DNA of 64,000 bases from Rhodamnia argentea (taxonomy: Eukaryota > Streptophyta > Magnoliopsida > Myrtales > Myrtaceae): positions 12,958,001 through 13,022,000 of the forward strand of contig NC_063153.1 of NCBI RefSeq assembly GCF_020921035.1, given 5' to 3'. The notes below the pieces were generated by a model. It was not told where the DNA came from. It searched no databases and saw only the letters and a list, made by a program, of their open reading frames with translations. Within the stretch, counting starts at the first letter, position 1, and every line of letters starts with the position of its first letter. This document shows positions 1 through 64,000 of this stretch, piece after piece. Made by a program: the position numbers and the translations under genes.

Positions 1-560
1 GGCTTAGGAGAACGTTTTCCAGAATCATGTAGCTGTAATTATGCTTTCGTGAGTGGCGGTTTGTTTGAGGAAGGAGGCACGATGATTACCATGCTCTATC
101 TTCATCTTGAACATAATCTTGGCCTTTATATCCCCTGTTTGGTAACAAATACCAAAGCTTTTAACATTTACTTGGTTGCAAAGTTTGCAAATTCCTTTCT
201 CTTTTGTTCCAATTTGTGAATGTGTCTAATTTTGTGCAACAGGAGCTCCAAGACCGAGGTGGGAGATGCTGTGAAGGAGGAGAAGAGGGAGGAGAAGTCA
301 TCGCAAAAGGCAAATGCATTCCCCGGAAAATGTCAATGTCCTCTAGAACCCATAGAAAAATGTTGTAGTTATTGCCTTTTTATCATAGTTTTAATTGGAG
401 AGGTTGTTGCTAAGTCAGTAATTACTTTGCATGCTAAGTGGTCTTTGTACTAAGTCCACCGAATTGTAGAGCATGGGATTTTGACGGGGCAAGTGACTTT
501 GTAGTTGTACATGTTCAAATGACTTGTAACCGTAACAGCCCATTGTTTTCTCTTTGGGTT
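1..560 (+). other. Possible terminal exon and 3' UTR of a gene entering from the left
   Basis: A pyrimidine-rich stretch ending in AG at 240 resembles a splice acceptor. It is followed by a purine-rich stretch (241-330) open in two frames; the frame starting at 241 closes with TAG near 364. The rest to about 560 is AT-rich and looks like a 3' UTR. I recognise no protein motif, and the open frames are short enough to be chance. No gene is claimed with any confidence. Confidence 0.18.
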
Positions 561-814
561 TCTTGCCTCTTTATTATTATATTTTTTGGGAAATATTAGT
601 ACATAGATGAAGACAGAGATGGAGATTCAGAATTGCAATTAGCAATTTGGATCCTTAATTGATTTCCAAGTAAAGTTAGAGTTGATTCTATTTTGTTTAT
701 CATCATTTTTGGGAGAAGAATAAGTTCCATGGATGCAACAATTACATGAAACAGGGTTATTTTCTTGTTTTAAAGGGTAAATTCTTTTTAAAAAAAGGGG
801 AAAAAACAATTAGG

Positions 815-990
815 AAAATCGAAAAACCGAACCGTACCGAACCGAACCGAAAATTCGGTTCGGTTCGGTTCGGTTTGGTACGTATTCGGTTCAAGTGATG
901 ATCCGATTCGGTTCATCCATTTACCATAATGGTTCGGTTCGATTATTAAAAAAAACCGAACCGAACCGTACCGTTGACACCCCTACAGCC
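815..990 (-). mobile_element. hAT-like terminal debris (CCGAACCG-rich)
   Basis: This stretch is made of repeated CCGAACCG and CGGTTCGG blocks in both orientations. It ends at about 985 in GTTGACACCCCTA, which on the minus strand reads TAGGGGTGTCAAC. That resembles plant hAT ends and the TAGGGGTGA ends of the element at 61916-62607. I could not find the matching left end or a target duplication, so this is probably a truncated copy. Confidence 0.3.
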
Positions 991-1839
991 TAATGCTCGT
1001 GTAATGCAATTCCGATCATTCAAGCGCATATTTGCATTTCCCCCCATCCAAGCATTTTTTAAGCACATCATGTAAAAATTTGGAATGTGATTGGCCAAAA
1101 AAAAAAAAAAAAGAAGTGGGTATTCTCCAAAAGTTCTCTGACAGGACAAGTTTCCAAGCACATAGTGATGTGCCAGCTTCTGTTGCAGACTTCCCATTTC
1201 TGGGTCGAGTTCCCCTCTTCTCTCTCACTAATCCCTCCATTTCTGGTCAATTCATGTCAAATTTGAGCAAAGCCCCGAATGTTTTTCCCTCTCTTTGGGC
1301 GTGTTGATGAAGACACATGAAGAAATTCCCTTTTCAGTGGCCAAACTGGACCCCCCCCAAAAAAAAGAAGAAGTTTTGCTTGGACATTAAGCACATCTTC
1401 TTTTGGCTGGGACCATTGAAAGTCCATCGAAGTTGCGTTTTGATCAAAAGTTCCGAATGGGTCCATTTCTAGAATAGATAGTCATTATCCAGGTCATCCA
1501 CATTTGAAGCCGCAAAGGAAAAACTAAGCTACTTTTGTTGGTCCAATCTTTGAAAAGGAAGACAGAAGTTCGGTCCACCTTTGCGTGGTTAACTTGTACA
1601 GTATAAGCAATCCTACACCGCAAACACACCAATCAAGACTTGCTTTACGTTTCAAGAATCAGATGTAACCAGCATCGCATTTTTAACTTCTGGTTGTGGC
1701 TAAAATTCATGTTTACATTAATAAATTGACAATGTTAGACAGAGGGAGAGAGAGATGTTATAATCTCTCATGTTCTTGGGCGATTTTTGGACTGTAAAAA
1801 TGTACTGATCATCGGGGTTTCAGGCAGTTTCTTGAGTTT

Positions 1840-2784
1840 TTAGCAGGCGGTGGATTCGCCATAGATGTGGTCAAGAACAGCAACGACTCCGCACACAAAG
1901 GCTTGGTCGATTCCGGCCTTCACGATCACGCGATACACGTCTTTGCTCGCCATCAGTTCGGCCATCTCTTTCTGTATCTGCGGATCACATCAGAAACAAA
2001 TAATACGGTGTCAAGCACTTTTCACCTCGAAACAATCCGATCGGACTTGGCTAATATTTTCAGGACCTGTGCTACTGCGTTGCCTCCAGAGTCGACGATG
2101 CTGCAGTCCCTATCCGGGAAGTGACCCTTGACGTGGAAGATGCCATCGGGGCCGTCGACTTTCCTAGGCTCCAGAGAGATTTTGATGGCGGTAGATGATG
2201 CGTTCCTGGAGAAGCATGATAGTGAGGATGATGAATTGGGCTCCTTGATGCTGAACAACAGCTTCTGGGCACCTTCATAATCATATGTGTAGCCCTTCCA
2301 TTTCTTGTGGATGCTCATTGCTTGCACGATCCCTCCTGCCTAATTTAGACAAAGAAAGAGAGAGATTAGAACGTGATCATAAGATTTGAGTGAAAACTTG
2401 CTCATGAGATTTGGGTGTTGTTGTTCATCCAAATGTCATGAGAATTATCATTGAGCGCTTGAATTTCGCGCACTATCTTCCTCAATCGGCAAGGACTATC
2501 TCAACTCAATATCTGACGAATTACGGTTGGGAATGTGCGTATGAATCTCATGGTTTTTCTTCTACCTTGCGGCGGATGAGGAGGAGGGCGTCCCCATCTC
2601 CGTCCCTCACGATGAGCTCGCCGCTCGTGCCGAGGACTCCGCATCCGTCAACCCGGAAAACAGCCCGCTTGCTGCTGCAATCCGTCGCCACGAACCCTCC
2701 GCCGCTGACGGCATGCGGCCTCCTCCGAACAACCAGGGCCACCTCCATCGGCGAGCAATACACCTTGTTCACTATGGCCATCAT
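1840..2784 (-). CDS. LURP-one-related (LOR, Tubby C2-like) protein
   Basis: The model has three exons: 2784-2566, 2339-2067 and 1977-1840. They give 73+91+45 codons, a 209-aa protein of normal LOR length. Both introns (226 and 89 nt) are phase 0. The first donor is GTAGAA; the second, GTCCTG, is weak but is the only site that joins the frames. Exon 1 has the start of the beta-barrel fold with VLGTSGELIVRD and LLLIRRK; exon 2 has KKWKGYTYD and a run of beta strands; exon 3 ends with KDVYRVIVKAGIDQAFVCG and VVAVLDHIYGE, typical of the LOR C-terminal strand and buried helix. The start is MM at 2784 or 2781, and a TATA box lies about 90 bp upstream. LOR proteins are small and related to Tubby and scramblase folds; the founder LURP1 acts in basal defence. 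No function is assigned to this copy. Confidence 0.9.
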
Positions 2785-2870
2785 CTGCGGATGATCTCGC
2801 GCTGTCTCGGATCGTTCTTGCGGACACTTGCTCCTTGCTTCACGAAGGAGATTTAACTTTGTGCAGCTAA

Positions 2871-2880
2871 GATTATATAG
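2871..2880 (-). promoter_or_regulatory. TATA box of the LOR gene
   Basis: On the minus strand the sequence reads CTATATAATC, about 90 bp upstream of the chosen ATG. That spacing suits a plant core promoter with a short leader. No expression evidence is available. Confidence 0.5.
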
Positions 2881-3166
2881 AGGAGGTGCGTGCGTTGAAG
2901 ATGGAGGAAAAGAAGACGCGAGAATCAACATGGTGTCTCCTTTTAACGATTTTTCAAAGCCAATGTTCATGCAGCGTTCAGACAGAGGTTTGGCGGAGCT
3001 TTGAATGTTTGGCAAAGCATGCGTCCGTGAGATCGTTTTTTAGTATTGGAGAGCCCGGAGAATCTCTTTGGAGTGTTGGCATCCAACTGCTGCTTCACGT
3101 ACGCGTTCGACTTATGGCTAGAAATTTAGCATGGTTGGAAACATAAGATCTCCTTATATAAATGAC

Positions 3167-3790
3167 GGGAAATTTACCCAAAAAGTCTTATGTCGATTGT
3201 AAATGTGCTAATTCAGCCTTAAATATCTTTTTTTGTCAATTCAATCCTAAAGTTTTGCATTTGTGCCAATTCATTTGTCCCAGTTAATTTTAGCCGAAAA
3301 CCGCTTAAGTGGCGGGACCGGTGCTGACGTAGCCAAATTTCTAACAGTATTTTTGTTTTCATTCCATTTTTTTTTTTTTTTTTATTTTTTTTATTTTTTG
3401 TTCTCTTGTTTTTTCTTCTTAAACCTCTAGCCGGCCGTCGTGCCCAACAACAAGCCAAAGGCAAGGGCCGGTGAAGCTCGCCCCGCCCAGCCACCAACAA
3501 GGCTCAACCTCACCTAGCGACGGCGAGGTCAACCCTTGCCTTTGGCCGGTTGTTGGGGTTGGCGGCCTTTTGGAGGAAGAAGAAGAAAAAAAGAAAGGGA
3601 AAGAAAAGAAAAAAGAAAAAAATATTAAAAATACTATTAATTGGCTACGTTAGCAATTACTTGCCAAAATAGGTTGGAAAGATTGAATTGGCACAAATAT
3701 AAAATGTTTAGGACTAAATTGGTAAAAAAAAATTATGACTGAATTAGCACAATTGCAATAGACTTAGAACTTTTTTTTAGGAAAAATTAT
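3167..3790. mobile_element. Fold-back MITE, family A copy 1
   Basis: The left end, GGGAAATTTACCCAAAAAG, and the following ~90 bp (CTAATTCAG..., CAATTCAATCCTAAA..., TTTGTGCCAATTCA) are matched in inverted orientation by the right end (TGAATTGGCACAAAT..., AGGACTAAATTGGT..., GACTGAATTAGCACAATTG). The GC-rich centre (3430-3570) is itself an inverted repeat around CCAAAGGCAAGGGCC. There is no transposase. Related ends occur at 33115-33734, 45946-46483 and 47280-47445. Long inverted repeats with this end sequence suggest a Mutator-type MITE, but no clear 9-bp target duplication could be assigned here. Confidence 0.7.
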
Positions 3791-4249
3791 AAGTGAGTAG
3801 TCATTAAGATCCAAATTAATTTCCGTACATGATTTTCTAAACTTGATAAATATTATAAAGTAAGCACTCATGTCTATAAGAATCAATTTTGCAAACTTCA
3901 TATAACAGTAATCGATAAAGCAAATGGACCATCCAACTAAAACTTGCATTGTCACCTACCGATAACTTAAAACCCCAAAATTACTGTAAACGTGTTGCTA
4001 TTTATATATATTCGGTGGGCACTTTATGCATCAAAGGGAAGAGTTTATAAAGAGAAGGAAAGGTATAATTTTCTGAAATGTCAAAAGTACAGGAGACGTC
4101 TCTCATAAGCTTTTTGAAGATGGGGCAGCTTAGGCAAAAGCAGCCTCTTGGACTGGACCAAAGACATTTGACTATTTTTCATTTTGGTTCGACTAGCTAC
4201 TTTGCTCTTTTTGTTGAAAATCATAGGTTTTTAATTCACAAATTGATAG

Positions 4250-4935
4250 GCCGAATTCCCTAAAAAACCGTCAACTTTAGGTTGAGTTTCAAATGTGCCT
4301 CATACTTTCTTGCTCTTAGAAAAATCCCAAACTTCAAGTTCAGTCATAAATCTGTCCTGAACTTCTATTTGTCTCAAAAAAAAAAATCAAACTTTAGGTT
4401 TAGTCCCAAATATGTCCCGAATTTTATTTTTTTCTAAAAAAATAGCAAACTTTCTATCTTTTCTAAAAAAATCACAAACTTTCTGTCTTTTCTCAAATCT
4501 ACTCCATGGTCCAGTCATAACTTGATATGGCATTTCCACGTCGATTACAAATCCACATCAACAAAGTAATGGGGCGATGAGTACAAGCCAACTTGGCATT
4601 TCCACATGGACAACAAATCGACCCAAATAATAATTGTTGAAACTCTCCAAAATGAAATCGTTCAAGGATATGAAAATTAGGGAGAAACTAATGGCGATTT
4701 TTAATGGAGTGCTAATAGAGGCAGATTTGAGATCGGAGGGAACAATGGTGATTTTACTTTTAAACAAAAAGAAAGTTTTGGGCAAATTTGAAACTAGACC
4801 TAAAATTTTGGGGGAAAGGACCTAAAGAGTTTGAGGCCTTTTTTTTAACAAAAACAAATATGGGGGCAGATCTAAAATGAACCTAAAATTAGGGATTTTT
4901 TTAAAGGTTTTGGGCCCATATTGACGGGGAACTTT
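4250..4935. repeat. Inverted-repeat element with internal degenerate repeats
   Basis: The left part repeats a module like AAAAATCAAACTTTAGGTTTAGTCCAAAT three or four times (4256-4500). The right part (4790-4920) carries its reverse complement (GACCTAAAATTTTGGG, AACCTAAAATTAGGG). The ends, CCCTAAAAAACC and GGTTTTGGG, are roughly inverted. It looks like an old non-autonomous inverted-repeat transposon. No gene was recognised in 3791-5957. Confidence 0.4.
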
Positions 4936-5957
4936 GAGCTGATGACTCTAGTAATGGCTTACATATTTGGTGGAATCAGGAGAACCTCCTTTGGTATCAA
5001 ATAAATCCACACTAGGAACCGCGAATTAGCTATGGAACATCCTTTTCTCAAAGTCTAAATTCGTTCCTCCCAATTTAATAGATATGTCCTGGCTTCCAAA
5101 TCTTTGAATGCGCGTTTCGTGAAAAATGATAGGTGAAGATTCATAGTTTTTATAAGTGGTGGGTTCAACCTAATTAATAAATTTCACCCCTCGCATTCTA
5201 GATATAAATAATCTCAAAAAACAGACACCACGATTGCGCGTAAATTTAACACTGTTTAACCTATGAAGAAGTCATAGGTATGTTCTTCGAGCGTGCGATC
5301 TATAACCTTGCCCTAATAATTTCTCTTGTTGGCTTGAGTTTGTTTTGTTTTGAAATTGTTTGAAATTTATCTTGATTTGAAGTTATGCTTCTTGAACTGA
5401 AACGTTTCTTTCTTATATTTCGATTGAGGAAGTGAATGAAATATTATTTTGACCAACAAAAAAAAAAAAAAACCCTGATATGATATTAAGAGGGAGAACA
5501 AAAGAAACCTATTTTTTTACGTATTATAATTATGCATGGAAAACTCGTCAATGAAAGTCATGTAACAACCGGCGCAAATGAGGACGGTGCAGATTTCCCT
5601 CGCGATCGTAAAATAGAAAGCAAAGTAGCAAAGATATATCCACGACGGCCCGTCTTTGTTCGAAAGAGATGGAGGAGAAGTAATTACTTAATTATTTGTA
5701 CGGCGAAGTTCCTTGGCAACTAAAGTTGCAAAGATATCGTATGCCATCTTACTAAGTGGAAGCACTGTTATCTTTTCTGTCACTTACATATAAAATGATT
5801 CCTAAAGATACAGACAGCACGCAAAAACCCTAATTCTAAACCCCACCCGCCAAACCAATGACCAGAGAGAGAGAGGGGGAGAGAAAGTACAGAAAAACCC
5901 TAATTCTGAATACCCCATCAACATATTCTCTCTCTCCATTTTAATAGTTAAAGGAGG

Positions 5958-6623
5958 ATAAAGACACATGAAGTGTCAATATTTGTAGACAGCGCTTACT
6001 TTAGTGCTAATATTTTTTTTAATCACTTAAGTACCAAATCAGAGAAAAAATAATCACTTAAGTATCATTCCCGCCAAAAATGATCATTTAAGTGTCAATA
6101 CCGGCCAAACAATACACATGGCATTTTTTAAATAATTTTTTAATATTACGCGGGAATTATTTAAAAAAAAATCAACCCACATGGTGTCCACGTGGACTGT
6201 TCGACTTAAAAATAGTTATATTCTTTTAAAAAATTAAAATCAAACAGAAAAATAACTTAAAAATAAAAAATAAAAGAAGCATAAGTTGCAGCAACGAGAG
6301 CCCACAACCGTCGTCTTTGTAGTGGCAGCGAAGACTCACAACCCTCGCCGCTACAACTGCTTCCCTCTTTTTTTGTAGTTTTTTAGTTTATTTTTAATTT
6401 TTTTAATATTACTTGGATTTTTTTGTTGATTTTTTTTTTTTTTTGCTGATTTGGAAGCTCTGGCGAGCCACGTAGATGCCACATCAAATTTTCGGCAAAA
6501 CTCACTGAAGATGGCACTAAAATAATAGTTTTTAAAAAAATTGATACTTAAGTGATCCAAAAAAAATATTAATACTAAAATGAGCGCCGAATATAAATAT
6601 TGACATTTCTAATGTCCTTTTGT
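5958..6623. mobile_element. Fold-back MITE, family B copy 1
   Basis: The left arm (GTGTCAATATTTGTAGACAG, CTTACTTTAGTGCTAAT, ATCACTTAAGTACC) is matched inverted by the right arm (GATACTTAAGTGATCC, ATTAATACTAAAATGAG, AATATTGACATTTC). The interior is AT-rich with a small GC-rich core containing GCGAAGACTCACAACC. There is no coding capacity. A second copy of the family is at 57471-58327. Confidence 0.7.
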
Positions 6624-6629
6624 CATAAG

Positions 6630-9300
6630 AAGAGACAGCTTCTTGCATAGTCGTTGAAAGACGGTGGTGGTACTTTTATACCTTAAAAACTCTCTCCGAA
6701 TATATTCCGATGGCTTTCTTTTGGACTATGAACGACGAGAATAATTGGAAAACGAATGGTCGTGATTAAAAAAGTGCTTTAAGCCTGCATTAGCAGCTCG
6801 GTAATCAACCCCGATCCAGTTATTAAAATGAAAAATTATGACAAGAAACCAATCAACGGCGGTAAAGTCCTTCCGATTTGATGTCGCCCCACCCTTGAAA
6901 AACTTCCAAAGCCAAAAAAAAAGTACTCTAAAGAGAGATCTCAAGCTTTCCTAGATGCTGACGGCTATGAACATTACAGAAATCTAGAAATAGGCCTTTC
7001 TATTCCTTTCTTAACAAAGAGACATACGAGACTTTTTTTTGACTGCCTAATTAGGGTGTGGTAATTTTTGCGTCTCGCACACATCAAGTAATTATCGGAT
7101 ACCCCCAATGATTATCTCGGGAGAATACACAAGTATGGTGATTCGAATTCAGACTTTAAGCGAGAAAGACGAATACCCTTAGCTTTTTAAGCAGGTGCTT
7201 GGAGATTAAAATTTATGTTAATCTGAACATAACCTCTTAGATTAGATCCTCGAAAGGCTAAAGTTGGCGCAAAGGTGGGGCTTTGAAACGTAGGGACACG
7301 GAACAAACAGCCAAAAAAATAATAATAAGAAAGTAGGATAAAGACAAGAGGAAGAACAGCAAGGACATGAATGATCAAGAAATTCTAGGAGGTTATCTAT
7401 TTTAGTTTCTAATTTCTTCTAGATGCTTTATATTTATGGTGGAATAATATTTCATATGAAGCCCATCAAGCATCATCACCCATCACAAATATTTAAGCTG
7501 GGCCCCTTAGAATAGCTCATGGCCCATAAGCATTGACCAGAAAGTAGCCCCCCAAATTATGAGTTCATTGTGTAATTCTCTTTCCTTCTCTTGTCTTTCT
7601 TACATCACAACATTGGATCCATTTTAGACTCGATTGCTTGCATTAATCCCATAGGTGCACTTAAAAACATGCCAATGTTTCCCAATATATATGTCTTCAC
7701 GGTCTTTCAGCCGATGGGCGAGTTTCGGAAGGATAGACCTCGATTGATCCCACCGGAAAATTCGAGTTTCAAGATGTTCGATCCTTTTTCCAATCATCCT
7801 ACTCAAGAATATCCAGGCGTATATATATTATAGCAAAAATAGACTTTTGGATGTCAAATGTAATATCCGATGTAACGAGTTTCTTCATTTTTCTATGACA
7901 AATTTGAAAGTCTAATCGAGAAAGGTACAACGGGATCGATTATGTACTTTGGAACAGAATAAATATTTTAAAATGCAATATATAGATTGCGAGAGATTAT
8001 GTTATTCATATTCATAAAAATCAGAACTTGTAAAGACATAAAACGAGTTTTCCGTCGGTTAATAACTATTTAAAAATGTTGAAAGATATGTAATCCCACA
8101 GGTGCAACAAACAACTCTTATTTTCCAATGCATCCACCAAAAGAGGAGGGAAATTCAATCTATTTTTGAACCCTTAAAAAAGAATTAAAAATTTATAAAA
8201 AAAAACAAAACAAAACAAAAGACAAAAAACGAGGTTTTTTTTATGTTTTTTGGTCGAAAAGAAAGAAAACAAGGTTGGCTTATTTTCCTAAATTTTTTTC
8301 TAGGGTGGCTCTGGCTCTGGCTCTGGCTCTGGCTCTGACGAAAACCCACCCACCACCACCACCAGCACCACCAGCACCACCACCAGCACCACCACCGTCA
8401 GTGACCTGCTCCGACACGTCGCTGCCATGGCCATGCGGCTCTGCGCCTCCGTGGTACTTTGGAAAAGAGCGAGACGACCTGTCGTCTCATCCCCCCGGCC
8501 CCACCCCCCAAACCCATCCTAAATAAATAAACCGAATGATGGCTTTTGACTTGACTTCAATCTAAGTTGGATCGCATCGCGTCTTCAAAATTTTTCAAAA
8601 CGCACCAATAAATCCTTAAAATTTATTGTAAAATTAACGCGGACAAGTCGCTTCATTAACTCCCATTAACTTGCCTAATAAAAAATCTTGACCGTGCGAC
8701 ATCTTTTTATAATTATTTTTTTACTTCGCTACGTGGATTTCTTTTTCTTTTTTTTTTAATTTCCTTCCTCCAATCTTTACTTAATTATATTTGAACAACT
8801 ATAAAGGTTAATTTTTTATTTTGAAAAAAAAAATCCCAAATGGAACAAATAGAGCAATGAGAATAAGCAAAATCGTGGTCGGCACAATCGTGTTGGCAAT
8901 GGGCGGGAGCAGCATTGAAAATAATCAAAAACTATCGCGTCAATATTTTTCAAATAAGCAAATTGACTGAATCGATGGAATGAGTTGATTGCACTAATCC
9001 TAGATATGAAATGGCATGTCGCTTCATCTAATTATGACAAGTGTTACACGCATTTAGCAAGAATTCAGGTTGGAAAATTCTTAGTGATAGCTTGTCCAGA
9101 ACAATTTTTGCCTTTACATCATGTACATTGTCCTTTTCATTTCGTGTTGGAATAGACGAGGCGCCGACCGAATCCATCCATAAACCTAGACCCCGATAAC
9201 CTTCGTATCCAAAGCGTCACGATAAAGATGAAAATAACCCTATTTAGGGAGGGCATTAGAGAACTTGAGATCCGCATCCATAGTGGTTCCTCCCGCCTTT
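6630..9300. other. Intergenic DNA without a recognisable gene
   Basis: Only short chance ORFs are present. At 8302-8400 there is simple sequence: five or more TGGCTC hexamers followed by CAC/CAG trinucleotides. These generate a low-complexity Ala-Leu/Pro reading frame (8275-8526), which I do not consider a gene. Confidence 0.5.
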
Positions 9301-9301
9301 G

Positions 9302-9306
9302 GCATT
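9302..9306. repeat. Target-site duplication, left (GCATT)
   Basis: GCATT immediately precedes the TG that opens the left LTR. The same 5 bp follows the CA that closes the right LTR at 22914-22918. Five bp is the usual Ty3/gypsy duplication length. Confidence 0.9.
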
Positions 9307-10739
9307 TGTCGCGACCTAAAAAATAAACGGGTTTATTTTCGGGCTAATGGATTATCAGGTTAATTAATTAACTAACCTAACTCGGACTCTCCCAAGTCCA
9401 TACCAAATCGCAACTTAAGATTCAAATAATTAACATGCAACGTGTTTTGAATTGGAGTCGCCACTAATCATTTTCGGTAGGTTGATTAGAAACCTAAATA
9501 AAATAGCGGGAGAAAACTATCTTATTTCCGCGAACCGGAGATTTTGAATTCGGGGATTTGGTTACGTCAGATTTCTCTAACGCCCTTTCGGTACCATTTT
9601 CATGAAAAATATTTGATTTGGCAATTTTGATGGATTTTACTTGAAATTCAAAGATGCAATTTTTTTGGTTTTTTCTTCTTTTTTATGGGGATGTAAAACA
9701 TTGAACTTTGTACGATATACACCATTGGTGATTTAGAAAGAAAGAAAATGCAGCCGATCACGAGTATTTATAAAAATAAATTAACATGTAATAATGCTAA
9801 AATTTGGAACATGTGGCATGTCTAAAATAAACAAACAAATATTCAAACCAAACGATTACATTTTTGTAGATCGAGATGGAAATGATTACCTTCTATTACA
9901 CAAAATCTTACTCACATACACGTTATAGTTCCCTTCAAGATCTCGGAGCTGGAAGAACGCGGCTGTCGTCGAAAATGGCAAGCAATGGCCTTGTTGGGTT
10001 GCGAGGGGCAAAATATGTGTCGGGACTCGTCGAAGATGATGCTCGACTAAAACACTTTTCTTCACTCTCGAATTTTCTCTTTTGATTTTTCTCAAGAACT
10101 CTCTTTTTCCTCTCTAAAAATTCCTCTCAAAAACTCTCTCAAAACTCTCTCAATTCTCTTCCACTCTTCCTAAAAAACTCTCTCAATTCTCTTCTACTCT
10201 CTCTCTCAATTCTCTTCCACTTCCCCCTCCTAAAACTCTTCTCAAGAGCTCTCTCTTTTATAGGCAAAGTTCTTCATCCTTCATTCTTCACCTTCATTTC
10301 TTCACCTTCCATCTTCATCTTCTCTTCTTCATCTTCATTTCTTCACCTTCCATTTTCATCTTCCCTTCTTCATCTTCATTTCTTCACCTTCCATTTTCAT
10401 CTTCCCTTCATTATCTTCCCTTCATCATCTTCCCTTCTTCATCTTCTTTTCATTATCTTCCCTTCTTCATCTTCTTTTGGTATTTGCAATACAGTCCCCG
10501 AAGTTCCAAGTATTTGCAATACAGTCCCTGAAATTTTAAGTATTTGCAATACAGTCCTTGAAGTTTCAAATCTTCTCGGTGTATTTTTCCATCCCGTGCC
10601 TAGTCTAGACGCATGCTAAATTAAGTGTTACGCTTGCCCGATTATATGTCAATGCAATGTACGCTAAAAATAAATATGTGAGATGATTTTTTATAATTTT
10701 TATGCAAAAAATAGATTAATCAAAATTTAGGCGTCAACA
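9307..10739 (-). repeat. Left LTR (3' LTR of the minus-strand element)
   Basis: It opens TGTCGCGACC and closes GGCGTCAACA on the plus strand, giving TG...CA ends. It includes a (TCTC)-rich and CTTCATCTTC-rich stretch (10080-10480), and three copies of TATTTGCAATACAGTCC near 10490-10565. It is nearly identical to 21479-22913. Confidence 0.95.
10257..10263 (-). promoter_or_regulatory. TATA box in the left LTR
   Basis: On the minus strand it reads CCTATAAAAGAGAG. The same sequence is in the right LTR, where it would drive the genomic transcript toward lower coordinates. Confidence 0.6.
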
Positions 10740-10755
10740 GCTGCCCCTCTTTGAG
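10740..10755 (-). other. Polypurine tract
   Basis: On the minus strand CTCAAAGAGGGGCAGC directly abuts the TGTTGACGCC end of the left LTR. A purine-rich run at this position primes plus-strand DNA synthesis and fixes the element orientation. Confidence 0.8.
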
Positions 10756-11111
10756 TGGAGGCTCGTAGAGGTTCCGCTCAAAGACAAAATTGAATCCTAA
10801 ATTTTGACAGTGCAAATTATGGATGAACTTTTTGGCGGGAGTTTTAATCCCATTTTTTATGTAATGAAGTGATGCATGATATGCAAGACCGTAAATAACA
10901 CGTGTCATAATTTCCCTTTTTCATGTTAGAGAAACTTGCACATGGATCGCATACAAGAATACCTGTTTTACCAAATTTCTCGTAAGCTAATGGTTATCTT
11001 AATTTCCAAGTTTCTTTTTGCGGATGCAAGGATTTTAAGGTATTTGGCCTATCTGTTATCGGAGACTTCTCCCTAATGCAAGACAGCGCAAGATATGTGT
11101 GTCGTTTGAGA

Positions 11112-11480
11112 TCACAAGAGCTACGTCGTTGTGAGTTGAAAGAAGTGGAACCAAGTTCACAAGAGCTACGTCGTTGTGAGTTGATTAAATGTTGAAATCG
11201 CCGGTGCATATGTCTTCACGATTCGACAAAGGGGAAACAAAATCATAAGAGCTACGTCATTATGATTTGGTTTGGATCAAAACCATGGGTGCTTATGTCT
11301 TCATGATTTGATAAAGGAGCCGAAAATCATAAGAGCTATGTCATTATGAGCCGACTAAAGGTCAAGATCACCGGTGCATATGTCTTCGTGATTCGAGACC
11401 GAAATCATAAGAGCTACGTCGTTATGATTTGATAAGATGTCAAGATCGCCAGTGCATATGTCTTCACGACTCGACGGAAG
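11112..11480. repeat. Tandem repeat array with a conserved dyad, five copies
   Basis: A 23-bp module recurs at 11112, 11157, 11243, 11327 and 11405, mostly 78-86 bp apart. Each has 6-bp inverted arms around GAGCTAYGTC. In the first two copies the arms are TCACAA and TTGTGA; in the last three they are TCATAA and TTATGA. Between modules GTGCATATGTCTTCACGATTCGA or a close relative recurs about four times. It lies in the 3' part of the element, where Tat-lineage elements often carry tandem repeats. Confidence 0.85.
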
Positions 11481-11626
11481 AGGCATATTGCCCGAATTGA
11501 ACAATATTTGATAGGAGCACCATCGAATGGAATCGATAAGTACAAAAGGGGCATATTGCCTGAATTGAATCATAACAACTATCATGAGAAGAGTTGTTAA
11601 TTTGAAAAGGGGTTCAGAAAACTTAC

Positions 11627-11773
11627 CCGGGTTCTCCAAACGATTAATCAAGGAACGAAGCTGATTGTCGTATCGTACCTGGTAGGCATTTGCCAGCAAA
11701 ACTTGCTCATTCAATAATCCTTGGATGAATTTCGAGACCTTGGGAGTGAACTCGAACATCGGGAATGTATTAC
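11627..11773 (-). other. Exon-like segment of unknown origin inside the retroelement
   Basis: On the minus strand a 147-nt segment is open in frame, preceded by TATGATAG as a possible acceptor and followed by GTAAGT, a perfect donor. The peptide contains FPMFEFTPKVSKFIQGLL and RSLINRLENPG. I do not recognise the family. It may be another captured host-gene exon, or chance. Confidence 0.25.
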
Positions 11774-11809
11774 CTATCATAGAATGTCGAGGTAACACAC
11801 ACAAACATA

Positions 11810-14100
11810 TTCAACAATGAGTATAATGCAATCACTCATACTATGGTTCATGCATAACCATTCTGTCAAGTTTGCATTACCAATTTTGTCCAGGGAGGTT
11901 CTCACATTACGAATACCTCGAATGTGAGCTGAATGGGGGACTTCGGTCCAAACGGCTTTCTCTCACTCTCGAGAAAAGCTATTTATCCCGTCTCGAGGAT
12001 TCAAGAGAAATCACTCAATCTTTCCATCATCGCATTCGATAAGGATCCAAGTAATCTCGCAATTGATACGACCGAGTCGATCCGGAGGTCTTGATTAGGA
12101 CCGTAATGAGAGCTAGGTCAAAGGTTTACAAAGGGGACTCCAGGTTGAGTCAAGGTTCTTGAAATGAATTTCTTCATCATTTGCTCCGGATTTACAAGTC
12201 AAGAATCCTGCAAAAATGAGAGAGAAATAATCTTGCTCGAACTTCTTCGAGTGATGCTTAAAATCATTTAACTCTACGTTAACTCAAGTGCCCTAATCGA
12301 AGAGACTTTGGAGGGTTATAACGTAGGCTAGGATTGGGGACCGAGGAACGAAAAGGCTCGTTTTGGCTCAGAAATTAAATGAGAAGGGGCTTGACGTTGG
12401 TGATCATCGCCGACTAGTCACCGATCTTGGTCTTCTGGAAATGTCTTCAAAAAGAATACCATCATTGAATGAGGGATGGTAGTTTTCTACTGAAAATTGC
12501 ACTTTACAAACCGATTTCTTGGGGAGTCTTCTTCACAACAAGTGTCTGTCAAGGATTTGCAAGAGACACAATGCAAACATGTACATGGAATTTACAACTT
12601 AACATGCAAAAATGTACATTCAAAATTCAGAAGTACTTTACAAATGAATGTGCATTGGCCTTACTTTTGGTAGGCACTTTGCTTTTCCTATGCTTGAAAT
12701 TTTCATATGAGATCGGCCTTTGCTTTTCTTACTCCCGACTCTCATTTTTTCTTTTTTTCTTCTTTTTTTTTTTAGAAGAGATTTCTTTTCCTTTTTCTTT
12801 GAGAGATCTTCGACATCTCTTTATTTTGCTTTTTTTTTTATTTTTATTTTTTCGAGAGCGGGCCCTTCTCCTTTAAGCTGAGTTTGCCTCTCCTTTTTTT
12901 TACAATCCCATGATTTTGAATCGGGAATTACAACAAACATAAACATTTACAAAGAAAAATTATGTAAACATAAAAAATCTAGCATACAAGAAATGAGTCC
13001 ATTCGGGAATTCTCTGTTGACCCGACCATCTCCAATTCTAATCCTTGGGAAAATGCTATCTTCGTCTTTGGAATGAGCAAATGATCACCAACGGGGGTTT
13101 AAGAAATGAATTTGCAGGCTCAAGTGGGCTATGCAAAGAATGAAGTGTATAGGATAGAGAAGTGAATGCTCTTCATCATCCTAAGGCACTTGAATTAAAA
13201 TTCGAGTATAAATGCAAAGAAACACCCGAAGATTAATGTTAGTCCGAGCAAGAAAATTTCTAACCATTTACCTCGTGTTGCTTCTGGAATTAACTCGTTT
13301 GGACCCCGATATGGGGTGGTTCTTGACAGGGGTAAAGAAATGAAACCACCGCTCAAAATGGTCAATCAATGGATAACCCGTAGTGTTTAAGATAGAGAAC
13401 TGAATGCCTCTGTCATTTCGGCTATCGTACCTTTTGCGAGAAAACCTTTTACCTTGTGAATGCGGAACTTAGCTACCGTTCAACTCGCTTGAAAAAATAG
13501 GACGTGTTTGGAAAAAGATTGCCTTTCATCATCCCGCCCTGCCCCATTCCATACATTCGATGTATCTTATGTAGTTCATGTTCCTTATTCAGAGTTGGTA
13601 AATTAAACATGAGGAACAGTCATGCGCAAACTATGCAATGTATGAGTGTTTTTGAGCATATAAAATGCAGCAACTTTTTATCTTGGTGGACAGAATTCGC
13701 AAGCACATAAGAAACTTCTTAGGGGCGTGGATTGGGAGTTGCCCCTGCTCATGCAAATGAGTTGCAAAACTTCATTATCCGGTTCGAGACATGAGATTGT
13801 CAAAGGCTCCGGGAATTTCTTATTTCATTGATTTTTTCGGGGAGAATGGATACTTCCCTATCCGGAAAGGCGGTGACCCCTGTAAAAATCAAAAGGGAAA
13901 GCATCAATGTACGTTCTCATGTTCTAAACGAGTTGAAACGATACCGCTTTACCCTTGTACGTATTCCTTGCAAAGATCGATTCATCTGGATCGGATTGTA
14001 TGTCCGGGATGTTATCTCTCCGCTTTTCGTAACCATCTTGGCTGAGTTTCAATCGGCACCGAATCGCGAAGCAAAAAAGTTTTTATTAATCTTTGTACAT
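11810..14100. other. Non-coding part of the retroelement 3' region
   Basis: I see no intact or recognisable gene. Short plus-strand frames (12469-12876, 13828-14103) are low complexity or lack family motifs. A long TTTC-rich tract lies at 12735-12855. Confidence 0.4.
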
Positions 14101-14103
14101 TGA

Positions 14104-14180
14104 TGCCAAATCTCGGGATCGAACCCGAGATGCCTCGGACCACTGTCATTCCCCCAACCACTAGGCCGTGGTGATGTTGG
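14104..14180 (-). other. tRNA-like unit with Pol III A and B boxes
   Basis: On the minus strand CGGCCTAGTGGTTGG resembles an A box. CTCGG-GTTCGATC-CCGAG is a perfect T arm containing the B box GGTTCGATCCC. The ends GCCAA and TTGGC pair for five bases, then fail. The D and anticodon arms do not fold into a standard cloverleaf, so it is a tRNA pseudogene or SINE head, not a working tRNA. Confidence 0.55.
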
Positions 14181-14589
14181 CGTCCATGGTTGGTTCGCTT
14201 TTTGCTATATTGTTCTCAAAACAGTTGGCAATCCCCCGTCGAGAATAAAATAAGCATAATTTAGAGTTTGAAATGACCGAGAGCCAATTGGGACGATACG
14301 GAGTTACCCATCTTTGAGCCCGCTTGGCCTTTTACTCGTATTCTCCCAAGTAAGGCTATTCGGAATTTCTCTTTACGGGCGTTCAGAGGCGTCGTCCACA
14401 AATTGATTTGCTACGGGCCTAGCTTAGTAAGGAACTTACGCATTTGACAAGAGAGGAGAAAATTCGTCCTTTAACTCTAGGCAAATTCTAGACAGTTAGA
14501 AAGTAAAAAAAAATCCCACGTAGGGGAACTATACATGGAATTAAAGGAGTATTCATGCGAGATTGGTTCCACCTCTCTTGCTGGCCACT

Positions 14590-15615
14590 TCAACGATCAA
14601 CCGATTCTCGTCTTGGACTAAACACCAACAATCGTTGTTTGAAGACCCATAATAACTTGCTTCGGATCACGGCTCGAGGTCCTTCATTTCCAAACAGGCT
14701 CATCAAGGTAGCAAGCTCATCATCAAAGTAATCTTCTCGATTTTTCGAGCAATTGATACTCGAATTGGGCATTGTTACTTGCTAACACCGGTGACAGATT
14801 CTTGTGAGCGGTCGACTCCTTAAGCTTGAGCCTCCGTCGTTGCTCGGGAACTTGTAGGGATGATCAACTGTCCGCTACTAGAACCACCAGCGGAATGTTG
14901 GTATAACCCGTATTCTTGATTGGGAAGTGGCCGGGTACCTTTTGCTCGGTAGGTTTTCCCGAATTGATCTTCCACCAACTCGGTCCGGTCGCCTTGGTCC
15001 CAAGCTGCATCGTGCTTCCTCGCCTTATCTCTAACCCTTTGAAGGTGATTTGTGACACTTTGCATGGTGAGTCCGTCTATATTCATCATTTTATGTACAG
15101 CCCAGTGGTCGTCTTGAATTGATTCCTAGCCGTCGAACCGCCTCAATGAATATAGAATGAAGCTTGGCGGACCAAAGGGGCCTTTTCTTTTGGACAAAAT
15201 CGTCGTCGTCGCCTTGGTCGTGGTTTTTTTGTACAAGTAATTGCTTCCTTACAGCATGCTGCCAAATGTTTTGGAGCACTTGGACGCAGATCGGCTTCAC
15301 GGGACGTCTCGAGCACCATGCGATATGGCCCTCGTTATGAACTGGCGATCATTACTTGCCGATACTACGATGACCGTATGTCCAACTCGGAATCAATGAT
15401 CTTCAAGAGATCGAAACCGTCCATGTCGATCCCTACGACGGCCGTGACGACGATGTCAAAATCATATTTGTACGCCTCGCACTTGTAAGGCATCCGTTGC
15501 TTTCGCATTAGCAAAAACCCCGTACATGCAACTTCTCAAAGATAGCAACGAGGATTGAGAGGGAAACGGGGTTGCCATCAATGACCATGACTCGCAGATC
15601 TTCGGGATAGGAAGG
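14590..15615 (-). pseudogene. Captured type-B response regulator (ARR-B-like), degenerate
   Basis: Read on minus, 15615-15390 encodes a receiver domain: LRVMVIDGNPVSLSILVAI, then after a frameshift FDIVV-TAVVGIDMDGFDLLK. Then come VLQNIWQHAVRK (about 15280) and a GARP/Myb-like DNA-binding domain, KKRPLWSAKLHSIFIEAVRRLGI (15190-15130) and MMNIDGLTMQSVTNHLQRVR (15089-15030). A C-terminal piece, DYFDDELATLMSLFG, is near 14700. Type-B regulators are cytokinin-response transcription factors. Here the acidic pocket reads DGN instead of DDD, and the phosphoacceptor position reads Ala instead of Asp. At least two frameshifts and several stops break the frame. The strand is the same as the host element. 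The domain order and family motifs make the identity strong; the function is lost. Confidence 0.8.
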
Positions 15616-15954
15616 TTCCCATACTTCCGCCTGGAATGAACGTGTTTTTCTTTTAAAACCTTCCATATGTAGATCAAAAATGGCTGTTTCGACCAGAGAC
15701 CGAGCTTTAGATGTTCTCGGACTTGCAAAACAATCCGCCCGAAAATCACAAAAGTGATGGTGGTCTTTCGTGACGAGTTCTGGTGGTCATTTATAAACTT
15801 TTTCTGATCCGTTAGTCTCGCATATAGGTTCTCGTTTTTTCTACGAAAGAGGACAACTTTTTCTCTCCTTTCCGGTCTTAGTGCCTTGGATCCATTTCGT
15901 AATAACTCTTGCCTCTCACTCAATCTGTCATCTTTTTCCTTTTCTGATATGTAG

Positions 15955-16150
15955 GAGCCCTCAAATCTTTTCGCTTTCTCTATGAACGAGGCAGTTATTT
16001 CCTTCCTCGGATCTTTTCGGTTCCCCCTACGAACGAGGCGGTTATTTCCTTCCTCGGATCTTTTCACTTCCTCCCGAGGCAGTTATTTCCTCGAATCTTT
16101 TTGCTTTCTCTAATAACGAGGCAGCTATTTTTTCTCAAATCTTTTTGCAT
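15955..16150. repeat. Short tandem repeat, about 45 bp, four copies
   Basis: The module CGAGGCAGTTATTTCCTTCC followed by TCGGATCTTTTCGC recurs at about 15987, 16033, 16075 and 16117, with spacings of 41-47 bp and some divergence. It lies between the response-regulator and homeobox fragments of the retroelement. Confidence 0.65.
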
Positions 16151-16435
16151 CTATCTATGTGAAGGCTTTTAATGCTTTTCCTTTCGGCGTTCAGTCAAAT
16201 CTGACAAAGAATTCACGCATTTAAGCATGATGATATTTGCGGATAGTACTGTTCTTTGCCCCTTGATTAACTCTAGGCGTAAAAGGAAGAATGTCTCACA
16301 TGGGGACTTTGTAACAAACAGTACATTCATTCACGCATGTCTCTACTTCTCTTGAGAATTCATAAGGGCTAGCTAGTAATGCTCAAAAGAGTGATATTTT
16401 GAAAGCCCATAATAAAAACTCAAGCTTCATGTAGG

Positions 16436-16975
16436 CTACTGATTCGGAGTTTCATCGGTGTTGAATTGGCCGAGCGTGACATCGTGGAAACTCCAATTGT
16501 AGTGATGCATGTCACTTCCCTCGAAGGGCATCGGTTCCGCCTCCGCAAGGCCGACATTCCGGGATGTATCCCCAACGAAATCCGATTGTGCGAGAACTTG
16601 CTCGGGAGGATGAATCGATAAATGAGCATTTTCAATGCTCGGATGTGGCTCATCAAGGAACATGCCACCAAAGGTGATGGGGTTGCTTTGCAGACATGGC
16701 AAATAGCGATGTTAAGAGCATCCCTATACCTCTTGATCTCTCGCTCGAAGCTCTTCATTTTCTTCCTTTAGAGACGCAAGTTCATGACTTTCACTTCGAA
16801 CCTTCACTCGGGCCCGCTTGTTTTGAAACCAAAACCCGACCTTCAAGGGCTCCATTCCTAGCTTCCGGCTCAACTCATTTTTTTCGTTTCCCGTTCACGT
16901 AAGGGCACTCCTTAAAGGCAGCTTTGAGCTCTTTGATTTGATGTTTTCTTTTCGGGGTTGACTACGGCTGCTTGC
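16436..16975 (-). pseudogene. Captured HD-ZIP class IV homeobox fragment, degenerate
   Basis: On minus, 16960-16885 gives HQIKELKAAFKECPYVNGK. After a one-base frameshift in a run of seven A, 16878-16750 gives ELSRKLGMEPLKVGFWFQNK followed by RARVK. This is homeodomain helices 1-3 with the invariant WFQNKR. It continues as a zipper-like segment (HELASLKEENEELRAR) and then YRDALNIAICHVCKA and DEPHPSIENAHLS, the CxxC and ENARL features that follow the homeodomain in class IV proteins. The START domain is not seen. Class IV proteins control epidermal fate. The piece is in the sense orientation of the element and is broken by frameshifts, so it is a relic. Confidence 0.8.
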
Positions 16976-17626
16976 TGCTGCTATTGTTGTTGCTTGTTAT
17001 CGAGATCTTGAACTTCACCGCCAAGGGAGTTGGGTTTTACGGCCGGCTGGATCCGGCCTCGAAATTCAGCAGTTCATTCTCGGGGATGTCTAGGTTGGTT
17101 GCCTCCAAGTAAGTGCTTGGTAGCCTCCAAACATATTGGATTGAAATACTTCTTACGCCTTTTGTTCACTCTACTCTCCGTTGTATGCTTACTCTCTCCA
17201 AATTCTTCCGAGTAAACATGCATGTTCCGTAGTCTCCCTTTTAACGTGGATGAAAACCACCAAGCCAGTGCTTCTCCCAAGATTTCATGTTTCCCGCCCT
17301 GTCTTCTTCATTTCCTTCTGACATGCTGGGACCCTCAAATCTTTTCTGCAGTATGCTTGTCCCTCTTTTAATATGGCGAGACCTTTAAGTCATTTCGCAA
17401 CTTTTTCGAATTGGTGAGCCTCGAGATGGTAGATCCGTGATTCACGGACGAAACGTCCGTAGTTTTGCCCGGATAATTAACTCGGCCCCCACAATAATTA
17501 TTGCTATAACTTTTTCTGCCCTTTAAATTAGGATTTAACGCTGAGACGATTATCGCTTTCATATCTTCATCTCTAACCTTCTAAGCACTCTTTCGCATCC
17601 ACTCTTTTTTAGCAGCTTAAGCAACA

Positions 17627-18358
17627 ATGGCCTCCCTCCCCGCACGCGTCTTCTCGACTGAAGTTTTGGCCAAATGGGAGAAACTTTATAATCTCTTAGG
17701 CCAGGGCTACTCTTATATAGCCAACCATCCGGAGGTCGAAACCGAAATCCGTCTCATGTTTACGGATATGGACACCGTTTCTATTCAAGGTACCGAGTTA
17801 GAAAAGGAATATAGGATCTTCCCTACCCTCTTCACTAACTTCCTGGAGGCTTACCATCTTGCTCATCAAGATGTTACTTTGGCTCATCTTGTGAGAGCTC
17901 GCTATCGGGATCGGTCGGACAGCTTGGTGTTGGCCGGTCTTGTAGCCGACAATCATAAGAAGGCCCTTGACTATGGTAATGAACAAGTCTCGCCGCTGAT
18001 TCGTGAGAGGGGGAACTTGGTGGAACGTTTGGCCATGTCCCGGACCATCTTCGAGCGCGATCCGCTCGATATCGTTTTGAAATTCCAATGCACATGGCTG
18101 GAATAAAGGCTGGACGATCCGACCCTAGATATAGCCCGCGGGAGAATGCCGATCCATGACTTGGAATCTGCTGCCGAGTATCACGAGGACGGGGTGGCCA
18201 AGCTTAAAGAGAAATGTGAGCTCCTCCTCTTTAAGCTGGCGGATCTCGATTCTCGAAGCGATCGGTGTAGGCGGAGCATCAACCGTATGGAGAGTCGGTT
18301 AAACTCCTTTGTGATGCTCATTAGGGCTCGGTTTGGCTTTACGTTCCCACCCCGATGA
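17627..18358 (+). pseudogene. Antisense ORF of the retroelement, one in-frame stop
   Basis: This plus-strand frame, opposite to gag and integrase, starts in strong context (CAACAATGG) and runs 243 codons to TGA at 18356. A single TAA at 18104-18106 interrupts it; the frame is otherwise fully open, giving parts of 159 and 83 residues. The N-terminal part begins MASLPARVFSTEVLAKWEKL; the C-terminal part (EYHEDGVAKLKEKCELLLFKL) looks like a coiled coil. I recognise no domain. Extra ORFs in antisense orientation between pol and the 3' LTR are reported for Tat-lineage elements, and its position just beyond integrase fits. The stop could be a single CAA-to-TAA change. Confidence 0.6.
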
Positions 18359-18705
18359 TCTGTTTGTAAGGCTCTCCGATGGATGAAATAAATGCAAGTT
18401 TTTACTCATTTGCATTTCGCTTTCGCATTATTCGATCTTCCATATGCTGACAGATTGAATGGGCTCTTCATTTTACTCATTTCATCTTGGTCGTCATATC
18501 TTTTTTTGCAAGATAAGCCTTTTACTCTGTGAATATGTAAATCTCACGCTACCGATGGTCATTTCAATTGGGCCGGAGAGACTCCCCCATTTGAAACAAT
18601 CTCTCAGCAAAGATTAGTAGCGAGGAAATAAACGAATGCCCAAATGTGAACAACTCGTGAATCCGTATTAATATTATAACTCGATTATGAAAACATCAGA
18701 GTGAA

Positions 18706-19665
18706 TCAAGTATAATATTTCTTTACGGAGTCAGAACTAATCAGGTTGGTAAAGACATGACCGTCCATCTCGGCCATAATCAAAGCACCACCAGGGAGCA
18801 CCTTCTTTACTATATATGGACCACCATAGTTTGGAGCGAATTTCCCTTCTGGGAGTGGGACTATTGGCAATAATTTTCTCAAGACCAGGTCATTGATCCG
18901 AAAATATCGAGGCCGAACTTTTTTGTTGAATGATTTAGCAACTCTCTGCTGATAACACCGGCCATGACATACAGCCTTAAGTCTCTTTTCGTCGATCAGA
19001 TTCAATTGGCTTGCCCTCTCTTGGATTCATTCGGTTTCCGTCGACTTAGCTTGAGAGACGGTATACGTAAGGAAGGAATTTCCACTTCAACCGGTAGAAT
19101 GCCTCCATTCCATATACAAGAGAATACGGGGTTGCCCCGTAGATGTCCGGATCGAGGTCCGATACGCCATAAGTGCAAATGGCAACCTCTCATGCCAATC
19201 GCGATAATTTTCAGCCGTCTTCGCTAAGATTTTCTTGATGTTCTTATTGGCGGCTTCTCTTGCTCCATTCATCCGAGGACGATATGGGGAAGAGTTCGGA
19301 TGCTTGATCTTGAATTCTTTGAACAATTCGTCCATTAGCTTGTTGTTCAAGTTTGAGCCATTGTCGGTGATTATGGCTTCGGGTGAACCATATCGAGCGA
19401 TGATATCTCGACGGATAAATTTCACGATATTTCGTCTTGTGACCGCTAAATAAGATGCGACTTCGATTCATTTAGAGAAATAGTCAATTGCTACCAAGAT
19501 GAATCGATGCCCATTGGATGCTTTAGGATTGATAGGGCTGATAACATCAATGTCCCACATAGAAAACGGCCATGGTTCGGATAACCGATGCAACTCGTTC
19601 GGAGAGACATTAATCTTGTCACCATGAATCGACATTTGTGACAACTCCGGACATGCTTGAACCGG
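18706..19665 (-). pseudogene. Integrase remnant of the Ogre/Tat-like element
   Basis: On minus, the region begins with a zinc-region remnant (MSIHGDKINVSPNELH), then the first catalytic Asp stretch (WPFSMWDIDVISP... ATIDYFSK equivalent), the second (IITDNGSNL) and the glutamate stretch (SPYRPRMNGAREAANKNIKK). The C-terminal domain (RYFRINDLVLRKLL, GPYIVKKVLPGGAL) ends at 18706. An in-frame TGA follows DYFSK at 19468 where Trp is expected. A frameshift near 19100 moves the reading into another frame (PVEVEIPSL) before it returns. It is not functional as read. Confidence 0.85.
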
Positions 19666-20252
19666 GTTGGAAGTTCCATCATACTTTTCGAAGTCGGGCA
19701 TCTTGAACTTTTCCGGCACAATGATCTTTGAAAAGACAGGGCATGTGTCGACCGGGGTATGTTGTGAGTCCCCTCGACCTCTCGGATCCTCCTGTTCCAT
19801 TTGGGCCAATAGCTTGGCCGTATCACCATTCAATCCGGGGCCACGGGGCTGGCTTGAGGGATTGGGACTACGGGCGGCGTGCTCGAGCTCACGCCCGTGA
19901 TGATCACATCCTCTACCGGCATTGTCGGATAGGGAGTAGCTTCCGGGGCTTTACCGAAGTTGTCCGTAGGAGGAACTAGAGCAGGAAGCGGCGGGATGGC
20001 GGCGGATGATTGAAGTTTGGCGGTGAAGGCGGCCATAATTTCTTCCATCTTTCGGGACATCATCCCTTCAAAGCGCTCGATCAAGGAGCCAAGTTTCTCG
20101 TCTAGGGCAAAGACCGACGATAGCGTTGATGTCGGACATCCTCTTTGCGACCGATCGAGTAATGTGTAGAGGATCCGTGACAAATTACCCGTACGCAATA
20201 ACAAACCCAAAATGAGTATAGGGAGCAAGAATAACGAGCCGGCCCATGACAT
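19660..20252 (-). pseudogene. Gag remnant, truncated and fused to integrase
   Basis: On minus, 20252-19830 encodes an N-terminal gag-like segment (KMEEIMAAFTAKL, then a Pro-rich linker). After a frameshift, 19833-19660 gives VPEKFKMPDFEKYDGTSNP, the sequence that normally precedes the Retrotrans_gag core in this lineage. The frame then passes straight into integrase sequence at about 19660, so the rest of gag, protease, reverse transcriptase and RNase H have been deleted. Confidence 0.75.
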
Positions 20253-20259
20253 CCCTCTA

Positions 20260-21457
20260 GACTCAAACGAACAAAGTGATTATGGCCAAAGGATTGAAAC
20301 ATGTAATTTTCAGTTTGTCCGCTTTTACGAAAAAATTCGTATTAATCCGTACGTTGATCAAAACATGTCCAAATTTTACGAGCTTATAGTTGAGAAGGTG
20401 ATGAACAACTTTTATGTTGGCCAATCAGACTAGAAATGCACGGATCAAATCAGTTTAATGTGTCTCTCCAAAACAATCACGTTCAGAAAACTGTTATAAC
20501 CGCATGTTGTTGAAAAAACGAAGGGCCATCTTAAATTATGAATTTAATTCTGAAATTTTGCAAGATATTAGTTGAAACATAGGTCTACAACTTTCGTGTT
20601 TGGCACTTACTCAAAGCTCGATCGTAGAATTTAGTAAAAATCGCACAACAGGAATAAGCCAAATCAAAATTGAGGACAACCGATGAAATTGTAAAAGCTA
20701 CGGAAGCAAAGTGCGAAATTGAAAATAAGACAATGAAACTTCTAAACAATCAACCTAAACCATGGACCGGCCCAAAATAAAAATGAGATAACAGGGTACA
20801 AGAGACAAGAAATTACCTCTCATACGAAGAAAATGCCAATCACAAAGACATGCGCATGAATTGTGAATTTAAATCTTATTCTATCTATCCAAAAGGCTTT
20901 TGCAAAGTGAAATGATGAACGAAATGACATGTCGCAGCCTCGCGCGCAATCATCATGACTAGTCGCAACCTCGCGTACAATAGTCATGACTAGTCGAGTC
21001 CAATCACTTCGGCTTGGTTCGGTCGACAAGGGCAATTCTCATGCATCGTAGCCTCACGTGTATGAGAACGACCCTTGAGCCATTTTTTGGAAAAATTTTC
21101 GGGATCCAGATGGGATAACCTTTAGCGAAACCTTACCGCCAAGGTTAAAGCACCATCTAAATACCATCTTAAAACTATTAGTGTGACCCGGGTCCGGTCA
21201 CGGGTTGTGTGCAGTGTAGTGCAAATACGATAAATCATGCACAACAATTAAAGGCAAACACCGCTTCAATGATTCAAAAGTTAAATCACAATTCCAATTC
21301 ACCAAGCTCGCAAAACAAAGGGTTAGCCGATCACTCCTCCCCTTATAACTCCCAATCTGCAAAAACATTTAACACCTAAGAATGAGAATTCAACCAAAGT
21401 TTACCAAATCAAGTGATTTCTTTTTCATGAAATTATCTGGCCTAAGTCCTCTTTGAA
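20260..21457 (-). other. 5' untranslated region of the retroelement
   Basis: There is no coding signal. A short repeat, CATGACTAGTCGCAACCTCGCG / CATGACTAGTCGAG, with partial copies occurs at 20930-21000. The stretch lies between the primer-binding site and the gag remnant. Confidence 0.5.
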
Positions 21458-21475
21458 TCCCCAGCTGAGTCGCCA
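21458..21475 (-). other. Primer-binding site resembling tRNA-Arg
   Basis: On minus, TGGCGACTCAGCTGGGGA begins three bases inside the right LTR. From memory, the 3' end of plant tRNA-Arg(ACG) plus CCA pairs with 17 of 18 positions. Use of tRNA-Arg is characteristic of Ogre elements. Confidence 0.8.
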
Positions 21476-21478
21476 AGC

Positions 21479-22913
21479 TGTCGCGACCTAAAAAAAATAA
21501 ACACGTTTATTTTCGGGCTAATGGATTATCGGGTTAATTAATTAACTAACCTAACTCGGACTCTCCCAAGTCCATACCAAATCGCAACTTAAGATTCAAA
21601 TAATTAACATGCAACGTGTTTTGAATTGGAGTCGCCACTAATCATTTTCGGTAGGTTGATTAGAAACCTAAATAAAATAGCGGGAGAAAACTATCTTATT
21701 TCCGCGAACCGGAGATTTTGAATTCGGGGATTTGGTTACGTCAGATTTCTCTAACGCCCTTTCGGTACCATTTTCATGAAAAATATTTGATTTGGCAATT
21801 TTGATGGATTTTACTTGAAATTCAAAGATGCAATTTTTTTGGTTTTTTCTTCTTTTTTATGGGGATGTAAAACATTGAACTTTGTACGATATACACCATT
21901 GGTGATTTAGAAAGAAAGAAAATGCAGCCAATCACGAGTATTTATAAAAATAAATTAACATGTAATAATGCTAAAATTTGGAACATGTGGCATGTCTAAA
22001 ATAAACAAACAAATATTCAAACCAAACGATTACATTTTTGTAGATCGAGATGGAAATGATTACCTTCTATTACACAAAATCTTACTCACATACACGTTAT
22101 AGTTCCCTTCAAGATCTCGGAGTGGAAGAACGCGGCTGTCGTCGAAAATGGCAAGCAATGGCCTTGTTGGGTTGCGAGGGGCAAAATATGTGTCGGGACT
22201 CGTCGAAGATGATGCTCGACTAAAACACTTTTCTTCACTCTCGAATTTTCTCTTTTGATTTTTCTCAAGAACTCTCTTTTTCCTCTCTAAAAATTCCTCT
22301 CAAAAACTCTCTCAAAACTCTCTCAATTCTCTTCCACTCTTCCTAAAAAACTCTCTCAATTCTCTTCTACTCTCTCTCTCAATTCTCTTCCACTTCCCCC
22401 CTCCTAAAACTCTTCTCAAGAGCTCTCTCTTTTATAGGCAAAGTTCTTCATCCTTCATTCTTCACCTTCATTTCTTCACCTTCCATCTTCATCTTCTCTT
22501 CTTCATCTTCATTTCTTCACCTTCCATTTTCATCTTCCCTTCTTCATCTTCATTTCTTCACCTTCCATTTTCATCTTCCCTTCATTATCTTCCCTTCATC
22601 ATCTTCCCTTCTTCATCTTCTTTTCATTATCTTCCCTTCTTCATCTTCTTTTGGTATTTGCACATACGGTCCCGAAGTTCCAAGTATTTGCAATACGGTC
22701 CCCGAAATTTTAAGTATTTGCAATACAGTCCTTGAAGTTTCAAATCTTCTCGGTGTATTTTTCCATCCCGTGCCTAGTCTAGACGCATGCTAAATTAAGT
22801 GTTCTGCTTGCCCGATTATATGTCAATGCAATGTACGCTAAAAATAAATATGTGAGATGATTTTTTATAATTTTTATGCAAAAAATAGATTAATCAAAAT
22901 TTAGGCGTCAACA
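21479..22913 (-). repeat. Right LTR (5' LTR of the minus-strand element)
   Basis: This is a near-identical copy of 9307-10739. It carries the TATA box TATAAAA (minus) at 22430-22436. The most visible differences from the left copy are around 22660-22720 and 22803 plus a few single-base indels. Confidence 0.95.
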
Positions 22914-22918
22914 GCATT
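22914..22918. repeat. Target-site duplication, right (GCATT)
   Basis: This is an exact copy of 9302-9306 directly after the right LTR. Confidence 0.9.
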
Positions 22919-24640
22919 GTTCAACTCTTTGATAACATGTAAAAATCAAAAGCTATGCCTTGTCTATATATTTAAAAAACACACACACGCAAATACTCAT
23001 ATATAATTGCAAAAGTTCATTAATATCTTGGATTATGATGGAAATGTCAAAAGTTACTTTACTTCCTTTTCTTAAGGAGGCGGTTATAATGTTTTGTAAC
23101 ATAAATGTTCCATTTGTTTCGCGAAAATGAATGATTTGAATAAGTAATTTTTTGAAAATGATCAATTGTATCACTTACAAAAATGAATAACCAGAAAAAT
23201 ATTTCATCGTCCACAAAAATATTCAGAAATAAATTGTTATTGGCAATAAAAATATTTTTCATTAATTGATTATTTCAAGCGATATAAGCTATTATTTTTG
23301 TGAATACATACATACCATCTTTTCCACGTGTAAAAAGGTTTTAGTTCACCGGTCGGCTCCATTTCGCCTATGAGTTTGGATATTGTGAAATTGGAAATCT
23401 AGTAGCACGTGGAAAAAAAAATGATAATTCATTAGCACTAAGCTTTATCAAGGTTTATTAACACAAAATAAACTGTAATATGTAGATAACAATAAGAGTA
23501 GTAGCCGGATCTCTTCGTTCTTATCTCAAAATTATGGAAAATTAAAATAAAACAAAGTGTCATGTCTACTTTTATGTATTTTCATAGGAGATTCTCACAA
23601 AAGTTGTGATCCTTACATGTTTGCCTTTATTACATTCATCTGTGCATGATATGAACGATTTTTTTTTTTTCCCTTTTGCATAAGCGAGCATATGGTGTCC
23701 AGGTCCGATTCACGCGATTTGACCAGTCCACCTCACCGGCGATCTTAGGAGTGTACTACAATATAACCGTCTAGTGCATTCAAAATTTTACCCCGAAAAC
23801 ACTCCGGGCAAAACTATATTCTCGAAATACTATATGATATCACGGCATTAAACATTTTTGGGCGGAGGTTCATGGTTATATGCCATTTATGCAGCTACTA
23901 TCTGCTCACACATCTTATGCTTGTCGAAATTGTCTATTCAAAGCTTTTTTTGGACAGATTTCAATAGTCAATTCAAATGGACTAATCTACTGGGGCCATG
24001 TCCTGTCGCTCTTAGGGGACATCGTGGGTCCTACGTAGGCACACTTCTCCATCAACGACTAGCAGCTTTATTTTATTTGAATAAAACCCCTAGATTTCTA
24101 GCCCCTTTTTTTTTAATAATTAATACCATTATCAACACTCGTCAGTCAAAAGCTGAGCAAGAGTTCTATACTCACATTCAAAATTTTTATAACCTCTCTA
24201 GAAGGAACGCGACTCCGTGCAAATGGGCTTGTAATATAATAATGACTACCAGGATTTGACTTAGGACAATATTTAATCCAATAACATTTAAATCTACACC
24301 TAATAATTTTTTTGAAATACGGATAATATAATGTTCTAGATGTCTAAATTTGTTTATTTGAATGATTTCACATGCTTGCCGATTGAAAGTCCGAACAATT
24401 TAGGCTGAATGTAAGTGGGTGAGCTTGATTTGAATCTCCACAAGACCTGTGCTGTCTTCCCTTCTCCTGGCTCATCACCCCATATGCTTTTTCCTCGAGC
24501 TGAGGCTCAAGTTCGAATCTTTACTGCGGAATGAAAGAGCCCACTATCGGTTTTTTCGGTTCTTGCTTCTTTTCGTTGTGTTTTCCTTTCTGGGTTTGTA
24601 GGATCAATTAATTTGATAAACCAATTTCGTCTCAAAATCA
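22919..24640. other. Intergenic DNA with a MITE-like remnant
   Basis: No gene was recognised. The segment 23060-23290 has inverted AT-rich arms built on GAAAAATATTTTTCAT-type sequence, also seen at 37700-37990 and 42395-43110. It is probably a third dispersed MITE family (D). Confidence 0.4.
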
Positions 24641-24967
24641 GAGCTTGATTCGTAAAACCACCCACCCCAGAACAGAACAGTCATCTCTCTCTCTCTCTCT
24701 TCCTATCATACGCACACTATCTCTCTCTCTTACGCAGCTTTCACGTGTCGTCTGAGGTACGATCATCGTGCTTTCCGCTTTTTCCTCCTGCACTGAGAAG
24801 AAGAAAAAATAAACGCAAACGCAGACGCATTCACATCACATTTCAGAGCGAGGGAGAGAGAGGGGGAGAGAGCGTTCTTCTTGGTTCTTTCCTCACAGTT
24901 TCATTTAGTTTCTTTATTTGAAAACAAGAACTGTCAACTCTTCCTCAGAGGAAAGAAAAAAGAGAAA

Positions 24968-25084
24968 ATGGCGCCGTACACACGCTTGGGTTTGCAGGCC
25001 TTTTTCACAGCCGTCTTTACTACTACTGATTTACTGCAACTCCTACTTCTTCTTCTCCAGAACCACTGTCATTACCATTATTAA
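24968..25084 (+). other. Possible upstream ORF in the AGG3-type leader
   Basis: ATG at 24968 lies in good context (AAAATGG) and opens 38 codons ending in TAA, with a Leu-rich run (LLQLLLLLLQN). It lies 660 bp before the main start, in a TC-rich stretch that looks like a leader. Whether it is transcribed with the gene, or spliced out, cannot be seen. Confidence 0.3.
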
Positions 25085-25743
25085 AAGCAAGGGAAGGGTA
25101 AAAAAAAAATGGGGGGGAAAAAAGAAAACAGAACCCAGTTTCTCCGGTTGTTTTGTCTACAGAAAGATCCGATCTTTCTCCATTTTTCGGGGGCTAATCG
25201 GTTAAAATTGATCGAAAGAACTGTTTGTCAAGAACCCCATTTTGCGTTTTATTAAATTTTGTAGGAGCACAGAGAGAAAGTTGAAAAATTTCACAACGCA
25301 ATGCAGTGCGAGTGAAGTGATTTGCATTCATTTATTTTTTGGCACTTTGCATTAAAACACTGCCGCTTTCAGCCCCTGCCATGTCCTGCTGCTTCCGCAG
25401 AGATCTTTTCGGGCTGCGGGTCGTATTTGTCCCCGTCAGATCCCGCTAATTACCTCCCCTGCCACTGACCTTTTGTATGCCCCCATTGCCATTGCCATTG
25501 CACTCATTCAATTTCTCTCACCAAACGTTTATTTCCTCATCTTCTTCTGGTTTGTCACCCTACTGTTCACAGCATTATTGTTCACTTGGTGTTTCGAGTG
25601 TTGTCATTGTCATTTCTTTCTTATATTTTTCTTTTCGTTATCGTGGTTGTTGTGATCTTGTGTATTGTTTGAGTGTGTGTTTTTGGGCTTACAGAATCTT
25701 CCATCGGTTTGATTTTGATTCAAGTTGAAAGTGCGGACGTTGG

Positions 25744-27850
25744 ATGGCTGCTCGGCCAGGCTGCTCGTCGTCGGTGCCGTCGCTGCCGCCGCCGTGCCCA
25801 AAGTCGCCGCCGGAGTATCCGGACTTGTATGGGAGGCGCCGGGAGGCTGCGAAGGTGCAAATGCTGGAGAGAGAGATTGGTTTCCTTGAGGTGGGTCCTC
25901 CCCTTTTCAAGTTTTTGGCTTGGTTCTTGTTTTTCGTTTTACTTTACTCTTTCAGTTTTGCTGTTTGGAGTTTCTTATTTGAGCATGGCTTACTTTTTGT
26001 GTCATAAAAAAGAACAAAGAAAAGAGGAAACATTTTGTGATTTGGGGAAATGGATTTGTTGCTTGCTGTGATTTGTGTGTACAAGTATAAGAGAGCTGAG
26101 ACAGATCCTTGGGAAGCAAATTGTGGTGGAGAAGTTTTAATTGTATATTAACCATTGTGCCGGATCATCTTCACTTGTTCTTTCTCTGTTTTTCCCCTAT
26201 ATTTTCAGTAATTTTTCCTGGAAAACTCCATGGTTATGTAATCTTAACAATTGGGTGGAATCTCTGCTTGGAGCAGGAGGAATTAAAGTCACTTGATGGA
26301 CTTCAACCAGCTTCTAGATGCTGCAAAGAGTATGCCTAATTCGCAATTCCTTGTAGCGTACCTGACATAGACAGTTAATTACAATGTTGATTGGAAAGCT
26401 CGCTCCATGTCCATCAGCTTACTCTTTCGTCTGTTTGAATGTGGTGGCCTTGCAGGGTTGCCGATTTCGTTGTGGCAAACTCTGAACCTCTCGTACCGAC
26501 GTAAGATAGTTGGATTATGGAACCTGTGATAGAATTGAGATGGTATTTTTATCCTTTTTGGTTCAATTTTATGCAGACACCAGAGGGGAAATAAATCCTG
26601 CCGCTTTTGGAAGTGGCTCTGGTAGGATTTTCTTTTTTGTATCGTTGTTCTTCAATATCCTTGTCGATGGCCTTGGTGCTTTTTTCTTTTGTGCGTGAAT
26701 TGCTTATTTTAATCTATACTCAGATGCTTCACAAGAATCAGAGTGCATTTGATTTTCCCATATTCTATTGACATGTTGACGTGATATTAGATTCACAGCA
26801 TTTGGACAGCTTCGATTGAGTTGAATTTATGTTTCGTAGTGTCATTTGGTTGCAAACAGAAGATACATTTTTTGTACTTGCCATACCGTTCTATACAATT
26901 AAAAAATATATAGAAGATTGATCACTGTAGAATGCTGCATAAATTTGCCTGTATATTATGCTAAACTGTTGCGTCGTTTTGGTAGCCTATTCAACCCGTC
27001 TCCCTGTAAAAGTGCATAACAATAACCTCTCGAATCTTTCAGTTTTAGTTCTCATAAGTGATCCTTTCGCGAACTGTCTTCATCCAAGGTTGCGTTATCT
27101 TCAGATATTACATGCTGAACTCTGTTAGCTGTTTTTGTTATTTCCTATCATTTTATCATGACAACAATCATTTAAAAACTAGGGGAAGAAGCTCATCTGG
27201 TCATAAATACTTTTTTACGGAGAATATTATCTGCAGTCGCCTTTTTTGTGAATGTTGGTCCTTAATATACGACCTTGAGGACATAATTCAAATGCTCATT
27301 GGGAAGGACAAGACGACTTCTTTTTTCCAATAGAAGTTGAACTGTCAACTTACGATAGTTCCTGACATACTGAGGTTTTGCTCCTCGGCTTTGCAGCGGA
27401 ATGTCGTGTTTTAGCCTCTCCTGGGTTTGCTGCTGCTGCTGCTGCTGCTATTCTGCGTGCCCGGTTCATTTAGAATTGCCCTGCAGCTGCAATTGCAACT
27501 CATGCAGCCCATGTAAATGTTGCTCGTGCCCACGTTGCTCAGTACGCAAGTGTCGGTGTTTCTCGTGTCCCAAATCTGATTGCTGCAGAGGCATCTCTTG
27601 CTGTAGTAGGTGCTGTACCTTTTCCTTTCCTTCTTGCCCTAGTTGCTCTTGCTGTTCCTGGCCTAGTTGCTCTTGCTCTTGCTGTTCCTGCTGTTCCTGG
27701 CCTAGTTGCTCTTGCTCTTGCTGTTCCTGGCCCAGATCCTCTTGCTGTTCCTGGCCTAGTTCCTCCTGCCTTAAGTGCCCAAAGGTAAGCGGTTGTTTCA
27801 GTTGTAACTGTAAAGATATATGTTGTGACCCTTGCTATTTATGTTACTAG
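25744..27850 (+). CDS. AGG3: Class C heterotrimeric G-protein gamma subunit (AGG3/GS3 type)
   Basis: Five exons: 25744-25890, 26277-26329, 26456-26500, 26577-26621 and 27397-27850. All junctions are GT-AG and in frame, giving 247 aa. The N-terminal half is the gamma-like domain: SPPEYPDLYGRRREAAKVQ, MLEREIGFLE-EELKSLDGLQ, PASRCCKE, VADFVVANSEPLVPT, then the basic CRFWKWLCGMSCF stretch. The last exon encodes a Cys-rich tail, with 52 Cys in the 149 codons from its first ATG. This tail, in place of a CaaX box, defines class C. The protein pairs with G-beta at the plasma membrane. Rice GS3 limits grain length and Arabidopsis AGG3 affects organ size and guard-cell signalling. The tail contains a minisatellite (SCCSWPSCS units). 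A donor-like CAAAG|GTAAGC at 27785 could end the last exon early. The symbol is by orthology. Confidence 0.9.
27640..27780 (+). repeat. Coding minisatellite in the Cys-rich tail
   Basis: CTGTTCCTGGCC followed by TAGTTGCTCTTGCTC recurs about four times with changes, encoding CCSWPSCSC-like units. The repeats keep frame (multiples of 3), so slippage would change tail length without breaking the ORF. Confidence 0.7.
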
Positions 27851-27982
27851 CACAGAGTTTTATATGAATATTCTCGGTCTTGTTCCTCCTCAAGCCATAT
27901 TTGAGTCGTTCCTAAGAGAATGTGGAAAGGTCTGATGAAGATATCAAAATAGTTGAATTGGCAAAGTGTCCATTGGCTAATT

Positions 27983-28019
27983 TGTGCTATCATGGATGGA
28001 GTCCATCCATGATAGCACA
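27983..28019. repeat. Perfect 37-bp palindrome downstream of AGG3
   Basis: The 18-bp left arm starts TGTGCTATCATGG. It is followed by a single G at 28001 and by the exact reverse complement of the arm, ending CCATGATAGCACA. It lies 133 bp after the AGG3-type stop codon, probably in the 3' UTR, and would fold into a very stable hairpin. Confidence 0.9.
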
Positions 28020-28049
28020 GAGCAACCCCGGGTGGCAGATTCATACTGA

Positions 28050-29200
28050 ACTACCTATCTGGTTACTAACATGAATCTGAGAAACAGGGGAGTTAGTTAA
28101 GCACCTTCACGGCTTTGAAGGCATAGGCGAAATTCCAACACGTCACTGAGCTGATTTGTGCGCTTGTTTTCATTGGTTAAGGCTTAACCGGTAGCTTGCC
28201 TGGTCACAGTTATTGTTTCCCCGAGATTGTCGTGGCGATCGCGAGCTAACAGATTACTCATTCGAGCTGCTTGACCGTGGCATGTTGCTCTGCTTCTTGA
28301 GCCTACTCACACTCGAATGGTTATCTGCGATAGCGTATTTAAGTAACGTTTGCAGTTCGGCGCAAATAGAAAAGACGGGACCGAAATTTCCAGACAAACT
28401 TTGAGGATTCAAACTAAACAGAGGACAAAGGGCAACTTGGCTTCTCATATGTTGGGATAAGGTCAGGGCCTGGACCGATTTTCAGGTGGGGTACAAGTCT
28501 AGTGAAATTATGGTACGACCCAGATGATTATTTTTTTTTTTTTCATATTTTTGGACAATTTCATGCTGATTCGTATCTGAACAAAGAAAAAAACATATAT
28601 ACATTTGAAGTGAGAGTATGTCATTCTGATATAAACGCTCATGAGTCACTTTAGTACTTGCAGGATTGAACTAAGATAATAAAAATAATCAGACAGGTGG
28701 TGTCGTTCTCGATACCTAGGAATTTGCACAAAAAAAAAAAAACACGTTCTCATGGTCCTTTCCTTCCCCAGAGCACAAGGCAGAACGGTACATCGTGCCT
28801 GGCTTAGAGCCATTGGAACATTTAACGATAGCCTCCAAGCAAATAAGCACACAAGTAAACACAATACTATGAGGTGCTTCCGGAAAAGGAAAACTTCCTT
28901 ATCGGTCCCAGAGTTTCCTTGTTTTGAGGTTTGTTAAAAAAAACAAAGACCTCAGGTCTCACGCTTCTGTTGCATCAAAGTACAAATTTCACTCTTCCTT
29001 CCCCCCTTCAATCCTAGACTACATATGGAATTTGCTAGTTCAATGGCAACACGGCACGGCATGGCGTCGCATTGATTCCGCCCTAGTCGGTTGAGAAAAA
29101 AGCTACTTTCAGTCATTAGTAGCAGCAGAGCTCGTAACTGAGCCAGTCGAGGGGAAAGTCGAATCGCCGCTCCGGAAAGCCCTGAAAAACATCTAACTGC
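28050..29200. other. Intergenic DNA between convergent AGG3-type and subtilase genes
   Basis: No gene was recognised. The two genes converge here, so their 3' UTRs and terminators should lie within this interval. Confidence 0.5.
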
Positions 29201-29202
29201 AC

Positions 29203-32200
29203 TCAGCTCACCAACTTGGTCCAAGCATAGGCCACCGGACTCCTAACTTGGTTCTGGGCATTGCTCCAAACAATGCTGCCGAACTCCGACCTTGTCATCG
29301 GGTTCGTGCCCTTCTTCGAGACGAAGGTGACAGTGTAACTCCTCCTGTCCCCAACGTTCGGGAAGACGAGCTTCATCGGCTTCACCATCACCCCAACCGT
29401 CGACGGGCCCGTGACCGACACTTCGTATGTAGACCCTGCGGGCCCCACGTTGGTCAGCTCGCGAGTGTACCTCACGACCCTCTTGTCCTCGAACACCACC
29501 GAGAACGACGGGTAGTTGAGCTCGCCAGGGTCGGAGAATTTACGGGAGCAGGTGACGTTGGGGCGCTTGACGATGGCTTTCACATGGTCGATGGTGTAGT
29601 CTAGGGAGCAGAGAAAGGCGATGTAGTCTTCCGCTGCAAGGTCGTACACGAGGCCGGGAGAGAGGGCCTTCTGCGGGTCCACATGGCCCGAGCCATGAGC
29701 CCAGGGAGTGGAGAACGCGCCCCCGGCGGCGTCCCGGAGAGGAGACCTGGTGTTGTCCAGGACGTAGGCGGAGGTCATGAGAGCCGACTTGATCGCGCTC
29801 GGGCTCCAATTCGGATGGGCGGATTTGAGCAGCGCCGCGACTCCGCTTATGTGCGGGCACGACATGGATGTACCTTAAAAAAAAAAAAAAAAAAAAAACG
29901 GTGAAGCGTCAATTCGGTTCATCAAATTGGGACCACCCTTCTCCCTTATTTATAGACTTTTGAGAAAGATAAGCCACTATCATCCATTGAAGGTGGTACC
30001 TCTTAGCCGGTCTACGTGCAAGCCACAACCTAGCCTTTTTAATGCTCAAGCAGACTCAATACATTAAAGTAAATAAATAGAGTACACCCAACTACAATTT
30101 TTCTTCACATGTCGAAGTCACGTTGCGACAGTGGTGTCAAACAAATGAATTGGATCGAGTTTGGGTTAAATCGAATATGGTTTGACTTATATCGACCTAT
30201 TGAACCCGTTTTGGACCATTTTCATATTATACAAATCTGGCAACCCTTCGACCCAAAAAAATAAAAAATTTCTAATGATCCATATCCGATCCGACTCATA
30301 TCCGACCCGATGTATATTGTTAAAACACTTCAATATTAAAATCCAGTTTAGTAAAAATTGTTACTTACACATTTTTAAAGGTATATGCAATGCTAATTTT
30401 TTTTTTATATAATTTACTTAGCTAATCCATTTATGACATTTTTAAAACACATTTAGAGCCTATTAAGTTTCTAAATAATACATTTATGACTCACTTTTAA
30501 AAACTATAGTAATCCATTTACGACCCACCACCGAGAAATTCTAGACCCATTTTGCCAGAAATGTGAGAAACTTCATTAATGAAAGATCTAGCCGTTAGGC
30601 TGCCATACCTGACATTATGTTGAACAGGGTCTTCCGCTTATCGGACTCCAGCCCGGTGGGCCCCACCGCCTCCGAGTAAGCGGCTAATATGTTAACCCCG
30701 GGCCCAATCACGTCCGGCTTCAGTATCTGCGGTGTCACCACGTTGGGCCCCCGGGAGCTGAATGCTGCCACCACTGGCGACGGCCTGACGTTCACCACCG
30801 TCCCTCTGAAGCTGAGCACCGCCGTCGGACTAGCGTCGCTCTTCACGTACTCCCTTATCACATCCCCCATTTTCCTCCCCACTGCGACGGCCGGGATCAG
30901 GTGGCTGTCGGCCACCAGTTCCTCCCCGTTCGCAGCCGTGTTCGCAAGTATCATCCCCAACCCGCCCGCTTCCCGCACCACCTCGCCTTTCTCAACTCGG
31001 GCATTCACCCCCCGGTCGCACAACACCACCTTCCCACGCGTGAGGGCTGGGTTGAGCGACCCAGGCAAGCACAGGTTGCTCGAGCTATTAGACCCTCTGT
31101 TATAAATCACCGCCACGGGATTATGCCCCATCCTAGGCCCTGAATAGAGCGACACTCCGGCATAGCGCTTGCCGTTGCCTAGCAGGGCATATGCCGGAAA
31201 ATCACGATCAATTGTTCCGGCGCCGACGGTCATGATCCAAGGTGCTGTATTGGCGAGTGAAGCCCTCGCCGGCCCGCTGTTTCCAGCCGAGCAAGAGACA
31301 AAAATTCCCCTCTCCATGGCAGTGAACGCGCCGATGGCGATCGTGTCGCGGTAATACGGGGCGGACCCGCCACCGAGGGAGAGCGAGAGGACGTCAACAC
31401 CATCGAGGATGGCTCGGTCCATCCCCGCGAGGATGTCCGACCCGAAGCAGCCAGAGCTCCAGCAGACCTTGTAGGCGGCCACGCGTGCGCGCGCGGCCAT
31501 CCCGCGCGCCCTCCCGCTGGCGTACCCGAGGAGGCTGGCGTTGGACACCGGCGACCCAGCCGCGGTGCTCGCCGTGTGGGTCCCGTGCCCGTCCTGGTCT
31601 CTCGGCGACTCCACTTCCTTAGGCTTCTTCACGATATTCGCACCTTCAATTTACCAAAACGAAACGAAAAATGATCACCCAGAGACTCAAGAATCGTCCG
31701 ATTATCATTCAATCAAGCAATTTTCTGAGAGAACCAATTCCATGATCATTTGATTTTCTGCAGATCACCCATTCCAAACACGAACGACATCCTTTCAATT
31801 AGAATCCGGTTCGTTCTTACTAAAAATTGAACCGCACTACAGTAATTTCTTACTTACCTCGGCACAAATAAACAAAGAAAAAGAGAAAATTAAAGCCAAA
31901 AAAAATGATTAATCGTGAAATTAATGATTAATTACCAGAAGCCATGTGATACCCCCTGGAGAAGAACCGAGCTCCGATTAGCTTCTTGTTACACGACTTC
32001 GGGCTAAAGTCCGGGCCCGGTTCACACACGCCCTTCCAACGGGCCGGCACTTCGGGCATGCCGGAATCGTCGAAGCTCTTCGACTCCGGCCAAACCCCCG
32101 TGTCCAGGACCCCGACGATGACGTCACCGAAGGCGCGCCGCTTCCCGCTCGGGCCTTCCTGCGGATCCGACAGGCCGAGGTCGTTGGAGATGCCGAGGAA

Positions 32201-32563
32201 CTCCGGCGTCCGGGTGGTGTGGAGGTCGTAGACGGTGTCCTCGTACACGCCGAGGACGGAGGCGGACGCCCGGAGCGAGTCGGCCTCGTCCGGGTCGAGG
32301 GAGGCGGCGAAGCCGTGGAATGCGGCGTCGTAGGTGTAGAGGAGGGGGTCGGAGGAGGAGGTGGCGGCTTCGTCGTCAGAGGAGGAGGAGAGGGAGTGAA
32401 GGTTGGACGCGTACCAGTCGCGGCGAGTGGCGAAGGAAGGGGGCATCTGGTGGTGGTTCATGTGGACGATGTACGTCTTCTTCGCCGCGACTGAGAACAG
32501 GAGCACTGCCAGGCATTGCAGAGAAACAAGCGAGTAGACGCGGAGGTTGGCCATGGACGCCAT
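29203..32563 (-). CDS. SBT1.8: Subtilisin-like serine protease, SBT1.8 type
   Basis: Three exons, 32563-31936, 31643-30609 and 29873-29203, with two phase-1 introns (292 and 735 nt), encode 777 aa. Domain order: signal peptide (about 1-27), I9 propeptide starting [11 protein letters not shown], and a probable mature start near TTRTPEFLG (residue 116). The catalytic residues follow: Asp154 in [10 protein letters not shown], His229 in DGHGTHTAS, oxyanion Asn331 in SCSAGNSGP, Ser557 in [11 protein letters not shown] domain sits between His and Ser, and a fibronectin-III-like C-terminal domain ends WTKLVS. The enzyme should be secreted and act in the apoplast. Similarity to Arabidopsis SBT1.8 is very high by eye ([20 protein letters not shown]). 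The second intron splits the Gly codon just before the catalytic Thr-Ser, and its acceptor follows a run of more than 20 T. Many SBT1 genes lack introns. Met4 is an alternative start. Confidence 0.95.
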
Positions 32564-32679
32564 GGCTGAGAGAGTGAAGACGCAGTGGCTAAGAAGGGGA
32601 CAACGTCAGAGAAAGAGGAAGATGATGGGAAATTAGGAAGGAAGGAAGGAAAGAGAAAGAAAGAGAAACGCTCGTGTCG

Positions 32680-32690
32680 GGGTTATATGT
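32680..32690 (-). promoter_or_regulatory. TATA-like site upstream of the subtilase gene
   Basis: On minus, ACATATAACC lies about 120 bp upstream of the ATG, within a GAAA/TTTC-rich leader region (32634-32670). The match to the consensus is moderate. Confidence 0.35.
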
Positions 32691-33114
32691 CCAGACCGTT
32701 GAGAGAAGGGGCTTGGATTTTCATCTTATTACGCATATGCCATTGTAGCCTAAAAGCATGACCCGTCCCATGACCTTATTTACAAGTCCTGACTATGTAT
32801 GGTACATTTTTAAGTCACGGTAGGTAAAGTTTATATTTACATAAAGCGATCCATTGACATGATGACTAATTTGATGAGGATCTTTCTAGAATGATTTTTC
32901 ACCCTTCCTAAATTCAGCATTTAGTTTTTTTTTCAGTCGCGAAATTTGATACTTCATTTTGCAATGTCTCGGGGTTTCTATAATTCCCGATAGTGTCTTA
33001 GGCTTTTAACCGGGACAGGTTACTTTTATTTTTACTGCGTGATGGTAATTTTTTAAAAATGAATGAATAAATTCATGTCGATGAAGTTTGTTTTTGTAAG
33101 ATTTTTATAATTAA

Positions 33115-33734
33115 GGAAAATTATTAAAAAAGTCTTAAACTTATTGCATTTGTGTCAATTCACTTCCAAATCTTTCAATTGTACCAATTTCGTCAAAATC
33201 CTTTAGATGATTTGGTAATGTAATTCATTCGGCCAATTTTAACAGAAAATTACTAACGTGGGTGCCGACAATCCTATATGACACAGCCAAGACCGAAGCG
33301 GACAAAATTTATTAATATTTAATTAAAATTATTATTATTTTTCTTTTTTTTCCTTTATCTACCGGTTGTTGGCCCTCGCCGAAGGCCAACGACCTCAAGA
33401 TAGGTCGCCCTCGCCGAGCTCGACGAGGGGGGGACCTCGTGAGCCCTCGCTTGAGGCTAGCAGTTGCCCTTGGCTGGTCACCGGCAATTGCCAAGATTCG
33501 GTGACCAGCGAAGGAAGAAAAAAAAAAAAGAAAAGATATATATAAATATAAAAAATTTATTGAATTTTGTCTACATCAACCCTGGTCGTACCATATAGGA
33601 CTTCCACATTAAGGATCTTCGATCAAAATTGATCGGATCGGATGGAGTACATTGGTAAAATATGAAAATATTTAGTTGGCATAATTATTTTATTTAGGAC
33701 TGAATTGATACAAGTGAATTTTTTTGGGTAATTA
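33115..33734. mobile_element. Fold-back MITE, family A copy 2
   Basis: The left arm (GGAAAATTATTAAAAAAGTC, TTGTGTCAATTCACTTCC) and right arm (AGGACTGAATTGATACAAG, TTTTTTTGGGTAATTA) are inverted relatives of the copy at 3167-3790. The GC-rich centre (33360-33510) has an inverted repeat around GCCCTCGCCGA. Confidence 0.65.
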
Positions 33735-36700
33735 ACGCACGAGTAACTTTTTCATCTCAATGACTCTATAGAAAATTTTGACAAAATGAAGGGGCAAAAT
33801 GGGGAACTGGAGAATGGCACCGTACAGGGCGGAGGAAGGGGCATGATGTTGTCGTGTAGCGCGTGGGGACGAGATCACGGCAATTCAGGGGTTAACGGCT
33901 ACCTCCTTTCCTTCTTTCTTCTTTTTTTTTGTTGTCTTCTTTCGGCTCCGAGTCAACAGTTTTGACCGGAACGGCCCAATCCAAGTGCGGCTGTACCCGC
34001 CCCCCAATCCCTCACAGGCTCAGCTCGTGCATGCCCTGCGCTTGCCACTGTCCACCACGCGCATTTGGCGCGTGATTTTCCCCCACCCGCCCCCCAGGGG
34101 GTTACATTATTCTCGCGTGTTCCAAAGCTTGGCTTTTATTACGAGAACTTGTTGACGGTTGTTTCGAGATCACTCTACAGTTTACGAAAATTGTACAGTT
34201 TAATGCATTATTAATGTCTCGAGGGTTGCACTATTAGCTCATAAATAACACTTGTATTGTTATTCTATCGTGTCCCGACTTTTTATTCATTATAATCTTC
34301 TCTTTCCCCTATTATCTTGAAATTAGTTGCAACATCACTCCGCGCACCAATTTCGACCAATTTCCAACCAAAGACATGCCCGGTGCAACTCAAGCTAAGG
34401 TGAATTTACTTAACTTGAGTCGATCTCACATGGAAAAACAGCTCGGGCGAATCCACACTCTCTTGGGTTGTGCGGTCTCGATTGAGGAAGGATTCACCCT
34501 TGTCCGGATCGCACGATATCCAAGTCCAACTAAGGCAAACTAGACCTCATCGGGAGAGCTCTCTTTCTCCAAATATACAAACGGAGAAATAGACGTGAGA
34601 GCGCCACCATCGAAAACAGTCTTGTTGAACCACATCATGGCGACCTTGCTAGCGGTGGCCCACGGCCATTTGCATAAGTCGATTGCCTTTCCCCGACCTC
34701 TAAGTTTCTCCTTCTCAACATATGGACCAAAAAGGCTTCGAAACTTTAGCTAAGGTGGAATTTTGGGAGCGAAATCAAGTTCAACATTCGACTTGGTATG
34801 ATCATTAGGCGCGTGCTGCTCACTGACCAAGCGAGGTGAGTGGCAGGAAGAGAGAGTCAAAAGAAGGTTGAAGAAAGGAAAAGAAAAGTGAAAAACAAAA
34901 ACAAAATCGATCATTTCACGTGGGGTGGGGCGGGACGGGAAGGGCGAGTAGAGAAACAATAACCGCGAATGGTGGCGAGGATGGAGGCCATTTTGGCATT
35001 TGAGAGGCGCCCCTTTTCTACTTTCACTGACTCCTACTCCCTCCAGCCGACATCCATATTCATTTCAATGAAACATAATAACCACACACACAAAAAAAAA
35101 AAAGGTTAAAAAAAAACCAGCAAGGTTGACTTGTAATATAAAATGAAAAATCAAGAAATGCTGTATAATCGCATCGATAAAATGATCGAACGTGACCGAC
35201 TTATTCAAAACTTTTAATGTGTCCAATGCGATCCATAAATTTTGAATATGTGTCCAGTTTAGTGCCCGGATCAAATAAAAATGTCCAATGCCGTCGACCC
35301 ATTAATTCAACTTCAATGACAATACCGAGCATTTTCATATGATTCGGGGACTAGGTTGAATATATATAAAAAGTTTAGGGATCGCATAGAACGCGTTAAA
35401 AGTTCGGGGGCCAAATCGCATATCGAGCTAAAGCCTAAGGACCACGTGAATAAATCAAAAGTTCATGGACTATATTGCATATTATGACAAAGTTTGGACA
35501 CCATTTTGCATAAGTACCCCCTTTCTTTATGGTTAAATTTATCCTGTAAAGTGATCAAAGACCTAACTTTTAAAGGGTCTCTATTAAGTTTTCATAACGA
35601 GGATGTTCATGTATCGCGATGTGGCGGTGACGAGAGTGTTAGGATTCGGCGCATAATCACGGCAAAGTAAAGCGTAAAACAGCAAGAAAGAAAAATCGAG
35701 ACACGAGGTTTTATCCCGGTTCACCCTTAAACTAGAGTTATGTCCAACGGAGGATTCCACTATAATTAGCATCTCGCACCTCTCGTTACATCCCTCAATT
35801 ACAAGAGAAAAAAGAATATATATATTTAGTATCAACTATTCATGAGTTCAAGCACAAACTATTAATGAAAAAATACGGGTTTAAATCGTAAAAACCCTTT
35901 GGTGTCCATGGGGCGTTGTCCCCTTGATCTCCGATCCGCTCAACGTGAAACAGGACTCATGTGTTTTTATATCGTTGGTGAGTGTGAATTACACTCCAAC
36001 AGAGAGAGGCCGCTCGAATACTATTGGATGTCCTCATGAGGAGAGGCCCAACCTCCACCGCCTTCATCCACAACCTAATTTTAACACCACCCCACGCGAG
36101 AAAAGCATCACTAATTAACTATCATAAGGGGACCTCGAGTGTGTAAAGGCTACATTGTGTCCGTCCTTCACGGTTCACATGCTATATAGAATATCAATGG
36201 TGCATGATCACCAACTACATCACCTACTAGTATTTGGAACATCACGGGATGGTCATTTTATGTCTAACTTGGGATGCGCACTTGGAAAGAGAGGTGGCCC
36301 TTGCCAAATCACTTGTAATTGCAAATTAATTATATGGTCCGTCCTAACTTTGGATCGAATTTTACGGCACATAAGACAGATGTATAGTTGGTTGCCATGG
36401 TCAGCTCCCCAAAAGGTTCTCATTTACCCTAAAAAAGAGTTGGCGTGGGGAGATATCGTATGGTTATTATTTTTCTTTCCCTTTCCAAAACTACCTCACT
36501 AGTTTTTCGATTTTGCCCTATTCATCGGTTTTGCCAATAATAACCCGGACGTGCAAGTCACGTGCAAAATATATGTATGAACAAACTCTTATTCTTAAGT
36601 CGTGACATGGATCAAGGATCACTTCGTGAGTTTGAAATAGCGCGTGAGAAGAGAATCAAATAAATTAAGTGATTGATAAGCATGAGAGTACACATCTAAA

Positions 36701-36905
36701 GTGACGATAATGACAAGAAAAATTACATTAGTATTGCATTTTTGCGCGTGTCGTGTGGACCTAGCGACCACATGGCCCTTGATGGGGCATGGCGCATAAG
36801 CAATGATCAAAATTTTAAAGATCGGCGTTCGTTTTCATTTAACGGTCGACGACATTGGTGTGCCAGAAAATTAAATTAAATATATTTAATGTCAGCATGT
36901 GTTAT
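33735..36905. other. Intergenic DNA, no gene recognised
   Basis: At 35140-35520 there is another diffuse inverted-repeat element, with GTGTCCAATGCGATCC on the left and GGGATCGCATAGAACGCG on the right. The rest has only short chance ORFs. Confidence 0.45.
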
Positions 36906-36911
36906 CCAATC

Positions 36912-36993
36912 GTCGCTTTGGCCGAGTGGTTAAGGCGTGTGCCTGCTAAGTACATGGGGTTTCCCCGCGAGAGTTCGAATCTCTCAGGCGACG
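36912..36993 (+). tRNA. tRNA-Ser, anticodon GCU
   Basis: A complete 82-nt class II tRNA. The acceptor stem is GTCGCTT with AGGCGAC, including one G-T pair, with discriminator G. The A box is TGGCCGAGTGG. The anticodon GCT (36945-36947) sits in loop CTGCTAA; then come a long variable arm (CATGGGGTTTCCCCGCG) and T arm GAGAG-TTCGAAT-CTCTC. The long variable arm and GCU anticodon make it serine, reading AGC and AGU. No intron, and no encoded CCA. Confidence 0.97.
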
Positions 36994-37005
36994 TCTCTCT
37001 CTCTC

Positions 37006-37010
37006 TTTTT
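37006..37010 (+). terminator. RNA polymerase III terminator
   Basis: Five consecutive T residues lie 13 bases after the tRNA 3' end, the usual Pol III stop signal. Confidence 0.75.
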
Positions 37011-37189
37011 CTCTATTTTCCTTTTGTAGTTTTGTCTCTCACTTCCCCTGTTTTCTGTCCTCAATTCAATCTCGTTTTGTTCAACTTTCTCCATACGACA
37101 TGTTTGGAGTCGAAGCGGACTTTCAAGTCTAGCATTGGGGACCACATGATAATGCACAGCCTTTGTCAACTCGCAAAGTTTCTCGAGGA

Positions 37190-37478
37190 ACCATCGGTTC
37201 CCTCTAGTGATGACCGGTTCGACGGAACCGGCGGTTCCGGTTCCAAAAAAAGGTGGAACCGGAACCAGCCCTTGAAGAGCCGGTTCCGGTTCCGGGTTTG
37301 GAACCGCCGGTTCCGGGCCTGTTTCGGTTCCGGTTCGGAACCATCGGTTCCAAAGCCCAAGTGCTCTTTTCACTCAACTTACTTCCTTTTTTTTTTTATT
37401 TATAAAACCGGGTTGGAACCGTGGGCCCGGTCAACGGGCCGGTTCCGGCCCACGGGTCCATTTGGCCACCTCTAGTTC
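37190..37478. mobile_element. hAT-like remnant (GGTTCCGG-rich)
   Basis: GGTTCCGG and GGAACCGG blocks recur in both orientations. The right end reads GGCCACCTCTA, which inverted is TAGAGGTGGCC, a common plant hAT terminus. I find no left terminus or target duplication. Confidence 0.35.
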
Positions 37479-37689
37479 CCTCCCTTCCAGGACATAATGG
37501 AAGGTTACAAGACTTCAAGCTGTCAACTACGGCACCCGCATTTCCGCAGATTTGTCAGTTCGCTTTCTATGATGACTGGAATTCGATAGTATATACATGA
37601 CACCGAAGAGCAGCATCAGGAACTCGAGGGTAACAAAGAGAGCACCGATGCTCATTCATGATAGGTTTCATGCCTCAATAGAAGGAGCA

Positions 37690-38000
37690 TAGTGGCTTCA
37701 TTTGTTTTTCAAGGAAAGACGAACCATTTAAAAAACATTTTCCTAATAATAATCACTTTTATCACTTAAAATAATTAATCACTTAAAAATATTTTCATTA
37801 TCAATAACAATTTATATCTAAATATTTTTGAATATGATATTTATTTTTTGGGTAAAGATCGAATATGATATTTTTTGTTCATACTTTTTTGAACGAAGAG
37901 ATAAAAGCGATCATTTTTAGAAATTTTTTTTTTGAATTGTTTTTTTTTAGGGTAAAGAGAATATTTGCTGAATTGTTCATTTTCCACAAAACAAATAAAG
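37690..38000. repeat. AT-rich MITE-like remnant (family D)
   Basis: It contains AAAAATATTTTCATTATCAA and AAAACATTTTCC type arms, related to 23060-23290 and 42395-43110. No coding capacity. Confidence 0.35.
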
Positions 38001-38285
38001 CCTAAAAAGCACCAAATCTCAGCCCAACATCTAAAGTAAGATCATGTAACATAAGTAGAACCCCGACAAAGCAGCACGTAGGAGAGAGAGAGAAAGAGCG
38101 AGAGAGATATTCACATTAATCGCAAACCATGTTTTCTGATCACTCTCCATCCAAAGAAACTCCAACAGGGGGAGGGGGGAAGGTCACAGGGCTGAGACTA
38201 AAATGTTTCGCCAGATCAATATATTGTTCCTTCTGACTTCAGTGCAGAATCTAAATAGCAGCATAACGATGTCGAATGGAAGGCC

Positions 38286-40270
<1,985 letters not shown>

Positions 40271-40354
40271 GGTCTTTAACAGATTCAGAATGACGGAGAG
40301 TGAGACAGAGTCTTGAGACTTGAGAGATTCGGAGAGTAACGCGGGCCTGGGGCA

Positions 40355-40377
40355 ATTTATAGGAGTTGGCCAATGGC
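40355..40377 (-). promoter_or_regulatory. Core promoter of RBX1: TATA box and CCAAT-like site
   Basis: On minus, CCTATAAAT lies about 87 bp upstream of the ATG (40355-40363). CCATTGG, the inverted CCAAT box, lies a few bases further upstream. Confidence 0.5.
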
Positions 40378-40539
40378 CCCGACCCCGAGGCCTTGTTGGA
40401 CTTTGTATAAAGATGGAGTCATCCTTACCACATAACCATCCCTCCCACTACTTCATTAGTTCACGATGCAGCCATCATGACAAAGGGATCCCATCTTCCC
40501 TTAAATTCCGTTTGTTTCACGAAGGATAAACGCTTTAAA

Positions 40540-40548
40540 AAATATTTA
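40540..40548. repeat. 9-bp target duplication, left (AAATATTTA)
   Basis: It directly precedes GGGAAAATTT of the Pack-MULE-like element; an identical AAATATTTA follows its right end at 42385-42393. Confidence 0.85.
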
Positions 40549-41069
40549 GGGAAAATTTCAATTAAGGTCCTCAAGTGCCCCGATTTTTTCAAATAGGGGT
40601 CCGAAGTTGATTTTGTTACAAATAAGGGCCCGAAGTCCTTTATTTGTATCAAAGAAGGAGCCTGATTTTTGTCTTTTTCTCTTTTTTGCAATTTTGTCTT
40701 TCTTTTTCTTCTTTCCTTTGCTTTTCATTTTTTTCTTTCCCTTTTTTTTTCTTTTTCCCCTCCCCTCCCCTCCCCCAGCGGCAACTGTCCACCATTGACG
40801 TCTGCTTCTCTCTCTCTCTCTCCCTCTCTCTGCTCGTCCACACACTCTCTCTCTCCAGTCTGATCTCCAGCATAACCGGCATGTGAAGCGGAGCAAGATA
40901 TTGCAAGAATGCATTTGCATACTCTGCATTGGATTAGTCTTTCTGCTGGGTACACTTAAAATTCTCTCCATTTTTGTTCTTCGTTTCACCGATTTCCTGA
41001 TTTCTCCTTCTCGGTCATCGAATGTTCAAGGACTTAGTCATCCTTAGGCTTGAGAGTCCCTCTTCTCTC

Positions 41070-41770
41070 CCACCGACCCGACCCGTCTCCTTCCCTTTGC
41101 TCCAGCAACCTCCCGACCTCCCCCTCACCCGCCTGCGCCGCCACCTTCTTCTGCGCCTCCTTCGCCTTGAGCGCCTGCAGCTTCGAGTGGTTGTAGTACG
41201 CAACGCGAGCTCGTACTCAAACAGGTTCACCGGCGTCACCGTGTCATTGATCACCGACCACGAGAAGGCGATCAGCAGCTAGTCTTTCACCACGCCCGCC
41301 ACGTTCATCGTCAGCGCCGAGGTCTTCCCAACGAGTAGGAACACTGCCAGGTTGAGCGCGAACGCGCAGAGCGAGTTGGTCCCGAAGACCAAGAGGTCGG
41401 GCCGGAAGCTCAAGGACTTGACAAGCACCAAGTGCTCCATGAAGACCCACGACACGAGCAGGAAGACGAAGCAACACAGCACAACGTAGTATAGCGATGT
41501 GATGGGGTTTAACTGAATCCCCTTGGAGGTGAGTAGGATCTGGATCAGGACCAACCTCGTGGCCTCGAAGGCGATGGCGCCGAGCTGGAGGGTCACGCCC
41601 CAGGCGTCGAATTGGCTTCGCTGTAGGCGGCTACGCTGAGCGAGATCGACGCCACATTCAGCATGGTCTGGGACTTGAAGGTCTCTCTCTTAAGCAAGAC
41701 GCCGATGGGGTGGACGGCGACGGGCATGAGGGCCTTGAGCATCTGGATGAAGGAGACGGTCCACCATTGA
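41070..41770 (-). pseudogene. Captured TPT/NST-type sugar-phosphate translocator fragment
   Basis: On minus the fragment gives [33 protein letters not shown], then after a frameshift [56 protein letters not shown] and [19 protein letters not shown] follows where Trp is expected, then [20 protein letters not shown] and, after another frameshift, [16 protein letters not shown]. These are the C-terminal membrane helices of the plant nucleotide-sugar/triose-phosphate translocator family (putative phosphate translocators). The N-terminal half is missing. One TAG and two frameshifts show it is dead as a translocator. Confidence 0.85.
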
Positions 41771-41854
41771 CGTCTGACCTCCGGACGCCACTGAGGTCAA
41801 AAACGACAACAACCGCAGTCTCAAGTTTCTGTTTCCTCCAAATATTCTTACTCT

Positions 41855-41985
41855 CAGCGATGACGTGAACATGATCAGCGTCTGGCTATCGTACTTGCAG
41901 TACTGGTTGGTTGTTGCGTCCTCCATCTTCTTCCTGTACACCGACGGGAAGAACTTCTTCAGGAGCGACGGCCGGCGTGTCTGCT
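41855..41985 (-). pseudogene. Captured hexose transporter (STP/MFS) exon fragment
   Basis: On minus the fragment reads [20 protein letters not shown], then [20 protein letters not shown]. This is the first extracellular loop and start of helix 2 of plant sugar transport proteins. It is followed by AGAGTAAGAATATTT, which resembles the exon end plus intron donor, so capture was probably at DNA level. Only about 40 codons are present. It sits 90 bp from the translocator fragment, an unrelated family with a similar substrate class. Confidence 0.8.
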
Positions 41986-42384
41986 TTTTTTTCTCTCTCG
42001 CTCTCTCTCTCCTTCTTTGCTGGTTTTCTTTGAATCTCAAACAGGTGAAAATGAAGAGATAGAGACTTGCAAGAGATCAGACTGGAGAGAGAGAGTGTGG
42101 ACGACTAGAGGGAGAGAGAGAGAAGCATACATCAAGGGTGAACCGTGGCTGGGGACGGGGAGGGGAGGGGAAAAAGAAAAAGAACAAGAAAAAGGGAAAG
42201 GAAAAAATGAAAAGGAAAGCAGAAAAAGAAAGATAAAATTGCAAAAAAAAAAAAGAAAAAGACAAAAACCAGGCCCTTCTTTGAAACAAATAAGGCATTT
42301 CGAGCCCTTATTTGAAATGACGTGCACTTTGGACCCTTATTCGAAAGAATGAAGGCACTTGAGGCCCTTAATTGGAATTTTCCC

Positions 42385-42393
42385 AAATATTTA
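42385..42393. repeat. 9-bp target duplication, right (AAATATTTA)
   Basis: Identical to 40540-40548, directly after the right inverted repeat. Confidence 0.85.
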
Positions 42394-42394
42394 T

Positions 42395-43110
42395 TTAAAA
42401 ATGATTGATTATATCGTATAAAATAGCAAATTAAAGAAAAATATTTTCATTGCCGATGACGTTTTGGCTCCATCCGTTCTGCGAAAAACGATCACCAGAA
42501 AAATGTTTTCTAAATTTTTTGGATGAAAAATACATGATTTAAGGAAAATTTTTCCATTAATGAAAAAAAAAAAAACACCATCAAAAGTGAAGAAAATGAT
42601 TTCTTATTTTTGAAAACCATTTTCCCTATCTTTCCTTGCTCCGCTTCTTCATCTTCCTTTTCTCTTTAGTTATTTTAATAAAACATTGTTTTTTTCCTTT
42701 TCTTTTTAATTTTTTTTATTTCTTTTTTTTCCTTTTTCCTCGGCCTACGAGCCTCGAGCTCGCCGGATCCCGCAGGCTTGGGCTCTCTAGTGACCGTTGC
42801 CGGCCGTTGTGGTGGAGGAAGGAAGAAAAAGAAAAGGAAAGTGGAAAGAGAAAAATAAAAAAAAATAATTAAAATTTCTACTTTTTTAAAAAAATAAAAA
42901 ATAAAATATTAAAATGGGTGCACGAAAGGAAAATCAAATTCAATTTTTCATACTAAATGACGAAAATATTTTCCAGTTAATTTTTAGGATTCAGTCGAAC
43001 ACCGAAGAATATTATCATTTTCTTGGAAAATGACTTCGATTGAGCCCTTCACGAATAAATATTTTCATGAACGATGAAAATGCTCATCATTCGTTTATTT
43101 GTTAGAACAG
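42395..43110. repeat. AT-rich fold-back element (family D)
   Basis: The left arm, GAAAAATATTTTCATTGCCG and ACGTTTTGGCTCC, is echoed inverted on the right by TAAATATTTTCATGAACGATG and GAAAATATTTTCC. The centre (42740-42830) is GC-rich (CGAGCCTCGAGCTCGCC). No gene. Confidence 0.4.
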
Positions 43111-43439
43111 CACAAGCGATCGTCTTTTAAAAAAAATGTATTTTTAAAAATATATATTTTTCGAGTAACGAATGCACTCTCGTATCGTCCGGCTCCTAAA
43201 TTTTCAAACTCGTCCACCACGGGAGAGCGCCGCGACGCAAAACTACAAGAATTTGGAGGACGAGCTCCCCTTCGTGGCCCAGCTCTTTCACTTGCTCCGG
43301 CGTGTTTTCCCCTCTGCCTTGCCAACCCTGATTAAACCTTCGTCTTCCTAAGAAGGCGGTTCGGATGTTGAATGCATCCATCCCCGTAAAACAACTTCAC
43401 CCCTTTCTTTTGTCGCTTTCACGTTTTTGTCGATTAGGC

Positions 43440-43935
43440 CCGTCCGGCTAATTTTGGCCTGGAATCGCTGACATGAAGCCGGCCGTCCTTCGCGACAAGG
43501 TCGACGCCGACCGGAAAATCTTTAATAATGTTTTAAAATTCTTTCAATTTTTTATATTAATTTATTTTTTTTACATTTTCACTTTTTTATTCTTCCTTTA
43601 TTCTTTTGCTCTTTTCCTTCCTTTTTTTATATTCTTTACTACGGTCGGCGAGGGTCGCGGCGCTCTCTAATGACAATAAGAAAAAGAAAAATAACTAAAT
43701 ATTTCGTAAAAAATATTTAAAAATTAAAAGATTGTCTACGTCAACGCGGAGCGTGTCACATAGAATGGCCAGCGTCCGTGTCGGCTATACCCGGCCTAAA
43801 TCAGCCGTATGGACTCAATTGGTAAAAAGTAAAAAAGGTTTAGGATTCAATTGTCACGATTAGAAGGTTGAAGGCAACATTGACAAATGTGTAATAAATT
43901 TAAAACGCACGAATATGATGATCCAAAAACTTAGA
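43440..43935. repeat. Partial family A-type MITE
   Basis: The right part (GGACTCAATTGGTAAAAAG, TTTAGGATTCAATTGTCAC) matches the right arm of family A; the middle has GCCGGCCGTCC. The left arm is not clear. No gene. Confidence 0.4.
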
Positions 43936-44400
43936 CATTGCTCGTATGCAAAGCTTTATTGTACTTTAATGCATATTCTTATGTAAAAGGACACTATTTG
44001 CCTACTTAAGTACATTTTGAACTTAAGAATGTATACGTAAATCGTCAGTGCAATTGGTAATGGGCTTTTGGCAAAAAATGTGAAGGAGGGTACACAATAA
44101 TGGATGTCATTATTATGTGCGTGCGCTTTCTAGTAGGCCTAAGAGCATCGAATCATTGTGTGGACTATCTCATTACAGATCTTCAGCGGGTCCAGAGGAC
44201 AATTGGGCTGGACTTGTTCATAATGCTTAATCTTTGCGACTCGAGAAACCAAAAATCATGATTCAAGTGAAGAATCACAATAGTTTATGCTGATTACCTA
44301 GTTTTTTTTTTAAATCTGGTCCTATCCTATTCTATTTTAATCCTTCTTCCTCCTCACGTGTTCTCACTCCAACTCCCTCTAAAGGTGGGGATTTGAACCC

Positions 44401-44757
44401 TCGACCTCCCCCTTCCAAGTGAGAAGAGTGGTTACTGGCGCAAACCCTTAATGATTTGATTAGCTAATTAAACTGTATCTTCACGATGAATATACATCCT
44501 TTGGTTATGGCTTCTTTCGCCATCGTTTTTCGTTCTAAGTTTCTAGTAAGAACGAGATAGAATCGTGCTGATTACTCCCCGACCTCTCCCTTCTCAAGTG
44601 AGAAAAGTGGCCACGGGGACAAACCACTAGTGGGTTGATTAACTAGTTTAAACTGTATCTTCACGGTGAATATACGTCCCTTGGTTATGGCTTCTTTCAC
44701 CATCATCTTTCATTTTAAGTTTCTAGTAAGAGAGAGCGAGAGAGAATCAAGCTGGTT
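44401..44757. repeat. Tandem duplication, two copies of about 178 bp
   Basis: Copy 1 (44401-44578) and copy 2 (44579-44757) share, in order, CGACCTC, AAGTGAGAA-AGTGG, AAACTGTATCTTCACG, TGGTTATGGCTTCTTTC and TTCTAGTAAGA. They differ at scattered sites and in a final GAGAGA expansion. No coding signal. Confidence 0.75.
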
Positions 44758-44779
44758 TTACCAACGAACATCACTTGCG

Positions 44780-45540
44780 AAACAGGAACCTCAAAAAAAG
44801 TAAGCGGCAATGATCAATGTTTGACATTCTTTTTGAACTGAAAAAAAGGACAAGAAAGCAACTAGTACAAGATAGGATCTAGCTCCATGCACCCCATTAT
44901 TTTCAACCCTACGAGCACGCCCATATTTGTCAATACGTCCAAGTCCGAGGCCTCTTATAAGATTCTTCTTTGACCCCAGACGGATCAAGTGCGTACCTCG
45001 GATGGCGATTGAGACTTGGCGACGATGGGCGGTCCGGGCGTTCGAGGGTGTATGGAGATAGATCCTCTCTCGATCACAATCGATCATCACGGGGTTCGGA
45101 TCGGGTTATTCGCTGGCAAAGCCTAATAGGTTAAGGAGAAAGTACATGCACAGAGCCATGGCGACCACGAAGAGGAGGAACAAACAAAGACGGACGGCGA
45201 CCGCGTCTTCTTCCACGTCTTCCTCGAGGTGGCGCCGGCCACGTCGCGGACGTCGCCGCCGCCTTCCGAGCGCTATGTCCACGCGCAAGTCCCCTTGCAT
45301 CTCTTTCACTTCCTCTAATTCAAACCCTGAAAAACCCAGAAAGGAGAGAAATCAAAAGGACGCCGAAGCATGTTCAAGAAATGGCTTTAAGACAAAATCA
45401 TGGCGGATTGTTCGAGAATTATTGCTCTTAAATAGAGAAGAAAGTCAGGATCTCTTCTACGGCATGAGGAGAATTGGGTCGCTTGCACACTATTTCTGCG
45501 TAACTTCGAGGAAGTAAAAGGGAGAGTGCGATTTGGTTCC
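44780..45540. other. Region with unassigned short ORFs
   Basis: Minus-strand 45106-45309 encodes 67 aa with an Arg-rich stretch and one possible membrane segment (LCLFLLFVVAMALCMYFLL). It overlaps a 123-codon plus-strand frame. GC content rises locally at 45170-45290. I recognise neither product, and chance ORFs in a GC-rich patch are as likely as a small membrane protein. Confidence 0.2.
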
Positions 45541-45549
45541 GAGCAATCT

Positions 45550-46865
45550 TAGGATTGAACAAGAGTCTTTACGCGGTGAACGTGTATGAAATTGCCTTGC
45601 TACGACGATGAAACAAGACAAAAGAAAAGGTCTTTTGGAGGCATCCTTGGCAAGTATCGAGTGGCATTTTGGTGAAGTAAGCTTGCTTGAATTTCAAGCA
45701 AACCCCCATGGCGCATGGTGGTCAAGGTCAAATGCGAGCTCAATAGTATTTAAGGATGGAAGCTGCTAGCCCGACAGATCAGTTAGTTATTACTGACCAT
45801 ACAATCTCTCAATTAATGAGTGTTTTATGCAAAATATGCGGGAATGGTGTGTGAGTTTACAGATTGTACCGTCTTTGACAATCTTGTCAAGGAAGCATTT
45901 TCTTTAGGGATTAGCTTATTCTAAAGTTAGCATCTTCCAAAATCCGGGTAGGAGAATTATCAAAAAAGTCTTAAATTTATTAAAATTGTGCAATTCAATC
46001 CTAATTTTTTTTTTTTTGCAAATTTAGTTCATTTGAAAATTTTTGACTAACCGGCTGATGTGGAATTTTTTGTATAATATTTTAATAATTATTTGAATTT
46101 TTTTTATCGTTTTATCATTTTTTTTTTCTTTAGTTTTTTCCCCTCCACTTAGTGCCAGCAAGGGCGTCTTGGCCCTCGTCGTTAGGGCCAGGGCACACGT
46201 CCCCTAGCCCAAACCAGGTGAGGGCCATGACTGCCTCACCAAGTGCTAGTGAGGGCGTCTTGTTCCTTCCCGGCCCTAAGTCCATGAATAAAAAAGAAAA
46301 ATATTAGAAATTAAAAAAAAAATTCAAAATACTATTAAAGAAGTTATTTATATTAGTGCACTTTGGTGCCAATCGGCCAAAATTTGCTCGATGGATATAA
46401 TTGGTACAAATGCAAAACGTTCAAGATTGAATTGGCACAATTGCAATACGTTTAAGATTTTTTTTTTTTGTTTGTAATTCTACCGAAAACCCCGCTTTGG
46501 CCTCCGAAGAAAGAAGACGACCAAACCCGCAACCACAGCTCGCATGATGTCACCTGCCCCGTCCTCGCCGGTGCGACTCGTTGCCCTTGCCGGTCCCGAT
46601 CGCACGAGCATGACCCTTTCCCAATCTCCCCTGTTCTGCGATTCTTGGGAGGTCTCGAGTCTTCACGCGGTGGACGTGTATTGAGATTTGTCCTTACCAA
46701 ATAGTCTTTGCGTGCAGCGACGATGAAAGAGAATCGACCGTGGGGATTTGGAAGCTTTCTTGGCAATTATCAAGTGGCATTCTAGTGAATTAGGCTTGTT
46801 TAAGTTTATACGTCTCTTTAAACAAAGTTCCGACGCTGGCCACCATGCGAGGTTGGACGATCTAT
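45550..46865. repeat. Diverged direct duplication split by a MITE
   Basis: 45550-45740 and 46655-46865 share, in order, CTTTACGCGGTGAACGTGTAT/CTTCACGCGGTGGACGTGTAT, CGACGATGAAA, CTTGGCAA-TATC, AGTGGCATT-T-GTGAA and a GCGA tail. They are about 900 bp apart, with the family A MITE at 45946-46483 between them. Confidence 0.55.
45946..46483. mobile_element. Fold-back MITE, family A copy 3
   Basis: The left end GGTAGGAGAATTATC-AAAAAAGTCTTAAA and right end TTTAAGATTTTTTT-GTAATTCTACC are inverted. Inner arms TTGTGCAATTCAATCCTAA and AAGATTGAATTGGCACAATTG pair. The centre (46150-46280) holds a GC-rich repeat around AGTGCCAGCAAGGGCGTCTTG. Confidence 0.7.
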
Positions 46866-47279
46866 TTATTTAAGGAAAATTTTCAAATAAGGATCTAGAG
46901 TGGAGTTGTTTTCTCGAAGGAGTACCAAAAGTGAATTGTGCCTCGAATAAGGACTTGAAGTGGTTAATCGACTCTCAAAGAAGGATTCAAAGTGGCTAAT
47001 TAAGTCTCAAAGAGGGATCCAACTCCAAATCTTATTCATAGCTGGCCCAAGGGCATTTTTGTCCAAGGCTATGTTTTCATTATTTTTCTTTTTCTTTCTT
47101 CATTTTCAATTCCTTTTTGTTTTGTTCTTATTTTTTTCTTCATCTTCTTCATGCCTCCATCTTTGCACTGCATCATCAGCCTCTCCACCAGCGAGCTCGG
47201 GAGCTTCCCGTCGTCAGCAATGGGTTGAAGGAAGAGGGGAAGAATAAAAGTAAAAATAAATAAAAATTGAGTAAATATT

Positions 47280-47445
47280 ATTAGAAATTGCCACATCGGT
47301 GCTGACCGACAAAAGTGATCGGATGGACTGAATTGACACAACTGCAAAATGTTTATGACCGAATTGGTAAAAAAAAGAAAAGAATAAGGCTTATAATAGA
47401 ATTGGACCGATTACAATAAGTTGAGGATTTTTTGGTAATTTTCCC
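47280..47445. repeat. Right half of a family A MITE
   Basis: GAATTGACACAACTGCAAAA, GACCGAATTGGTAAAAA and GAGGATTTTTTGGTAATTTTCCC match the family A right arm and end. The left half is not family A; 46870-47060 instead resembles the Pack-MULE type end (AAATTTTCAAATAAGG), so this may be a composite. Confidence 0.45.
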
Positions 47446-47722
47446 GTATAAAGCAATATTCTAAGCAAGAACCTTTGAATTGTATGAAGTCCCATTTTAC
47501 ATACGACATCTTTTTGATCACGGTGGCCATGGTATTTATCGGGCACATCACATTGGCATCGCCTCGGTGCCGGAAGCCATGAACACCAAGACGACGATCA
47601 TGACGAACTTGAAGGCAGATTTTTTTCGTAGTCTCCATTAGTTTCCTTACATAGTTAGGTGGTACAGAACTCACGAAATTGATGAAAGAGAAGTTGGTAA
47701 CTTGATGAATTGCGATTCCCAA
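47411..47722 (-). pseudogene. Possible small secreted peptide gene, frameshifted
   Basis: The minus strand carries METTKK followed, in the frame one base over, by FKFVMIVVLVFMASGTEAMP, which reads like a signal peptide with cleavage after Ala. The shift falls in a run of seven A (minus). Downstream the original frame has CPINTM and GSCLEYC. I do not recognise a family. A chance hydrophobic run is quite possible. Confidence 0.2.
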
Positions 47723-47749
47723 AATTGACTAGACTTGTAAATTGCCTCT

Positions 47750-50700
47750 CGAGTGAAGATATTATTTTGCCTAATCAAGCTCAAATCTGTCCTTATCAGG
47801 TACGCTATGTCGATTATAGCAAACTCATAAGTTTGATAAACTCTTTTATTGCAATCGTCTTTGCAGAAATTTAAGCATCGATTATTAGATGGTTGAATGG
47901 ACCTATTAGAGATATTTAGGATACTTTCTCGATTGATATATTACTTGATGTGTACTCTTTTCTAGAACACTTCGAAATTTACAGAAATTGCACGACGCGG
48001 TCTCATATCTTGATATCACAGCTAGACGATCTTGAGGTGCCCCCTGTGCAAGCCAAAGGTGCACCTTTTCATCCTTGTGTCTTTTCTCTTTTTCATGACT
48101 CCTAACATCCCTGTCTCAATGCCAATCATCGACGCTGTCCGTCTCGTTCGATAGCCACGTTTTCTATTGTCGTGTAATATGCACAGTAATCGCAACAGCC
48201 TCCTGTAATGACTATAGCCTCCTGACCGATTGCAGTTCCCTACCGTCATGGCAAACCTCCTACGCAGAGGCATGCCTCCTGTTGTTAGCTTGCACGACAG
48301 CCCGCGGCAACACACAACAGCTACGTCAATGTCGACCCCGTTCTATCTTCAGCACACCAAACTGCTTCGACAATCCATCAAGGTGTTTTATCGGACCTTA
48401 TCCAAACTCAAGTCGACTTCTTCCGAATCGTCCAGACATTCAGGATATGTCTCTTGAATTTATTTATTTTTTCGTATTTTTTTTATTGTGTATATCCTTG
48501 ATAATATGTTGTTACCTAGATAGTCGTCTAGCAAATATTACAAATAAGTTAGTGTATTTTTTTTATTAGAATTTATCGAATTATCAGGAATTTAAACAAT
48601 TTTCTTTGAAAGAAAAAGAAGGCATAGAAAGTGAGTCCTATCATTCCGCGTTTGTTTGCTTTCGAGATTTTTAAATAAAAACATGTTTGGCTAATTCAAC
48701 CATCATATCTATTCACTCGACCAATTAGTCCTTCTTTGCTAAATTTGCAAATTAATCTTTTTTATCATGTTTGAGATCACTAATTTTTCTGACACGATAA
48801 AGAAAATTTAACTTTGAATTTCGTTTTAATGGTAAGAAACCAAAAGCCCTCTGAATTACTAGATTGTGCAAAGAACACACATGGCTGAGATTCCTTGTTG
48901 CGAAAAATAAGCAATCGAACAATTAATATATAAGAAAAAGGAAATAGATTGGAAACCGAATATATGTGATTCGGTCAATGGCATCTACTTCACGTGAGCG
49001 TAGCGCAGGATTTCACTATAAATCAAGCGATACAATGAAGATTACAATTACAGAATTACTCAAACACTTGGTGTTTCCTAGCCCCTATCACATCCAATAA
49101 GTGATGTAGTGTTTAGCCCTCCAAGATCTCGCAAAATAATCTCTCAATCTCATACAGAAATTCACAGACCTTACCACAAGATTTATTGGCTTGGACGCAG
49201 AAAGCTCCTCTTGGATGCGATTCACGAAAAAGACTCACTCCTTATTTATAAAAGATTTGCATACAAAGAAACCCGCTTTAAGGAAACCTACTTGGATGGG
49301 ATTTCATTCACGTGCTCAAACTCAAGACATATTTTCAACAATCTCCGTTTTGACTCGACGTTGGAGTTAAGTCACAATTACATCCTTGGAATCTGATCAC
49401 CACTACTCTCCCACAAGCCGGCCCTTGTGAGTTCAACCACCGCAAACATTTTTCACGTTTAAAACGCGCTTGAACTTCGCCATAACGGTGGACCTTAGAA
49501 AGATACTCAATCTACTTGCATCTTTAATTACTCCACAAGAAATTTCTAACACAACCTCCTCAACCACAAATAAAACAAAACCATCATTGCTTACATATAG
49601 GGATAACAACCATTGGCTCTATATACTCCACCTCTCTACAACCACTATCTATGTCGCTCACCACGTAAGAACCTTCTACTCGAGTAGTTTTTGGTTTCAA
49701 ACCCACCTTAAGTTGAACATCAACTAGATTTGTATAAACACTGCAATAATCACTCCTACCTAGAATTATTGAGGCATCATCAAATGTAACTTTCCTATTA
49801 AAACCATGTGAATTTCATTCAATGCAATACATTCAATAGCCTCGCTCTTCTCGCGATGCATTTTCTTACCTTTCCATTGAGCTTATTATTATTACTCGAA
49901 TATAACATGACCAACAAACTATTATAAGGATAGGAAGAGTCAACAATGTTACGTGACCATAGTCCTTGGGATTCGCACATCCAATCGCTGCCGATGATGA
50001 TCTATTCATCTGGTAGTTCGTTGTAGCAGGCGCATGCTGCTAGGAATTTCCTAATCATACTAGCATTATATAACACTTTATGAGTCATCTCCAATAGTGT
50101 TCAATTCGTCATCTCTTCAACTTGTTGTGGTCACTGGCAATAGTGCGATATCTCATTATGCTTCTTTATTCATAACTCGTTTAACATCTCAGAGTAGAAC
50201 ACTATGTTGTTCCTAAATTTGCATTCTCAACTCAACTACTTAACTCTAACAGCATCATCAAATTTGCGATCCAACATAAACAATTTTTTTTTCCATTCGT
50301 GTCTTATAGAAAGCGAGTCCTATTATTCCGCGCTTATCAGGTTTCGAAGAATTGAAATTATAAAAAAAAAAAAAAAACATGTCGGCTACTTCGACCATCA
50401 CATCTATCCCGTCGACCAATTGGTCTTGCCTTTGGCTAAATTTGCATGATAATCTTCTTATCAAGTTTGAGATGGCTAATTTTACTCCACACAACAAAAA
50501 AAAAAAAAAAAAAAATCTTGATCGAGACAGAGAACCAGAAAAGGCCCTTGAATTATTGGTCTATGCATAGGAACACTCATGGGCTAAGATTCCTCGATCG
50601 ATTCCTCCATGATCGTGAGAGCCTGAGAGGTTTTCAGTTTGACTTTTAGACTGGTTTCTGCAGCATATTCTTTCCTCGTAATCATCCTGCTCCTTACATG

Positions 50701-51090
50701 ATGATCTCAGCATGGACGTGTAGATTCTTAGGGAACAGTACGATGAAGAATCTTTCTTAACATGAAGTAGTCCCACCCCATATCACTTCACACAAAAAAA
50801 AAAATTATTTATGTGACCAAGACTGAGATGATAATAATAATATTAATTCAGAAAAGGGGAGGAGGCGGTTTGTCTCTTGTAAAAAAATTCTCACAACACG
50901 TGTTCAACTTGCTTAGCTGTTTTTTTTTTTTTTGACAATCTTCAGCGTTTTCAAATTTTTTTAAGGTACATAAAGTCGGTGGTTACCCAACTTTGAACGA
51001 GTCTTTTGTTTCATTAAATTAAAGTTAGGTTCAATAATTACATGAAATTCAATTGGCATTATCCGTGGACATATAAGTCAAGTTATATGT
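47750..51090. other. Intergenic DNA with a dispersed direct repeat
   Basis: 48600-48910 and 50296-50610 are diverged copies of one segment, sharing GAGTCCTAT-ATTCCGCG, ACATGT-GGCTA, ATCTAT-C--TCGACCAATT and GGCTAAGATTCCT-like blocks. No intact gene lies between them; the segment 48900-49730 (Asn/Thr/Ile-rich frames) may be transposon-derived. Confidence 0.4.
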
Positions 51091-51357
51091 TCCCCCTCGC
51101 GTACCAAAATCATATTAAAAAAGGGCGGTAAAAAGAAAAAGTGATTCTGAAAAAAATAGCATCTTTTACATTTTCGAAATACAATAGTGTTCCGTAGATA
51201 CTCGTCAATTGTCCCAAAGACAAAAGGAAAAGACAAAAGCAGGCTCCTTGTCCTAGCTTTCAACGGTTATACCTTGCACTTGAACCCTATAATGTACACT
51301 ATTTGGCAAATCTATTCCCAACCGCAATGGATTTGTTTTCTTATCTACTTTGAACTT

Positions 51358-53418
51358 TCAACAGTTTCTCAAGGGGTAATTCAGTCCATTCCTGTGGTTG
51401 TGACCGCTATGAGCAGAATCGGAGTGAACTGGAGACTTGTTTGGGGACCTAACATCTTGGTGATGGTGTTTATGGCCATGGCGAAGTTGATGGCTACGGT
51501 GACGGTGCCCGTTCCTTCTCTTCCCCTCCTTCTCTTTCCCTTCTTCCTTCTGCAATGGATCGATCTCCATTGGGACTGTGTACACAAATGGCCCAATTGG
51601 GATGTCATCAAAGTCCTTGAGTGGCTCCAAGGTCTTGACCACTGTGCTCATGGTTGGCCTCATCTTGGGCCTGTGGCTCAGGCACCGGTAGGCCAGCGCG
51701 GCCGCCTTCCGCGCCCCGCTCTCGGAGTACTGCCCCTCGAGCCTTGGGTCCATCACACGGGCAAGCTTCTTGGGGTCGTTCAGCATGGGCCGGGCCCACT
51801 CCGCAAGGTTCTGCTCCCGGTGCGGGCGGCTCTTGTCCACGGACTTCCTTCCGGTCAGGAGTTCCAGGAGTACCACACCGAAGCTATAGACATCGCTCAA
51901 CGCTGTCAAATGGCCTAGAAGGCAAATGGACACAAATTTGACTTTAGTGATAATTTATTTTTTATTTACTTAAAAGAGTGCGAAGGTGATCAAAGCAACT
52001 GTCCCTTTTGGATATGATCATAAGGGTCATGTCCCCACTACGGTATGTTTGGTTTAAACCCAACTACTGAGACTACAGGTATATAAACTCGTCATTGTAG
52101 CGCTATCAATGTGCCGGAAATCATGAATTCCCTCTATATGAATTAGCAAATGCTCATTATATGGCTCGAAGTTATGACATAATGAAAGATAGTGTGACCC
52201 TTTTACGAATGAGCTACCTCGCTCGACAGTAGATTTGACTTTATTTAGTAGATAATAATGTGCTTATAGGCAAAAAGCATTGAACTTTTTTTGGGTGATC
52301 TTAGAGAAGGAAAAAAAAAAGGTACCAGTCATGATGTATTCAGGGGCAGCATAGCCTTGTGTCCCCATCACTCTGGTTGAGACGTGAGTGTCATCACCTT
52401 CCGGACCATCTTTTGCCAGTCCAAAATCTGAGAGCTTTGCTGTATAATCCTGCGTAAAATTTGGAAAAGTCAATAAGAGAACAAAGCGACAATATCATTC
52501 AATTGCAATGAAACACACAAGTTGGGGGATAAGAAGACAAATAGGACATTGAATAGATGCTCACAGAGTCTAACAATATGTTTGATGCCTTGAAATCTCT
52601 GTAGATGACCGGATTCTCTGCCTCGTGCAGGAATGCCAAGCCCTTTGCCGCGCCGAGCGCTATTTTCATTCTCGCGGACCACGGTAACGTCGCTGAGTAC
52701 CCTGATAACCGATACCGGTGCATTAGTTTCCTTATAAAGCCACAAGTGACGGATAATATTGTTTTGACTCTGTGGGTCGATCAAATACGTACTTCTGAAT
52801 AATTGGCTTTCTAAGCTCCCTCTAGGCATGTATTCATAGACCAGAAGTCTATGTTCATCTTCACAGCAATAACCAATCAGCTTCACCAGATGAGGATGCC
52901 TCAATTGGCCAAGAAAGATCACTTCTGCCTGTGAATAAGAAAGAATCAAAATCATTAAAATTCACATCATTTGCAAGGAAAACATCTCCAGTTTTTTGTC
53001 AGGATGACAGTATGGTCTTTGGACATACCAACCACTCCCTATGACCCTGCATCCCTTCCAAATCCAAGAGCTTGACCGCCACTGGCTGCGCCTTCAGCCC
53101 GGGCCTCAGCTTGTCGTCGATAAACCCCTTGTGCACGGGCCCGAACCCGCCTTCCCCGAGGAAGTTGCTCGACGAGAAACTCTGCGTGATCAGCTTCAGC
53201 TCCTGGAGGGTGAACACGCAGAGGTTCGATCCCGCGAGCGATATCGAGAGGTCCTCCGAGAGTGTAGTCGAACTGGGGTTGCTCAAATCCATGAGAGAGA
53301 GCCTCTGGAACGAGATCTGCTTCGTCACATCCTTCTTGGGCCTGCACTCCTCAGTTTCTTCCTTTGTTATGCAACAGCTCGTGACAATACACCTCCATGA
53401 GATCTTCTTCACTGCCAT
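51358..53418 (-). CDS. RIPK: Receptor-like cytoplasmic kinase, subfamily VII (RIPK type)
   Basis: Five exons, 53418-53029, 52928-52793, 52701-52565, 52449-52326 and 51914-51358, all GT-AG, encode 447 aa. The N-terminus [16 protein letters not shown] has Cys suited to acylation. [20 protein letters not shown] precedes the kinase domain. Kinase features: Gly loop LGEGGFG (87-93), Lys116 in VAVK, catalytic loop IYRDFKASN with Asp211 (Tyr replaces the usual His, as in subfamily VII), DFG Asp229, activation loop [35 protein letters not shown]. It ends with a His-rich tail ([17 protein letters not shown]) not in the core fold. Closest by eye is Arabidopsis RIPK, which phosphorylates RIN4 and acts in immune signalling at the plasma membrane; a PBL paralogue is the alternative. 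The start is chosen because MAVKK matches the family and upstream codons do not. Confidence 0.93.
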
Positions 53419-53667
53419 TTGCAGAAAGAGCTTCTGATTGAACTGATCCAGGAACTTCAGAACTTGCACTCCTTGGATGTAAACACTAGGCAACCATCAT
53501 AATCTTTCTTGTCAAGAAATGGAAAAACTGACAAAGAATGAGAGGCCAGAGGGTGTTGCAGATCACAAAATGGTTGGTGGGACTTTTTGAAGGCAGAGAC
53601 AAATTGGGTTGCTAATGATTTTCAAATCATCACCTGCTCTCTGATCCAATTGCAGACATAAAAGTTC

Positions 53668-53694
53668 AAGAAGAAGAAGAAGAAGAAGAAGAGG
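53668..53694. repeat. GAA trinucleotide microsatellite in the RIPK leader
   Basis: About eight GAA units (CTT on the transcript strand) lie 250 bp upstream of the ATG, between it and the TATA box, so probably in the 5' UTR. Confidence 0.7.
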
Positions 53695-53798
53695 AGGGGG
53701 AGGTTACAACTTGGCTTTTGGCAAAATGAATGGGTTTTACATTTATAGTCTCAATGTCTGTGCACACAACATGGAATTCTTCCACTGTACTGCATATG

Positions 53799-53807
53799 TT
53801 TATATAG
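53799..53807 (-). promoter_or_regulatory. TATA box of the RIPK-type gene
   Basis: On minus, CCTATATAAAC lies about 385 bp upstream of the ATG. It is a perfect match, implying a leader of about 350 nt or an intron in the 5' UTR. Confidence 0.5.
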
Positions 53808-54129
53808 GAGAGTGGTCTTATTTTAATTTGTCCGTACTTTAAAAAAAATGTGTTTTTTTCCAACAAACTAAAAAGAATATGTTTATTGTTGTATGAAAGA
53901 GTGATTGGTGAGAAGTCCACATAGTTGGTTCAAGAAGGGAAAAGACAGTGCTGCCCTCCCTTGACTTTATGTGGAGTATCTACCAAAATCTGGATCAAAA
54001 GCTTGGTATTGGTAGTTCTTTCTGACCGGCAGCACATTCAAAGACTAGTGCCTAAGAATTGCTGGAGACTAAGTATTAGAACGAGTCAAATTAGTGTGGG
54101 GTTTACATAATTTTTTTTGTTGCTTCTAG

Positions 54130-55915
54130 CTCATCATGTTAGTATGAATAAATCCAACATGTCATTACCATGGATAAATAAGAATGTAGACAAATAGAGG
54201 AGGGATCGGTTCTAGCATGAATAGGTTGGTCAATCCCTGTCACGGTTGGTTCGTAATTTCCGAAACCGGTCGACCATCGAACCGAGCCGACTGGTGTTCT
54301 AGGTCATCTGAAAGTTGGTCTAGTTTTTTACGTTTTTGACTGCTATATTTGATATATTAATTTTGCAAAAGCTCTCTATTAGGACACTGCAATGGCATGA
54401 TTATATTGGAACTTACTCTCTCTCTCTCTCTCTCTCAATTAAGAGACTCATAGGAGGGTTTGGTTTTGAACCGTTTTTACCCTAGAATCATCCTTGGAAC
54501 CAGTTTAAAATTGGTTCCCAATTTTTTTGTCTGGGAAACAATCTCGGTTCAGCTCTTAGATTGAATCGGCCCAATTGTTCATCCGTAGACAAATATACAT
54601 CACTTGACGACAAGAATTGTGCTGTTGAAGGTTCTCGCTGAATATAATTCAAGCCAGTAAATTCCTAGTTTCTCTCATATCATTGAAATCTAATTAAATT
54701 AGGGTTTGTGCACACGGGCCACGGAGACAAAGGTTCTTAACGAAAGGTGATGACCACTGATCACCATGGACATAGACATAATAAAATCATTTGTAAAACC
54801 TATCCTTGTCTTTAGTGACGAGACATAATGATTAATTATAGTTTGGATTGACACATTTGTTAATTTTCCTCCGAATTTGGTACGTCCGCCTGCCTGCGGT
54901 AATTAGCTTCTAGAAGTTCAATAAAATAATGAAAAAGAGAACAATGTCTTGAATGAGTACTCGGGATCACATTTTACATGTTAGCATAAATAAATCCGAC
55001 AGTCATTCCCATAAATAAATTAAGGGTTATAAGAGGTAGACAAATATAGGAGAGATTGATTTTAGGGTGGCTAGGTTTCCAGACCCTGTCAAAGCTGGCT
55101 CTCGATTTTTGAATTCGATAATTGAACCAATTGATCTTGGAACTAAACCGACTGGTGTTCTGGATCATTTGGGAAATGGTCTACTTTTTTATGTTTCATT
55201 TTCGTATTTAATTGCTCTATCTCATATAATTTTTTTTTTTTTTTGTAAATTCTCTATTAGGACACCATAATGACATGCTCATGTTGGAATGCTCAATCTC
55301 TTTTTTTTTTTGGGGGTGGGAGGGGGGGGGGGCAAAATTCTCAATTAAGAGACCGGCTTAGTTTTGAACAAGTTTTACCCTAGAATTGGACTCGAAATCG
55401 GTTCAAGGCCAAAAATCTCGAACCGAAACGGTTCCTAAATATTTTTGCCTAGGAACCGATCTCGGTTCGAGGGAATCGGCCCAATTGTTCATGCTTAGAC
55501 ACAAATACATCACTTGAAGGTGAGAGTTACGCGGTTCAAGGCTCTCACTGCGGATAATTCAAGTCAATAAATTCCTAAGTTTCCCTCATATCGTTGAAAT
55601 CCAATTGAATTAGGGTTTGCGCAAAACCAACCACGGAGGCAAAGGTTCTTAACCAAAAGTGACAAACCAACGATCACCATGGGCATGGACATAACCAAAA
55701 GTTTTTTTTTTATTTATAAAATCTATCCTTGTCCTTCAAATGACGAGACCCATTGATTCACTATAATTTTGATCGGCACATTTGTTTAATTTCCTTATGA
55801 ATTTGATATGTACGTCCGCTGTGCTTAGCTTCTAGAAGTTTCATAAAATAATGAGAAATTAAAGAGAGCAATGTCTTGAATGAGTACATGGTATCACATT
55901 TTGCATTTTAGCCAA
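54130..55915. repeat. Tandem duplication, two diverged copies of 0.85-0.94 kb
   Basis: Copy 1 (about 54130-54975) and copy 2 (about 54976-55915) share the same order of blocks: GTTAG-ATAAATAAATCC, GTAGACAAATA-AGG, CCGACTGGTGTTCT, TCAATTAAGAGAC, TCATC/TTGGCCCAATTGTTCAT, ACATCACTTGA, TTAGGGTTTG, GATCACCATGG and GTCTTGAATGAGTAC. Both contain GGTTC/CGGTT-rich stretches like the hAT debris elsewhere. No gene was recognised. Confidence 0.75.
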
Positions 55916-57460
55916 AAAAAAAAGCTGTTGACTAGATCAATCATTCTCGACCGTCCGATGGGTGGAAAATCCCATGCCCGGATACGCATACCGTTGACCG
56001 TACGTATAGTGAGCGGGAGCATACGCTGGAGAAGGTTTTAGTAGACGTCGCCGATTGGACTAGAGGGGCGTTTTGGTCCATCCGGGAGTAGGTGAGGCGG
56101 GCCAGCTTTCCGGTGAAGTCTGCGTCAACTTTAGGAAGTCAAGGGGTAGTTTCGTCTTTTCATTGGGGAAGATTTAGCCGCGTTCCGACCGTCCCCCACA
56201 GTCCTCATGGGCCTCTTCTTTCTTTCTTTTCTTCGTGCTTCTTGAGGTGAAGTGTCGTCTTGTCTCGTCAAAGGGAAAGACCACGAGAAAAGGTTGGGGG
56301 GGAGGACAAAAGTTATAGGAGAAGACAGATAACATTTGAGGTAATGAATAGATGATTCGAGAAGGACCAGCAAACTGGAAATTAGATTGCAATAATCCAC
56401 ATACATGGACATGTGTGTGGGGGTTCCCGAGGCCAAACTTTCTCGGCCGAGGACAAGACCGTGCAATGCGTAACGATTCGAAACATCAAGCTAGCCTATC
56501 CTTCCTATGGTACGTCAAATCGCATCTCCATCACCGACCGTACCACGCCTAATTTAGCTTTGCTATCCGGTTCCTCGAGTAAATCGTACATATTAGTTCA
56601 GTACGGCAACTGGTTTCAGCTTGTTGCCGTGGTCGTTCGTTTCTCGAGAAAAAGCATTAGCTCTCGATTGGTTTGCACGCTGAAGGGCAATTCTGCATTC
56701 AAAATTCCCTGAAATGACAATCATTCAAATGATAATCGTCTAGTCCCCGGGTTTCTAACACAAAAGCCCATATGACATTTCCACAAACAAGTTGGATGAA
56801 CCCTTATGCATCTCTTGCACTGCGCCTAGATGCCACAAAGCTCGACTTTTCAGCCCACATAAATATGGGAGAAATCGGACCTTGATATGTGAATATGTGC
56901 TAGCCAGCTAAGTAAGGAACAAGAAAGCCCTTAGAATTGCTTTTGAAAGTATTATCTACTATCGAGATTAGTAGAAAAGATTGATATATCAACCGACATG
57001 CGACTCACCACATAAAAAATTTAGACAGGTGGATTGAATTGAATGACTAATAAATATAATCTATAAGTATATCGATTTTGTAATTCAATCTCACCAGACA
57101 AAATATTACTCCTTGTGAAGAATATTAGTTTCATTTCACATGCTCATGAAATTACACGTCTATATTACAAGTCTATCTACAGTAGAAAGATTTTCTGCAT
57201 TTAAACTTGGGTAAAAGATGGGGCAACAAAAACGGTGTGTTTTAGTAGTTGGAGGAATTGTTCAATTAATTAAAAATGATGGGGTTTAGGCCCCCCCAAA
57301 AGAAAATTTCCACATCCATATGTAAACTTAAATATGATACCAACCTTAAAATGTCCACGTCCCTTCACAATTTTATGTCACAATTTTTATGGAAGACTTA
57401 GATGTCTAGATGCTCAACAGTCGACATGCATCTTTCGAGCTACACTTTTTACTTTCAAAT
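55916..57460. other. Intergenic DNA, no gene recognised
   Basis: Short ORFs at 56131-56712 on both strands overlap each other and show no family motif. Confidence 0.45.
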
Positions 57461-57470
57461 ATTAAATAAA

Positions 57471-58327
57471 GTCAATATTTGTATACGGCGGTCACTTTAG
57501 TATTAATTTTTTTTAGATCATTTAAGTGCCAATTTTTAACGATTATTTCGGTGCCAACTCCAGTGAGCTTCGCCGGAAAGCGGACGTGGCATCTACATGA
57601 CTCGCCGGAGGATTTTAGTTAGAAAAAAGTTTAAAACTAAATAAAAAATCACGTATTATTAAAAAAAAACTAAAAAACAAAAATGCAGTTGCGAGAGCGA
57701 GGGCTACCGCCCCACCATCGCGGGTCGGGCCGTGGCCGGCCAAGGCCTCGCTTAGCGACGACTACGCCAAGCCTTCATTGGGCGGCCGGCCTCGCAGAGC
57801 TACGGCGAGGCTCGACCTAGCCCAGATTTAGGCGAGGTCGACCTCCCCCCCCTGGGGAGGTCGACCTCACCATGGGGTTTGCGAGGCGCCGGCCAGCCAT
57901 GGCCAAGCCTCATCGACCCGTTGGTCGACACCTTGCACGGACTTGGCGGGGGTCGCCGGGGCTCGGCACCCCCTTGGGCACTCCCCCACCCATCGCCGGC
58001 AAGGTTATGGTGGGGCGGCGATGGCGAGGGCTAGCCCTCGCTACTGTAGCTTCAGCCTTTTTTTTTTCATTTTTTTAAAAATTTTTAGGTAATTTTCTGT
58101 GTGTTTTCAATTTTAAAATTTTTTTACTTATTTTTAATTTTAAAAGCGGACGTGGAGTCCACTTGGCTTGATTTAAAAAAAAAAAAATTCACGTGTATTG
58201 TTTGGCTAGAATTGGCACTTAAGTGATGGTTTTTTTTTTTTTGATTTGGCGCTTAAGTGATAAAAAAAAAATTAGCACCAAAGTGAGTGCCGTACACAAA
58301 TATTGAAACTCTAGATGTCCTTTTTTC
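57471..58327. mobile_element. Fold-back MITE, family B copy 2
   Basis: The arms GTCAATATTTGTATACGGCG / CACTTTAGTATTAA and TTAGCACCAAAGTGAG / GCCGTACACAAATATTGA are inverted and related to 5958-6623. The GC-rich centre (57690-58050) is an inverted repeat around GCGAGGGCTA and CCGCCCCACCATCGC. ATTAAATAAA flanks both sides (57461-57470 and 58328-58337), a possible 9-10 bp target duplication, although the left arm lacks about 20 bp present on the right. Confidence 0.7.
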
Positions 58328-58954
58328 ATTAAATAAAAGAAAAATCTTGTATGGACACGCCTTGTAATATAACTCTGTTTTTTTTAGCCACAGTAATATG
58401 AATATGGTTAAAAGCACAGCTTCATCTATAGGTTGTTGCGATCATAACTTGATCAGACCCTTTTAAGACGGGCGCAGTTAATTGGGAGATTATCATTCGA
58501 GAACCAAAGATTACCGGTTTGGAACGCACCAACCGTGCAAACTATTATAGGCCAGGGCCACATGCCCATACCCTAGGTCCGAACTTAAATGGTTCACCTT
58601 TTATGTAGACGGGTCTCCATACTATTCTTTTGGATTACAAAATAATACAACTCAATCATAGTAGGAAATTTAATGATAATTGAATTTGCAAAATTTATCC
58701 TCTTTTTTTTCCGCATCAATCAGGGCGATTTTCTTCTCACCAACTAATTCATTTCCCAAGTTGCCAATTTCCCTAGTTGGAATCTCGTCAAAGATATTTC
58801 TTGTTAGGATGTCGTTTCTTGGTTTTTTTTTTTTTTGTTTTTGTTTTTGTCATACATATCGTTCTCTTGCGTGGTCAAATTAGGATTGACAAATCAATCC
58901 ATCCACAACCACCTTACCTTCTCCATGGAATTTCACCAACCATGACCACGAACA

Positions 58955-59424
58955 GTAGAAAATAAATGTAGAATGATACATTTCATTTTCTAACTTGACC
59001 ACCTAAAATCTCGTTTCAAGACATCGGCGTAATTTCGGTAGTTGGTGTCGCTCCGATCGCGTACTTTAGTCTAATTAATCTCACTTCAAATTGCCCTTTT
59101 TATAATTAGCGCCGCCGCAGATCGTTGAAGATTTTTCTTTCTGCAAGCGCTTTCATCGTCTAAGTTGCAACATATAAGTCTTATGCGTGTAGAAAAATAA
59201 ATGTAGAATGATACATTTCATTTTCTAACTTGACCACCTAAAATCTCGTTTCTCGACATCGACGTAATTTCGGTAGTTGGTGTCGCTCCGATCGCGTACT
59301 TTAGTCCGATTAATCTCACTTCAAATTGCCCTTTTTATAATTAGCGCCGTCGCAGATCGTTGAAGATTTTTCTTTCTGCAAGCGCTTTCATCATCTAAGT
59401 TGCAACATATAAGTCTTATGCGTG
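58955..59424. repeat. Recent tandem duplication, two copies of about 234 bp
   Basis: Copies 58955-59188 and 59189-59424 differ at only about seven positions by eye. Each begins GTAGAAAA-TAAATGTAGAATG and ends ATAAGTCTTATGCGTG. There is no coding frame. Confidence 0.9.
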
Positions 59425-61650
59425 AACCCGAACCGAGGGCGGTGTTAATATATCGTGTGAGTTAAAATGCGACTAAATGTCAATTGAAAAGATCGTGCAG
59501 TCTTGATTAGAGTCCTCACCTACTTCCATGTTCTGTTTATATCAAAGTGATTAGATGATGAACAGTAATCGGATTATGTGGCCCTTTACATGCTTTTCAA
59601 TGGGTTATTTATATTTTATTCCAAACGAACTTTTATTTATCTATTTACACTTTTGCCCTTTCTTTGTACCTAACCCCAAAACTACAATTTGCATGCAATA
59701 TCAAATTTCCAGATAAATGAATGGAATAGAAACCCTGAGTGTTGATGACGTTTTCTGGAGGACTTCTAACGATGTTAATTATCTTCCAAACTCACATTTT
59801 AATTTTAATTTTTAGTTTTATAGATTCTTACTTTACGGATGAGCTCAAATTAAAGGAAGTTAAAAAGAGAGAGAGAGAGTATATAGTAACTCGAGAATTT
59901 CTTAATTAGATGTTTAGTTTTCTCAAAATCCAACACTTAATTTTTTGTTTCACTTTCACTTCTAAGTTAACCTTAGTTTTCCTTCTAACCTTATGGCAGC
60001 ACTTAGGAAATGGCATCATAAATAGAGAATTCAACCGATTAAGCGTGCATAACGATCAATTAATGCGAGTGAATTCGAAATGTCGCCATGGTTATTGCAG
60101 TTTATTAACCTCAACATCGGCGAAACAAAATCCCATGTCACCCAAGTAGACCATATAGTTTATGTTTATAATGACTTCTGTGTACCTCGTGATGCTCCGT
60201 ATCATTTTTTTTTTTTTTTTGAATTCTTTTTGTATCTTGCTAGCTGTTTTTTATCCTTTTTCTAGTAAATTTTAATACTAAAGGTACTGACGAGTAAAAC
60301 TGGATTGGTCCCGTGCCGGCAGGTCTATGTTCCAGCAGTAATTTAATTCATGGCGATTGACAAAGTTAAAAAAAAAAAAAAAAACAAGACTACCTAATCT
60401 CTCATTCCGTTTTGCTCATAATCAACGCAACAACTTCTAGTAAGACCACATTACTTCTCATGGGACGTCATCGGGACTGTTTTCAGCTCAACCACCGAAG
60501 ACAAAACCATGACCGGTTCGATCTCCTACGTGGGTTTCTCACACGTGTAATAGAATCACATTCTTAATTTGCACGAAAGAAAATCGCACTAAATTTTTTT
60601 GTTTCCCGCGAATCGTTAGGCAAGTGAGTCTGAAGTACACGCGCGCAGCATCGTAAGGAGCGCCCTCCTAACGCCGGGAAAGAGACGATGCGAAGAAGAA
60701 GAAGAAGAAGAGTAGTACAGTGAGGAAATTGCCAGCTAGGGTTCAGACGATTGGGGCAACGGTCAACGTCAATCAATTTGGCTAATTTCGATCTGACAGA
60801 TTGGAGGTTTGATTGTGTCCGAGAATCTCTGCAAAGCGTGGAGCCGCGTCCGCCCCGTGTCAGCATGTGAGCAGCCCCATTCGCTTTAAAAAGTCCAGTT
60901 CCATCTGATTCGATCCTGCTACGATCCGAATTTCGAACCTGTTCAGACACTTGATCCCGGCCGTGCTTGACCTATGACCTTATGCTCGATCGACGATTTT
61001 GGCTTTCTATCAATGTCGTCTTTTTAATTGATGTCTAAGGTAATTATAAAGTTCATTTTCCTTTGAGCAAAGCTTAATCGGATCATGCGTTGCGTAACTC
61101 ACGATTGGAAAGAGATGTTAATATAGCTTTTACATCATTTTCGAAACTCGAATGATTTGGCGTGCATACTTTGTGATCATTGTGAAATGCAATTAACTAT
61201 CGAAGCATGACACTTGCTGGCTTGATAAACACCGGAAAATCCATCTCACTAACTCGTCTTTGTCCCAAAAAAAAAAAAAAATCGTCTTGAAAGCATTGAT
61301 AACAAGAGAAGACAACCAAAACTTGATCTTTTAATTTCTCAATCACTTGGATGTCCAAACTTAGTCTCACTACTTCGCATACATCTCCAAGTTAAACTTC
61401 TAGTGCTTGTTTGCCTTACACGACGCCAACATAATGTCAATCGAGTTTTTTTTTTTTTTTTTTGGGTCAAAATGTTGATCTAGTTGAAAAATGGCTCTCT
61501 TAACACTTATAATTATCGAGATATTCTAACTTCTCAACCTAAATAATCCTTTTCTATTAATGCACAAATACGACTTGAACTTTAGACTCAACCTTTTGAC
61601 TCGCCTTACAATCATCGGACGGTGGATGGCGGCCGGCAACGGGGATGAGA
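59425..61650. other. Intergenic DNA, no gene recognised
   Basis: Only short frames. A minus-strand 128-codon frame at 60564-60950 overlaps a GAAGAA microsatellite (60692-60711) and shows no motif. Confidence 0.45.
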
Positions 61651-61654
61651 GAGA

Positions 61655-61656
<2 letters not shown>

Positions 61657-61697
<41 letters not shown>

Positions 61698-61698
61698 A
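61657..61698. repeat. GGGTGA hexanucleotide microsatellite, seven copies
   Basis: Seven perfect GGGTGA units follow a GA run. The plus strand has seven G3 tracts and could form a quadruplex. It is not the plant telomere unit. Confidence 0.9.
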
Positions 61699-61915
61699 GT
61701 GAGCGATGATAAGGATTCTTATTTTCGCTTCCATTCGATAAATAGAAACAAAATAGAAAAATTTCTACCTCTCATTTATGTTTCAAATCTATTTTCGAGC
61801 AAAAAATTTATCCCGAAAATAGAAAAATTATTTTTATTAAATGAATTTCTATTCTGAACCTATTCTCGAGAAGAGAAAAATAGAAAAACGAAATGATTAT
61901 TATTCGCGCCCATAC

Positions 61916-62607
61916 TAGGGGTGATCGATCCTTGGTCCAATTCCCCTAAAAAATCAAGAACCGAACGGATGGTCCGATTCCCATTTTTCGGAATTGTAGA
62001 GTGGACCGGCCACCCTAGGAATTGGGAACCCGACCGATGGTCCGGCTTGGTTCTCGAACAGTTCCAAGGAACTTGTGTTCGTGAAAATTTTTCGCACTTG
62101 TAATTATCTTCTCAATCTTGCATCAACTTGACATCTTTCCTCTTCTGTGTTTTGTCGGTGGCCTTCTGCGGGTTAATCTTTGGTACATGCTCGCCATGTG
62201 CTCTTGAACTTTTTACAGAGAGGTTGTGCATTGTTCCTTGGCTTTCCATGAAAAACACCGAGTAAGAACAATGGGTGAGGCACAGAGACGATCGGGATCT
62301 GCTGCTAGGACTTGCGGGAGAAGTGGAGAGGCAAAAAAAGAAGGGTTGTGAAGTGAAGCAAAGCAAATCCTAAACAAGTAAACATCGGGTTTACTTTTAA
62401 AAAAATTTTAAAAAAATTGACCGATCTAGTCCGGGCGATTCGATCGGGTCCTATGTTCCTAGAATCGGGAACTAGACCGTCCGGTCACCTGTTTCAATTT
62501 TAGAAATCGGGAACCGGACCGGACCCTTCTAGAACGGGAAACCGGACCATCGGTCCCGGTGCGGTCCGAGCTATCCCGATCTGGGCGATCCGATTTGCTC
62601 ACCCCTA
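61916..62607. mobile_element. Non-autonomous hAT-like element, 692 bp
   Basis: The ends TAGGGGTGATCGATCC and GGATCGCC...GAGCAAATCG / TCACCCCTA are inverted, with GGTCCGATT / CCGGACC-type blocks on both sides. The flanks GCCCATAC (61908-61915) and GCCCTTAC (62608-62615) are an 8-bp duplication with one mismatch, as expected for hAT. No transposase; the unrelated middle (62110-62370) may be captured DNA. Confidence 0.7.
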
Positions 62608-63074
62608 GCCCTTACTATCTTAGAGATGCAACCGCCTTCATCATGGGGGATGCTCGGATTTCGATGGCATTCGGCCTGCGATTGCAGGATCATGGGCTTA
62701 ACGAAGGACGATAAATTAAGTTTACGGCCTCCAAACATGAGACGCATCGTTTTCCATTTGGGCCGTTTTCGAAGCTTCAAGCCATGGAAGATGACGAAAT
62801 GGCAGAAAAAAAATGGGCAAGAGAAAGGTAAAAAACTCTCTCTCTCTCTCTCGCCCTCTCGCGCTCCTGTTGAGTGTCACGCCAGAAGAAAATGATCGCA
62901 GTGACTTTCACTTTCGCAGTCCAATCGCGTGAAATTTTCTCGTTAGCTCGAATGACAATTCGCAACTCGTACGGATGATTTTCACTGTACCCGCACTCTT
63001 CTTCTTCTTCTTCTGGAAATTCATCGACACGGCCCTCTGCTGAGAACTGGGTAGCGAGGATCTAGTCTACGGGG

Positions 63075-63628
63075 ATGGCCACGGAGAGACACTCCTCGGT
63101 GGCGGCAACGTCTCCTGACGACAACGCGCTGTGAGTATCGACGGCGGACTGAAATTTTAAATATTGTCTTTTGGCTTCGATGCGTTGCTTCGGATAACTT
63201 CGATTGACTCGGAGACTTGAGGGGCGATTAGCTTGTTTGGCTTGAATTGTTTCGAACGGAACTTCTTTCTGCCGAGAAAACATTTAGCGTTGATGCGCGA
63301 TTTCGGGTGGTTGTGCGTGATTTGGGTCTTGCAGGTTCTTGGATATACTGCACGAAGCGCCTTTGTTTGGTCACCGGAAGCGCACGCGGATTTACGGCAG
63401 CATTGCGTACTGTTTCTTGTTGGCAAGTACATTGCATATGATTAAGCGAGAGTTATGAAATGCGTGGATGTTCATGTGGTTTTGCTACGAATTGGTCGCT
63501 GAATGTCTCTTTTTTTTAGGTCGGTTATGCCGTTTTGGCTATTGCGGCTCCGTGGATCTTTGAATCTATAGGACCGCTGATCCCACCTTTGCTTTGCAGT
63601 TGTAATGTCGCCTTAATGATCGTCACAG
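63075..63628 (+). CDS. Unrecognised membrane-protein gene, 5' part (continues past the window)
   Basis: Three exons are visible: 63075-63130, 63335-63422 and 63520-63628. They encode MATERHSSVAATSPDDNALF, LDILHEAPLFGHRKRTRIYG, SIAYCFLL-VGYAVLAIAAPW, IFESIGPLIPPLLCSCNVAL and MIVTG. Exon 1 ends at GTGAGT. Exon 2 ends TTG|GCAAGT, a GC-type donor, because the nearby GT would put the next exon out of frame. Exon 3 ends G|GTAGTC. There are two hydrophobic helices (YCFLLVGYAVLAIAA and IPPLLCSCNVALMIV). The APLFGHRK stretch seems conserved in a plant membrane-protein family I cannot name; a TMEM192-like protein is one possibility. The next exon is beyond 64000 or was not recognised. Confidence 0.6.
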
Positions 63629-64000
63629 GTAGTCACTTTGAATCTTTCCCTTTTCAGAAGAGAATATTTAATGTGGTTCTGTGGGTTCTGGCACTTATGC
63701 TGAATTTCCTGCTATCTTTCCCTCTCTGTCCATGTGATAGAGCAACTAACTTCAGGTATACACACGCGATTTTTTCTGATATATCCTTTTATGTTGATAT
63801 AGTGATTGCCGATCAGCATTGGGAAAGAGTGATGGGAAGATGGATGGAATTATCCAGGGGAGAGATGGAGTCTAAGTTATCTAGTCTAAGTGGGTCAAAG
63901 ACGGAATCTAGGGGGTGCAATTCTAGTAAATTAAGATCTTTGAACTGTTAGAATTGAAAAGGAAGTAGCAAAGAGTGGTCAATTTCGGTACAGTGACTTC

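What the first reader, a model, noticed from the sequence alone, without database searches (positions are those of the whole stretch)
14590..16975. Retrotransposon carrying relics of two transcription-factor genes
Inside the LTRs, downstream of integrase and in its sense orientation, are a degenerate HD-ZIP IV homeobox fragment and a degenerate type-B response-regulator fragment. Both are developmental or hormone transcription factors, and both sit between the element's own sequences. Host-gene capture by Ogre/Tat elements at this scale is unusual. It raises the question whether this is one element's history or a family that amplified these fragments.
Basis: partly seen in the sequence, partly recalled or inferred. 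Interest (0 to 1): 0.8.

Follow-up and report, generated by a model that had tools for sequence, protein, structure and literature searches.

The report
Jumping gene carrying two plant regulators
A plant retrotransposon family with hundreds of copies carries spliced copies of two host regulatory genes (a homeobox gene and a hormone-type response regulator); many copies are still readable although the one in this window is broken, so the family offers a test of whether such stolen genes ever served the element.

Summary
Confirmed and extended. Window 9307-22913 (minus strand) is one LTR element with a 5-bp target duplication. Between integrase and 3' LTR, in sense, lie a degenerate HD-ZIP IV homeobox and a degenerate type-B response regulator.

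It is a family. 24-mers from the two parts occur 275 (RR) and 261 (HD) times in the genome with up to 3 mismatches, control 0. On contigs C1-C4, 72 of 96 exact HD matches have an exact RR match 1.5-2.0 kb downstream on the same strand. Of these 96, at least 29 keep the integrase N-terminus and at least 30 share the pol deletion.

Many copies are open: HD plus zipper without START; receiver plus GARP-type domain without the phospho-Asp. Three host intron positions are uninterrupted; one host HD-ZIP IV gene is the closer of two compared.

Constraint is uneven: HD-ZIP like integrase, receiver weak, GARP none; several tests show little. The window-like subfamily spreads frameshifts.

Function is inferred; LTRs are not enriched in expected sites. 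Seven literature searches found no such case.

The parts
9302..9306 (.). target site duplication GCATT, left
9307..10739 (-). 3' LTR
   Evidence: pairs with 21479-22913: 9 substitutions, 5 indels in 1431 bp
10740..10752 (-). polypurine-tract-like AAAGAGGGGCAGC next to the 3' LTR
   Evidence: read from sequence
14640..15667 (-). degenerate type-B response regulator (receiver + GARP-type domain), frames broken; bounds approximate
   Evidence: ARR1 E=2e-9; homologous open frame in L040: Response_reg 3.3e-14
16425..17095 (-). degenerate HD-ZIP IV sequence (N-terminal part, homeodomain, zipper, short tail; no START); bounds approximate
   Evidence: Homeodomain 1.5e-7, PROTODERMAL FACTOR 2 6.9e-13
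17621..18355 (+). ORF antisense to the element, interrupted once in the window; open 229-275 aa in L061-L063
   Evidence: coding constraint z +3.3 and +4.8; no Pfam family
18700..19655 (-). 3' part of integrase
   Evidence: rve 9.7e-6 for 19090-19467
19655..20279 (-). gag fragment running straight into integrase (protease, RT, RNase H, integrase N-terminus absent); labelled gag from recalled Tat gag motifs, no Pfam match
21458..21475 (-). PBS-like TGGCGACTCAGCTGGGGA; primer tRNA not tested
   Evidence: read from sequence
21479..22913 (-). 5' LTR
22914..22918 (.). target site duplication GCATT, right

Best explanation
The window holds a recent, pol-deleted copy of a Tat-like Ty3/gypsy LTR retrotransposon family. 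The family acquired spliced forms of two host transcription-factor genes, an HD-ZIP IV gene and a type-B response regulator, between integrase and 3' LTR, and amplified them together to about 260-275 places. Shown: the pair with fixed order, strand and spacing; its presence both in copies that keep more of pol and in deletion derivatives; absence of the three host introns that were read; open frames in many copies; coding constraint on the HD-ZIP part between an old lineage and the rest. Also shown: the window-like subfamily spreads with frameshifted genes, so the genes are not needed in cis. Inferred: capture by template switching onto host mRNA, as in retroviral transduction (alternatively capture of genomic DNA whose sense introns were spliced out later); and a past trans-acting role of the START-less HD-ZIP protein in element or host transcription. 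The response regulator, which has Ala in place of the phospho-acceptor Asp in the copies compared, looks like a decaying passenger or a phosphorylation-independent remnant.
For: 275 and 261 places, control 0; 72 of 96 HD matches on C1-C4 with RR downstream, 0 on the opposite strand; 53 of 150 integrase-N-terminus matches with HD and/or RR at the expected distance; 29 pol-bearing and 30 deletion-junction copies among 96, none both. Host introns after QELEA, RTQMK (L069) and DLPVI (L064, L065) are missing. dS 0.58-0.80 between 8 element copies and host gene L069, saturated against L068. HD z=+3.7 (12 copies), integrase +3.8 (1) and +4.7 (3). Indels shared by 3 or more set-B copies are multiples of three in 7 of 8 for HD against 3 of 32 in the spacer. 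Shared nonsense changes in the RR frame of set B 1 of 202 against 26 of 393 rarer ones.
Against: Codon-position diversity is nearly flat; N:S of shared variants is close to that of rare ones; transversion-only HD ratio near 1 on about 18 fourfold sites; against the host gene, amino-acid identity 0.586 at 25.7% divergence is only slightly above neutral 0.53-0.54 at 25%; set A shows frameshifts shared by many copies, and its HD nonsense counts show no signal (shared 1 of 24, rarer 2 of 56). GARP shows no constraint. Set B was chosen by an open receiver. RT was not read in any TF-bearing copy. No canonical binding-site enrichment in the LTRs. No expression data.
Confidence: 0.7

Rival explanations
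1. Passive passengers: two processed host sequences were captured, never served the element, and were amplified because the element kept moving; open frames mostly reflect recent expansion from a few source copies.
For: Frameshifted versions spread in the window-like subfamily; GARP unconstrained; flat codon-position diversity; RR dN/dS 0.48-0.66.
Against: HD constraint in the coding frame only, z +3.7 against -0.9 and -1.3 in the other frames; frame-keeping shared indels in HD.
Confidence: 0.3
2. Competitor of host proteins: the START-less HD-ZIP and the phospho-dead regulator act as dominant-negative forms against host HD-ZIP IV and type-B regulators rather than on the element's own promoter.
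For: Homeodomain and zipper constrained, no START; phospho-Asp replaced by Ala in L066, L040, L045, L060; no enrichment of L1 boxes or RGATY in LTRs.
Against: No expression, binding or interaction data; GARP unconstrained; broken copies still spread.
Confidence: 0.2
3. Separate nested insertions, or a chance neighbourhood of TF relics at one locus.
For: None found.
Against: Same pair, order, strand and spacing at many places; target duplication matches across the whole element.
Confidence: 0.02
4. The breaks in the window copy are partly assembly errors in a repeat rather than real decay.
For: Indel to substitution ratio 0.08-0.36 between window-like copies, against 0.06-0.15 in six pairs of other copies; excess of private indels in RR of set A.
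Against: Only 5 indels in 1431 bp of the window LTR pair; many frameshifts are shared by several copies.
Confidence: 0.1

Closest known systems
Retand and other Tat-lineage LTR retrotransposons with extra ORFs between pol and 3' LTR (Vicient 2025, PMC11963269; Neumann 2019, PMC6317226)
   Same: Long region between pol and 3' LTR, an antisense ORF there, RNase-H-like domain directly before integrase, deletion derivatives
   Different: The Retand survey reports no known domain in sense ORFs of this region; here two sense genes of host origin. TRP28, typical of the Retand antisense ORF, was not found
Host-gene transduction by plant LTR retrotransposons (maize Bs1; [quoted passage not shown]
   Same: Host sequence in sense inside an LTR element
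   Different: Described there as present in one or a few copies; here two TF genes in about 260-275 places, in pol-bearing and deleted forms
Retroviral transduction and accessory regulators (recalled, and as compared in PMC11963269)
   Same: Spliced host regulators carried by a retroelement
   Different: No envelope, no demonstrated function
VANDAL VANC/KIU genes (PMC13317346, passages)
   Same: Transposon-borne genes, some with a captured host domain, acting in trans on related copies
   Different: DNA transposon; function reported there, only inferred here

Membership tests
LTR retrotransposon | paired LTRs, target duplication, PBS and purine tract | tested here: met
   (primer tRNA not tested)
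Ty3/gypsy Tat lineage (Ogre/Retand) | extra RNase H between RH and integrase | tested here: inconclusive
   RVT_3 1.4e-17 directly upstream of integrase in L070; the ordinary RH was not read; the window copy lacks the region
Retand | antisense ORF with TRP28 (PF04195) | tested here: not met
   No PF04195 in four scanned stretches of the antisense ORF; 6 candidates scored in the genome, none matched, but the positive control also did not ring
Ogre | plant mobile domain eORF, intron between gag-prot and RT ORFs | not tested
Ty3/gypsy Tat lineage | RT phylogeny | not tested
   No RT sequence of a TF-bearing copy was read; PF00078 listing did not decide
HD-ZIP IV protein | homeodomain plus adjoining zipper with class IV similarity | tested here: met
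HD-ZIP IV protein | START domain | tested here: not met
   HD frames end in a short tail, no START in four scanned peptides; all 24 START matches in the genome were listed and none lies at a TF-bearing place I checked
type-B response regulator | receiver plus GARP DNA-binding domain | tested here: met
   L066: Response_reg 1.7e-8 and Myb_DNA-binding 2.1e-6; L040: 3.3e-14 and 0.0047, the latter below Pfam's cut-off
type-B response regulator | phospho-acceptor Asp | tested here: not met
   Ala in L066, L040, L045, L060 opposite host Asp
processed (spliced) host capture | host introns absent | tested here: met
   Three intron positions in L064/L065 and L069 are uninterrupted in element frames

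The most novel reading that the evidence does not exclude
A plant LTR retrotransposon lineage has kept a host-derived, START-less HD-ZIP IV transcription factor as a working accessory gene over a long period (host-element dS about 0.6), next to a phospho-dead type-B response regulator: a plant counterpart of retroviral transduced regulators, acting in trans in protodermal or meristem cells, now exploited by deletion derivatives whose own copies are broken.
Probability: 0.35. Interest if true: 0.9.

Novelty: new variant of a known kind. Interest (0 to 1): 0.77.

Why it matters
Extra ORFs of plant retrotransposons are mostly highly divergent and without shared domains, and whether they have any function is an open question (stated in PMC6317226, section 13). 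Here the host origin, the splicing, the copy history and one named domain under constraint can all be seen, with natural contrasts in one genome: open, frameshifted, pol-bearing and pol-deleted copies. It also matters for annotation: with Arabidopsis PDF2 and ARR1 as queries, intronless element-type matches rank above the host exons in the listings, so gene-family counts from such a genome can be wrong.

Tried and rejected
Self-activation through canonical sites: no L1 box (TAAATGYA) in four LTR sequences from three copies, where only 0.10-0.20 would be expected, so its absence says little; the TAAATG core 0 against 1.4-1.7; RGATY 11-15 against 19-20. In the whole window element only two TAAATGCA, both on the strand opposite to the element's sense. 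TRP28 identity of the antisense ORF: no match. RT beside the pair through PF00078: 150 scored of 3576 candidates; I saw none beside TF-bearing places by eye, which does not decide. The first alignment of copies did not turn minus-strand loci and was discarded. HD dN/dS of 0.17-0.30 between L066 and seven copies was downgraded after the transversion check; the RR rows may hold stops or misalignment and were not used. In one search one HD bin is distorted by a copy with a deleted HD; its other ratios were 0.52-0.61 (RR, 16 of 26 copies used) and 0.53-0.82 (HD, 20 of 26 used) against 0.58-1.01 and 0.58-0.78 in shifted frames. The 24-mer (355 places) is not specific for the deletion, because gag and integrase seem to share a short repeat there, so only its spacing to HD was used. 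The capture dS was not turned into years.

Literature: searches gave listings with no report of HD-ZIP or type-B regulators carried by a retrotransposon; most subscription papers and all preprints are outside that library.

Full report
What is in the window. The element spans 9307-22913 on the minus strand. Its LTRs align over 1431 bp with 9 substitutions and 5 indels; GCATT flanks it on both sides. At recalled rates of 1.3e-8 to 2.5e-9 per site and year the insertion is about 0.24-1.3 My old. In sense order it holds a gag-like fragment, the 3' part of integrase (rve 9.7e-6), an antisense ORF, the HD-ZIP sequence, the response-regulator sequence, and about 3.9 kb before the 3' LTR. Gag runs straight into integrase, without protease, RT, RNase H or integrase N-terminus. 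Two other copies, L062 and L063, show the same direct join in DNA; a third, L061, has about 3.6 kb of other sequence there, which I did not identify, and a longer integrase.

The two fragments. The homeobox peptide matches Pfam Homeodomain (1.5e-7) and, best in the PDB, PROTODERMAL FACTOR 2 (6.9e-13). The regulator peptide matches ARR1 best (2e-9); its Pfam matches in the window are weak (0.12 and 0.053). Both are on the minus strand, in sense with integrase. Compared with copy L040 the window copy has 15 indels in RR, 11 of them of one base.

A family, not an accident. The genome is held: 346.7 Mb in 74 contigs, unnamed plant, eleven of them 24-37 Mb. A 24-mer from RR occurs at 275 places and one from HD at 261 places with up to 3 mismatches; the reversed control gave 0. 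On C1-C4, 72 of 96 exact HD matches have an exact RR match 1480-1985 bp downstream on the same strand; 0 have one on the opposite strand within 4 kb. Of 30 loci fetched by the receiver profile, 28 are copies of this element, 75-99% identical by block.

Pol-bearing and deleted forms. A 75-aa integrase N-terminus that the window copy lacks gave 150 scored matches out of 1816 candidates. Of these, 53 have HD and/or RR at the expected distance downstream (a lower bound, as all lists are truncated): 42 of 74 at 79% identity or more, 8 of 44 at 75-78%, 3 of 32 below. Of the 53, 14 lie in open frames of 504-1072 aa. Of the 96 exact HD matches on C1-C4, 29 have this integrase part 2.7-3.4 kb upstream, 30 have the exact gag-integrase 24-mer less than 3.2 kb upstream, none has both, and 37 are undecided. 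The old copy L066 has RVT_3 and integrase upstream. RT itself was not read in any TF-bearing copy, so 'autonomous' is an inference.

What the genes encode. In copies with open frames the HD frame has a homeodomain (L040, 2.4e-17) and zipper and no START; the RR frame has a receiver (L040, 3.3e-14) and a GARP-type domain (0.0047 in L040, below Pfam's cut-off; 2.1e-6 in L066). RR-containing open frames reach 404 aa. The PDF2 query gave 151 matches from 371 candidates; of 150 rows listed, 149 run across both host intron positions and one is a host exon; 22 rows show a stop inside by my count. Of the 149, 91 have an RR match downstream in the truncated list. The phospho-acceptor Asp is Ala in L066, L040, L045 and L060.

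Origin. Host type-B regulator genes L064 and L065 have an intron after DLPVI; host HD-ZIP IV gene L069, next to START matches, has introns after QELEA and RTQMK; element frames run through all three positions. The N-terminus of L066 resembles the first exon of L069 (by eye). dS between 8 element copies and L069 is 0.58-0.80, but saturated against paralogue L068. So the captured HD-ZIP derives from the L069 lineage, of the two host genes compared, in spliced form. The regulator's parent was not found: saturated against L064 and L065.

Selection, for and against. Set A is the 30 window-like copies; set B is the 28 copies, which were picked by a good receiver match. (1) Nonsense changes in 3 or more copies are rare in the RR frame of set B: 1 of 202, against 26 of 393 in fewer copies and 30 of 401 shared ones in the two other frames. 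Set A: 0 of 79 against 10 of 149, with 6 of 156 in the other frames. HD set B: 1 of 130 against 13 of 185, and 18 of 258 in other frames; HD set A: 1 of 24 against 2 of 56, no signal. (2) Indels shared by 3 or more copies (25 of the 28 set-B loci; the reference L040 and the poor copies L038 and L057 dropped) are multiples of three in 7 of 8 for HD, 4 of 7 for RR, 3 of 32 for the spacer, 2 of 8 downstream. In set A: HD 3 of 12, RR 4 of 32, spacer 6 of 39, downstream 2 of 20. (3) Amino-acid identity at a given nucleotide divergence, L066 against copies chosen by me, neutral simulation: HD z=+3.7 (12 copies), integrase +3.8 (1) and +4.7 (3), antisense ORF +3.3 and +4.8 (3 each), receiver +2.25 (11), GARP +0.1 (11), HD tail +0.3 (9); shifted frames between -1.8 and +1.5. 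These pairs share one long branch and are close to one comparison each. Against: codon-position diversity nearly flat; N:S of shared variants close to that of rare ones; RR dN/dS 0.48-0.66 for L066 against 11 copies; transversion-only HD ratio near 1 on about 18 fourfold sites; against host L069, 33 same-length copies have amino-acid identity 0.586 at 25.7% divergence, where neutral runs give 0.53-0.54 at 25%, and 1.9-3.0 stops would be expected in 86 codons. My reading: HD-ZIP was under real but moderate constraint in the old lineages, the receiver weakly, GARP not; in the window-like subfamily the genes decay while the element still spread.

Mechanism. Capture of spliced mRNA by template switching, and the pol deletion at a short repeat (TTCAGCATGTC stands at the integrase side in L061 and at the junction in L063; its presence in undeleted gag is inferred), are inferences. 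A trans-acting role of the HD-ZIP protein is inferred from the constraint and from the spread of broken copies. The LTRs give no support for self-activation through canonical sites.

Known work. Vicient 2025 (PMC11963269; abstract, passages, section 11 part 1 of 2) surveyed Retand elements in 617 assemblies and reports no known domain in sense ORFs between pol and 3' LTR. Neumann 2019 (PMC6317226; passages and section 13) calls extra ORFs highly divergent and asks whether they have any function. Vicient and Casacuberta 2020 (PMC7264820; part 1 of 3) say that transduced ORFs are present in one or a few copies. PMC13317346 and PMC3726574 were seen in passages only. Seven searches listed no report of this pair.

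Noticed in passing
17621-18355 (+); L061, L062, L063, L070: Antisense ORF under clear coding constraint (z +3.3 and +4.8), with no Pfam family: a third accessory gene of unknown kind.
   Followed up: partly
RR part of L001-L030: Private indels are denser in RR of the window-like copies (90 in 1008 bp) than in the spacer (34 in 929) or downstream (46 in 887). Unexplained: preferential breaking of RR, or an assembly effect.
   Followed up: no
RR part of set A: Frameshifts seem to be shared in mosaic combinations among copies, as if copies recombine during reverse transcription.
   Followed up: no
10270-10566 and 22444-22652: Short internal tandem repeats inside both LTRs.
   Followed up: no
about 14100-14180 (-): Sequence that looks tRNA-like by eye, downstream of RR; ARAGORN does not call it.
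   Followed up: partly
36911-36995 (+): tRNA-Ser gene.
   Followed up: no
58955-59424; 40534-42399: A tandem duplication of about 235 bp (97%) and an inverted repeat of about 330 bp (81%).
   Followed up: no
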